46,499 nt of DNA from a virus. The notes under the pieces were generated by a model that had not been told where the DNA came from, did not search any database, and saw nothing but the letters and a program-made list of their open reading frames with translations. The DNA lies in the IMG/VR virus record IMGVR_UViG_3300037796_000068, positions 1 through 46,499 of that record; one strand, given 5' to 3'. The position numbers and the translations under genes were made by a program. Positions 1 through 46,499 of this stretch are shown here, in pieces (position 1 is the first letter of the stretch; each line of letters begins with the position of its first letter).

Positions 1-2
1 GG

Positions 3-212
3 CAGGGAGAGCGGGCCGCAACCTTGTACATGGGTGTTGTCGAAAAATACATCGAACGTCTGTATTCATTCTTAGATCAGACAAGTGTAGAGCCTGATGA
101 CTTTGATAGCGTTACCAAATCAATCGAACTCCTCCACAAGCTCCTACCGGGCGAAACCATCGGCGCCATTATTGCCGCTAACGAACAGCGCCGCACCACA
201 GGCGACGGGTGA
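3..212 (+). CDS. terS: Terminase small subunit, C-terminal part (gene split by the contig ends)
   Basis: The open frame enters from the left edge (residues QGERAATLYMG...) and ends 4 bases before the terminase large subunit. It is mostly helical, as expected for the C-terminal oligomerisation/TerL-contact part of a phage small terminase. The other half is the open frame at 46297-46499. Joining the ends directly puts the two halves out of frame by two bases, so a few bases are probably missing at the contig joint. A start at ATG 24 is possible but would leave no DNA-binding domain; I prefer the split-gene reading. Identification rests on position next to terL and the typical N-terminal half at the other end. 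Confidence 0.7.
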   Translation, partial: QGERAATLYMGVVEKYIERLYSFLDQTSVEPDDFDSVTKSIELLHKLLPGETIGAIIAANEQRRTTGDG

Positions 213-216
213 GCAC

Positions 217-1653
217 GTGCCTACCCCTCTGGAATGGGCGCCCTGGCTCACTACGTTATTCCCAGCATATGTGCAGCACGGTTTCGCGTCGCATCATGAG
301 GAGTTTTGGCGATGGGTCTGGTGTGTGCAGGCAGGCGAGCGCCCGCATCCGTTCGTTGCCATCTGGCCGCGTGGCGGCGCGAAAAGTACATCGGCAGAGT
401 TGGCAACTGTCGCGCTTGGAGCGCGGCACCAGCGACACTATGCGCTCTACATCTGTCAGACACAGGAGCAGGCCGATGATCACGTCGGCAATATCGCCGC
501 ATTGCTCGAAGCCGATGCCGTTGCGCACCATTACCCGGCACTGGCAGATCGGGCTATCGGTAAACACGGCAACGTTAAAGGCTGGCGACGCAACCGGCTG
601 CGCACCGCACAGGGCTATACCGTTGATGCGTTGGGCCTTGATACGGCGGCGCGTGGCGTCAAACTGGAGGCGCAACGACCCGACCTCCTGGTGTTTGACG
701 ATCTGGACGGCGAGCACGACACGCCTGCAACGACCGAGAAAAAAATTGCGACCATCACTAAAAAACTTCTCCCCGCTGGCAGCGCTGATGCTGCTATCCT
801 CGCTATTCAAAACCTCGTGCTACCAGATGGGATATTCGCGCAACTGGCAGACGGTCGGGCCGACTGGCTCAGCGACCGCATCACGAGCGGCCCGCATCCG
901 GCCTTGTGTGACCTCGCTTATGAACAACGCAACAGCAAGACGGTACTCATAACTGGCACCCCAACCTGGGAAGGGCAAAGCCTGGCAGCGTGTCAGGAGA
1001 TGGTCAATAGCATGGGCATCTCTGCGTTCCTGAGTGAGTGCCAGCACGATGTACGCGCCCCTGCGGGCGGCATGTTCGATCATCTCTCATTCCGCCATTG
1101 TGTCTATGCCGACGTACCTGATCTGGTGCGCGTGGCGGTGTGGTGCGACCCGGCAGTTACAAGTACTGACCAGAGCGATGCAAACGGCATTCAAACCGAC
1201 GGCATTGCTGAGGATGGTACGTTGTATCGCCTCTGGAGTTGGGAACAGCGCAGCACACCCGAAAACACGATCAAGACGGCGCTTCTTAAGGCGGTTGAAC
1301 TCGGAGCCGATCACATCGGTATTGAAACCGATCAGGGCGGCGATACGTGGCGGTCGGTGGTGGTCGTGGCTTGGCAGTCGTTAGTAGATGGCGATGAGTA
1401 TCCCCACATTACTGACGACACCGAACGGCCCCGCTTCCGTAGTGCCACAGCAGGCAGCATCGGCCCGAAGGCCCATCGGGCTGCGCAAATGCTCGCTGCC
1501 TATGAGCGCGGCGAAATTGTGCATGTTCTTGGGACACACGCCACGCTTGAGGCGGCGTTGAACCGTTTTCCCAAAACAAAGCCGTATGACCTGGTAGACG
1601 CGGCGTTTTGGAGTTGGCGCGCCCTGGCAAAAGGAGGCATCGGCCTACTATGA
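217..1653 (+). CDS. terL: Terminase large subunit (packaging ATPase/nuclease)
   Basis: DNA-packaging motor: ATPase plus headful/terminal nuclease. Counting from GTG 217, Walker A is WPRGGAKST at about residues 50-58, Walker B LLVFDDLDGE at about 157-166, and RNase H-like nuclease acidic positions are D310 in VWCDPAVTS, IGIETD at about 366-371 and a C-terminal YDLVDAAFW. The 478-residue length is usual for the family. The frame is open upstream to ATG 97, but that would overlap terS by more than 100 bases; GTG 217, four bases after the terS stop, fits a compact late operon better. The portal gene starts inside the stop codon (ATGA), implying coupled translation. Confidence 0.93.
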   Translation: MPTPLEWAPWLTTLFPAYVQHGFASHHEEFWRWVWCVQAGERPHPFVAIWPRGGAKSTSAELATVALGARHQRHYALYICQTQEQADDHVGNIAALLEADAVAHHYPALADRAIGKHGNVKGWRRNRLRTAQGYTVDALGLDTAARGVKLEAQRPDLLVFDDLDGEHDTPATTEKKIATITKKLLPAGSADAAILAIQNLVLPDGIFAQLADGRADWLSDRITSGPHPALCDLAYEQRNSKTVLITGTPTWEGQSLAACQEMVNSMGISAFLSECQHDVRAPAGGMFDHLSFRHCVYADVPDLVRVAVWCDPAVTSTDQSDANGIQTDGIAEDGTLYRLWSWEQRSTPENTIKTALLKAVELGADHIGIETDQGGDTWRSVVVVAWQSLVDGDEYPHITDDTERPRFRSATAGSIGPKAHRAAQMLAAYERGEIVHVLGTHATLEAALNRFPKTKPYDLVDAAFWSWRALAKGGIGLL

Positions 1654-3737
1654 AACTTCTCCCGAACTGGCTCCGCAAGCACGCGGCGCGTACCATCGTC
1701 AAGGCTGCCGGGTTGCCCGTCGTATCTCCGTGGGTTTTTGATAGTTTTTTAACTCCGACATTCACGCGCCTGACCCGCGACGGATACCAGAAGAATAGTG
1801 CGCTGTTCGCGTGCATTAGCGCACTTTCGTTTGCCTTCCCCGAACCACCGATACTGGTAAGTCAGGCAGGCGAGCCGCTGCCAGATCACCCCGTGCGGCG
1901 CCTGTTCACGAACCCTAACCCGCTCATGGGTGAGAAAGAGTTGATGCTTTATACTATTCAATATATGGCATTGGGCGGGAACGCCTACTGGTACAAGGTG
2001 CGCAATGGCGCCGGGCGCGTCGTCCAGTTGTGGCCCTATCACGCGGGACATATCACGCCGATACCCGGCGGCGATACCTGGATACAACACTATGAATACG
2101 ATCTCGGAGACGGTCGCACAACTATTCTTAACACGCAGGATATTATCCACTTCAAATGGCCCGCGATTGATCCTGACCAGCCCTGGATGGCACAGCCGCC
2201 TATCCGGGCCGCCGCTCGCGAAACAGACACCGATAACGAGGCGACGCGCTATTTGTTCGCGCTGCTGAAAAATGATGCTATCCCGCGCACCGTTATTGAA
2301 ATGCCCACCGAGGCGGACATTACAAAGCAGGAGAGCGAGCGCATTAAGGAGCAATGGCGAGAGCGCTACGGCGGCGATCATCGCGGCGACGTGGCTATTA
2401 TGACCGGCGGCGCGAAGGTGCAGCGGCTTTCACTCAATCTGCAAGAGCTTGCCTTTGAAGCGCTCTCGACCATCCCCGAAACGCGCATCGCCGCGGCATT
2501 ACGTGTGCCGCCCATTGTGGCGGGATTGAACGCAGGTTTGCAGCGCAGCACGTTTGCTAATTATAGCGAGGCGCGCAAAGCGTTTACCCAAGATACCCTG
2601 GTTCCCTTGTGGCGTCTCGTAGAGAGCGAACTTCAGGCCGATCTCATTCCAGAGTTTGACCGGCGCCTGACTATTACTTATGATACAGGTCAGGTGGAAG
2701 CGCTCCAAGAAAGTGAAGAAGAGCGGCGGGCGTTCCTACTCTCTGAGTTCCAGGCGGGGGCGCTTACGCTCAACGAATACCGACGGCTACGCGGCTACGC
2801 GGATACTGATCAGGGTGATGTATTCTATCTACCCTCATCTGTGTATGTAACTGGCAACCCGGCGGGAATGATGGCAATGCTCACCCCGCCTGACCCCGAA
2901 CCGGAACAGCGCGCCCTGCCCACTACGCCACAGCGCAAGGCCCTGCCGCTTGCTATCAAACAAACCAGTGTCGTGCGTCGCGAGCGCCTTCAACGCCGGA
3001 TAGAGCGCCGCGCCACAGCGTACCTGAGCGATCAGTACAGCACAGCAGCAGCCTGGATACGTGGCAATGCGCCCGAACAGGAGCAACGCAGCGCGCCCGC
3101 GCCTGATCTGCTCACACCCAAGCACGACACGAATGGCCATCATCATCACGCGCTTGTACTGCTGCCTGAGGTTAAACGCGACCTTCCGCCGTGGGCCTCC
3201 GAAATTCCACTGGACGACGGCAGTGAGATTACCGGATGGATACGGGGATTTCACGTGGATTTGATAGAACTTGCCTTCGGGGACGCTGCCGACACGCTTG
3301 GGATGGATCTTCTGTTTGATGTGGAAAACGAAAATGTGCAGGAAGTACTCGGCGAACTGGCGCAACTTGTGAGCCGGGTAGCCGACACAACTCGCGATGA
3401 TATCGCTGCGTTGGTGGGCATCTCAGCACAGGAGGGCTGGAGTATTGACGATCTGGCCGCTGAAATTTTGAAACTGAACGAAATCCAGACACCGAACCGC
3501 GCCCGCCTGATAGCTCGCACCGAAACAGCCCGCGCCTATTCTGAGGGCAGTCTGTTGGGGTATGCCGATGGAGGTATTGAAGAGACAGAATGGTTAGTGT
3601 CTAATCCGTGCCCCATTTGCGAGCCACTGGCAGGGCGTACCGCGCCTATCGGTGGCGAGTTCGCGCCGGGCATTCGCGTGCCAGGCGACCCGCACCCGGC
3701 GTGCAAATGCGCGCTCGCGCCCGTGGTTACTGCCTGA
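1650..3737 (+). CDS. Portal protein fused to a MuF-like head morphogenesis domain
   Basis: Residues about 1-420 match an HK97-type portal: KNSALFACISALSFAFPEPP near the N-terminus, GNAYWYKVRNGAGRVVQLWPYH, IIHFKWP, and the RVPPIVAGLNAGLQRSTFANY segment that is conserved in this family. The C-terminal 150 residues carry the SPP1 gp7/MuF signature: RARLIARTETARAYSEG followed by CPICEPLAGR and a terminal HPACKCAL cysteine cluster. In most phages portal and MuF protein are separate genes; at 695 residues this is a fusion with a low-complexity, charged linker around residues 425-500. Start ATG 1650 overlaps the terL stop (ATGA). Confidence 0.9.
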   Translation: MKLLPNWLRKHAARTIVKAAGLPVVSPWVFDSFLTPTFTRLTRDGYQKNSALFACISALSFAFPEPPILVSQAGEPLPDHPVRRLFTNPNPLMGEKELMLYTIQYMALGGNAYWYKVRNGAGRVVQLWPYHAGHITPIPGGDTWIQHYEYDLGDGRTTILNTQDIIHFKWPAIDPDQPWMAQPPIRAAARETDTDNEATRYLFALLKNDAIPRTVIEMPTEADITKQESERIKEQWRERYGGDHRGDVAIMTGGAKVQRLSLNLQELAFEALSTIPETRIAAALRVPPIVAGLNAGLQRSTFANYSEARKAFTQDTLVPLWRLVESELQADLIPEFDRRLTITYDTGQVEALQESEEERRAFLLSEFQAGALTLNEYRRLRGYADTDQGDVFYLPSSVYVTGNPAGMMAMLTPPDPEPEQRALPTTPQRKALPLAIKQTSVVRRERLQRRIERRATAYLSDQYSTAAAWIRGNAPEQEQRSAPAPDLLTPKHDTNGHHHHALVLLPEVKRDLPPWASEIPLDDGSEITGWIRGFHVDLIELAFGDAADTLGMDLLFDVENENVQEVLGELAQLVSRVADTTRDDIAALVGISAQEGWSIDDLAAEILKLNEIQTPNRARLIARTETARAYSEGSLLGYADGGIEETEWLVSNPCPICEPLAGRTAPIGGEFAPGIRVPGDPHPACKCALAPVVTA

Positions 3738-3746
3738 GGTGGTACA

Positions 3747-3947
3747 ATGGATTATGATCATCAGGCGCGCTATGCGCAACTGGCAGCAGAGCAGCAGCAG
3801 GTGTACCAGGAGATGCGACAGCAGCAGCATGGCACGCCAGAGCGCCGCTACTTGGAAAGCCGGTACCAGGCTATACGCATCGAGTTGCGCGCCTTAGAGC
3901 GGCTCCTGAATGCGCCACTGTCGGCAACGAAGAGGGGAGGGGTGTAG
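3747..3947 (+). CDS. Small glutamine-rich coiled-coil protein
   Basis: A 66-residue protein beginning MDYDHQARYAQLAAEQQQVY, strongly helical and Gln/Arg-rich, predicted coiled coil over most of its length. It follows the portal by 9 bases, with GAGGTG just upstream of ATG acting as ribosome binding site. No family recognised; the position between portal and protease fits a small virion-assembly or accessory factor, but function is unknown. Confidence 0.65.
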   Translation: MDYDHQARYAQLAAEQQQVYQEMRQQQHGTPERRYLESRYQAIRIELRALERLLNAPLSATKRGGV

Positions 3948-4017
3948 AGGGTATGTCAGGCGCACGTATTTCCCGCCAGAAGATTACGAGCGTGTTGGGT
4001 GAAAGTGGAGGTTTAGA

Positions 4018-4323
4018 ATGTCGTGGGAGTGGTGGAATAATCCTGAGAAAAGAGCGGCTACCCCGCCGCCGCCCAAGCACAAGCCAGAGGGGTCCGGCTG
4101 GATTAGCGTCCATGATGCCCTGCCTAAACCGCGTACAATTGTACTCACGTGGGGCGCCGAAGGCTACAGCCTTGCGCGTTGTGTGCGTCAAGGGCCAGGG
4201 CCGCAAGATTACGCCTGGATAGGGGTATCGTTTCTCTTCGAAGGGGAAGGATGTCCGATAACAAACGTGCAGGTGTCCTACTGGCAACATCTACCCAAGC
4301 CGCCGAGACGGGAGGGGACATGA
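4018..4323 (+). CDS. DUF551-like protein
   Basis: A 101-residue protein with the DUF551 pattern: GWISVHDALPKPRTIVLTWG near residue 28 and a closing VSYWQHLPKPP. DUF551 proteins are small phage and prophage proteins of unknown function that usually end in a W-x-P-L-P-x-P-P motif, as here. A strong AGTGGAGG ribosome binding site lies 8 bases before ATG 4018, which decides between this frame and the overlapping frame starting at 3953. Its stop overlaps the next ATG (ATGA). Confidence 0.75.
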   Translation: MSWEWWNNPEKRAATPPPPKHKPEGSGWISVHDALPKPRTIVLTWGAEGYSLARCVRQGPGPQDYAWIGVSFLFEGEGCPITNVQVSYWQHLPKPPRREGT

Positions 4324-4364
4324 TCGGCCTGATGACAGAGCGCGATAAAAAAAGGAAGGGATAA
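4320..4364 (+). CDS. Possible 14-residue peptide ORF
   Basis: ATG overlaps the stop of the DUF551 gene (ATGA) and is preceded by the strong purine tract GACGGGAGGGGAC. It encodes MIGLMTERDKKRKG and stops 2 bases before the next gene. It may be a real micro-peptide or only a translational bridge carrying the ribosome, and the downstream ribosome binding site (AAGGAAGGG), to the next gene. Confidence 0.3.
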   Translation: MIGLMTERDKKRKG

Positions 4365-4366
4365 TC

Positions 4367-4663
4367 ATGCTAGAACAAATAGAACTAAAACTAGTATCTG
4401 GTAAGACACTGACTGCTGAAGAGCAGGCGTGGCTGGCTGGCATGGTCGACACCCTGCGATCATTCGCAGATGAGGCAATGGCGTTTATGGAATGTGCCCT
4501 TGCTGCGTTCCTTGATGCGATCAAGCCAACTGTTCAGGGCATTTTAGATGTGTGCTGGTCTATCTATCGGGCAGACGGGGCAATCTATGGTGAGACGAGA
4601 AGCGGCATGGTTACCTGGTGGCGGCATGTCAACGATGCCGATGAATACTATATGCGAAATTGA
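4367..4663 (+). CDS. Hypothetical helical protein
   Basis: A 98-residue protein, mainly helical, with a Met/Ala/Phe-rich stretch around residues 35-55 (DEAMAFMECALAAFLDAI) and a tryptophan-rich C-terminus (VTWWRHVNDADEYYM). Ribosome binding site AAGGAAGGG lies 6 bases upstream of ATG. No family recognised. It is the last gene before the promoter/terminator region at 4692-4808. Confidence 0.65.
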   Translation: MLEQIELKLVSGKTLTAEEQAWLAGMVDTLRSFADEAMAFMECALAAFLDAIKPTVQGILDVCWSIYRADGAIYGETRSGMVTWWRHVNDADEYYMRN

Positions 4664-4691
4664 TTAGCAGAGAACATGGTCGGCTTGACAC

Positions 4692-4721
4692 TTGCAGCGC
4701 GTTTTATGGATATGCTATAAT
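4692..4721 (+). promoter_or_regulatory. Strong extended -10 promoter
   Basis: TTGCAG (4692-4697), an 18-base spacer, and TATAAT (4716-4721) preceded by TG (4713-4714), i.e. an extended TGcTATAAT box. A perfect TTGACA lies at 4685-4690 but is too far (25 bases) to be its -35. Transcription would start near 4728 and run into the terminator at 4765-4808. Confidence 0.65.
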
Positions 4722-4727
4722 GTGTGC

Positions 4728-4808
4728 AGCATAGTCGAATAATCGGCTCACCGGGTAACTACTCAGCGGGCACTCACTCTCCAGATGGAGGGCGGGTGCC
4801 CGCTTTTT
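4728..4808 (+). ncRNA. Candidate ~80-nt leader/small RNA between promoter and terminator
   Basis: The segment between the promoter at 4692-4721 and the terminator ending about 4808 encodes no protein but would yield an RNA of about 80 nt. Its 3' half is the terminator hairpin with an inner stem (TCTCC/GGAG). It may be a released small RNA or the terminated form of a late mRNA awaiting antitermination. Confidence 0.4.
4765..4808 (+). terminator. Intrinsic terminator in front of the capsid genes
   Basis: AGCGGGCAC (4765-4773) pairs perfectly with GTGCCCGCT (4796-4804), followed directly by TTTTT. The 22-base loop can form an inner hairpin. It would stop both the promoter at 4692 and read-through from terL/portal, yet lies only 14 bases before the gene starting at 4822. 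Confidence 0.8.
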
Positions 4809-4821
4809 GTTTGGATACATC

Positions 4822-5028
4822 ATGCAGCAATGGCAATACAAGACCATCATCCTGAACGACGACGCTACCGCCGATACGAACGGCGTGACGCTTGATGAGT
4901 ATGGCCGCGATGGGTGGGAGATCGTTCGCGTGTTCGACGGCCCGAACGGCACTCAATTTGCGCTCCTGAAGCGTCCCAAGCGTCCCGTGTCAGTAGGCCC
5001 GGCACATCGTATTCAGACGAAGGGTTAG
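4822..5028 (+). CDS. DUF4177-like small protein
   Basis: A 68-residue protein MQQWQYKTIILNDD... with the DUF4177 pattern: a Tyr-Lys strand, then LDEYGRDGWEIVRVF, then FALLKRPKRP. These small beta-alpha-beta proteins are common in phages and bacteria, with no known function. Start ATG 4822 is preferred over ATG 4807, which lies in the terminator U-tract. Confidence 0.7.
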   Translation: MQQWQYKTIILNDDATADTNGVTLDEYGRDGWEIVRVFDGPNGTQFALLKRPKRPVSVGPAHRIQTKG

Positions 5029-5030
5029 TT

Positions 5031-6179
5031 GTGGCGACGTATCGCGGCCAGGATATTGATCTAAGCATCCCGCAAGCCGTCAAGCGGAATGCACAGCGCG
5101 GTCTCGATCTTGTTGAGGAGTATGGTCGGGGTGGTACTGATGTGGGGCGCGGTACGGCGCGTTACCTGGTGCGTGAAGAGGATGCCAGCCCTGAAAAGAT
5201 CCGCCAGATTGCGCGCTACTGGCCGCGTCACGACACCGAACATGTCAACGAGGATGGCAGCGATGGCGAGCCTCCGAGTAATGCCCACATCGCATGGCAA
5301 TTGTGGGGTGGTGATGAGGGCCGTGCGTGGTCAGAACGTAAGCGAGATCAACTTGACCGCATAGACGAAGAGCAAGACAAGGCAGGGAATAGGATGGCAG
5401 AACAGAAGGTTGCGGAATTTGCCGCCGTGAAGGAGATTACCGGGCGAACAGTGACGGGCATTGCCTCGGTACTTGGCAATGTTGATGCCCAGGGTGATAT
5501 CATCTGGCCTGGTGCCTTTGCGAAAACACTCCAGGAAGGTCGCCGCCGTCTGAAGCACTTCTGGTCGCATAATGGGTTGTTTTGGGACCCGGAGCCGCCC
5601 ATTGCGGTCATTGAAGGCATCCGAGAAATACCCCGCGACGAATTGCCCCCGATGGTTCTGGAGATGGCTCCCGGCGCGCTGGGCGGGCTAGAGGTCGCTC
5701 GCACCTATCTCAACACCCCACGCGGCAATGAGGTACTCGAAGGCATTCGGGCCGGAGCAATTACCGAAATGAGTATCGGTTATGAACCGATCAAATTTGA
5801 CTACGAACCAATGGACGGTGAGCAGGTGCGCAACCTCCGAGAGATCCGGCTGTTGGAAACCAGTGACGTGGTCTGGGGTGCGAATGACGCGACGGCTGCA
5901 AGCAAGCGCCTGCCTGATCTCGCATCATTGCTTGACGCGATGGAGCAGCACGCGAAAGCGGGCCGTCGCAATAACGACGCTGACCAGCGGCGCATCAATG
6001 ATATCTGCCGTCTCGCCTACGAACTTGGAGCCGATTACGGAATGGAGCATGGCGAGACTGATGGAGATAAGCCCGACGACGACGAAAAAGCCGAGCCGCC
6101 TGATCAGGCACTCACTTTGCAGCGACGCGCGAGGGCAATGGAACTTCGTATGAAACTCGCAGGAGTGAGAAAGCAATGA
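5031..6179 (+). CDS. Prohead protease with fused N-terminal phage domain
   Basis: Residues about 122-290 (from MAEQKVAEFAAVKEITG) are an HK97-type prohead serine protease (Caudovirus prohead protease family): RTVTGIASVLGNVDAQGDII, the FWSHN motif carrying the catalytic His, and AGAITEMSIGYEP carrying the catalytic Ser. Residues 1-115 are a separate domain (IPQAVKRNAQRGLDLVEEYG ... IAWQLWGGDEGRAWSERK) often found attached to phage structural proteins. GTG 5031 follows the previous stop by 2 bases. An internal ATG at 5394 preceded by GGCAGGGAAT could produce the protease alone. The stop overlaps the capsid start (ATGA). Confidence 0.88.
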   Translation: MATYRGQDIDLSIPQAVKRNAQRGLDLVEEYGRGGTDVGRGTARYLVREEDASPEKIRQIARYWPRHDTEHVNEDGSDGEPPSNAHIAWQLWGGDEGRAWSERKRDQLDRIDEEQDKAGNRMAEQKVAEFAAVKEITGRTVTGIASVLGNVDAQGDIIWPGAFAKTLQEGRRRLKHFWSHNGLFWDPEPPIAVIEGIREIPRDELPPMVLEMAPGALGGLEVARTYLNTPRGNEVLEGIRAGAITEMSIGYEPIKFDYEPMDGEQVRNLREIRLLETSDVVWGANDATAASKRLPDLASLLDAMEQHAKAGRRNNDADQRRINDICRLAYELGADYGMEHGETDGDKPDDDEKAEPPDQALTLQRRARAMELRMKLAGVRKQ

Positions 6180-7402
6180 ACGCAAACGTAAAAGCCGCAT
6201 TCGAAGAGGCATCCCGCCTGTACACTGCGGCAAAATCAATCCTGGACGAATACGACGGCCAGGATATGCCACAGGAAAAGCAGAACGAAGCTGACAACCT
6301 GCTCGATCAGGCCGAAGCCAAGACCGCCGAAGGCCAGCGCTTGGAGCGCGCCGCCGCAATGGAAGCGCGTATCAACGAGCCAGTCAACGCGCTACCCACG
6401 CCTGTCACATCTGGCGATGGAGACAGCGCCGAAAGCCCTGCCGCAAAGGACGCGGCGCACCTGGCCGTATTCCGCAAGGCACTGGTGAGCGGCACACACC
6501 GCATGAGCAGTAGCGAACTCAAGACACTCTCAGCGACCAACGACATTGAAGGCGGCTACTTGCTCGCACCCGAACAGTTTACCGCTGAGATTATCAAAGA
6601 ACTCGATAACACTGTCTATGTGCGGCAGTTCGCGAATGTGGTGCAGGTTACGCAGGGCGGTAGTCTGGGTGTCGTCACGCTGGACGAAGACCCGGCAAAT
6701 CCTGACTGGACAACCGAACTGGCCGAAGCCGACGTGAGCGCAACCGCCAAATTCGGCAAGCGCCAACTTATGCCGCATCGCCTGACCAAAGGCGTGAAGA
6801 TTTCCCGCCGCCTGATCAGACAGGCACGCCAGAACGTGGAAAGTTACGTCCAGGGCCGTATCGCGTACAAATTCGCCATTACGCAAGAAAATGCGTTCCT
6901 CACTGGCGATGGGCATAACAAGCCGCTTGGGATGTTCGTAGCAAGCGATCAGGGCATCAGCACGAGCCGCGACGTAACCGCTGCTAGTGCCACATCGATC
7001 AAGGCCGACGAATTGATCGATATGAAGTACACGCTGCGGGAACCATATCACCGGCGTGCCCGCTGGGTTTTGCACCGTAACATTCTCAAGGCGGTGCGCA
7101 AGTTGAAAACCAGCGACGGCGATTACCTCTGGGAACCCGGCATCGCAATGGGACGCCCTGACATGCTCCTGGAAATGCCGTACATCGTGAGTGAGTATGC
7201 GCCGTCAACGATCACCACAGGCGACTATACGATCCTGTTGGGCGATATGGAATACTACATGATCGCCGACAGTCTGCAACTGCAAATCCAGGTGCTCATC
7301 GAAAAGTACGCCGAATACGATCAGACGGGCTATATCGCCATTATGGAGACAGACGGGCAACCAATCCTTGAGGATGCCTTTGTTCGCCTGAAGCAGGCAT
7401 AG
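6176..7402 (+). CDS. Major capsid protein (HK97 fold)
   Basis: A 408-residue HK97-type capsid precursor. Residues 1-100 are a charged helical delta/scaffold region (AAFEEASRLYTAAKSI..., LDQAEAKTAEGQRLERAAAM) that the adjacent protease would remove. The capsid body includes EGGYLLAPEQFTAEIIKEL, RLTKGVKISRRLIRQ, ENAFLTGDGHNKPLGMF and a typical C-terminal GYIAIMETDGQPILEDAFVRL. Translation is coupled to the protease by an ATGA overlap. Confidence 0.95.
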   Translation: MNANVKAAFEEASRLYTAAKSILDEYDGQDMPQEKQNEADNLLDQAEAKTAEGQRLERAAAMEARINEPVNALPTPVTSGDGDSAESPAAKDAAHLAVFRKALVSGTHRMSSSELKTLSATNDIEGGYLLAPEQFTAEIIKELDNTVYVRQFANVVQVTQGGSLGVVTLDEDPANPDWTTELAEADVSATAKFGKRQLMPHRLTKGVKISRRLIRQARQNVESYVQGRIAYKFAITQENAFLTGDGHNKPLGMFVASDQGISTSRDVTAASATSIKADELIDMKYTLREPYHRRARWVLHRNILKAVRKLKTSDGDYLWEPGIAMGRPDMLLEMPYIVSEYAPSTITTGDYTILLGDMEYYMIADSLQLQIQVLIEKYAEYDQTGYIAIMETDGQPILEDAFVRLKQA

Positions 7403-7413
7403 GAGGAACCACG

Positions 7414-7863
7414 ATGATTGATGTTACGACCGGAATGGAATTCCAGAGCGCCGTCACGCCAACCGACGGCGCAGCAGGCACGACAGACATCAACGGCTCA
7501 ACCTGCGACATGGCGAATTTTTGCGGTGTCTTTGCCGTGGTTCGCATGGGCACTATTACTGCCTCAGCAGTTACGTCCATTAAATGGCAGCAGGGCAACG
7601 AGAGCGACATGAGCGACGCCGCTGACCTGGAAGGCACCGCGATCACCATTGCCGATGATGATGATGAGCAGGTTTTTGCGACCTGCCTGGTAGAGCCGGA
7701 AGATCGGTATGTGCGGATTGTCGTTGATCGCGGCACCGCGAATGCTGTGGTAGCGGATGCAGTGTATGTGCGCTTTAACAGCCGCACGATGCCCACTACG
7801 ATTGACGTAGACGACCTCGTGACCTTCGAGCGCCACGTCACACCAGCGGAGGGGACGGCCTAA
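7414..7863 (+). CDS. Putative virion (capsid-associated) protein
   Basis: A 149-residue beta-rich protein lying between the capsid and decoration-type genes, preceded by AGGAGGAACC. The layout, with strands such as NFCGVFAVVRMGTITASAV and EPEDRYVRIVVDRGTANAVV, resembles small phage head proteins reported near capsid genes. Exact role unknown; it could be a decoration or head-stabilising protein. Its stop overlaps the next ATG (TAATG). Confidence 0.65.
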   Translation: MIDVTTGMEFQSAVTPTDGAAGTTDINGSTCDMANFCGVFAVVRMGTITASAVTSIKWQQGNESDMSDAADLEGTAITIADDDDEQVFATCLVEPEDRYVRIVVDRGTANAVVADAVYVRFNSRTMPTTIDVDDLVTFERHVTPAEGTA

Positions 7864-8324
7864 TGACAGACCCGACGTATAACACCATAAACTATGGTGA
7901 GCAAGGCGGAGAACGGTGGGTTGTTGGGGGCGAGCTTGCCATCGTCTCCGGCGGCACGCTCAGCGTCTCTGGTGGGGCCACGTCGCCCACCGAGACGCAG
8001 GATGCGAACTTCACGCTGACCAGTTCTGATAGCGGCAAGACGATCATCATCGATGCTGCTGATGTGGTTGCGACGCTGCCAGCGACGGTGGCAGGTGTGA
8101 CGTACACCTTTATCGTCAAGACACTCTCGACAACCACAGGCTTCAGCGTCTCGCCTGCTGCTGCCGATGCTATCCACGGCAATGGGCTGACCAGTGTAGA
8201 CGATAAGGATCTCATCAACACTGCCGCGAGCGACGCCGAAGGCGACACCGTGACCATCATCGGCGACGGTGTTGATGGCTGGTGGATTACGTCCATTGTG
8301 GGGACGTGGGCAAAGGAAGCGTAA
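7863..8324 (+). CDS. Putative head fibre/decoration protein
   Basis: A 153-residue, Thr/Ser/Gly/Asp-rich beta protein: a short N-terminal segment (YGEQGGERWVVGGEL) with a GGTLSVSGGA linker, then a domain with DANFTLTSSDSGKTIIID and a closing DGVDGWWITSIVGTW. This N-terminal anchor plus small beta domain is the usual layout of phage head fibre or decoration proteins. Not matched to a named family; function inferred from position and composition. Confidence 0.6.
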   Translation: MTDPTYNTINYGEQGGERWVVGGELAIVSGGTLSVSGGATSPTETQDANFTLTSSDSGKTIIIDAADVVATLPATVAGVTYTFIVKTLSTTTGFSVSPAAADAIHGNGLTSVDDKDLINTAASDAEGDTVTIIGDGVDGWWITSIVGTWAKEA

Positions 8325-8327
8325 TTT

Positions 8328-9662
8328 ATGGCAAACGCGACAACCCGCTGGATTGATAGCGACGGCACAACGCCGCGTGACCTGCGGATGATTGACAATC
8401 TTGACCAGAGTTACAGCTTGGCCGTTGATGCCGGGTTGTCGTGTGACGCATTCAATCGGCTCCGAGTTTCGGAGCCGAAATATATTTTTAGCAGCCCCGG
8501 CACTTACGACGCCGAACCGCTCATCTGGCAGAGCGTCACCAGTTCTGGCGCGGCAAACCACAATAGCAATACTCGCGGCGTGGACATGACCCTGAGCGGT
8601 ACGGATGGTTACGTCGTGCGACAGACGTATCGCTATTTTCCATACGAGCCAGGCCGCTCGCAATTTATTACGATGACTGGCACGCTGGGGGAGGCAAGTA
8701 CGAACGTCACCAAACGCATCGGGCAATTCGATGCTGCAAACGGTCTGTTTTTTCAGCAGGCAGGCGATGGGACGCTCTCAGTTGTGCGGCGCTCCTCAAC
8801 ATCAGGCAGCGTCGTGGATACCGCTGTGGTGCAGGCGGAATGGAACCTCGATAAACTGGACGGCACAGGCAACAGCGGTGCCACACTGAACCCGGCAAAT
8901 GATCAAATATGGGCAATTGACTATGGCTGGCTTGGTACTGCGACCGTCCGATATGGCGTCTACATCGATGGACATATCGTGTATTGCCACGCGATGCACC
9001 ACGCCAATGTGTTGAGCGCGAGCTATATGCAGAGTGCCACGCTGCCGCTACGCTATGAAATAGCCGCAAGCGGCGCGATCACGGGTACCCCGACGCTGAC
9101 ACAGTTTTGCAGCGGTATCGCCTCCGAGGGTGGCTACTTTGATAAGCCGGGGTATGTTTTTAGTGCAGGAAGATCGTCGCCTATCGCCGTCTCAACTGCC
9201 GAATGTCTTGTCGCTATTCGCCCGGCGACAGCATTCAATAGCATCCCTAATCGTATCCAAATAGAGGCTGCCGAGGTTACTATCGGTACTGCAACTGACC
9301 CGGTTGAGTGGCGTGCCTACTATTATCCGCCCGGCACGACCAACCCGGTCACCGGCGGCACATGGTCTGCCGCAAACAACGCGAGCGGTGTAGAGGTCAA
9401 CGCCTCCGGCACAGCAATCAGCACGACAGGCGGCTATGAAATAGCACGCGGCTTGGTTGCCTCGAATAGCACGGGCAACAGTCGCACCGCAACGAGTGCG
9501 CGCCTGACACAGGTACTACCATTGACGATAGATGCAAGCGGGAGTAACAGCCCGCTCACGTCAAACGCCGGAGCGAACCCGGCATACATTGCGCTATATG
9601 TCGTTGCAACATCCGGATCACCTTCAGCCGCCGGTACCATAACCTGGCAGGAGTTCCGCTAA
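8328..9662 (+). CDS. Large phage structural protein (capsid- or neck-associated)
   Basis: A 444-residue beta-rich protein with the segments CDAFNRLRVSEPKYIFSSPG, VVRQTYRYFPYEPGRSQFIT and VEWRAYYYPPG. The pattern of an F-N-R-L-R-V-S start followed by V-R-Q-T-x-x-x-F-x-Y-x-P-G-x-S-Q is a recurrent virion protein of many environmental tailed phages, of uncertain location. Its place between capsid and connector genes suggests a capsid-surface or neck structure. The start follows the previous stop by 3 bases and the stop overlaps the next ATG. Confidence 0.7.
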   Translation: MANATTRWIDSDGTTPRDLRMIDNLDQSYSLAVDAGLSCDAFNRLRVSEPKYIFSSPGTYDAEPLIWQSVTSSGAANHNSNTRGVDMTLSGTDGYVVRQTYRYFPYEPGRSQFITMTGTLGEASTNVTKRIGQFDAANGLFFQQAGDGTLSVVRRSSTSGSVVDTAVVQAEWNLDKLDGTGNSGATLNPANDQIWAIDYGWLGTATVRYGVYIDGHIVYCHAMHHANVLSASYMQSATLPLRYEIAASGAITGTPTLTQFCSGIASEGGYFDKPGYVFSAGRSSPIAVSTAECLVAIRPATAFNSIPNRIQIEAAEVTIGTATDPVEWRAYYYPPGTTNPVTGGTWSAANNASGVEVNASGTAISTTGGYEIARGLVASNSTGNSRTATSARLTQVLPLTIDASGSNSPLTSNAGANPAYIALYVVATSGSPSAAGTITWQEFR

Positions 9663-10036
9663 TGCCAACATCACAAGAGGTTGATTTTACGACCAGCCCG
9701 GCGCGCAGCAGTAACACCGTACTGATTGACATCTCAGTAGATAATGACCTATCCAGTGTTGCCGACATCGGCGGCGATACATTGGTCGGGCTGGTGCTGC
9801 CATCAAACTACACAACCGCCGCGATTACATTCCAGGTCAGCATAGACAATAGCACATTCGTAGCGCTCTACAATCAGTCTGGACAGGTCACTATTGCCGC
9901 GACTGAGGCGGTTGCGTCGCGGGCTGTGGCGCTCGACCCAACAGACTGGCACGGCTGGCGCTACATTCAGATTGCAACAGGCACCGCACAAACGAGCGAT
10001 GACAAGACCATCACGCTGATCACGAGGCCATTATGA
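9662..10036 (+). CDS. Small beta-rich virion protein
   Basis: A 124-residue protein with alternating strands (AAITFQVSIDNSTFVALY, HGWRYIQIATGTAQTSD) typical of small phage beta-sandwich virion proteins. It is translationally coupled at both ends (TAATG with 9662, ATGA with 10033). Likely an accessory virion protein functioning with the larger 8328 product; no named family. Confidence 0.6.
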   Translation: MPTSQEVDFTTSPARSSNTVLIDISVDNDLSSVADIGGDTLVGLVLPSNYTTAAITFQVSIDNSTFVALYNQSGQVTIAATEAVASRAVALDPTDWHGWRYIQIATGTAQTSDDKTITLITRPL

Positions 10037-10881
10037 GTTATGCCACGGTTGCCCAACTGCGCCAGTATCTTGCACAAGTGCCAGAGCACGCACAGCAGCG
10101 CGTCACGCTAACCGGCGCACCGACAGGCGGCACATTTACCCTGAGTTACGAAGGGCAGACGACAGCCACAATTGATTATGACGCGACGGCAACCGCTGTG
10201 CAGACGGCGCTCGTTGCGCTCTCCACTATCGGCAGTGGCAAGGCGCGTGTGTCGGGCGCGGCAGGCGGCCCATGGGATGTGGTGCTCGTTGCAGGCAATG
10301 ACGCCAGCCCGCTCACCGGCGACGGGAGTGCATTAACTGGCGGCACATCACCCGATGTGAGCATCGAACCCGCAACCGATGACTTGCTTGAAGCTGTTTT
10401 GGAGCGCGCTACTGACATCGTTGATGAGGCGCTAGGCTTTTCCTTCGCAGGCTATAGCAGCAGCGAAAAGATTGTCTTTGCTGAGCGCTCCAAGTGGTTG
10501 ACGTTGCCTCACTATGAAGCGGGCACCATCACAAGCCTGACCGATTACGATGCAGCCACAACCTATGTGGAAGGCACCGATTACGATGTAGACGATGACA
10601 ACCACCGCTACCTGTATCGTGATGATGTGTGGAGGCATCGCCGCTACCGTGTAACGGCTGCCTGGGGCTATGGTGATCCGCCGCCTTCCATCGTTGAGGT
10701 CACAATAGAGGTTGCGGTCAATATCTGGCGCGCAAAAGACCGGGCGCTTTTCACCGACGTGATCGGCGTCGAAACCGGGCCGGGTGGCGGCGCCGTCGTT
10801 GGGTATCAGGGCGCGATGACAAACCAGCAGCGGATGGTCATTGCTGGCGTGCGTGACCAGTATCGCGAGCGAGTATTCTAA
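10033..10881 (+). CDS. Head-tail connector (gp6-like) with an inserted beta domain
   Basis: The N-terminus MSYATVAQLRQYLAQV and the segment from about residue 117 (DDLLEAVLERATDIVDEALG ... FTDVIGVE ... QRMVIAGVRDQYRER) together form a gp6-like head-tail connector. Between them, residues about 24-113 (TLTGAPTGGTFTLSYEGQTT, VQTALVALSTIGSGKARVSG, GGPWDVVLVAG) are an immunoglobulin-like/adhesion-type beta repeat otherwise seen in phage tail proteins. At 282 residues it is far longer than the usual 100-200 for this family. Confidence 0.82.
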   Translation: MSYATVAQLRQYLAQVPEHAQQRVTLTGAPTGGTFTLSYEGQTTATIDYDATATAVQTALVALSTIGSGKARVSGAAGGPWDVVLVAGNDASPLTGDGSALTGGTSPDVSIEPATDDLLEAVLERATDIVDEALGFSFAGYSSSEKIVFAERSKWLTLPHYEAGTITSLTDYDAATTYVEGTDYDVDDDNHRYLYRDDVWRHRRYRVTAAWGYGDPPPSIVEVTIEVAVNIWRAKDRALFTDVIGVETGPGGGAVVGYQGAMTNQQRMVIAGVRDQYRERVF

Positions 10882-11312
10882 TGGCAACAGTTGAAGAACT
10901 TCAGCGGCGCCTCTCTGATAGTCGCCTTCGCAGCCTCGAAGAGCAGGCACTAAACCGCGTACTTGCGGTCGTGGAAGGCAACGTCAAGCGCCACACGCCC
11001 GTCAAGACCGGCAACTTGCGGCGCACCATTACACACCGTGTGGAGCGTCCCGGCGTCCGGGGTGTGGTTGGTACGAATGCGAGTTATGCGCGGCCCGTGC
11101 ATGAAGGCAGCCGGGCGCATCTCATCCGGCCCAGGCGCGCTAGTGTGCTGCGTTTCAAGGTGGGCAGCAAAATTATTTACACCAAACTGGTCAGGCACCC
11201 CGGCACACGAGGGCAGCCGTTCATGCTCGAAGGGCTTGCTGCGAGCCGGGATAGTATTCGCGATATCCTGAGCGATACAGGACAGGATTTCTTTCGAGGG
11301 GATGTCCGATGA
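10881..11312 (+). CDS. HK97 gp10-like neck/tail-completion protein
   Basis: A 143-residue protein with the gp10-type motif KRHTPVKTGNLRRTI followed by YARPVHEGSRAHLIRPRRA and GQPFMLEGL. This family joins the tail to the head connector. It lies in the standard order connector - gp10 - tail terminator - tail tube. Start ATG 10881 overlaps the previous stop by one base (TAATG). Confidence 0.88.
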   Translation: MATVEELQRRLSDSRLRSLEEQALNRVLAVVEGNVKRHTPVKTGNLRRTITHRVERPGVRGVVGTNASYARPVHEGSRAHLIRPRRASVLRFKVGSKIIYTKLVRHPGTRGQPFMLEGLAASRDSIRDILSDTGQDFFRGDVR

Positions 11313-11722
11313 GTTACCGCGACGTGCTGACTGGACTACATACGGTATTCGAGGGTGTTTCGCCGCCCATTCCTGTGCTGCTGCGCTATGAGCCGACTGC
11401 TATCCATCAAACGCCAACGCTGTACAGCCTGCTTGATAGCGTTGATCGGCAGCGACAAGGGCAGATCAGAGCGGCAACCTATCGCGTGTTAAACCGGCTC
11501 GTGTTTCGCTGGCAGGATAATGAGCACGCTGAAGAGGAGTTAATCCCATACGTTGACGCCCTGCCCGCGGCGATTGATAGCGATGCACACCTCGGTGGCG
11601 CCATCAGTAGCGGTATCGCAACCGTCAACAATATGGAGGCTGTATTCGTTAGCATCGGCGGCGTGATCTATCGGGCACTCGATATCTATGCGGACGTACT
11701 CTATAAGACGCCAATTATATAG
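11309..11722 (+). CDS. Tail terminator/tail-completion protein
   Basis: A 137-residue protein located between the gp10-like gene and the tail tube gene, the normal place of the tail terminator. It has the expected mixed alpha/beta pattern (DVLTGLHTVFEGVSPPIPVL, VFRWQDNEHAEEELIPYVDA, GVIYRALDIYADVLYK). Assigned by synteny and length rather than by a clear motif. Confidence 0.65.
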   Translation: MSYRDVLTGLHTVFEGVSPPIPVLLRYEPTAIHQTPTLYSLLDSVDRQRQGQIRAATYRVLNRLVFRWQDNEHAEEELIPYVDALPAAIDSDAHLGGAISSGIATVNNMEAVFVSIGGVIYRALDIYADVLYKTPII

Positions 11723-11730
11723 GAGGCATA

Positions 11731-12732
11731 ATGGCTGAGATTGCATTTGAAAAATTTGGCCTGGCACTGGAGAGCGTTCGGGGAACCAAGATTACAACGC
11801 CGACTATTATCGCGAGTACAAACGAGCGGCTTGTGACGCCGCGACAGGAACGCTACACGCCTGAGGTGGCACTCGGTAACCTGGTGGAGTTTTACAAATC
11901 GGTTGCAGCACAACAGATGGTTGAGTGGAACCTGAGCGGTGCCGCTGATCTGAACCTGCTGTATGTCATCCTGCAAATGGCAGTGGAAGGTAGCCCGACT
12001 GTAACCACACCAGGCACCGATGCCGATCTTGCCGTGTTCGAACCTGACACCACAAGCGACACACTGAAGAGCGCTACCATCGTCTTTGGTGATCCTGCGG
12101 TGCAACTCTGGTCAGCGGGCTATAGCATGGTTGATACGTTGACGCTCTCCTCTGATGCCACGGGAGCCGACGGCCTCACAATGGAGGTCAACGGCATGGG
12201 CCAATGGTGGGGTGAGGAGTCGGGGCCGATTACGTTCCCGGCACTTGTGGACTTCCCATTGTTAGTGGGCACCGACATGGAAATCTGGATAGACACCAGT
12301 AGCGCCATTGGCACGACCGCTGTCACGGGTCGCTTTCTGAGTGCTACCCATGAGATCAACACCGGCGTTACCTATAAATACGTCGCAACCGGGCCGACAG
12401 GCGAGCGCACATTCAGCAATACCGGGCGCAACGTGCGTAGCATCACCACAACACTGCGCTTTGAAGTGCCAGATCTCACGCAATACAACTACTGGAAGGA
12501 CGCCGAACGATTGAAAGTACGCGTGCGGCACAATGGCCCACTGATTGAAAACGTATCAGCCACCGACTACTATCACTATGTGCAGGTCGACACCTATGGA
12601 GAAGCGACGATGCTGGAGTGGGGTGAGTATGCCGACAGTAACCGCACGGTGGAACTAACCATCCAATCGATGTACGATACAACGTTCGAAAACGATTTCC
12701 AGGTCGATTTGCAAACCACGGGGCTAGCATAA
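11731..12732 (+). CDS. Major tail tube protein
   Basis: A 333-residue protein starting MAEIAFEKFGLALESVRGTK, a common opening of siphovirus tail tube proteins, preceded by AGGAGGCATA. It lies directly before the frameshifted tail chaperone pair and tape measure, the diagnostic order. The middle and C-terminal thirds are beta-rich (TFSNTGRNVRSITTTLRFEV). No sheath gene follows, which supports a long non-contractile tail. Confidence 0.85.
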   Translation: MAEIAFEKFGLALESVRGTKITTPTIIASTNERLVTPRQERYTPEVALGNLVEFYKSVAAQQMVEWNLSGAADLNLLYVILQMAVEGSPTVTTPGTDADLAVFEPDTTSDTLKSATIVFGDPAVQLWSAGYSMVDTLTLSSDATGADGLTMEVNGMGQWWGEESGPITFPALVDFPLLVGTDMEIWIDTSSAIGTTAVTGRFLSATHEINTGVTYKYVATGPTGERTFSNTGRNVRSITTTLRFEVPDLTQYNYWKDAERLKVRVRHNGPLIENVSATDYYHYVQVDTYGEATMLEWGEYADSNRTVELTIQSMYDTTFENDFQVDLQTTGLA

Positions 12733-13145
12733 TGTTTGTTTCAAATGAGCCGGTGCGCATCGTTGCGGACGGCTGCGAACACCTCCCAGAAAGTGAAGCC
12801 GACGCCATTTACATCAAGCCAAAAATGGACTTCGGCACCAAACAGCGCGTCATGAGCGAGGCGGTGCACCTCTCGCAGGCGAATGGTGTGGAGATGGGCG
12901 GCGGGATGCGCATGGATATTCAAATTGGCGCATACCAGACCGCGCTGCTGGTGCACAATGTGGTGCGTTGGTCGGGGCCGTCGTTTCAAGATGTAGCCTG
13001 CGAAAAGGCTAACATCTTGCGCCTTGACCCGGATGAGCCGCTTGTGGAAAAGGTACTGCGTGAAATTGGTAGCCGCAACGCAGAGAAGAAGCGACGTCCG
13101 GAGGCAGACCCAAACCCAAAAGCAATCCCTACGCCCGAAGCCTAG
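12732..13145 (+). CDS. Tail assembly chaperone G (short, unshifted product)
   Basis: A 137-residue product directly between the tail tube and tape measure genes. Ending in a charged, proline-rich tail (KKRRPEADPNPKAIPTPEA), it contains the slippery site near its 3' end. In lambda-like phages this chaperone coats the tape measure during tail assembly. ATG overlaps the tail tube stop (TAATG). Confidence 0.8.
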   Translation: MFVSNEPVRIVADGCEHLPESEADAIYIKPKMDFGTKQRVMSEAVHLSQANGVEMGGGMRMDIQIGAYQTALLVHNVVRWSGPSFQDVACEKANILRLDPDEPLVEKVLREIGSRNAEKKRRPEADPNPKAIPTPEA

Positions 13146-13402
13146 AGGAAATCTGGCTCCTCATACTGGACGGGAAAAAGACGGTCAGGCCAGGGGAGCG
13201 CATCGGGCATTATGATTTGTACGTCATGCTCGCTGAACGCTATCACTGGACGCCACAACAGATAGACGCGCTTGACCCAGATTTCGTGACTGAACTCAGC
13301 GCCCGTATCAATGCCGGAGCGCGCCAGCAAGAAATACAGCGGAAGCGACAAGAGCAGGAAGATCGCCGCAAGGGCAAAGGCAGAAGGAACCGCCACACGT
13401 GA
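12732..13402 (+). CDS. Tail assembly chaperone GT, -1 frameshift product
   Basis: The -1 frame is open from before the slippery site to TGA 13402, continuing SNPYARSLEEIWLLILDGKK and ending with a highly charged helix (QQEIQRKRQEQEDRRKGKGR). Shifting at either heptamer within 13109-13121 gives a 223-residue GT fusion. This downstream frame has no ribosome binding site of its own near the start, which supports expression by frameshift. The tape measure start overlaps the stop (GTGA). Confidence 0.85.
13109..13121 (+). other. Tandem -1 frameshift heptamers CCCAAAC / CCCAAAA
   Basis: Two XXXYYYZ heptamers in the correct zero frame share one base: C-CCA-AAC (13109-13115) and C-CCA-AAA (13115-13121). 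Both allow a -1 slip into the frame that continues to 13402. Lambda's G-GT signal is a single heptamer; the tandem arrangement is unusual. Confidence 0.85.
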
Positions 13403-15591
13403 CCACGACCGAGGAACTCAACTTAATCGTTCGCTTGCAAGATGAAGCAAGCGGCGCGCTTGGTAAACTTCGCAGCGGCCTGGGTAGCGTGGGAGCCGTA
13501 GCAGGCGGCGCGGTTGTGGCCGGAGCAGCAGCGGCGACTGCTGCCATTGCGGGCGTCGGCGCAGCGGCGATTACGGCAGTCAATCGCACCTCTGAACTTG
13601 ATCGCGTCATGGGAGATCTGAGTGATGAGGAGTTACGCGACGTTGCAGATGAGGCGCTCTACCTCTCAGATGCGTTCGGTGTGGATATGGTCGAGAGCGG
13701 GCGCGCTGCTGCCCGAATGGTTGATGAGTTCGGCGGCACCGCTGAGGATGCATTCCAGGTACTCATCGAAGGCCAGGAAATGGGCCTTGATCGGTTCGGG
13801 GATTTGCAAGATACGTTCAACGAGTACGGCCAGGACTTTGCGCGGCTTGGGGTTGACGGTGCGGAAAGTCTTGCGCTGATTAACGCAGGCCTTGAAGCTG
13901 GATTTATGAACACCGACAAAATCGGCGACGCCTTTAACGAGTTTGGTATCCGCTTGCGCGATCCGGCGATTGTCAAGGCTATTACTGACATCGACGAAAG
14001 CACCGCTGAATTATTTCAACAGTTTGCGCGTGGGGAGATCACCGAGCGAGAAGCCTTTGAACGCATTGCCGCGAGTATCGAAAGCATTGAAGATCCACTC
14101 CAGCGGCAGGAGGCGGGTATTCAGGCGTTCGGCACGACGTTTGAGGATTTTGGCGCCGATGCCACATTCGCGCTTGCTGATGCCCTGGAAGGCGTGCAAG
14201 GGTTAGGGGATGAAATCCGCAACAGCGGGCGGCAGTACCAGGACTTTGGGCAACTGTGGGCAGACGTGACGAGCCGGGCGAGTGCAGCGCTTCTCCCGCT
14301 TGGTCAGGCGCTCTTGCGTGTCGCATCTGAATACATGCCGATGATTATGGAAGGCGTGGAAGGGGTTCTGAATGCCGTGACGATGTTGATCACCGGGGAT
14401 TATACCGGCGGCATTTTTGGGCTTGACGAAGATCATCCTGCCATTCTTTTTATCCTGGATTTACGGCGTGGTTTTCTTGAGTTCGCTGGTGTTGTGCAAC
14501 AGGTTGCGGGCACAGCAATGGCCGCGTTCCAGGCCATTACAGGTGGCATTCAGCAGGCCAGGGCAGGCGCGCAAGGTTTTGGCGCGGCAGCGTTGGGCCT
14601 GGGCGAGCAATGGGCCATGTTGCAGCAAACATTCGGCGCAGTTGTCGGCGCCATCACCAGCATCGTGCAGAGTGGGTTCGGGATTATTCAGGCGTTCTTG
14701 CAAGAGAACGGCGCCAGTATTCAGGCGTTCTTTCAAACAACCTGGCAGCAGATCACGACGATTATATCGCTTGCACTGCAACTTATTAACGCAACCATCG
14801 TGCCAGCGCTTCAGGGTATTGCATCATTTATCCAGACGAATAGCGATCAGATCATCAACATCCTGACCATGGCATGGAACCAGATCACCACGGTCATCGG
14901 GCTAGCATTGACCACTATCCAGACCGCGATCACGCTAGCACTCCAGATCATTGACGGTGACTGGCGCGGCGCGTGGCAGACCATTCAGCAGTTTAGCCTC
15001 CAGTTCGTGCTGACCTTCGCGCAGATGTTTGAAAATGGTTTCAATATGATCGTTGAGATCATCAGGCTGGCTATGGCGGCGTTTGGGATTGATATCGATG
15101 CGGCGTTCGCGGCGGCGGTGGCAGGGTTCCAGGTGTTTCGCTCCAATTTCATCGACCCGATCATTAATGCATTCAACGCCATCGGAACTGCTATTCAGAA
15201 CGCTATTGGGAACATCCTCAATTTGGGCGAGAAGTTACGCAACATCAAACCACCTGAGTGGCTAAGCCAGTGGGGTACTGATCTTCGAGAGGGTGCGGAG
15301 GTCATCACGGGACAGCGGGGCTTCGCTCGCGGTGGGCGCCCGCCAGTTGGGGAGGTCGTGACCGTCGGGGAAGAGGGGCCGGAGGATGTTATTTTTGGTG
15401 CGCCTGCTACGGTCGTACCTGCTGACCTGACTGCCGCCATGAACAATGGCGGTGGCGGCGGGCTGGCCATTGGGCCGTTTAACTTCAACATCTCAGGCGG
15501 CAACCGGAGCGCGATGGTTACGCAGGCTGTGAATGAGTTTGCGAACCAGTTGAATGCAGCGCTTGATCAGGCCGAAATGAGGGCCGCCTGA
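13399..15591 (+). CDS. Tape measure protein
   Basis: A 730-residue protein beginning VTTTEELNLIVRLQDEASGA with a Gly/Ala-rich hydrophobic segment at about 35-65, long helical regions, repeated membrane-like hydrophobic helices at about 360-560 (TITSIVQSGFGIIQAFLQ, ITTVIGLALTTIQTAITLAL), and a C-terminal GEVVTVGEEGPEDVIF motif typical of tape measure proteins. Its length implies a tail of very roughly 110 nm by the usual 1.5 angstrom per residue rule. GTG 13399 overlaps the GT stop. Confidence 0.92.
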   Translation: MTTTEELNLIVRLQDEASGALGKLRSGLGSVGAVAGGAVVAGAAAATAAIAGVGAAAITAVNRTSELDRVMGDLSDEELRDVADEALYLSDAFGVDMVESGRAAARMVDEFGGTAEDAFQVLIEGQEMGLDRFGDLQDTFNEYGQDFARLGVDGAESLALINAGLEAGFMNTDKIGDAFNEFGIRLRDPAIVKAITDIDESTAELFQQFARGEITEREAFERIAASIESIEDPLQRQEAGIQAFGTTFEDFGADATFALADALEGVQGLGDEIRNSGRQYQDFGQLWADVTSRASAALLPLGQALLRVASEYMPMIMEGVEGVLNAVTMLITGDYTGGIFGLDEDHPAILFILDLRRGFLEFAGVVQQVAGTAMAAFQAITGGIQQARAGAQGFGAAALGLGEQWAMLQQTFGAVVGAITSIVQSGFGIIQAFLQENGASIQAFFQTTWQQITTIISLALQLINATIVPALQGIASFIQTNSDQIINILTMAWNQITTVIGLALTTIQTAITLALQIIDGDWRGAWQTIQQFSLQFVLTFAQMFENGFNMIVEIIRLAMAAFGIDIDAAFAAAVAGFQVFRSNFIDPIINAFNAIGTAIQNAIGNILNLGEKLRNIKPPEWLSQWGTDLREGAEVITGQRGFARGGRPPVGEVVTVGEEGPEDVIFGAPATVVPADLTAAMNNGGGGGLAIGPFNFNISGGNRSAMVTQAVNEFANQLNAALDQAEMRAA

Positions 15592-15974
15592 TGATATCCT
15601 ACACCTTCAGCTACACCGATCCCTATACTGGTGTGGCGCGCTCCGGAACGTACCTCGCACAGCGCGCCCGCAATAGTACGCGCCGCATCTGGCAGGCCCA
15701 ACCAGAGAGTGATATTCTGGAATACATCGGCAGTAGCTACGCGAGAGAGCATACCTACCATCGGCGCTACATCCTCGATCAAGATGTCGAGATTGAGAGC
15801 GACGCGCATTTTGATGCACTCCAGCGGGCGCACGAGGTGCGAGCGTCGGGGACGTGGAGTGATGGCACAACGAGTTATGACGATGTGATCATTACGGCAT
15901 TTGATGTGCTACCGATTGACGGCCTGGCCGATGAGTACAATGGCACGATGACGTTCCGGAGGATGCGCGGGTGA
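15591..15974 (+). CDS. Tail-tip associated protein, unassigned
   Basis: A 127-residue protein MISYTFSYTDPYTGVARSGT... placed between the tape measure and the large tip protein, the position of a distal tail protein or small tip component. Overlapping starts and stops on both sides show tight translational coupling. No motif recognised. Confidence 0.65.
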   Translation: MISYTFSYTDPYTGVARSGTYLAQRARNSTRRIWQAQPESDILEYIGSSYAREHTYHRRYILDQDVEIESDAHFDALQRAHEVRASGTWSDGTTSYDDVIITAFDVLPIDGLADEYNGTMTFRRMRG

Positions 15975-18900
15975 CTGACTGGCCGCTCGATACCGTTGTT
16001 ATTGAATACCGTCTGCAATGCTACGTCAATGGCATTCCACGCATTTTGACGGCGTTCCCATCGCGCTCCATTGCCGTTGGGCAGCGCACGACATGCCCGC
16101 TAGAGTTTGCCGACGCGATTGAACTGGAAGCAAGCCGCACGGCTGCGAATGTGCGGGTTGGGTGCGTCACGACGGCGGGCATCCTCTGGTACCCGTTCGC
16201 AAGAGGCTATTTTCTATTTGAGCAGAGCCAGGCCGGGCCGCGCCGCAACAAAGGCAGCCTGGTGGATTGCACCTGGAAACTCGCACAGGAGAGCGTTAAC
16301 GAGATCACCTGGAATGATCGTAGCCCCGTTGACGCAATCACAGACGTGTTAACTGAGGCAGATTTTGCCGATAGCGAGATCGGTGATATCTTCGACCCTG
16401 GCAGCATTTACAATCTAGGGACAGTTGACGAGATTATTATCGAGGCGGGTACGACACTTAAGCAAGTGTTTGATCGACTACTGAAATACTGTGGGTTGAC
16501 GTGGTACGTCGGGGCATCCGGTGCGCTGCATGTTATTCCCGCGTTGACCATCCCTGGTTCCAGTTCGAGTATTGTCTATGCCAGTGGCATCAGCAACGAG
16601 TTTGCGCTACCTGCTGACACGCGTGGATTTACGAAACCCAAGCGGCGCTATACCTCTGATGAGTTGCAGACCAAAACCTACACGGCGAAGGGCCGCACAC
16701 TGGAGGACGGTACAACGCCCAATGCGACACTTACTGCGTCAGATATTGAGCGCGGTATCAGTAAAGGCGATACATACGAATATGCACAGGATAACGACGT
16801 GTGCACAGCCATTGTCAAGCGGGAACTACGGCGTGCCAGTGGGAAGACCGAGTTACTTACGCTAGAGACTGATCTTGATCCTCGATTGCGACCAGGGCAA
16901 ACTATTGGGTTGCTCTGTCCTGAGTTGCAATTTGATGTGACCACGTATGCCCGTATCCAGGCACTCAGTAATCGGGGCGGAATTTGCACGCTCAGCGTCA
17001 CACTAGGTACGTCTGCCGTGGGCGGCGATGTGACCTATGAGCCGCCGCCTGATGACAATGGCGACGGCGGCACATTGACACCCATCGGGGGTATCGAAGG
17101 CGAGTTACCCACCGCCTCTATTGCCTATCGCATTGACTACGAAAAGACCAGCAGCGGCGATCCGCTCTATACCGTCTATGCCGAAGGTAGCGGCACAAGT
17201 GCTACTGGCGAGAGTGTGACCTATAGCTGGACGGCAACAGCAGGCGCTGGCGAAACGGTTACGCCTGGCAGCAGCAGTGAACAAAATGAAACGTTCGTAT
17301 TCAGTAGCCTGACCGGGGCGTCGCTCGAACTGACCGTTACTGATAGCAATGGCACGTCGCCTGCTGCAACGTTGACACTGGACGATCCGACTATCGAGAC
17401 GTATTCGCGCATCCTGACCTATGTGATTGATGATACGTGGAAGGTGTTATACGATCCTGATCAGCCTGCGTCAACCTGGCAGCCATCCGGGACGGTGGCA
17501 ATAGCCGTACCACGCTATAACGACGCTGGTCATTTGTGGTGTGTGTTTTTCAAATCCGCGACAACAGAGACACTCATCTATCGGCGCGACCCGCAAGATT
17601 TTGCAGAGACGCCGGAATTGATCGCGACGCTGAGCGGTACACCGACACGCATCTATGTTGGCGAGGGGTTTATTAATCCACAGTTTGCGAATACTATTAT
17701 TGTCAGCATTGGTAGCACGATTGCATATAGCCGCAATGGCGAGAGCGCCGCGCCCACATTCCAAGCGACGGCTAGCCTGGGCACAGGAGCCATCCAGGCG
17801 CTTGTGGTGAGCGCATTTGATGATGACCTGTGGTACGCCTGCATAGATAACAAACTCCGCAAGAGCGAGGACGGCGGCGCAACGTGGTCAGATGTCGTGA
17901 CCAGCCCGGACGCGAGCGCAGTTGCGGAAGATGTTGCAATCGGCCCGGCTGCCGGGGGCGCGGTCGCATTCAGCGGCGCCTCGACTGATGCACGGCGCGT
18001 GCAGTTTGTGGACGCAGGGTTCTCAACAGACTGGAGCGCGATCACGTTCGCCGCTGGAGAAGATCTGCAAACCATTACGCCGCGCCTGGCCGGAGACGGG
18101 TATCAGGTTGCATCGTCCGATGGCACGGTGTATGAATTGATCTTGAGCGGCACGACGTTTACTGCCAGTGAACAGGCGCAAACCGACGCGAGCGGCAATG
18201 CTGAACGCATGGTGCGTGATGGTGAAATTGCTAATCAATCGTACATTGCAGATGCGACAGGTTTGTACAAACAGCAAGGCGCCTCAGGTATGGAGCAAAT
18301 CGCGGCGGGTGTCGCTACGAGTGTCGGATTTGCCGCGCTACGTGAGCCGCCCGTGGTGCCATCATACACCTTTTTCCTTGCACAGCAAGGCGTTGCATCG
18401 GCGGGTGTCTATGAGTATAACAGCGCAACGGGTGGCACACCGACGCTACGCAATAGCGGCATCCCGGCGGCGCTCACGCATGTGCTCTGGCTCTCTGGCA
18501 ATCCGATTAACACCGATGAATTGATCGCCGTTATCCATGCCGGTGCAGCTGCCAGTGTCAGCGATAGCGGCGGCAAACTGCGAACAGGCACCACGTCGCA
18601 CAGCCCGCTGTGGCGCTATACAATCAGTACACAGACGTGGAGTGAGATCGTCATTTCTGTTTCCTCGACTGTATCGGGTAATCTGTACCGTGCTGATTAC
18701 GACCCAGAGACGCTTGGGCGGTGGGTATCCAATGTGGAAACGACAGGCTATGACGTGTACGCGCTGATTGGCACAGATCTTACAGGCAGCGAAACAACGG
18801 TCGCGGCAACATCGCCGCTGCGGTATCTCTCATTCGGCCCCGGCCAGGATGGCGATCTGGTGCTCAGTCAAAATTTCCCGCTCGATCGGGTTGCATATCT

Positions 18901-19450
18901 CACGTCAGGCGGTACGCTCGTAGAGCCATCACCAGCAGGCGGAGCGGATAATGCATGGTTCCTGGCAGATCGATACCCGGACAATCGCCAGATGGTGTTT
19001 ACTGATGACGAGGGTAATTTATTAGCAAAAGAAGACTATCGCGGGAGTGCCGCAGTTATCAATCTAACGGCATTCTTCCCATTTGCCTTTGTCGAGGTTG
19101 CGACATGGCCGTCATCCTCTACATCATCGGCACCAGCGGCATTTACCATCCCGACAACGATCAACAATCGTCTCGTGTACGCGGCGGGATCAGCCGGGCC
19201 GACAGCATCGGGTATTTACGAGGTGACAAACCCGTTCAGCGCGTCGCCAGGCTATAGCATTGTAGCGCTGTCAGGCGAGACCATTGGATGGATACGAGCA
19301 GATCGGGCGACGAATAGCCTGGTGTCACTCATGCTCGATTTCTCTGGTACGCCGGAAGTTGGGATTTGGAACGGCGCCACAATAGAGCGGGTCGACGTGT
19401 CTGCGCTGTCGAACATTGCCGCGCTGGTGGAGGTGGTTGTCAATGACTAG
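15971..19450 (+). CDS. Large tail tip/hub protein with Ig-like and Asp-box beta-propeller regions
   Basis: A 1159-residue protein. Residues about 1-355 look like a tail hub/baseplate domain (VIEYRLQCYVNG, DVLTEADFAD, LKQVFDRLLKYCGLTWYVGA, then RPGQTIGLLCPELQFDV). Residues about 375-475 are a PKD/Ig-like module (ATGESVTYSWTATAGAGETV). Residues about 480-1150 are repetitive, propeller-like, with Asp-box-type turns such as RKSEDGGATWSD. Such C-terminal propellers often bind glycans. GTG start overlaps the preceding TGA. Confidence 0.75.
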   Translation: MTDWPLDTVVIEYRLQCYVNGIPRILTAFPSRSIAVGQRTTCPLEFADAIELEASRTAANVRVGCVTTAGILWYPFARGYFLFEQSQAGPRRNKGSLVDCTWKLAQESVNEITWNDRSPVDAITDVLTEADFADSEIGDIFDPGSIYNLGTVDEIIIEAGTTLKQVFDRLLKYCGLTWYVGASGALHVIPALTIPGSSSSIVYASGISNEFALPADTRGFTKPKRRYTSDELQTKTYTAKGRTLEDGTTPNATLTASDIERGISKGDTYEYAQDNDVCTAIVKRELRRASGKTELLTLETDLDPRLRPGQTIGLLCPELQFDVTTYARIQALSNRGGICTLSVTLGTSAVGGDVTYEPPPDDNGDGGTLTPIGGIEGELPTASIAYRIDYEKTSSGDPLYTVYAEGSGTSATGESVTYSWTATAGAGETVTPGSSSEQNETFVFSSLTGASLELTVTDSNGTSPAATLTLDDPTIETYSRILTYVIDDTWKVLYDPDQPASTWQPSGTVAIAVPRYNDAGHLWCVFFKSATTETLIYRRDPQDFAETPELIATLSGTPTRIYVGEGFINPQFANTIIVSIGSTIAYSRNGESAAPTFQATASLGTGAIQALVVSAFDDDLWYACIDNKLRKSEDGGATWSDVVTSPDASAVAEDVAIGPAAGGAVAFSGASTDARRVQFVDAGFSTDWSAITFAAGEDLQTITPRLAGDGYQVASSDGTVYELILSGTTFTASEQAQTDASGNAERMVRDGEIANQSYIADATGLYKQQGASGMEQIAAGVATSVGFAALREPPVVPSYTFFLAQQGVASAGVYEYNSATGGTPTLRNSGIPAALTHVLWLSGNPINTDELIAVIHAGAAASVSDSGGKLRTGTTSHSPLWRYTISTQTWSEIVISVSSTVSGNLYRADYDPETLGRWVSNVETTGYDVYALIGTDLTGSETTVAATSPLRYLSFGPGQDGDLVLSQNFPLDRVAYLTSGGTLVEPSPAGGADNAWFLADRYPDNRQMVFTDDEGNLLAKEDYRGSAAVINLTAFFPFAFVEVATWPSSSTSSAPAAFTIPTTINNRLVYAAGSAGPTASGIYEVTNPFSASPGYSIVALSGETIGWIRADRATNSLVSLMLDFSGTPEVGIWNGATIERVDVSALSNIAALVEVVVND

Positions 19451-20834
19451 GCGCGAAAGTTACGAAATCGAATACATTGCAGAGCGTATTCAGAAACGCA
19501 GTCGAGAGATTAGCCAGGAGGAAACTCGCGATGCATTGCGGCGGGCTGCGGAACAGGCGGCAAATATTGTTTCGTCTGCCGATATCCGGCTTGATCAACT
19601 CCTCCAGACAGGCGCCACAGCAGGCCAGGTGGTGACGTGGGACGCCGTAGCAGGCGAGTGGGTACCCGATGACGCATCAAGTTTGACAGACCCGACGACA
19701 ACCGAAGGGGACGTCATCTATCGCGACGGCTCTGGATTGCAACGGCTCGGCATCGGCACAGCAGGGCAACGCCTCACCGTCAACAGCGCAGAGACGGCGC
19801 CGGAATGGGCTGATGACCCGGCATTTCGAAATATTGTGCTCAATCCAAATGGGGGTATTGCACAGAGGTTGGACACTCCTACTACGCCCACAACAATAGA
19901 TGATACTGACTATGGTTATGATCGTTGGAAAATATTATCAGAGATTGCTAATAGCGTAGATATACAACGCATCGGTGGCAATACACAAAGATATGCAGCA
20001 AGGTTGGGTCAGGTCGATCCCACATCCCAACAAATAGGAACGGTACAGTATATAGAGGGGGCAAACTGCCAACACCTGAGAAGCAATGAAGTGACGCTAT
20101 CCGGATCTTTGCGTTGCAGTGCTAATGTGACAGTAAAAGTAGTTGTTGTGCAATGGGGCGGCACCGAGGATGTCATAACAAACGATCTCATATCCTCCTG
20201 GGGTTCTACCGTAACACTTGCCGCTAATTTTACTGTAGCAGGGACAGAGGGGTCTGTCAGTCTGACTGCGAATACATGGCAAGATTTCAGTCATACCGTT
20301 ACGTTAAATAGTAGTTTTAATAATCTCTGTGTATTGCTTTATGTGACAACTGACATAGCACAAAACACTCTACTGGATTATGAGGCGATAAAGGTAAGCG
20401 AAGGTAACTTTACCACACCATTCGAGACGCGTCCGATTGGTATGGAGCTTGCGCTGTGTCAACGGTATTTTCAGGTATTCAATCCGGGGAATGCCTACTT
20501 TGCCGCGTATATGTGGGCGGGACTCAATGAGATTTATGCGCAGACTGTGCTATTGCCTGTGCAGATGCGTGCAGCACCAACCGTGACGGACACTAATCCC
20601 TCGTGGTCGGCAGGTTTTCCAGGTACAGGTAATAACGCGTCATTCTATCCGCCTGGCTCTCCGCCATACGTAACGACAGTTGGGACGTTTGATGTCGTGT
20701 ATGAAACATCTGTGATGACGTTGTCGTTTATCTATGAATCAACGCCGGATGACTTCGCTGGTGCTTCTGCTGGTGATGTTGGCAGGGCAACATTCGGCAC
20801 AGCCTACCGGGCCTATCTGGACGCGGAGTTGTAA
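19443..20834 (+). CDS. Tail fibre/receptor-binding protein
   Basis: Begins with a conserved helical anchor (REISQEETRDALRRAAEQAA) and the AGQVVTWDAVAGEWVP repeat element common in phage fibres; the middle and C-terminus are beta-rich with the fibre motif TPFETRPIGMELALCQRYFQVF. From about 19840 to 20460 the base composition turns clearly AT-richer than the flanks, as expected for an exchanged receptor-binding tip. Start ATG 19443 overlaps the stop of the hub gene; an upstream ATG at 19416 in frame is less likely. Confidence 0.8.
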   Translation: MTRRESYEIEYIAERIQKRSREISQEETRDALRRAAEQAANIVSSADIRLDQLLQTGATAGQVVTWDAVAGEWVPDDASSLTDPTTTEGDVIYRDGSGLQRLGIGTAGQRLTVNSAETAPEWADDPAFRNIVLNPNGGIAQRLDTPTTPTTIDDTDYGYDRWKILSEIANSVDIQRIGGNTQRYAARLGQVDPTSQQIGTVQYIEGANCQHLRSNEVTLSGSLRCSANVTVKVVVVQWGGTEDVITNDLISSWGSTVTLAANFTVAGTEGSVSLTANTWQDFSHTVTLNSSFNNLCVLLYVTTDIAQNTLLDYEAIKVSEGNFTTPFETRPIGMELALCQRYFQVFNPGNAYFAAYMWAGLNEIYAQTVLLPVQMRAAPTVTDTNPSWSAGFPGTGNNASFYPPGSPPYVTTVGTFDVVYETSVMTLSFIYESTPDDFAGASAGDVGRATFGTAYRAYLDAEL

Positions 20835-20836
20835 CA

Positions 20837-21067
20837 ATGGCAGACTATAAACTACTCGAGAGCGGCGGCGTGTACCACCGCCCAAGCGGGCGTCACATTC
20901 CAGACGCTCCTGGCAATCGACACTGGCAGGAGTATCAGCGATGGCTCGCAGCAGGCAACACGCCGGAACTGGCGCCGTCTGCCGTGCGCGAGCCGCAACC
21001 GTTCCAGGTGGCGCGCCCGGCTGGTGTGGCGCGGGAGTTCTATCAGAGGGAAAGGATCTATGGATAA
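20837..21067 (+). CDS. Small tail-fibre-associated protein
   Basis: A 76-residue protein with a W-x-x-Y-x-x-W-L-A-A-G-N-T-P-E pattern (HWQEYQRWLAAGNTPELAPS) that resembles the C-terminal part of phage tail fibre assembly or fibre-connected proteins. It starts 2 bases after the fibre stop and overlaps the next gene by 8 bases. Function inferred by pattern and place. Confidence 0.6.
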   Translation: MADYKLLESGGVYHRPSGRHIPDAPGNRHWQEYQRWLAAGNTPELAPSAVREPQPFQVARPAGVAREFYQRERIYG

Positions 21068-21350
21068 GGCAACATTGGTGCAATCGATGGTTGACGCAGG
21101 CACGGCGATTGCACAGGCACACGAGGCACTTCAGGCGGCGTATGCGATCTACTTTGACAATGGCTACAACAGTGGGGGCGCGCTTCCGATTAGCGACGCC
21201 GATTTGACCGGCGCGGGGTTCCCGTTCACGGCGGCGCAGTTGGGAAGTCTGGTGACGTTCGCAGAGCAGTTAAATAACCTGATGGAAGGGCAGGCGACGA
21301 CACCGGCAGATTACAGCGCGACGTTGAATGTTATTCGAAGTGTGGTATAA
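21060..21350 (+). CDS. Hypothetical protein, last gene of the structural operon
   Basis: A 96-residue helical protein (MDKATLVQSMVDAGTAIAQA, AAQLGSLVTFAEQLNNLMEG). It overlaps the preceding gene, and GAGGGAAAGGATCT before ATG 21060 supplies a ribosome binding site. Its final codons overlap a TGGTATAAT promoter box. No family recognised. Confidence 0.65.
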   Translation: MDKATLVQSMVDAGTAIAQAHEALQAAYAIYFDNGYNSGGALPISDADLTGAGFPFTAAQLGSLVTFAEQLNNLMEGQATTPADYSATLNVIRSVV

Positions 21351-21351
21351 T
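21324..21351 (+). promoter_or_regulatory. Extended -10 promoter at the end of the structural operon
   Basis: TTGAAT (21324-21329), a 16-base spacer, and TATAAT (21346-21351) preceded by TGG. It would start an RNA of about 65 nt ending in the terminator at 21394-21423, with no ORF inside; compare the unit at 4692-4808. Confidence 0.45.
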
Positions 21352-21393
21352 AGCCCTGTGGATGATACTTCCTGATGCTACCTTCACCGCGAG

Positions 21394-21423
21394 ACGCCGC
21401 CCCTCTCTCTAGGGCGGCGTTTT
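21394..21423 (+). terminator. Intrinsic terminator of the structural operon
   Basis: ACGCCGCCC (21394-21402) pairs perfectly with GGGCGGCGT (21412-21420), 9-base loop, followed by TTTT. It closes the rightward late operon before the convergent leftward genes. Confidence 0.85.
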
Positions 21424-21424
21424 G

Positions 21425-21433
21425 TGTTATAAT
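21425..21433 (+). promoter_or_regulatory. Isolated extended -10 element TGTTATAAT
   Basis: TG-T-TATAAT directly behind the first terminator, with no good -35. It precedes a roughly 70-base non-coding stretch that ends in the hairpin at 21478-21505. May be a third small transcription unit or chance. Confidence 0.3.
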
Positions 21434-21477
21434 GGGGCTGTGCCATCGGATATGGCGCAATGCATGTGGAAAGCAGG

Positions 21478-21508
21478 GCGCGGCGGGAGCATACCCTCGC
21501 CGCGCTTT
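21478..21508. terminator. Second, weaker terminator hairpin between convergent operons
   Basis: GCGCGGCG (21478-21485) pairs with CGCCGCGC (21498-21505), followed by TTTGTGTTGT on the plus strand. It lies just after the stop codon side of the leftward gene ending at 21517 and may act in both directions. Confidence 0.5.
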
Positions 21509-21516
21509 GTGTTGTC

Positions 21517-21801
21517 TTAAATAACCAACGCCCGACGCAAGGCGTCAAATTGCAACTTGCTCAGATTTATTTCTTGGATAATGTCACCATTACTATCTAA
21601 GATATCCACGCTATAGCGGCTAACAATGTTTGGTTGCTCGCCAAACACATATGCCTGTCGGAGCGTCTGGCAGCATCCAAGGTATGGGCCATCGGGGAAT
21701 GTTACTGCGTCGTCACAAACAAACGTGTTGTTTTCCACGTCTGTTTCGACCAGGCGTAGCGCGTGCGCGGTTGTGTTAAGAAAATGAAGGTCGGTTTTCA
21801 T
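21517..21801 (-). CDS. Hypothetical protein
   Basis: A 94-residue protein beginning MKTDLHFLNTTAHALRLVET. ATG 21801 is chosen because a GGAGGGC ribosome binding site sits 4 bases upstream; the frame is open further but overlaps the HTH gene. Its start overlaps the stop of the upstream HTH gene. Mixed alpha/beta composition, no family recognised. Last gene of the partition operon. Confidence 0.6.
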   Translation of the reverse strand: MKTDLHFLNTTAHALRLVETDVENNTFVCDDAVTFPDGPYLGCCQTLRQAYVFGEQPNIVSRYSVDILDSNGDIIQEINLSKLQFDALRRALVI

Positions 21802-22097
21802 GATGCCCTCCGTGGTCTGCCGCGCTGCCGCGGCTCTTGTCGATAGCGCTCGATCTCTTCGTCCGATACCATCCAATCGCGCCCATGCTTTGTGGCGCGC
21901 AACTTGCCGCGCCTGATGGCTGCAAGTACGCCTTTTCGGGTGAGGCCCAGGAGGCGGGCGGCCTCCTGAGTGGTGTGGTGGCGGCAGGCGGGGCTACCAC
22001 CCCGCCTCGCGCATGCACATTTCCTCGCTGATATCAGATAGCACGACGCGCCAGTCGCCTTGATACGGGCCGGGGACGGTGCTACAGATGCATCCAT
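21798..22097 (-). CDS. Excisionase/MerR-like HTH DNA-binding protein
   Basis: The C-terminal half contains a clear excisionase-type HTH: TTQEAARLLGLTRKGVLAAI followed by the basic wing RRGKLRATKHGRDWMVSDEE and a basic tail (RQRGRPRRAS). Such proteins act as small regulators or Xis factors. The start is uncertain: no ATG, GTG or TTG lies between the HTH and the end of the upstream gene, so translation must begin inside that gene (ATG 22097 is one candidate) and overlap it by about 100 bases in another frame. Confidence 0.65.
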   Translation of the reverse strand: MDASVAPSPARIKATGASCYLISARKCACARRGGSPACRHHTTQEAARLLGLTRKGVLAAIRRGKLRATKHGRDWMVSDEEIERYRQEPRQRGRPRRAS

Positions 22098-22893
22098 CCT
22101 GAGGATGGCACACGAGGTAACTCCCGCCTGGCTCAACCGGGCGCGGCTCGCTCACCTGTACCACGTCTGCCGGGGCTGCTGTAGGCTGTGGCGCGGCGGT
22201 GGGGGCTGGCGCGGGAGGCGGGCTGTGTACAGGTATCTGCTGATACACGACCTCGACGCGGGCTGTCGGCGTCGGGGCCAGGTCGGCGACCTGCGCCGGG
22301 TCAGCACCGAAACAATCCCAGATGCGTACCCATTTCTGATCTAACAATTGCCCCCACGCCATCCCATAACGGGCCTGAATGGGGCCGCACGCTGACACGG
22401 GCACCTCTCCAGACGGCTCTCCATTCGGCGCCCAGAACGTTGGTACATGCCGCTCTGGCGTAGATGTGGCGGGAATTGTCGGGGATATGGCAGGGACATT
22501 GGCGGGGTGCTCCACGACCGTCGGGCGCCAGTTCAGCAGCGCCGCGCCCAGCGGGAGGAGTACGACAACCGCGAGCACCACAACCACGAGCACGCGGACG
22601 CCTATCGCCGCATCCCGAAGCGAAACGGAAGGCTCCTTGCGAGCGCTCGCGGGCGTGTGCGGGGGTATCTGTCCGTCTGTCTGTGCTGTTCCGGACATGG
22701 GTTCGTCGGCTGCCCACGCGCATACCTGCGCCGTACTAGAGTATCGCACGGTGATATACCCTGCAATTTCCCATTCCCGAATTAAATTACCCGCTTTCGT
22801 CTGTTTTATGTTAAGTGCGCGCTGCAAATCTGCGCGGCGCCATTCTCCATACAACTTGCGGCGGGCGATGGCTAGTCGCTGATCGTCTGTCAT
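21994..22893 (-). CDS. Membrane protein with N-terminal winged-helix-like domain
   Basis: A 299-residue protein. Residues about 1-60 (DDQRLAIARRKLYGEWRRAD, RALNIKQTKAGNLIREWEIA) look like a winged HTH domain; residues about 97-122 are a single transmembrane helix (VRVLVVVVLAVVVLLPLGAA); residues 125-235 are Pro/Ala/Thr-rich as in exported linkers; the C-terminal 45 residues hold a small Cys-containing domain (YLVCHPQDGCICSTVPG). The topology (DNA-binding inside, linker and Cys domain outside) is that of ToxR/CadC-type one-component proteins. Start overlaps the stop of the upstream membrane gene, so the two are coupled. Confidence 0.65.
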   Translation of the reverse strand: MTDDQRLAIARRKLYGEWRRADLQRALNIKQTKAGNLIREWEIAGYITVRYSSTAQVCAWAADEPMSGTAQTDGQIPPHTPASARKEPSVSLRDAAIGVRVLVVVVLAVVVLLPLGAALLNWRPTVVEHPANVPAISPTIPATSTPERHVPTFWAPNGEPSGEVPVSACGPIQARYGMAWGQLLDQKWVRIWDCFGADPAQVADLAPTPTARVEVVYQQIPVHSPPPAPAPTAAPQPTAAPADVVQVSEPRPVEPGGSYLVCHPQDGCICSTVPGPYQGDWRVVLSDISEEMCMREAGW

Positions 22894-23558
22894 CGGAGTA
22901 CCCTCGGTATAGTCAAATTCAAAAACTCTTCCAGCGTTTGCGGTTGCAAGCGGCGCGTGCTGCGCTCGCCATTGCCTGAGAGTAGGCGGGCGCTTTCCAG
23001 GCGGGCCGCAATTTGCTGGGCGTGTTCTCGCGTCGGCACCTGTCCGAGATGGATTTGTGCCGTCCCAAACACGCGACGATCAACACTCAGGTATTGCGGC
23101 CCTTCCAGGCTGCGCACAGACCATGGTGTCGGGTGTTCGTGCCGTCGCTGCCAGAGCGAGAACAGCAGCAGCAGCAGCCGGGCCGGATCATCTGCCGTGA
23201 TCGTTGTTTCGCTGGCGGTGATTGTTGTAGTGACGCCTTGCTTTTCCTCGTATGCATCAAGCATCAAAGCCCGGCGGTCGGCTTCATAGTCGAGATCGGA
23301 GCGCCACTTTCTATAGGTGAAATACGGGATCAGGAACGCCAGAAACGACAACACGCACAACCCGAACCCGAGCGGGTACCATTGCCACGCGCCCGCAGGG
23401 ATTGCGGCAGAAAGCACGAATAACCCTAGTGTGCCCTGGAATGCGAGCGCAGAAGATGCGCCCGCCGTGAGTATGGTCTGTTTGGCGTCAATATGCAGCC
23501 GTTCGGCTGCGAGTTCCTGCACGGCCTGCGTTGCGGTGGCCTCTTTGTGCTGGTACAT
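22890..23558 (-). CDS. Two-helix membrane protein with cytosolic C-terminal domain
   Basis: A 222-residue protein. Two hydrophobic helices lie at about residues 38-57 (FQGTLGLFVLSAAIPAGAW) and 62-82 (GFGLCVLSFLAFLIPYFTY), followed by a charged helix and a cytosolic domain ending GERSTRRLQPQTLEEFLNLT. The C-terminal part (PTREHAQQIAARLESARLLS) has a helix-turn-helix-like spacing but is not convincing. ATG 23558 is selected for its ribosome binding site GGGAGGGGACT. Unknown function; operon mate of the partition genes. Confidence 0.6.
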   Translation of the reverse strand: MYQHKEATATQAVQELAAERLHIDAKQTILTAGASSALAFQGTLGLFVLSAAIPAGAWQWYPLGFGLCVLSFLAFLIPYFTYRKWRSDLDYEADRRALMLDAYEEKQGVTTTITASETTITADDPARLLLLLFSLWQRRHEHPTPWSVRSLEGPQYLSVDRRVFGTAQIHLGQVPTREHAQQIAARLESARLLSGNGERSTRRLQPQTLEEFLNLTIPRVLR

Positions 23559-23576
23559 AGTCCCCTCCCGCCTCAA

Positions 23577-23774
23577 TTAAACAGGAACCAATACGCCTGG
23601 CTCAATCAGCGCAGAGCAACCGAATATCACACCCTCATGCACCGCGACATACCAGTCCTGTAACTCTGCTGCTTCCATCAAATCGTGCGCATATGGTTCG
23701 GCGCGAAATGCATCCCATAACCGACTGGACTCCTCCTGATGTTCGTCCAATTTGTTGTATAGATCTTCTATCAT
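23577..23774 (-). CDS. Small acidic hypothetical protein
   Basis: A 65-residue protein MIEDLYNKLDEHQEESSRLW... with an acidic helical first half and a hydrophobic C-terminal tail (GVIFGCSALIEPGVLVPV). Preceded by GAGAGGGGACT. Sits between parR and the membrane proteins in one operon. No family recognised. Confidence 0.6.
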   Translation of the reverse strand: MIEDLYNKLDEHQEESSRLWDAFRAEPYAHDLMEAAELQDWYVAVHEGVIFGCSALIEPGVLVPV

Positions 23775-23800
23775 AGTCCCCTCTCGCTAGTATCGTTTCC

Positions 23801-24001
23801 TTAGAGCGTGAACGTGTCATCATCATCATCAGGCGGCTGTGGCGGCTGTGGCGCGTTCTGTTGCTGTATGCCGCGCAGCAGGGCTGCCTTTACATCGTTT
23901 TGGCGTTTCCGTAATGGCAGACTGTCGAGCCATTCAGCGATGGCGTTGTCGCTCTCATCGTCCAGATAGAGCAGCAGTGTATAGCGGCGCGGCTCAGGCA
24001 T
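23801..24001 (-). CDS. parR: ParR-like ribbon-helix-helix adaptor
   Basis: A 66-residue protein. The N-terminal strand and two helices (RYTLLLYLDDESDNAIAEWL, RKRQNDVKAALLRGI) fit a ribbon-helix-helix DNA-binding domain; a Pro/Gln linker leads to an acidic tail DDDDDTFTL. In type II (R1-type) partition the adaptor binds the centromere parC by its RHH and contacts ParM filaments through its C-terminal tail. Position immediately behind parM, with overlapping start and stop, is the standard gene order. Confidence 0.8.
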   Translation of the reverse strand: MPEPRRYTLLLYLDDESDNAIAEWLDSLPLRKRQNDVKAALLRGIQQQNAPQPPQPPDDDDDTFTL

Positions 24002-25043
24002 CGTTACCCCACTTTTGTACAGCCATGTCTGCATATCCCCTGACAGACGCCTCGTGCGGCGGGTGTTTTTCTGGCATCCCCATCGGCAACTTACCCTGCC
24101 ATGTGGCGCGAATGGACGGGCCGAACGTCGTATCTGTTGCGCCTCCTCCGACAACCAGCAAATAATGCGTTGAGAACCCTTCGAAGTGGGCGCGGATCTC
24201 TTCATGTGCGCGTGCCCAGAGACTATCACGAAGGTCGTCTATCTCAGGCGCGATGCTCTCGTCTTTGCCGTCAATGGTCACAACTCGCTCTGCAATGGCC
24301 CGATCAACCTCCCAGAGTTCTGGCAGACCTGGCGCGCCTTGCAATCGCTGGAGTAACTCGGCAACCTTGTTGCGTAGCGTCTGGACGCCGAACCGCAACG
24401 CTTTGGAGCGTCGGTAAATTTCTTGCATTTCGCTGCTGCCATCGGCGCGCCGCTCAGGCCGGAGCGCGATCAAATCGGTGGTAAATGTGCCCACGTCAAT
24501 ACCAATAATGTTGGCCTTATGGAGCGGTCGCTTCTGGAGTGCCTGTTTCAATTCAGCAGGAGTATGTGCGCTGAAATAGAGCACGGCACCACGCGGCTGC
24601 GAGGTCACATGCACGTCTGTGATGTTCACACGGTAGCTCGCGTCTGCTCGCGTGAACTCGTGCGATCCTATGAAGAAGTCTCGAATATCGCGTTTCAATG
24701 CCCGATATGCTTCCGCGTTGGCACCCCCGACCATCCGAATGGTGTGCTCTCCAGGCGGGAGTAGTTCGGACAGTGCGGCGTAAAGGCGGATGCGCGCATC
24801 TGGCGACGTGTAGCGGTAATTGCTTGTGGCATAGGCAGTGGCGCCCTGTGCGCGGGCCGCATCGCCCACAAGGTACTGACTGCGATTGTAGCCGATAACA
24901 ATCACATCAGAACGCGATAGGTATTCTTCATCTACAATTGCATCAACGGGCAACACTAGCGCTGGTATCGCCGTGACCTGCATTCCATTGCCCGCTACGC
25001 CTGCCTTTGTCAGACCGGCACCATCATCATACACAACGTGCAT
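23994..25043 (-). CDS. parM: ParM/StbA-like actin-family segregation ATPase
   Basis: A 349-residue actin-like ATPase. Phosphate 1 motif DDGAGLTKAG (residues 6-15), phosphate 2 motif IGIDVGTFTTDLIA (180-193) and adenosine motif LLVVGGGATD (about 306) are all visible, and the length is that of ParM/StbA/Alp proteins. These proteins polymerise and push apart plasmid copies bound through ParR. The gene follows a promoter and a candidate centromere at 25044-25120. Phage actin homologues also include PhuZ (tubulin) types, but the adjacent RHH gene makes plasmid partition the best reading. Confidence 0.88.
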   Translation of the reverse strand: MHVVYDDGAGLTKAGVAGNGMQVTAIPALVLPVDAIVDEEYLSRSDVIVIGYNRSQYLVGDAARAQGATAYATSNYRYTSPDARIRLYAALSELLPPGEHTIRMVGGANAEAYRALKRDIRDFFIGSHEFTRADASYRVNITDVHVTSQPRGAVLYFSAHTPAELKQALQKRPLHKANIIGIDVGTFTTDLIALRPERRADGSSEMQEIYRRSKALRFGVQTLRNKVAELLQRLQGAPGLPELWEVDRAIAERVVTIDGKDESIAPEIDDLRDSLWARAHEEIRAHFEGFSTHYLLVVGGGATDTTFGPSIRATWQGKLPMGMPEKHPPHEASVRGYADMAVQKWGNDA

Positions 25044-25120
25044 AGCACCTCCTCACAACAACTTATAACAAACTCATAAGCTAATTATAACACGTTGTGT
25101 CAATCCTACACAATCCAGAC
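25044..25120 (-). promoter_or_regulatory. parM promoter and candidate parC centromere/operator
   Basis: On the minus strand TTGTGT (25108-25113), an 18-base spacer and TATAAT (25084-25089) with upstream TG form an extended -10 promoter. A perfect small palindrome ACAC-GTT-GTGT (25090-25100) lies in the spacer, TTGACA overlaps it, and TTATAACA occurs twice (near 25064 and 25085). A partition operon is normally autoregulated by ParR binding at parC here; the repeats are few, so the centromere is only a proposal. Confidence 0.5.
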
Positions 25121-25145
25121 AAAGCGAAACCCCGCCGAAGCGGGG
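25121..25145 (-). terminator. Terminator with UUCG tetraloop
   Basis: Read on the minus strand: CCCCGC-TTCG-GCGGGG (25145-25130) followed by TTTCGCTTT. It ends the leftward transcript of the genes at 25178-27540 just before the partition promoter. Confidence 0.8.
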
Positions 25146-25177
25146 CTGTGAGGTGTGGGCGGGGCTGCTTGGATTGA

Positions 25178-25462
25178 TTAACTGTTTCCCAAGCGATGAT
25201 CGCGAATTTCCATCTCAACTTCGCTTTCGCAGCGCTGCATCAGATACTCAACGCGCTGCATCAGATACTCAACGCGCTCACCTGTTACATTCTGCGGATA
25301 CTGCACGACAGCATCGCGCAGCAGCAGCATGTAGCTGGGTTCGTGCCCTATGTAGTGGTCCCTGCTGAACAGCAAGGCGCTATCACACCCCGTCTCTTCT
25401 TCAAACTTCTGCGCCAATCGTCCAAGCGCTTCGTTCGCCTTCCTCAACATTTCTTCTGTCAT
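25178..25462 (-). CDS. Small protein with a tandem 7-residue duplication
   Basis: A 94-residue protein from ATG 25462 (MTEEMLRKANEALGRLAQKF). Near the C-terminus the heptad RVEYLMQ is duplicated by an exact 21-bp tandem repeat (25232-25252 and 25253-25273). The ribosome binding site GGAGGTACATC belongs to a leader shared with the next upstream gene. Function unknown. Confidence 0.65.
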   Translation of the reverse strand: MTEEMLRKANEALGRLAQKFEEETGCDSALLFSRDHYIGHEPSYMLLLRDAVVQYPQNVTGERVEYLMQRVEYLMQRCESEVEMEIRDHRLGNS

Positions 25463-25512
25463 GATGTACCTCCTAGCCCGATACAACGCCTCGGGCGGGG
25501 CTGTTATTTTAG
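25460..25512 (-). promoter_or_regulatory. Leader hairpin element, copy B
   Basis: Minus-strand leader of the 25462 gene: AGCCC ... GCCCGAGGCGTTGTATCGGGC hairpin directly followed by TAGGAGGTACATC and ATG. It closely resembles copy A at 25956-26008 in sequence, spacing and the last 18 bases before ATG. Confidence 0.5.
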
Positions 25513-25958
25513 CGAGAATTTGCTCGTGTCAATTCCTTTGCACGACCCTTGAAATCATCATAATCACGAGACAGAGCGGCTTTAACAATGCGATTGCATA
25601 ATGAGTGTTCGCCCTGCCCGCCCCAGGAATACGCTTCGCTCCATCCTTCTGCCTGACGAATACGATAGGGCAAGCTTGACACTAATTCATCACGCCATGC
25701 CTGTTCGTACCAGCCCCAAGCCGCCTCATTCTGGCGGCGAAAGTCTGCCATCTTATCCATTGTCGTGCTCCCGCTTAGCGGCATGGCTGCGGGATTAGCC
25801 AGATCAATCTGCTGATCATGCGATGGCAATGCATAGTCCGCAAACTTTCCACGGATGTAATCGTATACGAGGCGCGTGTGCTCTTCAGTATCTTCACGAT
25901 ACAGTCTGCCATAGCCTTGCAAAGCCAGGTTTAGTGTTTCCTCGTATGTTCGCCCCAT
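25509..25958 (-). CDS. Hypothetical protein
   Basis: A 149-residue, mainly helical, Tyr/Trp-rich protein (MGRTYEETLNLALQGYGRLY, NEAAWGWYEQAWRDELVSSL). It carries the same leader hairpin and ribosome binding site as the downstream gene, suggesting joint control. No family recognised. Confidence 0.65.
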   Translation of the reverse strand: MGRTYEETLNLALQGYGRLYREDTEEHTRLVYDYIRGKFADYALPSHDQQIDLANPAAMPLSGSTTMDKMADFRRQNEAAWGWYEQAWRDELVSSLPYRIRQAEGWSEAYSWGGQGEHSLCNRIVKAALSRDYDDFKGRAKELTRANSR

Positions 25959-26008
25959 GATGTACCTCCTAGCCCGTTACGATGCCACGGAGCCGGGCTG
26001 CTATTATA
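25956..26008 (-). promoter_or_regulatory. Leader hairpin element, copy A, with TATAAT box
   Basis: Minus strand: TATAAT (26008-26003) followed by AGCAGCCCG ... CGGGCTAGGAGGTACATC and ATG. AGCCCG pairs with CGGGCT immediately before the ribosome binding site. No convincing -35 was found for the TATAAT. Confidence 0.45.
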
Positions 26009-26054
26009 AAAGTTATCCGATGTGTTCCAGTGCGTATTCGAGGGCTTCTTGTGT

Positions 26055-26198
26055 CTACTCGCGGCTCATCTCGCGTTCGTGACACGCGAACTTGATTTCT
26101 TCTTCCAGTTCCGCCAGCATCGCTTCGCGTTCCTGCTCAACGTTCACGAGACCGTTTTCCATCACGTCTGCCAGAATGCTTGTGTATGTGTTTTCCAT
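26055..26198 (-). CDS. Small acidic protein; coding continues past an amber codon to 26013
   Basis: Read on the minus strand, ATG 26198 behind AGGAAGGACACACACA opens a 47-residue acidic helical protein (MENTYTSILADVMENGLVNV ... EIKFACHEREMSRE) that stops at TAG 26055-26057. The same frame continues TQEALEYALEHIG to TAA at 26013-26015, with the same helical, acidic character. TAG is used as a normal stop by other genes here, so this is probably a recent amber mutation, or possibly read-through giving a 61-residue form. Confidence 0.55.
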   Translation of the reverse strand: MENTYTSILADVMENGLVNVEQEREAMLAELEEEIKFACHEREMSRE

Positions 26199-26262
26199 TG
26201 TGTGTGTCCTTCCTAAAAATACTTGCTTGCGACCGCTGCTTCGGCTGCGCCGAGGGCTAAAG

Positions 26263-26517
26263 CTACACTTCTTCCATTGCCTCGATTTGAGGCAAGAAGT
26301 CGCTCAAATACTGATCAAACGTTACCTCCAGCTCGTCGCTGTAGTCCGTGGCATTCGCCTCCACGTACTGCGCAATGCACAGGACGCAGCCACCATCCGC
26401 CATCGTCCAAACCTCCCACGTTTCCGCTACCTTTTGTGCCCGTTCCTCGGCGCTCATTCCCATGATGCCCTGGATCATCTCGTCCTGATTACTGTAGTGC
26501 ATAGCTTCGATCTTCAT
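26263..26517 (-). CDS. Small acidic early protein
   Basis: An 84-residue protein from ATG 26517 (MKIEAMHYSNQDEMIQGIMG), with an AGGAGAG ribosome binding site. It is acidic with one Cys pair (GGCVLCIAQ). First gene behind the promoter/operator at 26564-26593, so probably strongly expressed and regulated. No family recognised. Confidence 0.65.
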   Translation of the reverse strand: MKIEAMHYSNQDEMIQGIMGMSAEERAQKVAETWEVWTMADGGCVLCIAQYVEANATDYSDELEVTFDQYLSDFLPQIEAMEEV

Positions 26518-26563
26518 CGTGTCTCTCCTGTCTGTATTCATTGAGCGTCTCTCAACTGACACC

Positions 26564-26593
26564 ATTGTACACGATTGTGTACTGATCTGTCAA
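26564..26593 (-). promoter_or_regulatory. Leftward promoter with palindromic operator, copy 1
   Basis: On the minus strand TTGACA (26593-26588), an 18-base spacer and TACAAT (26569-26564). The perfect palindrome TACACGATTGTGTA-type (TACAC-N4-GTGTA, 26568-26581) overlaps the -10 and spacer. The whole block recurs at 27572-27614. Confidence 0.75.
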
Positions 26594-26645
26594 GAGGGAA
26601 TTTTGACAATCCGGGCACCAATTTTTGTGCGGCGCTAGTCATCTA

Positions 26646-26876
26646 TTACTTTTTTTGCCGCCTGTACCGTTGCCGCTCACTCAGTTCCTCCAGCGGCTTC
26701 CGCGCCCGCTGCCCTCGCTCGGCGGCGTAGCGCTCGACGCTGGCGCGGGTGACGCGGCCACGGTTCCCGACGGCAGGCGCGGCCTCTAGCCTACCGCGTT
26801 GCACGAGCTTCCGCACGAAGTCGGGGCGGATGTTCAGGTACGCGGAAACTTCGCGATAAGTGAGGGTGTCAGTCAT
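26646..26876 (-). CDS. Excisionase-like HTH protein
   Basis: A 76-residue protein: LTYREVSAYLNIRPDFVRKL is a MerR/excisionase HTH, then RGRLEAAPAVGNRGRVTRAS wing and a very basic tail (SERQRYRRQKK). Likely a DNA-binding regulator or directionality factor; with no integrase in sight, regulation or replicon control seems more likely than excision. Confidence 0.75.
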   Translation of the reverse strand: MTDTLTYREVSAYLNIRPDFVRKLVQRGRLEAAPAVGNRGRVTRASVERYAAERGQRARKPLEELSERQRYRRQKK

Positions 26877-26877
26877 T

Positions 26878-27084
26878 CTACTGCTCTCGACTTACCCACA
26901 TACGTACAGGCGCATACCAGTGTTTACCGTCATCCGTGACAACCATCAACCCGTTGTCATCCTTGCTACCATTGACCATGATCTGCTGCTGCTGAACCGT
27001 ATGCAGTACCGGGTCATGCACCTGTACCAAAGCGCGAACCGTGCGACGATTGTCAAAAGCCTGCTGGAGTTGTTCGTGTGTCAT
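26878..27084 (-). CDS. Small hypothetical protein
   Basis: A 68-residue protein starting MTHEQLQQAFDNRRTVRALV at ATG 27084, behind TAGGAGATG. The body is beta-rich with a Gln tract (TVQQQQIMV) and ends GKHWYAPVRMWVSREQ, suggesting a small barrel fold. It sits in the operon driven from 27584-27613. Function unknown. Confidence 0.6.
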   Translation of the reverse strand: MTHEQLQQAFDNRRTVRALVQVHDPVLHTVQQQQIMVNGSKDDNGLMVVTDDGKHWYAPVRMWVSREQ

Positions 27085-27132
27085 CGTGTCATCTCCTATG
27101 TTGTCATGAGCGGCTCGCGCCGCCCGGTGCAC

Positions 27133-27540
27133 TTACTCTACCGTAAAATCAATCTTAATGATGCACGTGACAATGTCTACCAATGTGGCGCCCTCAGGTG
27201 CAATCCGCTCGTTGAAAAACTGCTCTGCGGCTTCGCGGCTCTCGAAACCGCGCTGGTACTGCTGCTGCTCTCCGTCGGTCGTGGTGTACTCGATGTTGTA
27301 GAGTTGCATTGTCCTGTCTCCTGTGTCGCTATGAGCGGCTTGCTCCTCGCGCTGTGCGAAATACTCTTCTGTGTTCGCATTGTTCACACCTATCGCCGTC
27401 AGACTATCTAGCGTGTGCATATCAGTGCCATTGTCAGTTTCGACAATCGCAATGCGTGTGCCGTCAACGTCGTGTGTGTAGTCTGCAATTGTACCTTCGA
27501 TGCCGTCTGCCGTCTTGACCGTGGTATTGATTGCGAACAT
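27133..27540 (-). CDS. Two-domain small protein with an internal translation start
   Basis: A 135-residue protein from ATG 27540. Residues 1-60 (MFAINTTVKTADGIEGTIAD) look like a small SH3-like barrel; residues 78-135 (MQLYNIEYTTTDGEQQQYQR) look like a second small alpha/beta unit. A good ribosome binding site (AGGAGACAGGACA) precedes the in-frame Met at 27309, so the second unit may also be made alone (27133-27309). It seems to be two formerly separate genes that became joined. First gene behind operator copy 2. Confidence 0.6.
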   Translation of the reverse strand: MFAINTTVKTADGIEGTIADYTHDVDGTRIAIVETDNGTDMHTLDSLTAIGVNNANTEEYFAQREEQAAHSDTGDRTMQLYNIEYTTTDGEQQQYQRGFESREAAEQFFNERIAPEGATLVDIVTCIIKIDFTVE

Positions 27541-27583
27541 TGTGTGTCTCCTTGTGTGTGTTCGTTGTCTCTTAACTGACATC

Positions 27584-27613
27584 ATTGTACACGATTGTGT
27601 ATCGCTATGTCAA
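27584..27613 (-). promoter_or_regulatory. Leftward promoter with palindromic operator, copy 2
   Basis: TTGACA (27613-27608), 18-base spacer, TACAAT (27589-27584) on the minus strand, with the identical TACAC-N4-GTGTA palindrome at 27588-27601. About 40 bases match copy 1 with few differences, mostly in the spacer region next to -35. Confidence 0.75.
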
Positions 27614-27649
27614 GGGGTTCGGGAGATATGATAGGAGATTACTTAGAAA

Positions 27650-28759
27650 CTACCGCATGGACATCGGCATAATGACGTGCGTGTAGCGATCATCCCCGAC
27701 AGGACGCAGCACGAGCGGGGCGTGCGGCCCTATCAACTCTAATGCTACCTGCTGCGTCTCTATCGCCTCTAGCACATCAGCGAGGAACCGCACATTGACG
27801 GCGATCTCGTTATCTCTGCCGTCAATCATCGCGCCGATGGTGCCCTGGTTATCGCCGACGTCCGCGGCATTGGCGCTGAGTGTTAACCCTTCTTTCTCCT
27901 GCACCTGAACCTTCAAGATGCCCTGACTGGCGAGCGCAAAGTGAGACGCGAGCTTGACGGCTTTCGCCAGTTCACGCGTGTCCACAAGACAGCGCGTGGT
28001 GTGCTCTTTGGGGATGATGCGCTCGAAGTCTGGGAACTGGCCGTCAATCAGACGCGAGACAAGCGTGGTTGCGCCTGTCTCAAAAACGACCTGATTGTCG
28101 CTAGCTGCCATCGTGACGGTACCTTCTGCATCCCCGATGATGCCAGCCATTTCGCGCATTGCGTGGGCAGGGATGATCAGATCTGGGCGGGGCTGCATAC
28201 TCTCTGTGCCTAATACGTACTTAGCCAGGCGGTACCCGTCTGCTGCCGCCAGTTTGACGCCTTCCGGGCCAATGCCAACATAGACACCTGTCAGCACCGG
28301 GCGGCTCTCGTCTGTGGCGGCGGCGAATGCGGTGCATTCTATCGCGTCGCGCAATGCGGGTGCCGGGAATGGGATACCCTCCCCGGTTGTGGTAGGAATG
28401 CGCGGAAACTCATCAGCATCTAGCCCGGCGATGTTGGTTACGAAACGGCCGCATTCCAGGCGCAGAGACGCGCCCTTCATTCGGAGCGTTACCATATCAT
28501 TCGGCAACCCGCCCACCACATCCGACAGCAGGCGAGCGGGAACGCTGATACTGCCGTGCGTCCCGGAGAATATCGAGACGCGGGTAGTAATGCTCATTTC
28601 CAGGTTTGTAGCGGCCAACCTGAGCCTACCAGCGGCCACCGTCAGGAGAATGTGAGTGAGACTAGGGATAGATGATTTACCTGCCACAGCAGGGCGTACA
28701 GTGGCTATAGCGCGCCTTAGTTCGGATTGCGGTACAGTGGCTTGCAGTTCGTTCGTCAT
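27650..28759 (-). CDS. dnaN: DNA polymerase III beta sliding clamp
   Basis: A 369-residue bacterial-type beta clamp with the three-domain layout: LRRAIATVRPAVAGKSSIPS at the start, SRPVLTGVYVGIGPEGVKLA and AADGYRLAKY in domain 2, LIDGQFPDFERIIP at the domain 3 boundary, and a C-terminal HVIMPMSMR corresponding to the V-x-M-P-M-R/L tail. It would tether the host replicase (no polymerase is encoded here) to phage DNA. Start overlaps the stop of the dcd gene by one base. Confidence 0.93.
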   Translation of the reverse strand: MTNELQATVPQSELRRAIATVRPAVAGKSSIPSLTHILLTVAAGRLRLAATNLEMSITTRVSIFSGTHGSISVPARLLSDVVGGLPNDMVTLRMKGASLRLECGRFVTNIAGLDADEFPRIPTTTGEGIPFPAPALRDAIECTAFAAATDESRPVLTGVYVGIGPEGVKLAAADGYRLAKYVLGTESMQPRPDLIIPAHAMREMAGIIGDAEGTVTMAASDNQVVFETGATTLVSRLIDGQFPDFERIIPKEHTTRCLVDTRELAKAVKLASHFALASQGILKVQVQEKEGLTLSANAADVGDNQGTIGAMIDGRDNEIAVNVRFLADVLEAIETQQVALELIGPHAPLVLRPVGDDRYTHVIMPMSMR

Positions 28760-29361
28760 TACATCCTCGCTTCTGTTACGTCGGTTTGCCCCTGATACTT
28801 ACCTTTTTTATCCGCATACGACACCTCGCACGTCGCATCGGCTTTCCAGAATTGCACCTGTGCAATACCCTCCCCAATGTGGATAATTGACGCCAGCGGC
28901 GCGGTGTTGCTAATCTCAATCGTGACATGGCCCTCCCATTCAGGTTCGAGCGGTGTCACGTTGACGATGGTGCCATTGCGAGCGTACGTGCTCTTTCCCA
29001 ACACCGTGCACGTCACGTTGCGCGGGATGCGGAACCGCTCTACAGAGCGCCCCAAGACAAACGAATACGGCGGCATGACCAGAAAGATCGGCTGCCCGTC
29101 TGCCTGGAAAACATACGGATCTATGGCGTATGGCACGTCCTGCTCATGCGTCTGTACGTTAATCCATTGTGCCAATTCGGGTCGTTTCGGGTCGAGCGCT
29201 ATACCCCGCTGAGGATAGCGAAATACGGCGTCAATCCGCATATCGTAGCCATAGGACGTAAGCCCATACGAAACAGCCGGCGCGCCTACAGCTTCGTTGT
29301 ACGGCGTGATCATGCCGCCGTGAGCGAGCGCCCGAATTTGATGATCTGCGAGTGGTGTCAT
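28759..29361 (-). CDS. dcd: dCTP deaminase
   Basis: A 200-residue enzyme converting dCTP to dUTP (or directly to dUMP in bifunctional forms). Diagnostic motifs: SYGLTSYGYDMRI, FVLGRSVERFRIP, GKSTYARNGTIVNVTPLEPE with the catalytic Glu in EPEWEGHVTIEIS, and GEGIAQVQFWK. ATG 29361 is chosen over upstream in-frame starts because of the GGGAGGATATC ribosome binding site. Supplies pyrimidine nucleotides during phage replication; coupled to dnaN. Confidence 0.93.
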   Translation of the reverse strand: MTPLADHQIRALAHGGMITPYNEAVGAPAVSYGLTSYGYDMRIDAVFRYPQRGIALDPKRPELAQWINVQTHEQDVPYAIDPYVFQADGQPIFLVMPPYSFVLGRSVERFRIPRNVTCTVLGKSTYARNGTIVNVTPLEPEWEGHVTIEISNTAPLASIIHIGEGIAQVQFWKADATCEVSYADKKGKYQGQTDVTEARM

Positions 29362-29486
29362 GATATCCTCCCGAAAAATCGACGCGAGTTCTCCTCCACA
29401 TACCAATCATACCGCGCCCATGCACTATGCGTGCCCTCACTCAGAGCGCGTGCCAATGCACGCCAGACCTTGCGATTGATTTTCAT
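29358..29486 (-). CDS. 42-residue basic protein
   Basis: MKINRKVWRALARALSEGTH... is basic and helical, with aromatic residues (SAWARYDWYVEE). A strong AGAAGGGAGAGGGAAGT precedes ATG 29486, and its stop overlaps the dcd start. Although the frame stays open into the repeat array upstream, the purine-rich ribosome binding site marks this start. Function unknown. Confidence 0.55.
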   Translation of the reverse strand: MKINRKVWRALARALSEGTHSAWARYDWYVEENSRRFFGRIS

Positions 29487-29511
29487 ACTTCCCTCTCCCT
29501 TCTGTAAAAAA

Positions 29512-29669
29512 ACCTTGCCAGGCCTGGCCTGGCCATGCCGCGCCTTGCCCTGCCCAGCCTTGCCTGCCTTGTGGGCAGTTTTCGAACGTGCCCAGGTTCC
29601 CAAGCCTTGCCGGGCCGCGCCTCGCCTTGCCCAGACGTGCCCAGCCAAGCCATGCCATGCCTGCCGTGT
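29512..29669. repeat. GCCNN pentanucleotide array 1
   Basis: GCC recurs at 5-base spacing over about 150 bases, e.g. GCCAG GCCTG GCCTG GCCAT, and GCCTT GCCGG GCCGC GCCTC, with a non-repeat interruption near 29573-29610. The last two bases vary (TT, AT, GC, CA, TG). It lies right after the stop of the 29670 gene and before the 29486 gene, so it is transcribed on the minus strand as NNGGC units. Confidence 0.85.
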
Positions 29670-30359
29670 CTAATCCGGGTCGGGGTATGTGTCGATGGCT
29701 GCTACAATCGTTGCAAAGTAGTCATAGCGGCGAAACCCGTCTGCCCACTTCTTCAGGTTACGAAGTGACTCACGATGCCTCTCTGGTATGCCCTCAAGCA
29801 TGGCAGGCGGCGGCGGTGGGGGCAGCCGAACGCTACCAGAGGCGGGCGCCGGTTCTGGCGCTGGCGCTGGCTGCGGTTCAGGTTGCGGTGATTTCTGTTT
29901 CACCGTCATCTTTTTCATTTGCGTGTCTTCGAGAGCGAGCTCTGTGGAGTAAATTGTAAGCGGCAAACGGCGATACTTGTTTGCGTGTTCTGAGCGCCCG
30001 TAGATGCCCATTGACTCAAAAGCCCGCTCGTTGGTCTTGTATACATTGCCTGTTTGCATGTCTTTGACAACCACGCAAACTGAACGAGGAACCTCTTGTA
30101 GTTTGTAGCAGTACCACAAGTGAGCGGCTTCCGCCTGATCATTTTCATACACGAAGTCATGCATAGGGTGTGCTGGTTCTCGAGCTGCAATGGCAATCAG
30201 AGACGCATCCCAATTGCCATCTTCATCAAAACCTTGCTGCATTACACGAGTGAGCGTATCGCTGTCCAGGTTTTTTAACTTTCGGTTAACCCATGCACCT
30301 TCAATCCAGTCATATCCGCACTCAACCTCTATGTGTGGTGTGTGTTCTATTTCTGTCAT
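29670..30359 (-). CDS. Conserved phage protein, partner of the 30359 gene
   Basis: A 229-residue protein. The motif HPMHDFVYENDQAEAAHLWY (about residues 64-83) matches a recurrent phage pattern HPxHxxFEWDDxxAAxxYR found in proteins of unknown function that often accompany the kind of gene found next door. A Pro/Ala/Glu-rich linker (about 155-190) leads to a C-terminal helical region (HRESLRNLKKWADGFRRYDY). Overlaps its neighbour by one base; flanked downstream by array 1. Confidence 0.7.
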   Translation of the reverse strand: MTEIEHTPHIEVECGYDWIEGAWVNRKLKNLDSDTLTRVMQQGFDEDGNWDASLIAIAAREPAHPMHDFVYENDQAEAAHLWYCYKLQEVPRSVCVVVKDMQTGNVYKTNERAFESMGIYGRSEHANKYRRLPLTIYSTELALEDTQMKKMTVKQKSPQPEPQPAPAPEPAPASGSVRLPPPPPPAMLEGIPERHRESLRNLKKWADGFRRYDYFATIVAAIDTYPDPD

Positions 30360-30967
30360 TAGTCCCTCTCCTCTACTTCCACGCTGTCAACCCGAAACAT
30401 ACCCCACGCGCCGTCTTTCTCTGGGCGAAACTCCCCAACCCCAACCGAGAACCCCGCCTGATCAATCAGTGCCAGAAGTTGCTCAAGCGTCAAGGCGCGA
30501 CGATTAAGGCGAATGGGCAGCGTGGCGCTCCACTCTGGGAATCCGGGCCGGTAGCGCAGATCAGCGGTGCCCTGTCCCACGCGTACCGTGTCCTCCCTCA
30601 TACGCGGCTCGCCCTCGATGGGAACAAACTCGCCATCGATGTGGAGTGCACCACGCAGAAACGTCATCGGCAACCCGTCTACTTGCCGCGCCGCGCTCAC
30701 GATAGCTGCCTTAAAGGCAATGGACGGGAAGCACGGGCGCCCGTCGGGGAGGCGGTAGAACGCCTCCTCATAATCCTGCTGTGGGTCTTTAACGCTCCGC
30801 TTCTGGGCCGCCTTCCCCATCTGCTTATCGAGCATCGCCTTTTTGGCTTTTTCACTCCACGCGTGCATGACCAGTTCCGACATACCGACAATCCGAACAT
30901 TCACCCGAAGGATATCAATCCCCGGTACCTCTACTACTCCTGTGTCCTTCTTGGCTGTTGCTGCCAT
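30359..30967 (-). CDS. Conserved phage protein with GxGExRP motif
   Basis: A 202-residue protein with the segments SELVMHAWSEKAKKAMLDKQ, FPSIAFKAAIVSAARQV, EPRMREDTVRVGQGTADLRY and a closing SVGVGEFRPEKDGAWGMFRV. The G-x-G-E-x-R-P glycine loop near the C-terminus is reminiscent of RAMP/Cas7-type folds, but this is a guess; the family is a common phage gene of unknown function. Preceded by AGGAGGCAACACA; array 2 lies in its leader. Confidence 0.72.
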   Translation of the reverse strand: MAATAKKDTGVVEVPGIDILRVNVRIVGMSELVMHAWSEKAKKAMLDKQMGKAAQKRSVKDPQQDYEEAFYRLPDGRPCFPSIAFKAAIVSAARQVDGLPMTFLRGALHIDGEFVPIEGEPRMREDTVRVGQGTADLRYRPGFPEWSATLPIRLNRRALTLEQLLALIDQAGFSVGVGEFRPEKDGAWGMFRVDSVEVEERD

Positions 30968-30995
30968 TGTGTTGCCTCCTATTGTGAATAAAATC

Positions 30996-31215
30996 CAAGC
31001 CTTGCCATGCCATGCCGCGCCGCGCCTTGCCTAGCCGGGGCCCGCCGCGCCCTGCCTTGCCTGCCGTTATAAAATCCACGCCAAGCCAAGCCCAACCTAA
31101 CCATGCCGTTCCGTCGGCTCGCCTAACCTAGCCTAACCTAGCCACGCCTTGCCCTGCCTGCCATGCCTTGCCACACCTCACCAAAGGCTAGCCATGCCTA
31201 GCCACGCCTGCCTAC
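30996..31215. repeat. GCCNN pentanucleotide array 2
   Basis: About 220 bases of imperfect GCCNN units in the only gene-free stretch of about 300 bases (30968-31268). Examples: GCCTT GCCAT GCCAT GCCGC GCCGC, and the exact 10-base tandem GCCTAACCTA twice near 31111-31133. Two sub-blocks each begin with ATAAAATCCA-n-GCC (30988 and about 31069). It lies between a promoter-like box at 31237-31245 and the gene starting at 30967, so it would form the 5' leader of that mRNA. Confidence 0.85.
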
Positions 31216-31236
31216 ATCATAAGTAGATGTATACTC

Positions 31237-31245
31237 ATAATAGCA
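31237..31245 (-). promoter_or_regulatory. Extended -10 element TGCTATTAT
   Basis: On the minus strand TG-C-TATTAT, one mismatch from the TGnTATAAT boxes elsewhere in the genome, just upstream of array 2. No strong -35. Would drive the 30967 and 29670 genes through the array. Confidence 0.4.
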
Positions 31246-31268
31246 TATCACCCTTTGTTTGCATAGCC

Positions 31269-31619
31269 TCAATCATCCCAGATGTACCAGACGCCGCCAA
31301 ATTTCCTGCCCTCTACCTTACCATCTATAAGCCACTCCCGTAATGTGGATTCCGATATGTCGTGCTGGCGTGCCCACACTGCATTACGAACCCATTTCCC
31401 ACGCACGCGTTGCGCATAGACACGCACATCCGCATTGGCTATGTTCTCGGCGCTCCACCGATGCCAATGATCAGGATTGCGCAAGAATTCGATAATATCA
31501 TCCGCGCTGATGTACGCAGGCGAGCGCTGTTGACACGATAGCATGCCGTGTTGCACCCATCGCTGAACAGTGCGTTCGCTGATGCCCAGGATACTCGCTA
31601 CCCTTCGAGTAGTAGTCAT
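31269..31619 (-). CDS. Double HTH DNA-binding protein
   Basis: A 116-residue protein from ATG 31619. An N-terminal HTH (MTTTRRVASILGISERTVQR) with wing, and a second HTH-like unit (WARQHDISESTLREWLIDGK VEGRKFGGVWYIW) at the C-terminus. Two excisionase-type domains in one chain suggest binding to paired sites. Start overlaps the stop of the tiny membrane protein gene (ATGA). Confidence 0.75.
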   Translation of the reverse strand: MTTTRRVASILGISERTVQRWVQHGMLSCQQRSPAYISADDIIEFLRNPDHWHRWSAENIANADVRVYAQRVRGKWVRNAVWARQHDISESTLREWLIDGKVEGRKFGGVWYIWDD

Positions 31620-31693
31620 CCGAGCACCCCCAGACCCCACAGCGCGATGTAGGCAAAAAAGCCAGCGAGCACCCACCACTTAAGATCGTGCAT
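31616..31693 (-). CDS. 25-residue single-helix membrane peptide
   Basis: MHDLKWWVLAGFFAYIALWG followed by LGVLG is one hydrophobic transmembrane helix. ATG 31693 has the ribosome binding site GGAGAGGGATA, the start overlaps the zinc-ribbon gene and the stop overlaps the next ATG, so it is embedded in a chain of coupled genes. Too short for normal gene callers; function unknown. Confidence 0.55.
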   Translation of the reverse strand: MHDLKWWVLAGFFAYIALWGLGVLG

Positions 31694-31835
31694 TATCCCT
31701 CTCCTTCCTCAACTCGCGCCGCTCGCGTTGCATTGCCGTTTCGTGACAACGCTTACAGCGCCACCGCTGGCTGCTACGGCTGATGATATACACAGTGCCA
31801 CATGAGCACCGTCGGTATTCCTGGTATGGTTTCAT
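31680..31835 (-). CDS. 51-residue zinc-ribbon protein
   Basis: MKPYQEYRRCSCGTVYIISR then WRCKRCHETA carries a C-x-C and a C-x-x-C pair as in small zinc ribbons, followed by a basic/acidic helix (MQRERRELRKERDNARS). ATG overlaps the stop of the upstream gene (ATGA). Likely a small nucleic acid-binding or protein-binding factor. Confidence 0.6.
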   Translation of the reverse strand: MKPYQEYRRCSCGTVYIISRSSQRWRCKRCHETAMQRERRELRKERDNARS

Positions 31836-32128
31836 TGCTCACCCGTGGCCTTCCTGATTGCTGCTTGTGCCTTTGTGAGCAGCGCAACCCATTCAACGGT
31901 ACTACCATTGCGAATGCCAGATACTACCTGATTGACAGTTTCTTCCATTGCCTCTAACGCCTCAAGCAGTTCAGGCGCGGCGGCAATCAGGCGCGAATTC
32001 GCCTCGCGTGTTTCAGGTTCGCCGACATGTATGATACCGGCAATAACAAACTCATCCTCTTCGTCGCCTGCTACTATGTCCCAAAATTCAACGCCTTCCC
32101 TCCAGGGAGCTGGTGTGTGTTTGTTCAT
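31832..32128 (-). CDS. Common phage protein with SRLIAAAPELLEAL motif
   Basis: A 98-residue protein starting MNKHTPAPWREGVEFWDIVA and containing REANSRLIAAAPELLEALEA, the signature of a very widespread small phage protein family of unknown function. Overlaps the rusA stop at its start. Reliable as a gene, function unknown. Confidence 0.75.
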   Translation of the reverse strand: MNKHTPAPWREGVEFWDIVAGDEEDEFVIAGIIHVGEPETREANSRLIAAAPELLEALEAMEETVNQVVSGIRNGSTVEWVALLTKAQAAIRKATGEQ

Positions 32129-32547
32129 TGTGTTGTCTCCTTTATAATCTTGCGCCGCTTCCTGGGGCGCTCCACTGGCAGCGGGCGCGGCACCTGCTGC
32201 AACCTGATCACGAGCCGAGGGTTATCCGGCTCGATGCCCGCGAAATGGATGGCATTGCCCGTGACACGCTGCCAGTTGTCATCGATGTGCAGATACTCGC
32301 ACAGCGCGTCAATGGGTAACTTTTCGTAGTTTGCCAGGTCTCGCAGTGCGTTGTTCGGTAGATACGCATGCATCGTGATAATGATGGCCTTATCATCAGG
32401 CACCGTGTAGCCACGCAACGCAATGGCGAGCAACTGCGCCGCCTCTTCCTTCCAGACACGGCCTTTCTTACCAAGGCGCCGCCCGCCGCTCCTGTCGGTT
32501 GGGTATGCCGTGTTGGACGATGGGGGAAATGGTAATTCAATCTGCAT
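32125..32547 (-). CDS. rusA: RusA-type Holliday junction resolvase
   Basis: A 140-residue endonuclease. The RusA signature is clear: RDLANYEKLPIDALCEYLHI followed by DDNWQ, containing the conserved D-x-x-N-x-x-K and DD catalytic/metal residues. Begins MQIELPFPPSSNTAYPTDRS like other RusA proteins. It cleaves four-way junctions and would debranch replicating or recombining phage DNA before packaging. Confidence 0.9.
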   Translation of the reverse strand: MQIELPFPPSSNTAYPTDRSGGRRLGKKGRVWKEEAAQLLAIALRGYTVPDDKAIIITMHAYLPNNALRDLANYEKLPIDALCEYLHIDDNWQRVTGNAIHFAGIEPDNPRLVIRLQQVPRPLPVERPRKRRKIIKETTQ

Positions 32548-32556
32548 CCTGATCTC

Positions 32557-33552
32557 CTATACAAAACACATCCCCATACCGCACTGCCGGTTCTCTCCTT
32601 TGTCGGGTGTGTCGATGTTGGCCTCTGCCAGTGGCACGCGGTCTCGGTGCAACCACAAGCGGTCATCGTCCATTGTGTCCAGTGGCGCGGCGTCTCTTAA
32701 TTCCTCGTCTAACTCAATCGCCGCTGCCCAGTCGTCCGGGTAGTTGTCGCGGATGTGGCGCCACTCACTATTGCGCCGATGCGGACATACCCAGCACGCT
32801 GATTTCGGCGGCTCTGGTAAGCCCTCTGCCTGGATAATGTTTAGACAATCCTGTCGGGTCAGGTTCAGCTCGATCAGGGGATAGCGGTACTCGAACCATT
32901 GTGCATCCGGTTTTAGTGTGGCGCGGCGGCGCTCATCCAAGCTGAACCCAATCCACTTGACAGCCTGCTGCGCGCCTTGCACTCGCAGCCAACGTAGCAC
33001 AACACGACGTTTCCACTCTACACTGCAATACGTCCGCAGTTGCCCCGTGCTGGTGTGCATCGGCATCAGTACGTCGCCTTTATGGCTGTACAGGTCAACG
33101 GTGCTCAGGTCGTGTGGCGCGATGTCCACGCGCAACCTGTAGCGCTCCAGGAACGGCTGCATCACCTCTGTGAGATAGTCCCATGTTGACGTAGCCTCGC
33201 GCCCGGTGTCGGCACAGACAATGTAATCAGGCCGCTCCAAGACGCCGCGTGCCACCAGGACACACATAGCAACACTCTGCACGCCGCCGCCATAACTCAA
33301 GACGTTCGTTTGTGCCAGGTGTTCTACTGTGGACACCGCGACTTGCAATGCCTCTTGCTGTGTTTCTTTGGTAGGCAACAATCGTGACTCCACATCATCT
33401 AACGGCAGCGGATGTTCTGGTATGTCATCAAATAATTCACTGACAACATCCAGACTGACCATCGACGGATTTGCACAACGGGGGCATTGCGCGTGTCCTA
33501 TTTCGTTACGTTCTTCACGATAAAAACAACTAGCGCATATTACTGTCTGCAC
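32557..33552 (-). CDS. PP-loop PAPS reductase-like enzyme with N-terminal zinc finger
   Basis: A 331-residue protein. The PP-loop is NVLSYGGGVQSVAM (about residue 88), followed by YIVCADTGREATSTWDYL, CSVEWKRRV, and SACWVCPHRRNSEWRHIRDN, which define the phage branch of the phosphoadenosine phosphosulfate reductase/ATP pyrophosphatase family. Residues 6-27 (CASCFYREER ... CPRC) form a CxxC-CxxC zinc finger. Phage members are suspected of nucleic acid or nucleotide thiolation rather than sulfate assimilation. GTG start with GGAG upstream; overlaps the next gene. Confidence 0.82.
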   Translation of the reverse strand: MQTVICASCFYREERNEIGHAQCPRCANPSMVSLDVVSELFDDIPEHPLPLDDVESRLLPTKETQQEALQVAVSTVEHLAQTNVLSYGGGVQSVAMCVLVARGVLERPDYIVCADTGREATSTWDYLTEVMQPFLERYRLRVDIAPHDLSTVDLYSHKGDVLMPMHTSTGQLRTYCSVEWKRRVVLRWLRVQGAQQAVKWIGFSLDERRRATLKPDAQWFEYRYPLIELNLTRQDCLNIIQAEGLPEPPKSACWVCPHRRNSEWRHIRDNYPDDWAAAIELDEELRDAAPLDTMDDDRLWLHRDRVPLAEANIDTPDKGENRQCGMGMCFV

Positions 33553-33742
33553 GCTCGTACACTCCTATTATCTCATTCCATAGTTCAACCTTGCGGCGCT
33601 GGCGGTAGTCCTTCTGAGTGCGCCGCTTATACTCGCGGCTGTATTCGCGGCGCCGCTCGCGGTTACGCTCTCGCCAGCGACGTTGTGACGCCTTGACACG
33701 CTCCGGATGGCGGGCGCGATAGGCGCGGGCGCGTTCACTCAT
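33530..33742 (-). CDS. Small, very basic Arg-rich protein
   Basis: A 70-residue protein, almost one-third arginine, with the repeated pattern ARHPERVKASQRRWRERNRE and YSREYKRRTQKDYRQ. This resembles basic N-terminal regions of phage HNH proteins, but no HNH motif is present. Probably nucleic acid-binding. Overlaps its downstream neighbour by 23 bases. Confidence 0.6.
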   Translation of the reverse strand: MSERARAYRARHPERVKASQRRWRERNRERRREYSREYKRRTQKDYRQRRKVELWNEIIGVYERADSNMR

Positions 33743-33975
33743 CCTGGAAACCTCTCTGTATCATCATAGGCGTACCCCGTCTGTGGCGAAACGGGCGGCA
33801 TACGCACCCAATCATGCCCATTCCACTCCCAGCCCTTTGATGCCAAGAATGAGTACAGTTGCTCACGCGGCCCCGTTACCGCCTCTGCGCCTGCCTGCGT
33901 TGTCATGCTAAAGGCCAGGTTAGTGGCCTTGATTTCTTTGCGCGTCTCTGCCGGGGGCCGTGGTGGGTTATTCAT
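33739..33975 (-). CDS. Hypothetical protein
   Basis: A 78-residue protein MNNPPRPPAETRKEIKATNL... with a C-terminal segment SFLASKGWEWNGHDWVRMPP that looks like a small strand-rich module, and a TGYAYDDTERFPG tail. Overlapping starts and stops with both neighbours. No family recognised. Confidence 0.6.
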   Translation of the reverse strand: MNNPPRPPAETRKEIKATNLAFSMTTQAGAEAVTGPREQLYSFLASKGWEWNGHDWVRMPPVSPQTGYAYDDTERFPG

Positions 33976-34327
33976 TGGTGTCCTCCTCTACAATATCCCA
34001 GATGCGTTCGAGTTGATCAAGCGACAAATTCAGATACTCCACTCGGCGCAAATCGCCTGCCAGCGCGCGCCGCCTGTCTTCTCCTATATTCTCCTCGGCA
34101 GCAGGACGGGTATAGTAGCGGCTCCATATACTTATATCCTCCTCGGCAGCAGGACGGGCATAGTGGAGGCCCCAAGTGTCGCCGCTGATCTCGCTCACAT
34201 CACGACTGAATTTACGCGAGGCTGCATGTACTTGTTTCTTTGTGACGTGCGTGGCACGCGAAATGGTGAATGTGCGGCCATTGCTGATGTAAAGCAGGTC
34301 GCCCGTCTGTGTGTTCTCCAGTGTCAT
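33968..34327 (-). CDS. Hypothetical protein with internal 16-codon duplication
   Basis: A 119-residue protein. The N-terminal half (GDLLYISNGRTFTISRATHV) is followed by two similar units, LHYARPAAEEDI and RYYTRPAAEENI, encoded by an imperfect 48-bp tandem repeat (CCTCGGCAGCAGGACGGG at 34093 and 34141). The C-terminus (LRRVEYLNLSLDQLERIWDI) is helical. Function unknown. Confidence 0.62.
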   Translation of the reverse strand: MTLENTQTGDLLYISNGRTFTISRATHVTKKQVHAASRKFSRDVSEISGDTWGLHYARPAAEEDISIWSRYYTRPAAEENIGEDRRRALAGDLRRVEYLNLSLDQLERIWDIVEEDTNE

Positions 34328-34330
34328 CGC

Positions 34331-34645
34331 TTAACCTTCTTTCTTCTTGCCGAGCATGTCGCCCAACGCGTCGGGCGACATACCAGCCGTCAACATGGCT
34401 ACAAGCATGTCATCAGCGGCGCGCTTGCGTGCGGCCTCTCCAGTCATTTCATCCTGTATCTGTTGTGCTAGCAGCATTCCGGCTGCGTAATCATCGCGTT
34501 CGTCGTGCGGGTTGGTGCCCATTGCGCGGGCAACACTGGCGAGCAGCGTGTACAACCCTGCCGGATTGTCGGGATCGTCCCAGCGTGCACCGGCCCGACG
34601 TTCGGCGTTCTCGATAAAATCAGCGGCGTTCTTGTGTTCACTCAT
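34331..34645 (-). CDS. Hypothetical helical protein
   Basis: A 104-residue helical protein (MSEHKNAADFIENAERRAGA ... MLVAMLTAGMSPDALGDMLG). Second gene of the repressor operon, overlapping the repressor stop. No family recognised; co-transcription with the repressor suggests expression in the prophage state. Confidence 0.62.
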   Translation of the reverse strand: MSEHKNAADFIENAERRAGARWDDPDNPAGLYTLLASVARAMGTNPHDERDDYAAGMLLAQQIQDEMTGEAARKRAADDMLVAMLTAGMSPDALGDMLGKKKEG

Positions 34646-34892
34646 TGGTCGTCTCCTTTGTTACAATATCCTCATTGCGACCGATAAGGTCGCCCGGCTC
34701 GACACCGTAATAATCTGCAAGGCGGGCCAGCATCTCGCCTGTCGGTATGCGGTCTGTCCATTTTTCAAAATGAAACAGGTTGGTACGGCTGTAGCCGATT
34801 TCACGCGCTACGTCCGCCACCGATAGATAAATGCCCGTATCTGCTGACCGCTTGAGCCGGAATTGCTTTAACCTATTCACAACCTTCGCCAT
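34638..34892 (-). CDS. Xre/Cro-CI family HTH repressor
   Basis: An 84-residue protein from ATG 34892, behind GGGGAGGGGAT. The HTH is LSVADVAREIGYSRTNLFHF with the following EKWTDRIPTGEMLARLADYY, typical of the Cro/CI family; it has no C-terminal peptidase domain, so it is not a RecA-cleaved LexA/CI-type repressor. Its promoter and the early rightward promoter lie back to back at 34930-34992 over palindromic operators. It is the best candidate for the immunity repressor. Confidence 0.82.
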   Translation of the reverse strand: MAKVVNRLKQFRLKRSADTGIYLSVADVAREIGYSRTNLFHFEKWTDRIPTGEMLARLADYYGVEPGDLIGRNEDIVTKETTNE

Positions 34893-34929
34893 ATCCCCTC
34901 CCCTCTCTATCATCCCTCTGCACACGTCT

Positions 34930-34958
34930 ATTGTAACGGTTCATAATCGTTTTGTCAA
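34930..34958 (-). promoter_or_regulatory. Leftward repressor promoter
   Basis: On the minus strand TTGACA (34958-34953), a 17-base spacer and TACAAT (34935-34930): near-consensus sigma70 type. The 17-bp quasi-palindrome at 34935-34951 fills the spacer, so the repressor could block its own promoter. Confidence 0.8.
34935..34951. promoter_or_regulatory. 17-bp operator candidate O1
   Basis: AACGGTTCATAATCGTT: outer AACG/CGTT and inner TT/AA pairs are symmetric (AACG-n-TT-nnn-AA-n-CGTT), a size and pattern typical for Cro/CI-family dimer sites. Confidence 0.65.
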
Positions 34959-34974
34959 TACCCTAGACAAAGCG
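34948..34974. promoter_or_regulatory. Operator candidate O2 across both -35 boxes
   Basis: CGTTTTGTC (34948-34956) and GACAAAGCG (34966-34974) are inverted repeats matching at 8 of 9 positions, separated by 9 bases. The element covers the -35 of both divergent promoters, so one bound complex could silence or switch both. Confidence 0.6.
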
Positions 34975-34992
34975 GTTATAGTGTGATACAAT
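34964..34992 (+). promoter_or_regulatory. Rightward early promoter
   Basis: TAGACA (34964-34969), 17-base spacer and TACAAT (34987-34992), with TG two bases before -10. Drives the 35039 operon. Its -35 lies only 5 bases from the -35 of the leftward promoter. Confidence 0.75.
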
Positions 34993-35038
34993 AACAGTAC
35001 GTCGCAACGGGCGGCGCCACACAAAGAGGAGCATCGGA

Positions 35039-35275
35039 ATGAACCACAAACACGTTGAGTACGACACGATCACAGGCGACTACGCCGCGTACCTGGACGG
35101 CGACCTTGTAGGGTACTTCAGCACGCGCCAGGCAGCGCAGGCGGCGCTGGACGCTATTGTTTTCAAGCGGTTGCAGGCGACGGGAAAAACCGACCGCGAG
35201 CGCCGCGAGAGCGCACCGCTGATGCCTCCGGGCCGGATGCGTGTGACAGATGATCTGTTTAAAGAGGAGGATTAG
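35039..35275 (+). CDS. First gene of the rightward early operon, hypothetical
   Basis: A 78-residue protein MNHKHVEYDTITGDYAAYLD..., with a beta-rich first half (YDTITGDYAAYLDGDLVGYF), then STRQAAQAALDAIVFKRLQA helices. Ribosome binding site AAAGAGGAGC. The position of a Cro or CII equivalent, but it has no HTH. Could be an antirepressor or other early regulator; unknown. Confidence 0.65.
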   Translation: MNHKHVEYDTITGDYAAYLDGDLVGYFSTRQAAQAALDAIVFKRLQATGKTDRERRESAPLMPPGRMRVTDDLFKEED

Positions 35276-35413
35276 TTGGCAGACACCACACGAGAAGAAG
35301 CCGTCCGCCTGTTGGAGCGGGCAGACGAGATACAGCGGGAACAGGAGTGCAATAGCGGACAGGCGCTCGCACAGGCGCACCAGGAGCAACAGAAGGATAG
35401 GGAGAAGTCATGA
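35276..35413 (+). CDS. 45-residue charged helical protein (TTG start)
   Basis: Directly behind the stop of the 35039 gene, TTG 35276 with the strong ribosome binding site AAAGAGGAGG opens MADTTREEAVRLLERADEIQ ... QAHQEQQKDREKS. It is a single charged helix. Its stop overlaps the next ATG (ATGA), completing a coupled chain. Missed by ATG-only gene calling. Confidence 0.55.
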   Translation: MADTTREEAVRLLERADEIQREQECNSGQALAQAHQEQQKDREKS

Positions 35414-35718
35414 GCGTGGACATAACACAACTGCTGCAACTTATCGCAGAAGAGGAGAAGGCTGGACGCGGCCAGTATTTTCTGGCAATGGAATGGCGGA
35501 GCATGGTTGAGGCTATGCAAACGCTTGGCCTCAACACAACCGACGAGTTGCACGGCACCGAACTACGCCAGTTGCGCGCAGAACTGGAAGCCGCGATAGC
35601 CGCAGAGGACTGGGAAGCCGTGATTGAAATTGGCGGCAGTAGTAGCGATCTAGCATACGAGATGCGCACAGATCGGCGCATCCCGACGTGGTGTCGCTGG
35701 CAGGTGGTGACGATATGA
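35410..35718 (+). CDS. Hypothetical helical protein
   Basis: A 102-residue protein (MSVDITQLLQLIAEEEKAGR, GTELRQLRAELEAAIAAEDW) with a basic, Trp-rich C-terminus (RRIPTWCRWQVVTI). Ribosome binding site GGATAGGGAGA. Overlapping starts and stops on both sides. No family recognised. Confidence 0.6.
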   Translation: MSVDITQLLQLIAEEEKAGRGQYFLAMEWRSMVEAMQTLGLNTTDELHGTELRQLRAELEAAIAAEDWEAVIEIGGSSSDLAYEMRTDRRIPTWCRWQVVTI

Positions 35719-35927
35719 AAGCATACGATCACCAGTACATCACTGAGTGCTTGATGGATGGCTACGAGGGTTACGACCCCGAAGAGGAATGCCCGCATTG
35801 CGGCGCGATGATTGTACCGGAGGTCGATTATGATGATGTGGTGTTCTGTCCGGAGTGCCACATGATTATCTGGGAACCTGAACCGGAAGCGCCGCAGGGC
35901 GTAGACGAAGAGGAGGTACCACTATGA
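35715..35927 (+). CDS. Zinc-ribbon protein
   Basis: A 70-residue acidic protein. ECPHCGAMI and FCPECHMII form two C-x-x-C knuckles 20 residues apart, a zinc-ribbon. The Glu/Pro-rich tail is PEPEAPQGVDEEEVPL. ATG 35715 overlaps the previous stop (ATATGA). Probably an adaptor that binds nucleic acid or a replication protein. Confidence 0.65.
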   Translation: MKAYDHQYITECLMDGYEGYDPEEECPHCGAMIVPEVDYDDVVFCPECHMIIWEPEPEAPQGVDEEEVPL

Positions 35928-36007
35928 TGTACATCGATGACACCGTTCACTACCCGCCCATGCCGCTGCCTGCGCCACAACCACCCAGGCCGCAACCGAA
36001 GCCGTAA
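35924..36007 (+). CDS. 27-residue proline-rich peptide
   Basis: ATG 35924 overlaps the previous stop and has an excellent GAGGAGGTACC ribosome binding site. It encodes MMYIDDTVHYPPMPLPAPQP then PRPQPKP. The spacing and double stop (TAATAA) look like a real micro-gene; proline-rich peptides of this kind often bind partner proteins. Function unknown. Confidence 0.5.
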   Translation: MMYIDDTVHYPPMPLPAPQPPRPQPKP

Positions 36008-36034
36008 TAATCGCAACACGAAAGGAACAGAACG

Positions 36035-37177
36035 ATGGGAATCGGACGAATTGACAACGTACAGACAGACTACCCCGCCATTGGTTGGGGGAATGGTCTG
36101 ATGAGGGCGCGCAAGTCTGAAAAGGCTCGTTTTAGTGAGTATGTGGGTTTTTTTGTGACCGCAGGCGAGGATCATAATCTTGATAAGGCTATGGAAGAAG
36201 CGGGTTACTCGACCATTGAAGCGCAGCACCCCCGGCAAGGCGCAGATCCAATCGTGAAACGGCATTGGGATCTGGGTGAAAACCTGGATTTTCTGCCGGT
36301 CACAATGGGCACGCCCGCAACAGCAACGAGCGCGCTGCTGCGCATGAAGGACAAGGCAGCGCAAGCAGGTGTCGGCATTCGCTGGCCTCAGGGTGAACGG
36401 GCGCTGTTGGGTATTATCGGATACATCAAGCCGCTTGCCGAGCGCGGCTACATGCAGCCATTTAAGATTGGCGCTCGCAGCCTGATGGTTGATTATGTGC
36501 TCAAGGCATTGGCAGATCATACGCGGGTGTGCCAGTTTGCCGATAGTATTGTTGATCGTAGCAAGCACCCTGACCCTGTCGAGTTGTATGAGATCGTCTG
36601 GCGGCTTGGCCCGGGCGAGCAGACAGCCTTCGGAAAAGAGAGTACCTCTCTGGTAGTGCCCATCGTCTCGATGCACCCTGCACAGCCGGACGCTGAGTAC
36701 ATTAAAACACACTACCTCACGAGCGAAGAGATCAAGACTAAAGCAGAGAACGACTTTCCTGCTATCCAGCAATGGGCAAATGGGTTCAATAATGGCACTG
36801 AGAGCAGCGCTGAGGGCGCCAATGAAGGCGGGAGTAGTGCTAGTGAGGGTAATGGTAGGAACGGGGCGCAGAAGCCCACACAGCAAGCCACAGGCAGCAA
36901 GGGTGACGAGGTGACAATGGTCGGTATCGTCACTGACCAGAAGATCAATGACAAGAACACCTGGATGGGGTTCAAGCTCTATACCCCAGACGAGCAAGAG
37001 CAGTTCTGTACCGTCTTTTTCAAAGGCTTGGTGCAGAAGGCTCTGAATGAAATCGAGGAGGGTGATAGTATCCAGGTGGTAGGCTATTACGAGGATGACA
37101 AGTTGGTCGTCAAGCGCTTCGAGCCGTATGACGCGGCTAATCTCGGAGTAGAGCAGGCAGAAGAAATTCCGTTTTAA
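36035..37177 (+). CDS. SSB-like replication protein with EEIPF tail
   Basis: A 380-residue protein. The C-terminal part (about 290-368: TMVGIVTDQKINDKNTWMGF, FCTVFFKGLVQKALNEIEEG, DSIQVVGYYEDDKLVVKRFE) reads as an OB fold, and the last residues QAEEIPF match the acidic-hydrophobic tip (D/E-x-I-P-F) by which SSB recruits partners. The N-terminal domain (FSEYVGFFVTAGEDHNLDKA ... TSALLRMKDKAAQAGVGIRW) is a phage type of unknown fold, and a Gly/Asn/Ser linker lies at about 250-285. Probably a single-stranded DNA-binding protein for the helicase and PrimPol encoded next. Confidence 0.7.
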   Translation: MGIGRIDNVQTDYPAIGWGNGLMRARKSEKARFSEYVGFFVTAGEDHNLDKAMEEAGYSTIEAQHPRQGADPIVKRHWDLGENLDFLPVTMGTPATATSALLRMKDKAAQAGVGIRWPQGERALLGIIGYIKPLAERGYMQPFKIGARSLMVDYVLKALADHTRVCQFADSIVDRSKHPDPVELYEIVWRLGPGEQTAFGKESTSLVVPIVSMHPAQPDAEYIKTHYLTSEEIKTKAENDFPAIQQWANGFNNGTESSAEGANEGGSSASEGNGRNGAQKPTQQATGSKGDEVTMVGIVTDQKINDKNTWMGFKLYTPDEQEQFCTVFFKGLVQKALNEIEEGDSIQVVGYYEDDKLVVKRFEPYDAANLGVEQAEEIPF

Positions 37178-37185
37178 GCGTATGT

Positions 37186-37218
37186 ACCTGCGACAAACAT
37201 ATCGTGTTTGTCGCAGGT
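37186..37218. promoter_or_regulatory. Perfect 14-bp hairpin between SSB and helicase genes
   Basis: ACCTGCGACAAACA (37186-37199), loop TATCG, TGTTTGTCGCAGGT (37205-37218). No U-tract follows, so it is not a standard terminator; it lies 22 bases upstream of the helicase start. May be an RNA processing or attenuation element, an operator, or a single-strand initiation site. Confidence 0.7.
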
Positions 37219-37240
37219 ATGTATATTGTATGGAGCAATC

Positions 37241-39430
37241 ATGGAAGGTGCACGGAAAACACAACAGGTACACCTGAAAACGTTTTCGGTTACTGCAATC
37301 AGGTTTGAGCGCGATGGATTTTGCATCGGAAAAGCACGAGTAGAAGAGGGCGACCTGATAAACCATATCATCACGTTTAAAGGCACGTTCCCGAATTGCG
37401 ACCTGGGGCGCTCGTATGAGGCATACGGCGTCCTCGAAACACACCCGCGCTATGGAGATAGTTACAAACTCTCTGGTGTAGTAGAAAAGATGCCGCGTGA
37501 CCACCTTGGGGTACTTCGGTATCTCACCAATACATATGCGCTGGACTTCGAAGATGCAAACAAAATTGTCACTGAATACGGGCCGGAGTTGCGCGGCGTG
37601 CTGGATACTGCCACGCCTGAGCAGTTGATTGCAATCGGCATAGAGAACGAGACAGCAGCGCAATTTCTTGCTGAGTGGCAGCGCAGTGCAGCGGAGAAGG
37701 ATACTGAGCGGTTGTTGATAGGTGTCGCTGGCATCGGCACCAAAATGATCGCCCGCCTCAACGAATGGGCAAGAGCGCAGGGTGAAACGCTCGGGCGCAT
37801 TGCAAACAATGACCCCTATCACCTGATGAATGCACCGCGTGTGGGCTGGAAAACAGCCGATGCCATCGCTGAGGCTATGGGTGTTGCGGCAGACGACCCG
37901 CGACGGCTCGAAGCTGCGTGCAAGTATATTGCAGCGAAAGAAGAGCAGAACGGGCATACATGGACAGGCAAAGATGCTGTACTGGCAGCGGCAAGCGATA
38001 TGCTCGGATTGCCTAGCCACAAGATCATGGATGCTCTAGTTAATCAGGAGCGTGATACGAATGCGCTTCTGGTGATCGATGAGCAGCAGCGCTGCTATAC
38101 CCCTGAGATGCTACGCTGCGAGGAACAACTAGCATATGGCTTGCATCGCCTGATGACAGGCCATAGCCACATCGCCAGCAATATTAAAACACTCGACTGG
38201 CAAACCATCTTTGATAATGCTGCATTCAGACCGACTGATGAGCAGCAAGAGGCCGTGCGTTTTCTCCTGGAGAATAAGGTGAGTGTGCTTACTGGCGGGG
38301 CCGGTGTCGGCAAATCGACGGTGCAACGTCTGGTGCTTGACGCGCTGCATCGTGCAGGTGTGAGGCACATGAAACTCTGCGCCCCTACGGGTAAGGCTGC
38401 AAAACGACTGAGCGAAACGAGTGGCATGCAGGCCACAACGGTACATCGGCTGGTCAATCGCCTGATGAGTACTGATAATGTCTTTGAACCAGCAGAGCCA
38501 GATATCGTGATTGTCGATGAGGCATCGATGCTCGATACTCAGGTTGCGGAATGGCTAGTCAATGCATTGCGCGATGAATGCCATCTGATACTGGTGGGCG
38601 ACGACAATCAGTTGCCATCGGTAGGGCCAGGGCGCGTCCTGTTTGACCTGATTGGTGCCAATGTGCCTATGGCGCGGCTCACGCAAGTGCTACGACAGGC
38701 TGGTGAAAGTAAGATTATTTCAACGAGCCATAGTGTTAATAATGGCACGATGCCCGACCTGGATAACGATCCCGACAGTGACATGTTTCTTTTCGAGGTG
38801 ACGCAGCCTGAGAGGGTAGCAGAGCATATCCTGAGACTGATCACGAAGGCGATACCAGAGAAATACGGTATAGAGCCTGATGAGATCACGGTGATTGCGC
38901 CGCAATATAAGCACGCCTGCGGTATCGAGGCGTTAAACGTTGAACTTCAGGCTGTGCTCAATGAACAATCATTCGATAAGGATGAAGTGCGCTGGTTTGA
39001 CAAAATACTTCGAGAGGGTGACAAGTTGATCTGGACTGCCAATAACCTGGATCGTGGACTGGTTAACGGTGAAGAGTGCCGGGTGGAAAGTGTCTACCAG
39101 GATAACGGAAAAACCTTTGTTGATCTCGATGTGTCAACCGGCATACCGCTCGATGAATTGACAGCTACGCACGGCTATGCTGTGACCGTTCACAAGGCAC
39201 AAGGCAGCGAATACCCGTGTGCGATTGTTGTAACACATAGCGTGCATCAGTTTATGCTCACGCGGCGGTTGCTCTATACCGCTGTTACACGAGGCAAACA
39301 GTTAGGTATTATCATCGGAGAGCGTAGCGCAGTGCAAAAAGCGGTCGGTAATATTCGAGAGGATGGACGCCGAACGGCACTGACAGAGCGCCTGATAGCA
39401 TTGAGCGTTGAACCCGATAAACTTACATAG
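37241..39430 (+). CDS. RecD2-like superfamily 1 helicase
   Basis: A 729-residue helicase. The N-terminal half has an OB-like part and helix-hairpin-helix segments (GVAGIGTKMIARLNEW, APRVGWKTADAIAEAMGV) as in RecD2. Helicase motifs follow: I LTGGAGVGKSTVQ (about 350), Ia CAPTGKAAKRL, II VIVDEASMLDT (about 423), III LVGDDNQLPSVGPG, and the C-terminal VTVHKAQGSEYP and LYTAVTRGK. Start ATG 37241 has GGAG nearby; earlier in-frame ATG lies within the hairpin. Likely 5'-3' helicase for replication or recombination. Confidence 0.9.
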   Translation: MEGARKTQQVHLKTFSVTAIRFERDGFCIGKARVEEGDLINHIITFKGTFPNCDLGRSYEAYGVLETHPRYGDSYKLSGVVEKMPRDHLGVLRYLTNTYALDFEDANKIVTEYGPELRGVLDTATPEQLIAIGIENETAAQFLAEWQRSAAEKDTERLLIGVAGIGTKMIARLNEWARAQGETLGRIANNDPYHLMNAPRVGWKTADAIAEAMGVAADDPRRLEAACKYIAAKEEQNGHTWTGKDAVLAAASDMLGLPSHKIMDALVNQERDTNALLVIDEQQRCYTPEMLRCEEQLAYGLHRLMTGHSHIASNIKTLDWQTIFDNAAFRPTDEQQEAVRFLLENKVSVLTGGAGVGKSTVQRLVLDALHRAGVRHMKLCAPTGKAAKRLSETSGMQATTVHRLVNRLMSTDNVFEPAEPDIVIVDEASMLDTQVAEWLVNALRDECHLILVGDDNQLPSVGPGRVLFDLIGANVPMARLTQVLRQAGESKIISTSHSVNNGTMPDLDNDPDSDMFLFEVTQPERVAEHILRLITKAIPEKYGIEPDEITVIAPQYKHACGIEALNVELQAVLNEQSFDKDEVRWFDKILREGDKLIWTANNLDRGLVNGEECRVESVYQDNGKTFVDLDVSTGIPLDELTATHGYAVTVHKAQGSEYPCAIVVTHSVHQFMLTRRLLYTAVTRGKQLGIIIGERSAVQKAVGNIREDGRRTALTERLIALSVEPDKLT

Positions 39431-39438
39431 GAGTATTT

Positions 39439-42063
39439 ATGACTTTCCTAGACACAGCACTCGACTACGCCGCGCGCGGCTGGCATGTTTTCCCTTTGAA
39501 GGAAAACGGTAAGGCGCCCGCCATCAATGGCGGCTTCAAAAACGCCACCACCGACCCTGACCGGATACGCGCCTGGTGGGGGCGAAATCCGCGTTATAAC
39601 ATCGGCATTGCCACCGGCGCAGTGTCTGGTTTTGTGGTGCTTGATACCGACAACGAGCAAGCCGAAGAACATGTACTGCTGCAAGGTGACGTGCCCACAC
39701 TCACACAAGCCACCGCACACGGCAAGCACAGGCTCTATCAGCATCCTGGGACACACACGCCGAACCGTACCGGGCTGCACGGCGTGACCGGGCTGGATGT
39801 GCGGGGCGACGGTGGTTATATCGTTGCGGCGCCGTCTGTGCATCCCTCGGGCGCTGTGTATGCCTGGGAGAATGACAACGGCCTGGCACCGTTGCCTGAA
39901 TGGATAACCTGTAAGCCAGAGCGAAAGCGACAAGAGCAACCCGCGCCCCAAACAAAGCGTAGCACCAGCACTGGCGACCCATACGCAGAAAAAGCGCTTG
40001 ACGCTGAACTGGCGGAACTGGAGCGCTGTCAGAACGGTACGCGCAACGCTACGCTATTCAAGACGGCGCGCCGCGTGAATGAATTTGTTCTGGCGGGCAG
40101 GCTGTCCGAGAGTGTCTTTGCTGAAATCGAAACAACGGCACAGCAAAGAGGATTGCCTGAGAAGGAGATCGCCGCTACCATTGCCAGCGCCCGCAGCGGC
40201 GGCACACCAGAGTATGCTGGGTTGCCAGTGGAAAACCGGCACAATGGCAGCACTCCCGGACAAAGGCACGACACACAGACCGACGATGCCCAGGCCAACA
40301 ACGACAACCATAGTAACGGCGATCAGGGGACTGACAGACCGGTTATTGATGTGACCAATGAGGACATAGCGGAATTGGTTCCAGCGGCATGGGGCGCGCT
40401 GATCGGGAGCGAATACGGCCCACAACTGTACACGATGGGGGGTGAACTATACCGCATTGTTGACAACAAGATCGAGCCGATTGACCGCAGGAATATGCGG
40501 TATCTGCTGGGAAATGTGGCGTTATTTCCGAAAGATGTGGGCACAGGCAAGAATACAAAAATCCGCTTTGTCGCGCCGCCTGCGTCTATCGTTGACAGTA
40601 TGCGCTATGGTATGCCCGATCTGCCTGCTATAGAGCGCATTATTGCTATTCCTGTGGTTGCGCCTCAGGGTCATATTGTCAAAATGCCAGGCTACGATCA
40701 GCAGAGCGGCTATTATTATAAGCCGGAAATTGATATCGATATTCCTGGGGAATGCTCCGATCAGCACGTGAGCGAGGCGATCAGGCTGATTGATGATATG
40801 CTCGTTGATTTCCCATTCAAAACAAATGCAGACTATGCTAACGCGCTGGCGCTGCTGCTGTTGCCGTTTGTGCGTGGCGCTATTCGCGGCGCTACTCCAT
40901 TGCATTTGATTGAGGCGGCGAGAGAAGGCACGGGCAAAGGACTACTGAACGATCTCTTTCATATCATCTGGACAAACGCACCCGCGCCATTGTCCTCATT
41001 AGCTGATAATGATGAAGAGGTACGCAAAAGCCTGACGAGCGCGCTTGAGCATATGCCGCTCTCAATCACCTACGACAATGTGCGCTATATCAATTCTGCG
41101 CAACTCGAAAAGGCCATCACTGCCCAGCACTGGTCAGATCGTGTTATCGGTACTGGACGTATTGCAGATGTGCCAGTGTATACCATCTGGATTGCCACCG
41201 GGAATAATGTATCCGTGTCCGGTGACATGCCGCGCCGTGTTGTGCCTATTCGCCTGGTAGCAGACTGTGAACAGCCAGCACTGCGGAACGATTTTCGGCA
41301 CTCTGACATTGTGCAGTGGACATATGACCATCGTGTGCAATTGATCCAGGCATGTCTGACCATTATTCAGTATGGCCTATCAAGCAATGCTCGTGTGACA
41401 ACTCCCCGGCTCGGTTCATTCACGAAATACTGTACAGTTATGAGCAAAATCCTTGCATCGTGTGGTATTGACACATTCCTGGAAAATGCAATCCAGAAGA
41501 TTGAAGGTGACAACGAGCGCATCAATATGTGGCGGGCATTTTTTACGCTCTGGCATGAAGAGTTTGGCAATGCATGGGTGTCTGCTGGACAGGTCTATGA
41601 AACAATACGCGACATCGACCTACCAGTCAAGGGCGATACCGAGCGCAAGCGCCTTCAGTCTCTCGGGTACTTGCTCAACAGCCAGGTCGATGCGGTGTAT
41701 ACCATTGAAGGCGCACAATACCGCATTGAGAAGGCCAAAAACACAGCTACGAAGGGCAATATGTATCGCCTTATTCATGTCAATCTTACGGGTACTTCGG
41801 GTACTTCGGGTACTTCTATACACAGTAACGCGCGCATGTACGCGCGCGCGCATGTACAGAGTGAAAGTGAAGTGTCCTTGGAAGTACCCGAAGTACCCGA
41901 AGTACCCGTAACTCCAACGATGGTGATCTACGGGAATGACCACGATGGCTGGTATGTCTGTGAGCAAACCACAGATGGCCAGTTGGCCCATACCGATGGT
42001 ATCCCCTACGCGACTGAAAAAGATGCACGTAACGCCGCATTGAGACGGAAGCAAGGGGAGTGA
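39439..42063 (+). CDS. PrimPol (primase-polymerase)-helicase fusion
   Basis: An 874-residue protein. Residues 1-160 are a bifunctional primase/polymerase domain (FPLKENGKAPAINGGFKNAT, VLDTDN with catalytic acidic residues, LDVRGDGGYIVAAPSVHPSG). A Thr/Asp/Asn-rich linker follows. Residues about 430-680 are an ATPase-like module with Walker A EGTGKGLL (about 495), WIATGNN sensor-type motif and RRVVPIRL. The C-terminal 90 residues (GYGNDHDGWYVCEQTTDGQL type) are a small extra module, preceded by Gly-Thr-Ser and Glu-Val-Pro tripeptide repeats encoded by the inverted-repeat structure at 41786-41911. Confidence 0.85.
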   Translation: MTFLDTALDYAARGWHVFPLKENGKAPAINGGFKNATTDPDRIRAWWGRNPRYNIGIATGAVSGFVVLDTDNEQAEEHVLLQGDVPTLTQATAHGKHRLYQHPGTHTPNRTGLHGVTGLDVRGDGGYIVAAPSVHPSGAVYAWENDNGLAPLPEWITCKPERKRQEQPAPQTKRSTSTGDPYAEKALDAELAELERCQNGTRNATLFKTARRVNEFVLAGRLSESVFAEIETTAQQRGLPEKEIAATIASARSGGTPEYAGLPVENRHNGSTPGQRHDTQTDDAQANNDNHSNGDQGTDRPVIDVTNEDIAELVPAAWGALIGSEYGPQLYTMGGELYRIVDNKIEPIDRRNMRYLLGNVALFPKDVGTGKNTKIRFVAPPASIVDSMRYGMPDLPAIERIIAIPVVAPQGHIVKMPGYDQQSGYYYKPEIDIDIPGECSDQHVSEAIRLIDDMLVDFPFKTNADYANALALLLLPFVRGAIRGATPLHLIEAAREGTGKGLLNDLFHIIWTNAPAPLSSLADNDEEVRKSLTSALEHMPLSITYDNVRYINSAQLEKAITAQHWSDRVIGTGRIADVPVYTIWIATGNNVSVSGDMPRRVVPIRLVADCEQPALRNDFRHSDIVQWTYDHRVQLIQACLTIIQYGLSSNARVTTPRLGSFTKYCTVMSKILASCGIDTFLENAIQKIEGDNERINMWRAFFTLWHEEFGNAWVSAGQVYETIRDIDLPVKGDTERKRLQSLGYLLNSQVDAVYTIEGAQYRIEKAKNTATKGNMYRLIHVNLTGTSGTSGTSIHSNARMYARAHVQSESEVSLEVPEVPEVPVTPTMVIYGNDHDGWYVCEQTTDGQLAHTDGIPYATEKDARNAALRRKQGE
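41786..41911. repeat. 31-bp perfect inverted repeat with 9-bp iterons and Z-DNA-like core; candidate origin
   Basis: Left arm 41786-41816 is TTAC plus three GGGTACTTC units; right arm 41881-41911 is three GAAGTACCC units plus GTAA, an exact reverse complement. Between them, 41828-41858 is 31 bases of strict purine-pyrimidine alternation containing GCGCGCATGTAC twice. Direct 9-bp iterons within an initiator-type gene resemble phage and plasmid origins (lambda ori lies inside gene O). Confidence 0.7.
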
Positions 42064-42064
42064 G

Positions 42065-42298
42065 ATGGCACGCCGCAAACTCGAAACACAACGCCACTAC
42101 CCCGACCAGCCTGAACTGGCAGCGCGGGCCGAACAGCGCCGCGCCTTGTACGCCGAATTGGAGCGCCTGTCAACTACGCTCGGCATCGATGTACCCACGG
42201 CGTCATACTGGACACTGGACGACACAGACGCGCCGCCGTGGTACAGTCTGCCGCAAGCCGTGGAGCGGCTGCGCGAGCGAGTGGAAAGGAGTGAGTGA
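42065..42298 (+). CDS. Small hypothetical protein
   Basis: A 77-residue protein MARRKLETQRHYPDQPELAA..., with a basic N-terminus and helices (RAEQRRALYAELERLSTTLG, LPQAVERLRERVERSE). Begins 1 base after the PrimPol stop and overlaps the methyltransferase start. Unknown function. Confidence 0.6.
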   Translation: MARRKLETQRHYPDQPELAARAEQRRALYAELERLSTTLGIDVPTASYWTLDDTDAPPWYSLPQAVERLRERVERSE

Positions 42299-43443
42299 TG
42301 GGTACATTTGCCTCGCTCTTTAGCGGCGGCGGCGGCGCTGACATTGGCGCGCTACAGGCAGGCTATACGCCGCTGTGGGCGGTCGAGTATGACGCCGCCA
42401 TAGCCGAGTGGCACACGCGCAACCTGCCTGACACACAGATGATTGTAGCGCCTGTGCAGGATGTGGACTATAGCGCGCTGCCGCGTGTGGGCTGGCTACA
42501 CGCAAGCCCACCGTGTCCGAATTTCAGCGTTGCGAAAGACGATGCAGCCGAAACCGAACTCGATATCGAGATGGCACGCGGCACGGCCTGCGCAATCCAG
42601 GAGCAGCAGCCGCCTGTGTTTAGTCTGGAGCAGGTCTATGGCTATCGCGAAAGTGTGTCGTTCGCGCTGATTGTGCAGGCATTGCGTGCGCTGCGCTATG
42701 ACGTGCAATGGTGGCATCTGAACGCAGCCGACTACGGCGTGCCGCAGACGCGCCGCCGTCTCATTCTGGTGGCATGTCGTAATGGGCGCGTGGTGCGGCC
42801 TGCTGCCACGCATTGCCGGGGTGGGCGCGATGATATGTTCGGTGGGCTACTGCCGTGGATAGGCTGGTATGAAGTAATTGCTGATCTGGTAGACACACTG
42901 CCAGATAGCGAGTTCGCACCCTGGCAACTGGCACGCCTGCCTGCGGATGTGCGGAAAAGCGTGATGGTAGGAGGTGCAAACACAAGTGAACCACAAGCTG
43001 CCCCCGGCGTTGGTGTGTCAGCATTGAACGAGCCGACGCGAGCGGTTATGGCATCACATTCAGATTGTTGGCGCGCCCTACTCCTGGACGGGCAAGCCAA
43101 CACCAACGGCACAACCTGCACGAGCGTCGCTGATTGCGCGCCTGCGTTTGCGGTCAAGGCACAGACAGACGCCCGACACGCGGCGCGGGCGGTGTTGGTA
43201 GGAGACGGTGACACATACCGTCCGGTAGTTTCTGGCAACGAACCATCTCCTACACAGGGCGCGAGCGCCATTGCTCGCGCCCTGGTGCCACACCGTATAG
43301 TCAAAATGACGCCGCGTGCCCTGGCGCGTTTCCAATCGTTCCCCGACTGGTACGAGTTGCCGGAGCGCAAAGCCCTGGCGTGCAGGATTATCGGCAATGC
43401 CGTTCCGCCGCTCCTGACACAGCGGGTGATGGAGGCGCAATGA
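42298..43443 (+). CDS. C5-cytosine DNA methyltransferase
   Basis: A 381-residue m5C methyltransferase. Motif I FASLFSGGGGADIGALQAG (SAM binding), motif IV SPPCPNFS with the catalytic Cys (usual PCQ is PCP here), motif VI SLEQV (ENV-type), motif VIII QTRRRLILV, motif X GNAVPP are all present. A long variable target recognition region lies between VIII and X. ATG 42298 has AGGAG 6 bases upstream; GTG 42295 is also possible. Probably solitary protection against host restriction, since no endonuclease is adjacent. Confidence 0.9.
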   Translation: MGTFASLFSGGGGADIGALQAGYTPLWAVEYDAAIAEWHTRNLPDTQMIVAPVQDVDYSALPRVGWLHASPPCPNFSVAKDDAAETELDIEMARGTACAIQEQQPPVFSLEQVYGYRESVSFALIVQALRALRYDVQWWHLNAADYGVPQTRRRLILVACRNGRVVRPAATHCRGGRDDMFGGLLPWIGWYEVIADLVDTLPDSEFAPWQLARLPADVRKSVMVGGANTSEPQAAPGVGVSALNEPTRAVMASHSDCWRALLLDGQANTNGTTCTSVADCAPAFAVKAQTDARHAARAVLVGDGDTYRPVVSGNEPSPTQGASAIARALVPHRIVKMTPRALARFQSFPDWYELPERKALACRIIGNAVPPLLTQRVMEAQ

Positions 43444-43574
43444 TTACACAACTCTACCACGGCGATGCACTGGACGTGCTACGAACGCTAGAGAGCGACA
43501 GTATACACGCGCTCGTATGCGATACCGAGGAGCAGAACAGGCCGCGACAGCTGGATATGTTTGAAGAGGAGTAA
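43440..43574 (+). pseudogene. Remnant of an N6/N4 DNA methyltransferase (internal deletion)
   Basis: The 44-residue frame begins ITQLYHGDALDVLRTLESDS and IHALVCD, the standard N-terminus of beta-type phage DNA methyltransferases, where DPPY should come next. Instead it jumps to TEEQNRPRQLDMFEEE, which looks like the C-terminal end of such an enzyme. The catalytic motif and most of the protein are missing. It overlaps the C5 methyltransferase stop (CAATGA). Confidence 0.7.
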
Positions 43575-43577
43575 CCT

Positions 43578-43799
43578 ATGGACACCGCAACCATCGAAAC
43601 ACTGCGCTGTGCTATCGAAACCGACACGGCATACATCCGCCGCTACAACCCACACTACACCAGGCAATTGTGGCTGCTCCTTGCTGAGTGTGCCAGCCTC
43701 AACGATGCGCACGACTGGCGCGGTGCCCGCCCTGGATTGAAAGAGGATGTGCGGCGCGTGCTGGAGAGGGATACCAAAAAGGAAGGATATATGTTATAA
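43578..43799 (+). CDS. Hypothetical protein
   Basis: A 73-residue helical protein (MDTATIETLRCAIETDTAYI, RGARPGLKEDVRRVLERDTK) with aromatic residues in the middle (RYNPHYTRQLWLLLAEC). Preceded by GAGGAGTAACCT. Its end overlaps the extended -10 element at 43793-43801. No family recognised. Confidence 0.6.
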   Translation: MDTATIETLRCAIETDTAYIRRYNPHYTRQLWLLLAECASLNDAHDWRGARPGLKEDVRRVLERDTKKEGYML

Positions 43800-43801
43800 T
43801 C
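43793..43801 (+). promoter_or_regulatory. Extended -10 element TGTTATAAT in front of the lysis cassette
   Basis: TG-T-TATAAT ending 32 bases before the lysis cassette start (43834). The same box occurs at 21425-21433 and (minus strand) before parM. No convincing -35, as usual for extended -10 promoters. Confidence 0.5.
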
Positions 43802-43833
43802 AGACTGACGTATCAGGTTTTCATTGAGGGTTT

Positions 43834-44472
43834 GTGTGGCAATTCATCCAGGACAATCCAGCCGAGGTTATTGCATTCCTCTCACTGATCCTTACTGCGC
43901 TCGGTGGCCTGGCTGGTGGGGTGTTCAAAACTGTCAAGTACCTACAGGCTCAATCCGAAAAGCGTCTGGACTTTAAAATTAAACTCCTCGCCCAGGATCA
44001 GGCCGAACAGTCTGAACGGCTCGAAAATTCGCTCAAGTTGTCGGACATGCTCTATACGACGATTGAGGAGCAACTGACGCGAGCGCGTGCGATTGAAACC
44101 GACTTACGTGATCGGCTCGCTGCCAATGAAAACGAGTTTGCAGCTCAAGGTAAGGCACTGCGAGAGGCGCACCATATGGTGTTGCAGCTCGAATATCAAC
44201 TGAATGTGTGCAAACAACAGGCTGATGCACACCTCCTGGCACTCGAAGAAAGCGAGGCCAAGCATGCCGAAACGTTGCAGCAATACAGGGCATTGCAAGC
44301 CGAAGTGGAGAACCTGAGAAAGAAAGTTCACACGCACTGGTTAGAAATCCAGAGACAGAGCGCGAAACACGAGGAAGACCGTACTCGCCTGGCACGCTAT
44401 GACGATCAGGCGTATGAAACGCCAGAGACACAGGAGCTAGGACCACTGCCAGATGGAAACGATGCCGACTGA
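43834..44472 (+). CDS. Membrane-anchored coiled-coil protein (spanin-like position)
   Basis: A 212-residue protein from GTG 43834. An N-terminal transmembrane helix (VIAFLSLILTALGGLAGGVF, residues about 12-31) is followed by a long heptad-rich coiled coil to about residue 185 (QAEQSERLENSLKLSDMLYT ... TLQQYRALQAEVENLRKKVH). This is the layout of an inner-membrane spanin or tail-tethered lysis factor, but no outer-membrane lipoprotein partner is visible. First gene of the lysis cassette; overlaps the holin gene. Confidence 0.6.
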   Translation: MWQFIQDNPAEVIAFLSLILTALGGLAGGVFKTVKYLQAQSEKRLDFKIKLLAQDQAEQSERLENSLKLSDMLYTTIEEQLTRARAIETDLRDRLAANENEFAAQGKALREAHHMVLQLEYQLNVCKQQADAHLLALEESEAKHAETLQQYRALQAEVENLRKKVHTHWLEIQRQSAKHEEDRTRLARYDDQAYETPETQELGPLPDGNDAD

Positions 44473-44821
44473 ACTGATATCTACACTCGCCTATCTCGCC
44501 TCGCAGGCCGGAGCGGGCGCGGCGTCGTCTATCCTGTTTGCCAATCTGCGCGATGCCTTCCCGCCGCCGCCGCAACGTCCTCATAGCCAGGTGCTGGCCT
44601 GGCTGTATGCGCTCCTCCACAAGCCGCGTTATGCGCTTCACACAAGCACGCTCCTCTCGCTCCTCATCGGCGTTGCGGCAGCGGCATTGCTCGCCTATGC
44701 GCAAGGCGATGACTGGATACAGGCGGCGTGGGGATTTGCAGCAGCACTTGCGTCGCAGCTCTGGTACCGGCACGGTAGAATGGCTACAGATGTGCCGGGA
44801 TGGAAGGAGCCTGAGGACTGA
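44453..44821 (+). CDS. Holin-like membrane protein
   Basis: A 122-residue protein with two or three hydrophobic helices: ISTLAYLASQAGAGAASSIL (amphipathic or TM1), TLLSLLIGVAAAALLAYA (TM2) and WIQAAWGFAAALASQLWY (TM3), and a charged C-terminus (RMATDVPGWKEPED). Place directly before the cell-wall enzymes fits a holin that releases the endolysin. Two starts (ATG 44453 and ATG 44462) could provide a dual-start holin/antiholin pair, as in lambda S. Confidence 0.62.
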   Translation: METMPTELISTLAYLASQAGAGAASSILFANLRDAFPPPPQRPHSQVLAWLYALLHKPRYALHTSTLLSLLIGVAAAALLAYAQGDDWIQAAWGFAAALASQLWYRHGRMATDVPGWKEPED

Positions 44822-45171
44822 TGTATAGCCTGCCATGCATTTCTCTGGAACGCTTCACAGCCATTCTTGAGATGGCACAATCGCCGCTCGCGCCCCACTC
44901 TAGCGAGGCATATAAAATCCTCGTGAGCTACGGCATTGATCCGGCATGGGCGCTCGCCTATTGGAACAGCCTGAACGATTATGGCAAGCGTGGCAATGCG
45001 GGCCTGACGCGCAATATTGGCCACGTCCCAATGGAGCACGGCGATGGGCATGGGTATTCCTACTATGGCGGTCTTGTTGCCTATCGCACATGGATTGACG
45101 GTGTTCTGGAGTGGGCGCAATGGTGGCGCCGTATCGAAAAAGCAGCAGAGCAGATGGGGGAAGTGGGATGA
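44821..45171 (+). CDS. Glucosaminidase/lysozyme-like protein, catalytic Glu apparently lost
   Basis: A 116-residue protein with the endo-beta-N-acetylglucosaminidase domain pattern: FTAILEMAQSPL, SYGIDPAWALAYW, then NAGLTRNIGHVP and a closing GLVAYRTWIDGVLEWAQWWR. In functional family members an H/x-E-S motif with catalytic Glu follows the LAFF segment; here the sequence is ALAYWNSLNDYG, with no Glu there. It may have become a cell-wall binding or regulatory module. Start overlaps the holin stop. Confidence 0.6.
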   Translation: MYSLPCISLERFTAILEMAQSPLAPHSSEAYKILVSYGIDPAWALAYWNSLNDYGKRGNAGLTRNIGHVPMEHGDGHGYSYYGGLVAYRTWIDGVLEWAQWWRRIEKAAEQMGEVG

Positions 45172-45899
45172 CCTATCTCATTCATCGCGTGGAAATGACG
45201 CAGCCGCACTACTACAGCGGCGGCAACTCCCGCCGTATGGTCGTGATGCACGCCACCGCCGGAAGCCATCCGAGCGATTATGAGTGGCTGCGTCAGGGCG
45301 GCAATCCTGCCGCGCCCGTCTCTACGCACTATTACATCTCTCCAGATGGGAAGATCACCCAATTCGTGCACGATACGAACCGCGCCTGGCACGCTGGCGC
45401 CTCCTCCTGGATTGTAAACGGCGTGCAAACGAGCCACCTTAACGATCATAGCATCGGGATTGAGTTGTCGCACCCCAACACATTCACACCGCACGATGCG
45501 CGCCAGTTTGACGCCGCTGTGTGGCTCGTGCGTCAACTCGTGAGCGACTACAACATCCCACAATCCCAACTCGTACGCCATAGCCAGATTGCCCCCGGCC
45601 GTAAGAGTGACCCGCAGGGCCTCGACTGGGATGCATTCGTCTCTGCTGTCTATGGGCCGCCGCCGGAGCGACGTGCACCGCATTGGTACGTCGTGCCTGA
45701 TGGTATCACGGCCTATGTGCGGTACGCGCCTGAGGTGCCAGCGCCGCCACACGCGAACATTGCACAGATCCTCATGCCCGGAAGCCGCCTACATATCGCA
45801 GAGTGGTGCGACTGGACTGATGAGGCATACGGTGGGCAGTGGGGCCGCCTGTCAGAGAGTACGTACTATGTTCATAGTAGTGGGGTGGTAGCGGAGTGA
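45168..45899 (+). CDS. Endolysin: N-acetylmuramoyl-L-alanine amidase with C-terminal SH3-like domain
   Basis: A 243-residue endolysin. Amidase_2/PGRP-type motifs: MVVMHATAG (first zinc His, about residue 27), STHYYISPDGKITQFVHDTN, HSIGIELSHPNTF and VRHSQIAPGRKSDPQGLDWD (second His and the K-x-D-P element). A C-terminal 75-residue module (HWYVVPDGITAYVRYAPEVP ... GQWGRLSESTYYVHSSGVVA) resembles an SH3-type cell-wall binding domain. ATG 45168 overlaps the previous stop (ATGA). It cuts the stem peptide from peptidoglycan at lysis. Confidence 0.88.
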   Translation: MTYLIHRVEMTQPHYYSGGNSRRMVVMHATAGSHPSDYEWLRQGGNPAAPVSTHYYISPDGKITQFVHDTNRAWHAGASSWIVNGVQTSHLNDHSIGIELSHPNTFTPHDARQFDAAVWLVRQLVSDYNIPQSQLVRHSQIAPGRKSDPQGLDWDAFVSAVYGPPPERRAPHWYVVPDGITAYVRYAPEVPAPPHANIAQILMPGSRLHIAEWCDWTDEAYGGQWGRLSESTYYVHSSGVVAE

Positions 45900-46081
45900 C
45901 GCAGGCTACGCACATCACGCCGGAGCACGCTATCGACAGGCTCGTTGCCTATGCTGAACTGCTGCCAGTGGAGCGCCGCGGCGAGTACCTACGAGCGGTG
46001 TACGCCGTCAATGAACAACTGATGCTGCTCCGAGAGATACAGATGCTCATCGCGCATATGCGACCAACGGATCAACTATGA
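45896..46081 (+). CDS. Small helical hypothetical protein
   Basis: A 61-residue, mostly helical protein (HAIDRLVAYAELLPVERRGE, NEQLMLLREIQMLIAHMRPT). GTG 45896 overlaps the endolysin stop (GTGA) and its end overlaps the next ATG. Unknown function in the lysis-terminase interval. Confidence 0.6.
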   Translation: MTQATHITPEHAIDRLVAYAELLPVERRGEYLRAVYAVNEQLMLLREIQMLIAHMRPTDQL

Positions 46082-46290
46082 GCGAACCATTGAACATCGA
46101 GTACCGCGCCCGACGGCTGTGGATCTTTCACGTCGCCGTTTGGATTGCTCACTATTTGCCGTCGCGTGTCGGGTTCGCGCTGGCGCGCATGGTTGCGTGC
46201 CTGGTGGTAGTGATTGAGTTCCGTATGGGGCCGCGTGGGACGTGGCGGCGGGTAGCAGTAGATGAACATATCGAGTATGGGGTGGGGTAG
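46078..46290 (+). CDS. Small protein with one hydrophobic helix
   Basis: A 70-residue protein MSEPLNIEYRARRLWIFHVA...; residues about 14-28 and 33-47 (HVAVWIAHYLPSRVGFALAR, MVACLVVVIEF) are hydrophobic and may be one or two membrane helices. Last complete gene before terS; possibly a second holin/antiholin or unrelated. Confidence 0.55.
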   Translation: MSEPLNIEYRARRLWIFHVAVWIAHYLPSRVGFALARMVACLVVVIEFRMGPRGTWRRVAVDEHIEYGVG

Positions 46291-46296
46291 ATAGGT

Positions 46297-46499
46297 GTGG
46301 CGCGCAAACCGTGGGATCAACTTGATAATGAGAGCAACGCGGCCTATGCGCGGTTTCTGGCGTATCGCAACTTGGGGCCGACACGAACCCTTGAGAAGGC
46401 GTATCAGTCCACACAGCCTGAAACAAAACGAAATAAAACAAAATCGTTTACTCAACAGTGGGCAAACGATAGCACAAAATTCAACTGGCGAGAACGTGT
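46297..46499 (+). CDS. terS: Terminase small subunit, N-terminal part (continues at base 3)
   Basis: GTG 46297 opens a frame that runs off the right edge: VARKPWDQLDNESNAAYARF LAYRNLGPTRTLEKAYQS ... FNWRERV. The opening P-W-x-x-L-x-x-E-S-x-x-A-Y-x-x-F-x-x-Y and R-x-L-x-x-A-Y, followed by a W-rich HTH end, is the standard N-terminal DNA-binding part of many phage small terminases. Together with 3-212 it would give a subunit of about 135-140 residues. No strong ribosome binding site precedes it (GTAGATAG). Confidence 0.75.
   Translation, partial: MARKPWDQLDNESNAAYARFLAYRNLGPTRTLEKAYQSTQPETKRNKTKSFTQQWANDSTKFNWRER

Follow-up and report, generated by a model that had tools for sequence, protein, structure and literature searches.

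The PrimPol-helicase gene of this phage contains two inverted arrays of 9-bp iterons around an alternating purine-pyrimidine core. Judging from sequence comparisons, this element very probably serves as the core of a phage origin of theta replication, one that lies inside the gene of its own initiator and is recognised by the product of that gene. We favour this reading because the element recurs in distant homologues, its iterons covary with a winged-helix domain of the encoded protein, the alternation of its core appears to be selected and the mapped origin of the plasmid pWTY27 has the same layout. The architecture, the recurrence, the DNA-level selection on the core and the iteron/winged-helix covariation come from the present analysis; the requirement in cis and the RepA footprint are experimental findings for the homologue pWTY27 only. 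A candidate origin had already been proposed here in a preliminary description made from the letters alone, and an origin is still the best explanation of the element.

The window analysed is an entire IMG/VR virus record of 46.5 kb, which may itself be a fragment. The two arms of the inverted repeat are 31 nt each, 100% complementary and separated by 64 nt, and each is composed of three iterons and a terminal TTAC or GTAA (Table 1). No other inverted repeat of the window with a spacing of up to 300 nt is as long, and in 40 dinucleotide-preserving shuffles of the whole window no inverted repeat exceeded 15 bp. The alternating run in the spacer is exactly 31 nt long and is likewise the longest of the window, compared with a maximum of 25 nt in the shuffles. 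The spacer has a G+C content of 0.53 and is alternating, not AT-rich. Both arms are in frame with the gene and encode GTSGTSGTS and EVPEVPEVP. The dimensions, the strict alternation, the Gly-Thr-Ser and Glu-Val-Pro repeats and the improbability by chance all agree with the preliminary description, and the inverted repeat is neither a product of chance nor a coding accident.

Only inner arrays are present: the outer positions around the element hold no iterons, and neither the iteron pair nor any other iteron cluster occurs elsewhere in the 46.5-kb window. DnaA boxes (TTATACACA) are absent from the window and from the other elements checked, with the sole exception of an intergenic copy in sister phages (see below). 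The cumulative GC skew, from which a turn at 41.8 kb had been anticipated, has no turning point there; it follows gene orientation and turns near 22 and 35 kb, which in a mosaic phage is weak evidence either way.

Table 1. Positions in the window of the initiator gene, the domains it encodes and the parts of the element (P0001, encoded protein)
Feature	Position	Strand	Details
PrimPol / D5-type primase-helicase gene, presumed initiator	39439..42063	+	874 aa; Pfam Prim-Pol 1.2e-42; AF2 folds; pWTY27 RepA homology
C-terminal winged-helix domain, presumed iteron-binding	41482..41778	+	P0001 about 682-780; AF2 secondary structure; partial Mantel
Recognition helix	41641..41682	+	P0001 735-748; R736 = 41644-41646, covaries with iteron position 6
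Left arm	41786..41816	+	TTAC + 3x GGGTACTTC: 41790-41798, 41799-41807, 41808-41816
Spacer (core)	41817..41880	no strand	64 nt, between arms
Alternating purine-pyrimidine tract	41828..41858	no strand	31 nt; presumed unwinding / Z-prone element
Right arm	41881..41911	-	inverted iterons 41881-41889, 41890-41898, 41899-41907, then GTAA

The identification of the gene as a PrimPol gene is borne out by the N-terminal Pfam match. Residues 300–782, modelled with AlphaFold2 (pLDDT 89.7), are predicted to form an AAA+ core followed by a C-terminal winged helix, and the nearest solved folds to the model are D5, SaPI5 PriRep1 and the C-terminal region of NrS-1 primase. With a D5-type AAA+ core in the model and an N-terminal primase, the protein is predicted to be a D5-family (SF3-like) primase-helicase. 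The element starts right behind the last strand of the predicted winged-helix domain, which confirms the domain boundary at which it had been placed.

Scans with alignments of the ATPase part, in which identity to the window is about 31%, yielded 173 loci in 84 clusters (<90% nucleotide identity), and 79 clusters were usable for counting. Within 700 nt past the helicase match, an inverted repeat is found in 63 of these 79 clusters of homologous genes, which are mostly from alphaproteobacterial prophages and, being mutually related, are not fully independent. The 54.5 kb so covered contain 65 inverted repeats, whereas the rest of the same loci has 7 in 583 kb, a 99-fold difference in density. 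The best arm period is 9 bp in 59 of the 63 clusters. The iterons themselves, situated just past the winged-helix part, vary from phage to phage (GGGGAACCT, TGTGAACCT, GGGGAGGAA, GTCGGTTTT, GGGTTTGGT and others), with 37 distinct iterons in 60. Loci from Pirellulales, Bryobacterales, Synergistales and Treponema MAGs also carry the element. In its usual, fuller form, a core of 46–70 nt is enclosed by inner arrays, with outer arrays 28 nt further out; core-only forms are present in L111 and L108 as well. Inverted iterons are absent from the loci of the large virulent phages phiCbK, RpAliso and Caulobacter phage C1 (L205, L206 and L207), which have a homologous helicase gene; this counts against the origin reading. 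Two loci (L036, 7601–7963; L117, 8808–9164) contain a perfect inverted repeat of 112–115 bp with a 133-nt spacer, situated at the locus end in both; it could represent a genuine hairpin element or result from misassembly.

The position of the element relative to the reading frame bears on whether it is selected as protein, that is, as a repetitive GTS/EVP linker peptide. The element is in frame in the window, and it lies within the ORF in 54 of the 63 clusters, as a linker would; in seven relatives, however, it is located past the stop codon, and in two it straddles it. The encoded peptides differ, the codon phase of the window iterons is unlike that of the others, and the tract changes at all three codon positions (see below), so that we consider a protein feature exceedingly improbable. 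When relatives are compared at the DNA and the protein level, it is the DNA layout that is kept, whereas the peptides differ and several elements are non-coding. This is the opposite of conserved protein repeats with scrambled codons, the outcome that the preliminary description had set against an origin.

The core shows a conspicuous pattern. The longest alternating run in the spacer has a median length of 24 nt, compared with 6 nt in control segments, and runs of at least 20 nt occur in 67% of the elements, whereas their rate in control segments is 0.0000. Eleven pairs of related elements were compared, no locus entering more than one pair; in these, the tract has accumulated 43 transitions and only 2 transversions, while the corresponding numbers are 42:32 for the rest of the spacer and 1183:1584 for the helicase gene. 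The tract also differs (p=1e-14) from 4-fold sites in a locally alternating context, which have 124 transitions and 204 transversions (ratio 0.61). Its changes are spread over codon positions 1, 2 and 3 (12, 15 and 18). Since nearly all changes in the tract are transitions and affect all codon positions, it is the alternation that is kept, and neither the base sequence nor the protein. Judged by these substitutions, purine-pyrimidine alternation itself is under selection. The selected DNA property need not be Z-DNA formation. Not every member has the alternating core, common though it is: in some, most of them non-coding, the run of alternation is short or the core is AT-rich.

Iterons and protein covary. 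With ATPase distance controlled for, the distances between iterons are correlated with those between winged helices (partial Mantel r=0.42, p=0.001), and the value for iteron against ATPase distance, given the winged helix, is -0.15. The pair with the highest mutual information is residue 736, the second residue of the recognition helix and situated at its N-terminus, and iteron position 6. With the iteron register chosen without position 6, an Arg or Lys at residue 736 goes with A at position 6 in 31 of 33 cases, and Gln, His or Asn goes with a base other than A in 15 of 18 (p=3e-8). Residues 769–772 of the wing loop covary with iteron position 3.

In a tree from which the winged helix was left out, residue 736 switches class about 12 times. 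Independent contrasts on supported branches agree in 7 of 7 cases with the codon-phase register and in a median of 6 of 7 with the automatic register. In the mutual-information analysis, some registers were assigned manually by codon phase once the pattern had been seen; the counts of Arg or Lys and of Gln, His or Asn given above were obtained without this step. The window has Arg736 and, when its iteron is read as CGGGTACTT, A at position 6; the automatic register sets the window one base off and then counts it as an exception. The covariation is indirect evidence; it fits a model in which iteron specificity would be set by the C-terminal winged helix.

Both the core and the covariation speak to a further explanation, namely that the primase transcript carries an RNA structure (terminator, attenuator or riboregulator) at its 3' end. 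Folding in RNA would be conceivable for a perfect inverted repeat, but the loops are 46–187 nt long, the arms are built of tandem 9-bp units, and Rfam gave only a chance match far below the cut-off. An RNA hairpin also leaves unexplained the strict alternation of the loop and the covariation with a DNA-recognition helix, and we regard a function in RNA as highly improbable.

The closest experimental counterpart of the putative origin is found on the Streptomyces plasmid pWTY27. Its RepA is 28% identical to the window protein over 509 aa (BLASTP E=1e-54) and colinear with it through the winged helix, and the 300-bp region 3' of repA contains the same kind of inverted arrays. In S. lividans, pWTY27 depends for its replication on repA, repB and 300 bp of non-coding sequence; replication was restored by the 300 bp but not by an inner fragment of 149 bp (PMC3583192). 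The footprint of RepA consists of two segments over the inner inverted repeat, with the loop unprotected (PMC3583192). We find that the published footprints, 405–447 and 462–509, correspond to L199 4647–4689 and 4585–4632 and thus lie over the two inner arrays.

The two systems share a homologous D5-type Rep and the location of the arrays, which in pWTY27 are inverted arrays of the GTGGGAAC type directly 3' of repA and in the window are at the 3' end of the gene. They differ in that the array is non-coding in pWTY27 and inside the ORF in the window, that the primase is a separate protein in pWTY27 and fused in the window, and that alternating runs reach only about 10–12 nt in pWTY27, compared with 31 nt in the window. 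As far as the sequences allow a comparison, the window element would therefore resemble the pWTY27 type in Rep homology and inner inverted arrays and depart from it in the outer arrays, which are present in pWTY27 and absent from the window.

Iteron inverted repeats also lie just downstream of the gene in other plasmids with D5-type Rep proteins, from Saccharopolyspora, Methylobacterium, Psychrobacter and other Streptomyces, and the origins of these plasmids should be predictable from them. No iteron inverted repeat was found downstream of the homologous Rep gene of a Cereibacter plasmid. The plasmid loci with iteron inverted repeats are L199, L200, L202, L203, L204, L208 and L209, and alternating tracts are also present in L204 and L208.

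In SaPI/PICI origins, two iteron sets flank an AT-rich melting region immediately 3' of the gene of a primase-helicase or Rep helicase whose C-terminal domain reads the iterons (PMC6092414, PMC7581432). The window element has the same arrangement of two iteron sets around a core at the end of a primase-helicase gene, and SaPI5 PriRep1 is among the nearest folds. Unlike in SaPI/PICI, the window comes from a phage rather than a satellite, its 9-bp iterons are inverted, its core is alternating instead of AT-rich, and the element lies in an ORF. The two would work alike, but the core sets the window element outside the SaPI/PICI class.

Lambdoid phages have an iteron origin within gene O, the coding sequence of their initiator. 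Lambda O is not a helicase, and its iterons are direct repeats beside an AT-rich region. The lambdoid analogy drawn in the preliminary description therefore stands as far as an iteron origin inside an initiator gene is concerned and breaks down on the kind of origin: with a PrimPol-helicase as its initiator and arrays inverted around an alternating core, the window does not have the O-type initiator, direct iterons and AT-rich region of the lambdoid ori.

The sister phage G001 (60 kb) has a PrimPol gene that is 85% identical to the window gene over aligned bases. The longest identical stretch between the two genes (68 nt, 41813–41880) spans the whole spacer, and the only 64-nt segments that are identical at 64 of 64 positions are at the spacer. 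The in-gene arms of G001 are partly decayed, with one left iteron lost and mismatches in others. Both G001 and a 7.7-kb contig, G002, contain a second, intergenic copy of the element, which has the same core and extra outer iterons and is therefore fuller. In-gene and intergenic copies are 82.5% identical over 126 bp. The intergenic copies are situated at L008 1394–1775 (G001) and L007 6024–6403 (G002), and a DnaA-box-like sequence, TTATNCACA, is found beside the core.

The intergenic copy is possibly the main origin of G001 and G002, and given the decayed arms of G001 and the fuller intergenic copy, the in-gene copy may be secondary. In general terms, the in-gene copy would then serve the same initiator as a partial, secondary or control site, and the working origin would be a fuller copy elsewhere or off the contig. 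Such a secondary site is a narrower version of the origin reading, not its opposite. Extra iteron clusters of this kind are known in P4 and in iteron plasmids. The sister phages argue for a secondary site, together with the requirement for outer arrays in pWTY27 (PMC3583192). The window, however, has a single iteron cluster in its 46.5 kb, the sister gene has an identical core spacer, and L111 and L108 show that core-only forms exist. We therefore consider a secondary role rather unlikely, though a serious alternative to a working origin in the gene.

Two homologous copies at different places in related phages, one of them in frame in coding DNA, might also suggest the in-frame insertion of a mobile palindromic element (MITE/REP or Rickettsia-palindromic-element-like). 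Against this, the position past the gene is kept in 63 of the 79 homologous groups with differing iterons, and the covariation links the iterons to the protein encoded by that very gene. Nor does the element appear to be dispersed: among viral contigs, the iteron inverted-repeat sequence is found in the sister phages only, at two sites, and no exact match to the pattern was found in genome contigs. A mobile element is thus very improbable. The exact 27-mer occurs among viral contigs in the sister phages and, in other contigs, as tandem repeats without an inverted arm. In Rhodococcus phage ChewyVIII, the repeats are similar but are not arranged in comparable inverted arrays. They are located in the gap between the divergent genes 85 and 86 (L015 3800–4030), where GGTACTTCGGGTACTTCGGGTACTTCGG is accompanied by many GTAC-centred repeats, and may represent an operator or an origin of the phage's own.

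Taken as an origin, the element suggests the following mechanism. The C-terminal winged helix of the PrimPol-helicase would bind the two inverted 9-bp iteron arrays, on which the D5-type AAA+ ring would assemble as two head-to-head complexes. The ring would melt the alternating core between the arrays and load itself, and the fused PrimPol domain would then prime. For the window copy, we infer its firing, the head-to-head loading and the melting or Z-formation of the tract.

Three features look new: that the element lies within the ORF in a large family of phages, that its core is selected for alternation, and that residues and bases are linked by a code. A search of the open-access literature, in which absence is weak evidence, found neither an in-gene origin of this type nor Z-DNA in such origins. 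It seems about evenly balanced whether there is a large family of phage and plasmid origins in which a strictly alternating (Z-prone or easily untwisted) core replaces the AT-rich element and inverted iterons, often hidden in the initiator ORF, are read by a D5-type initiator via a simple residue-to-base code. The resulting rule would predict the location of the origin in many phages, prophages and plasmids with D5-type PrimPol-helicases, as well as the pairing of protein residues with the iteron bases they read. The core, with its transition-only changes, provides evolutionary evidence for purine-pyrimidine alternation as a selected property of an origin, and the old question of the role of Z-prone DNA in replication initiation would become testable in small replicons.

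No close relative of window positions 1–25000 was found among cultured phages. The genes around the PrimPol-helicase gene encode a RecD2-like helicase (37208–39430), a C-5 cytosine methylase (42295–43443) and an N-acetylmuramoyl-L-alanine amidase (45111–45899). The window has two further repeats: a perfect 21-bp tandem repeat of 2.2 copies at 25232–25278 and, within the methylase gene, a perfect 12-bp hairpin with a 6-nt loop at 43255–43284.
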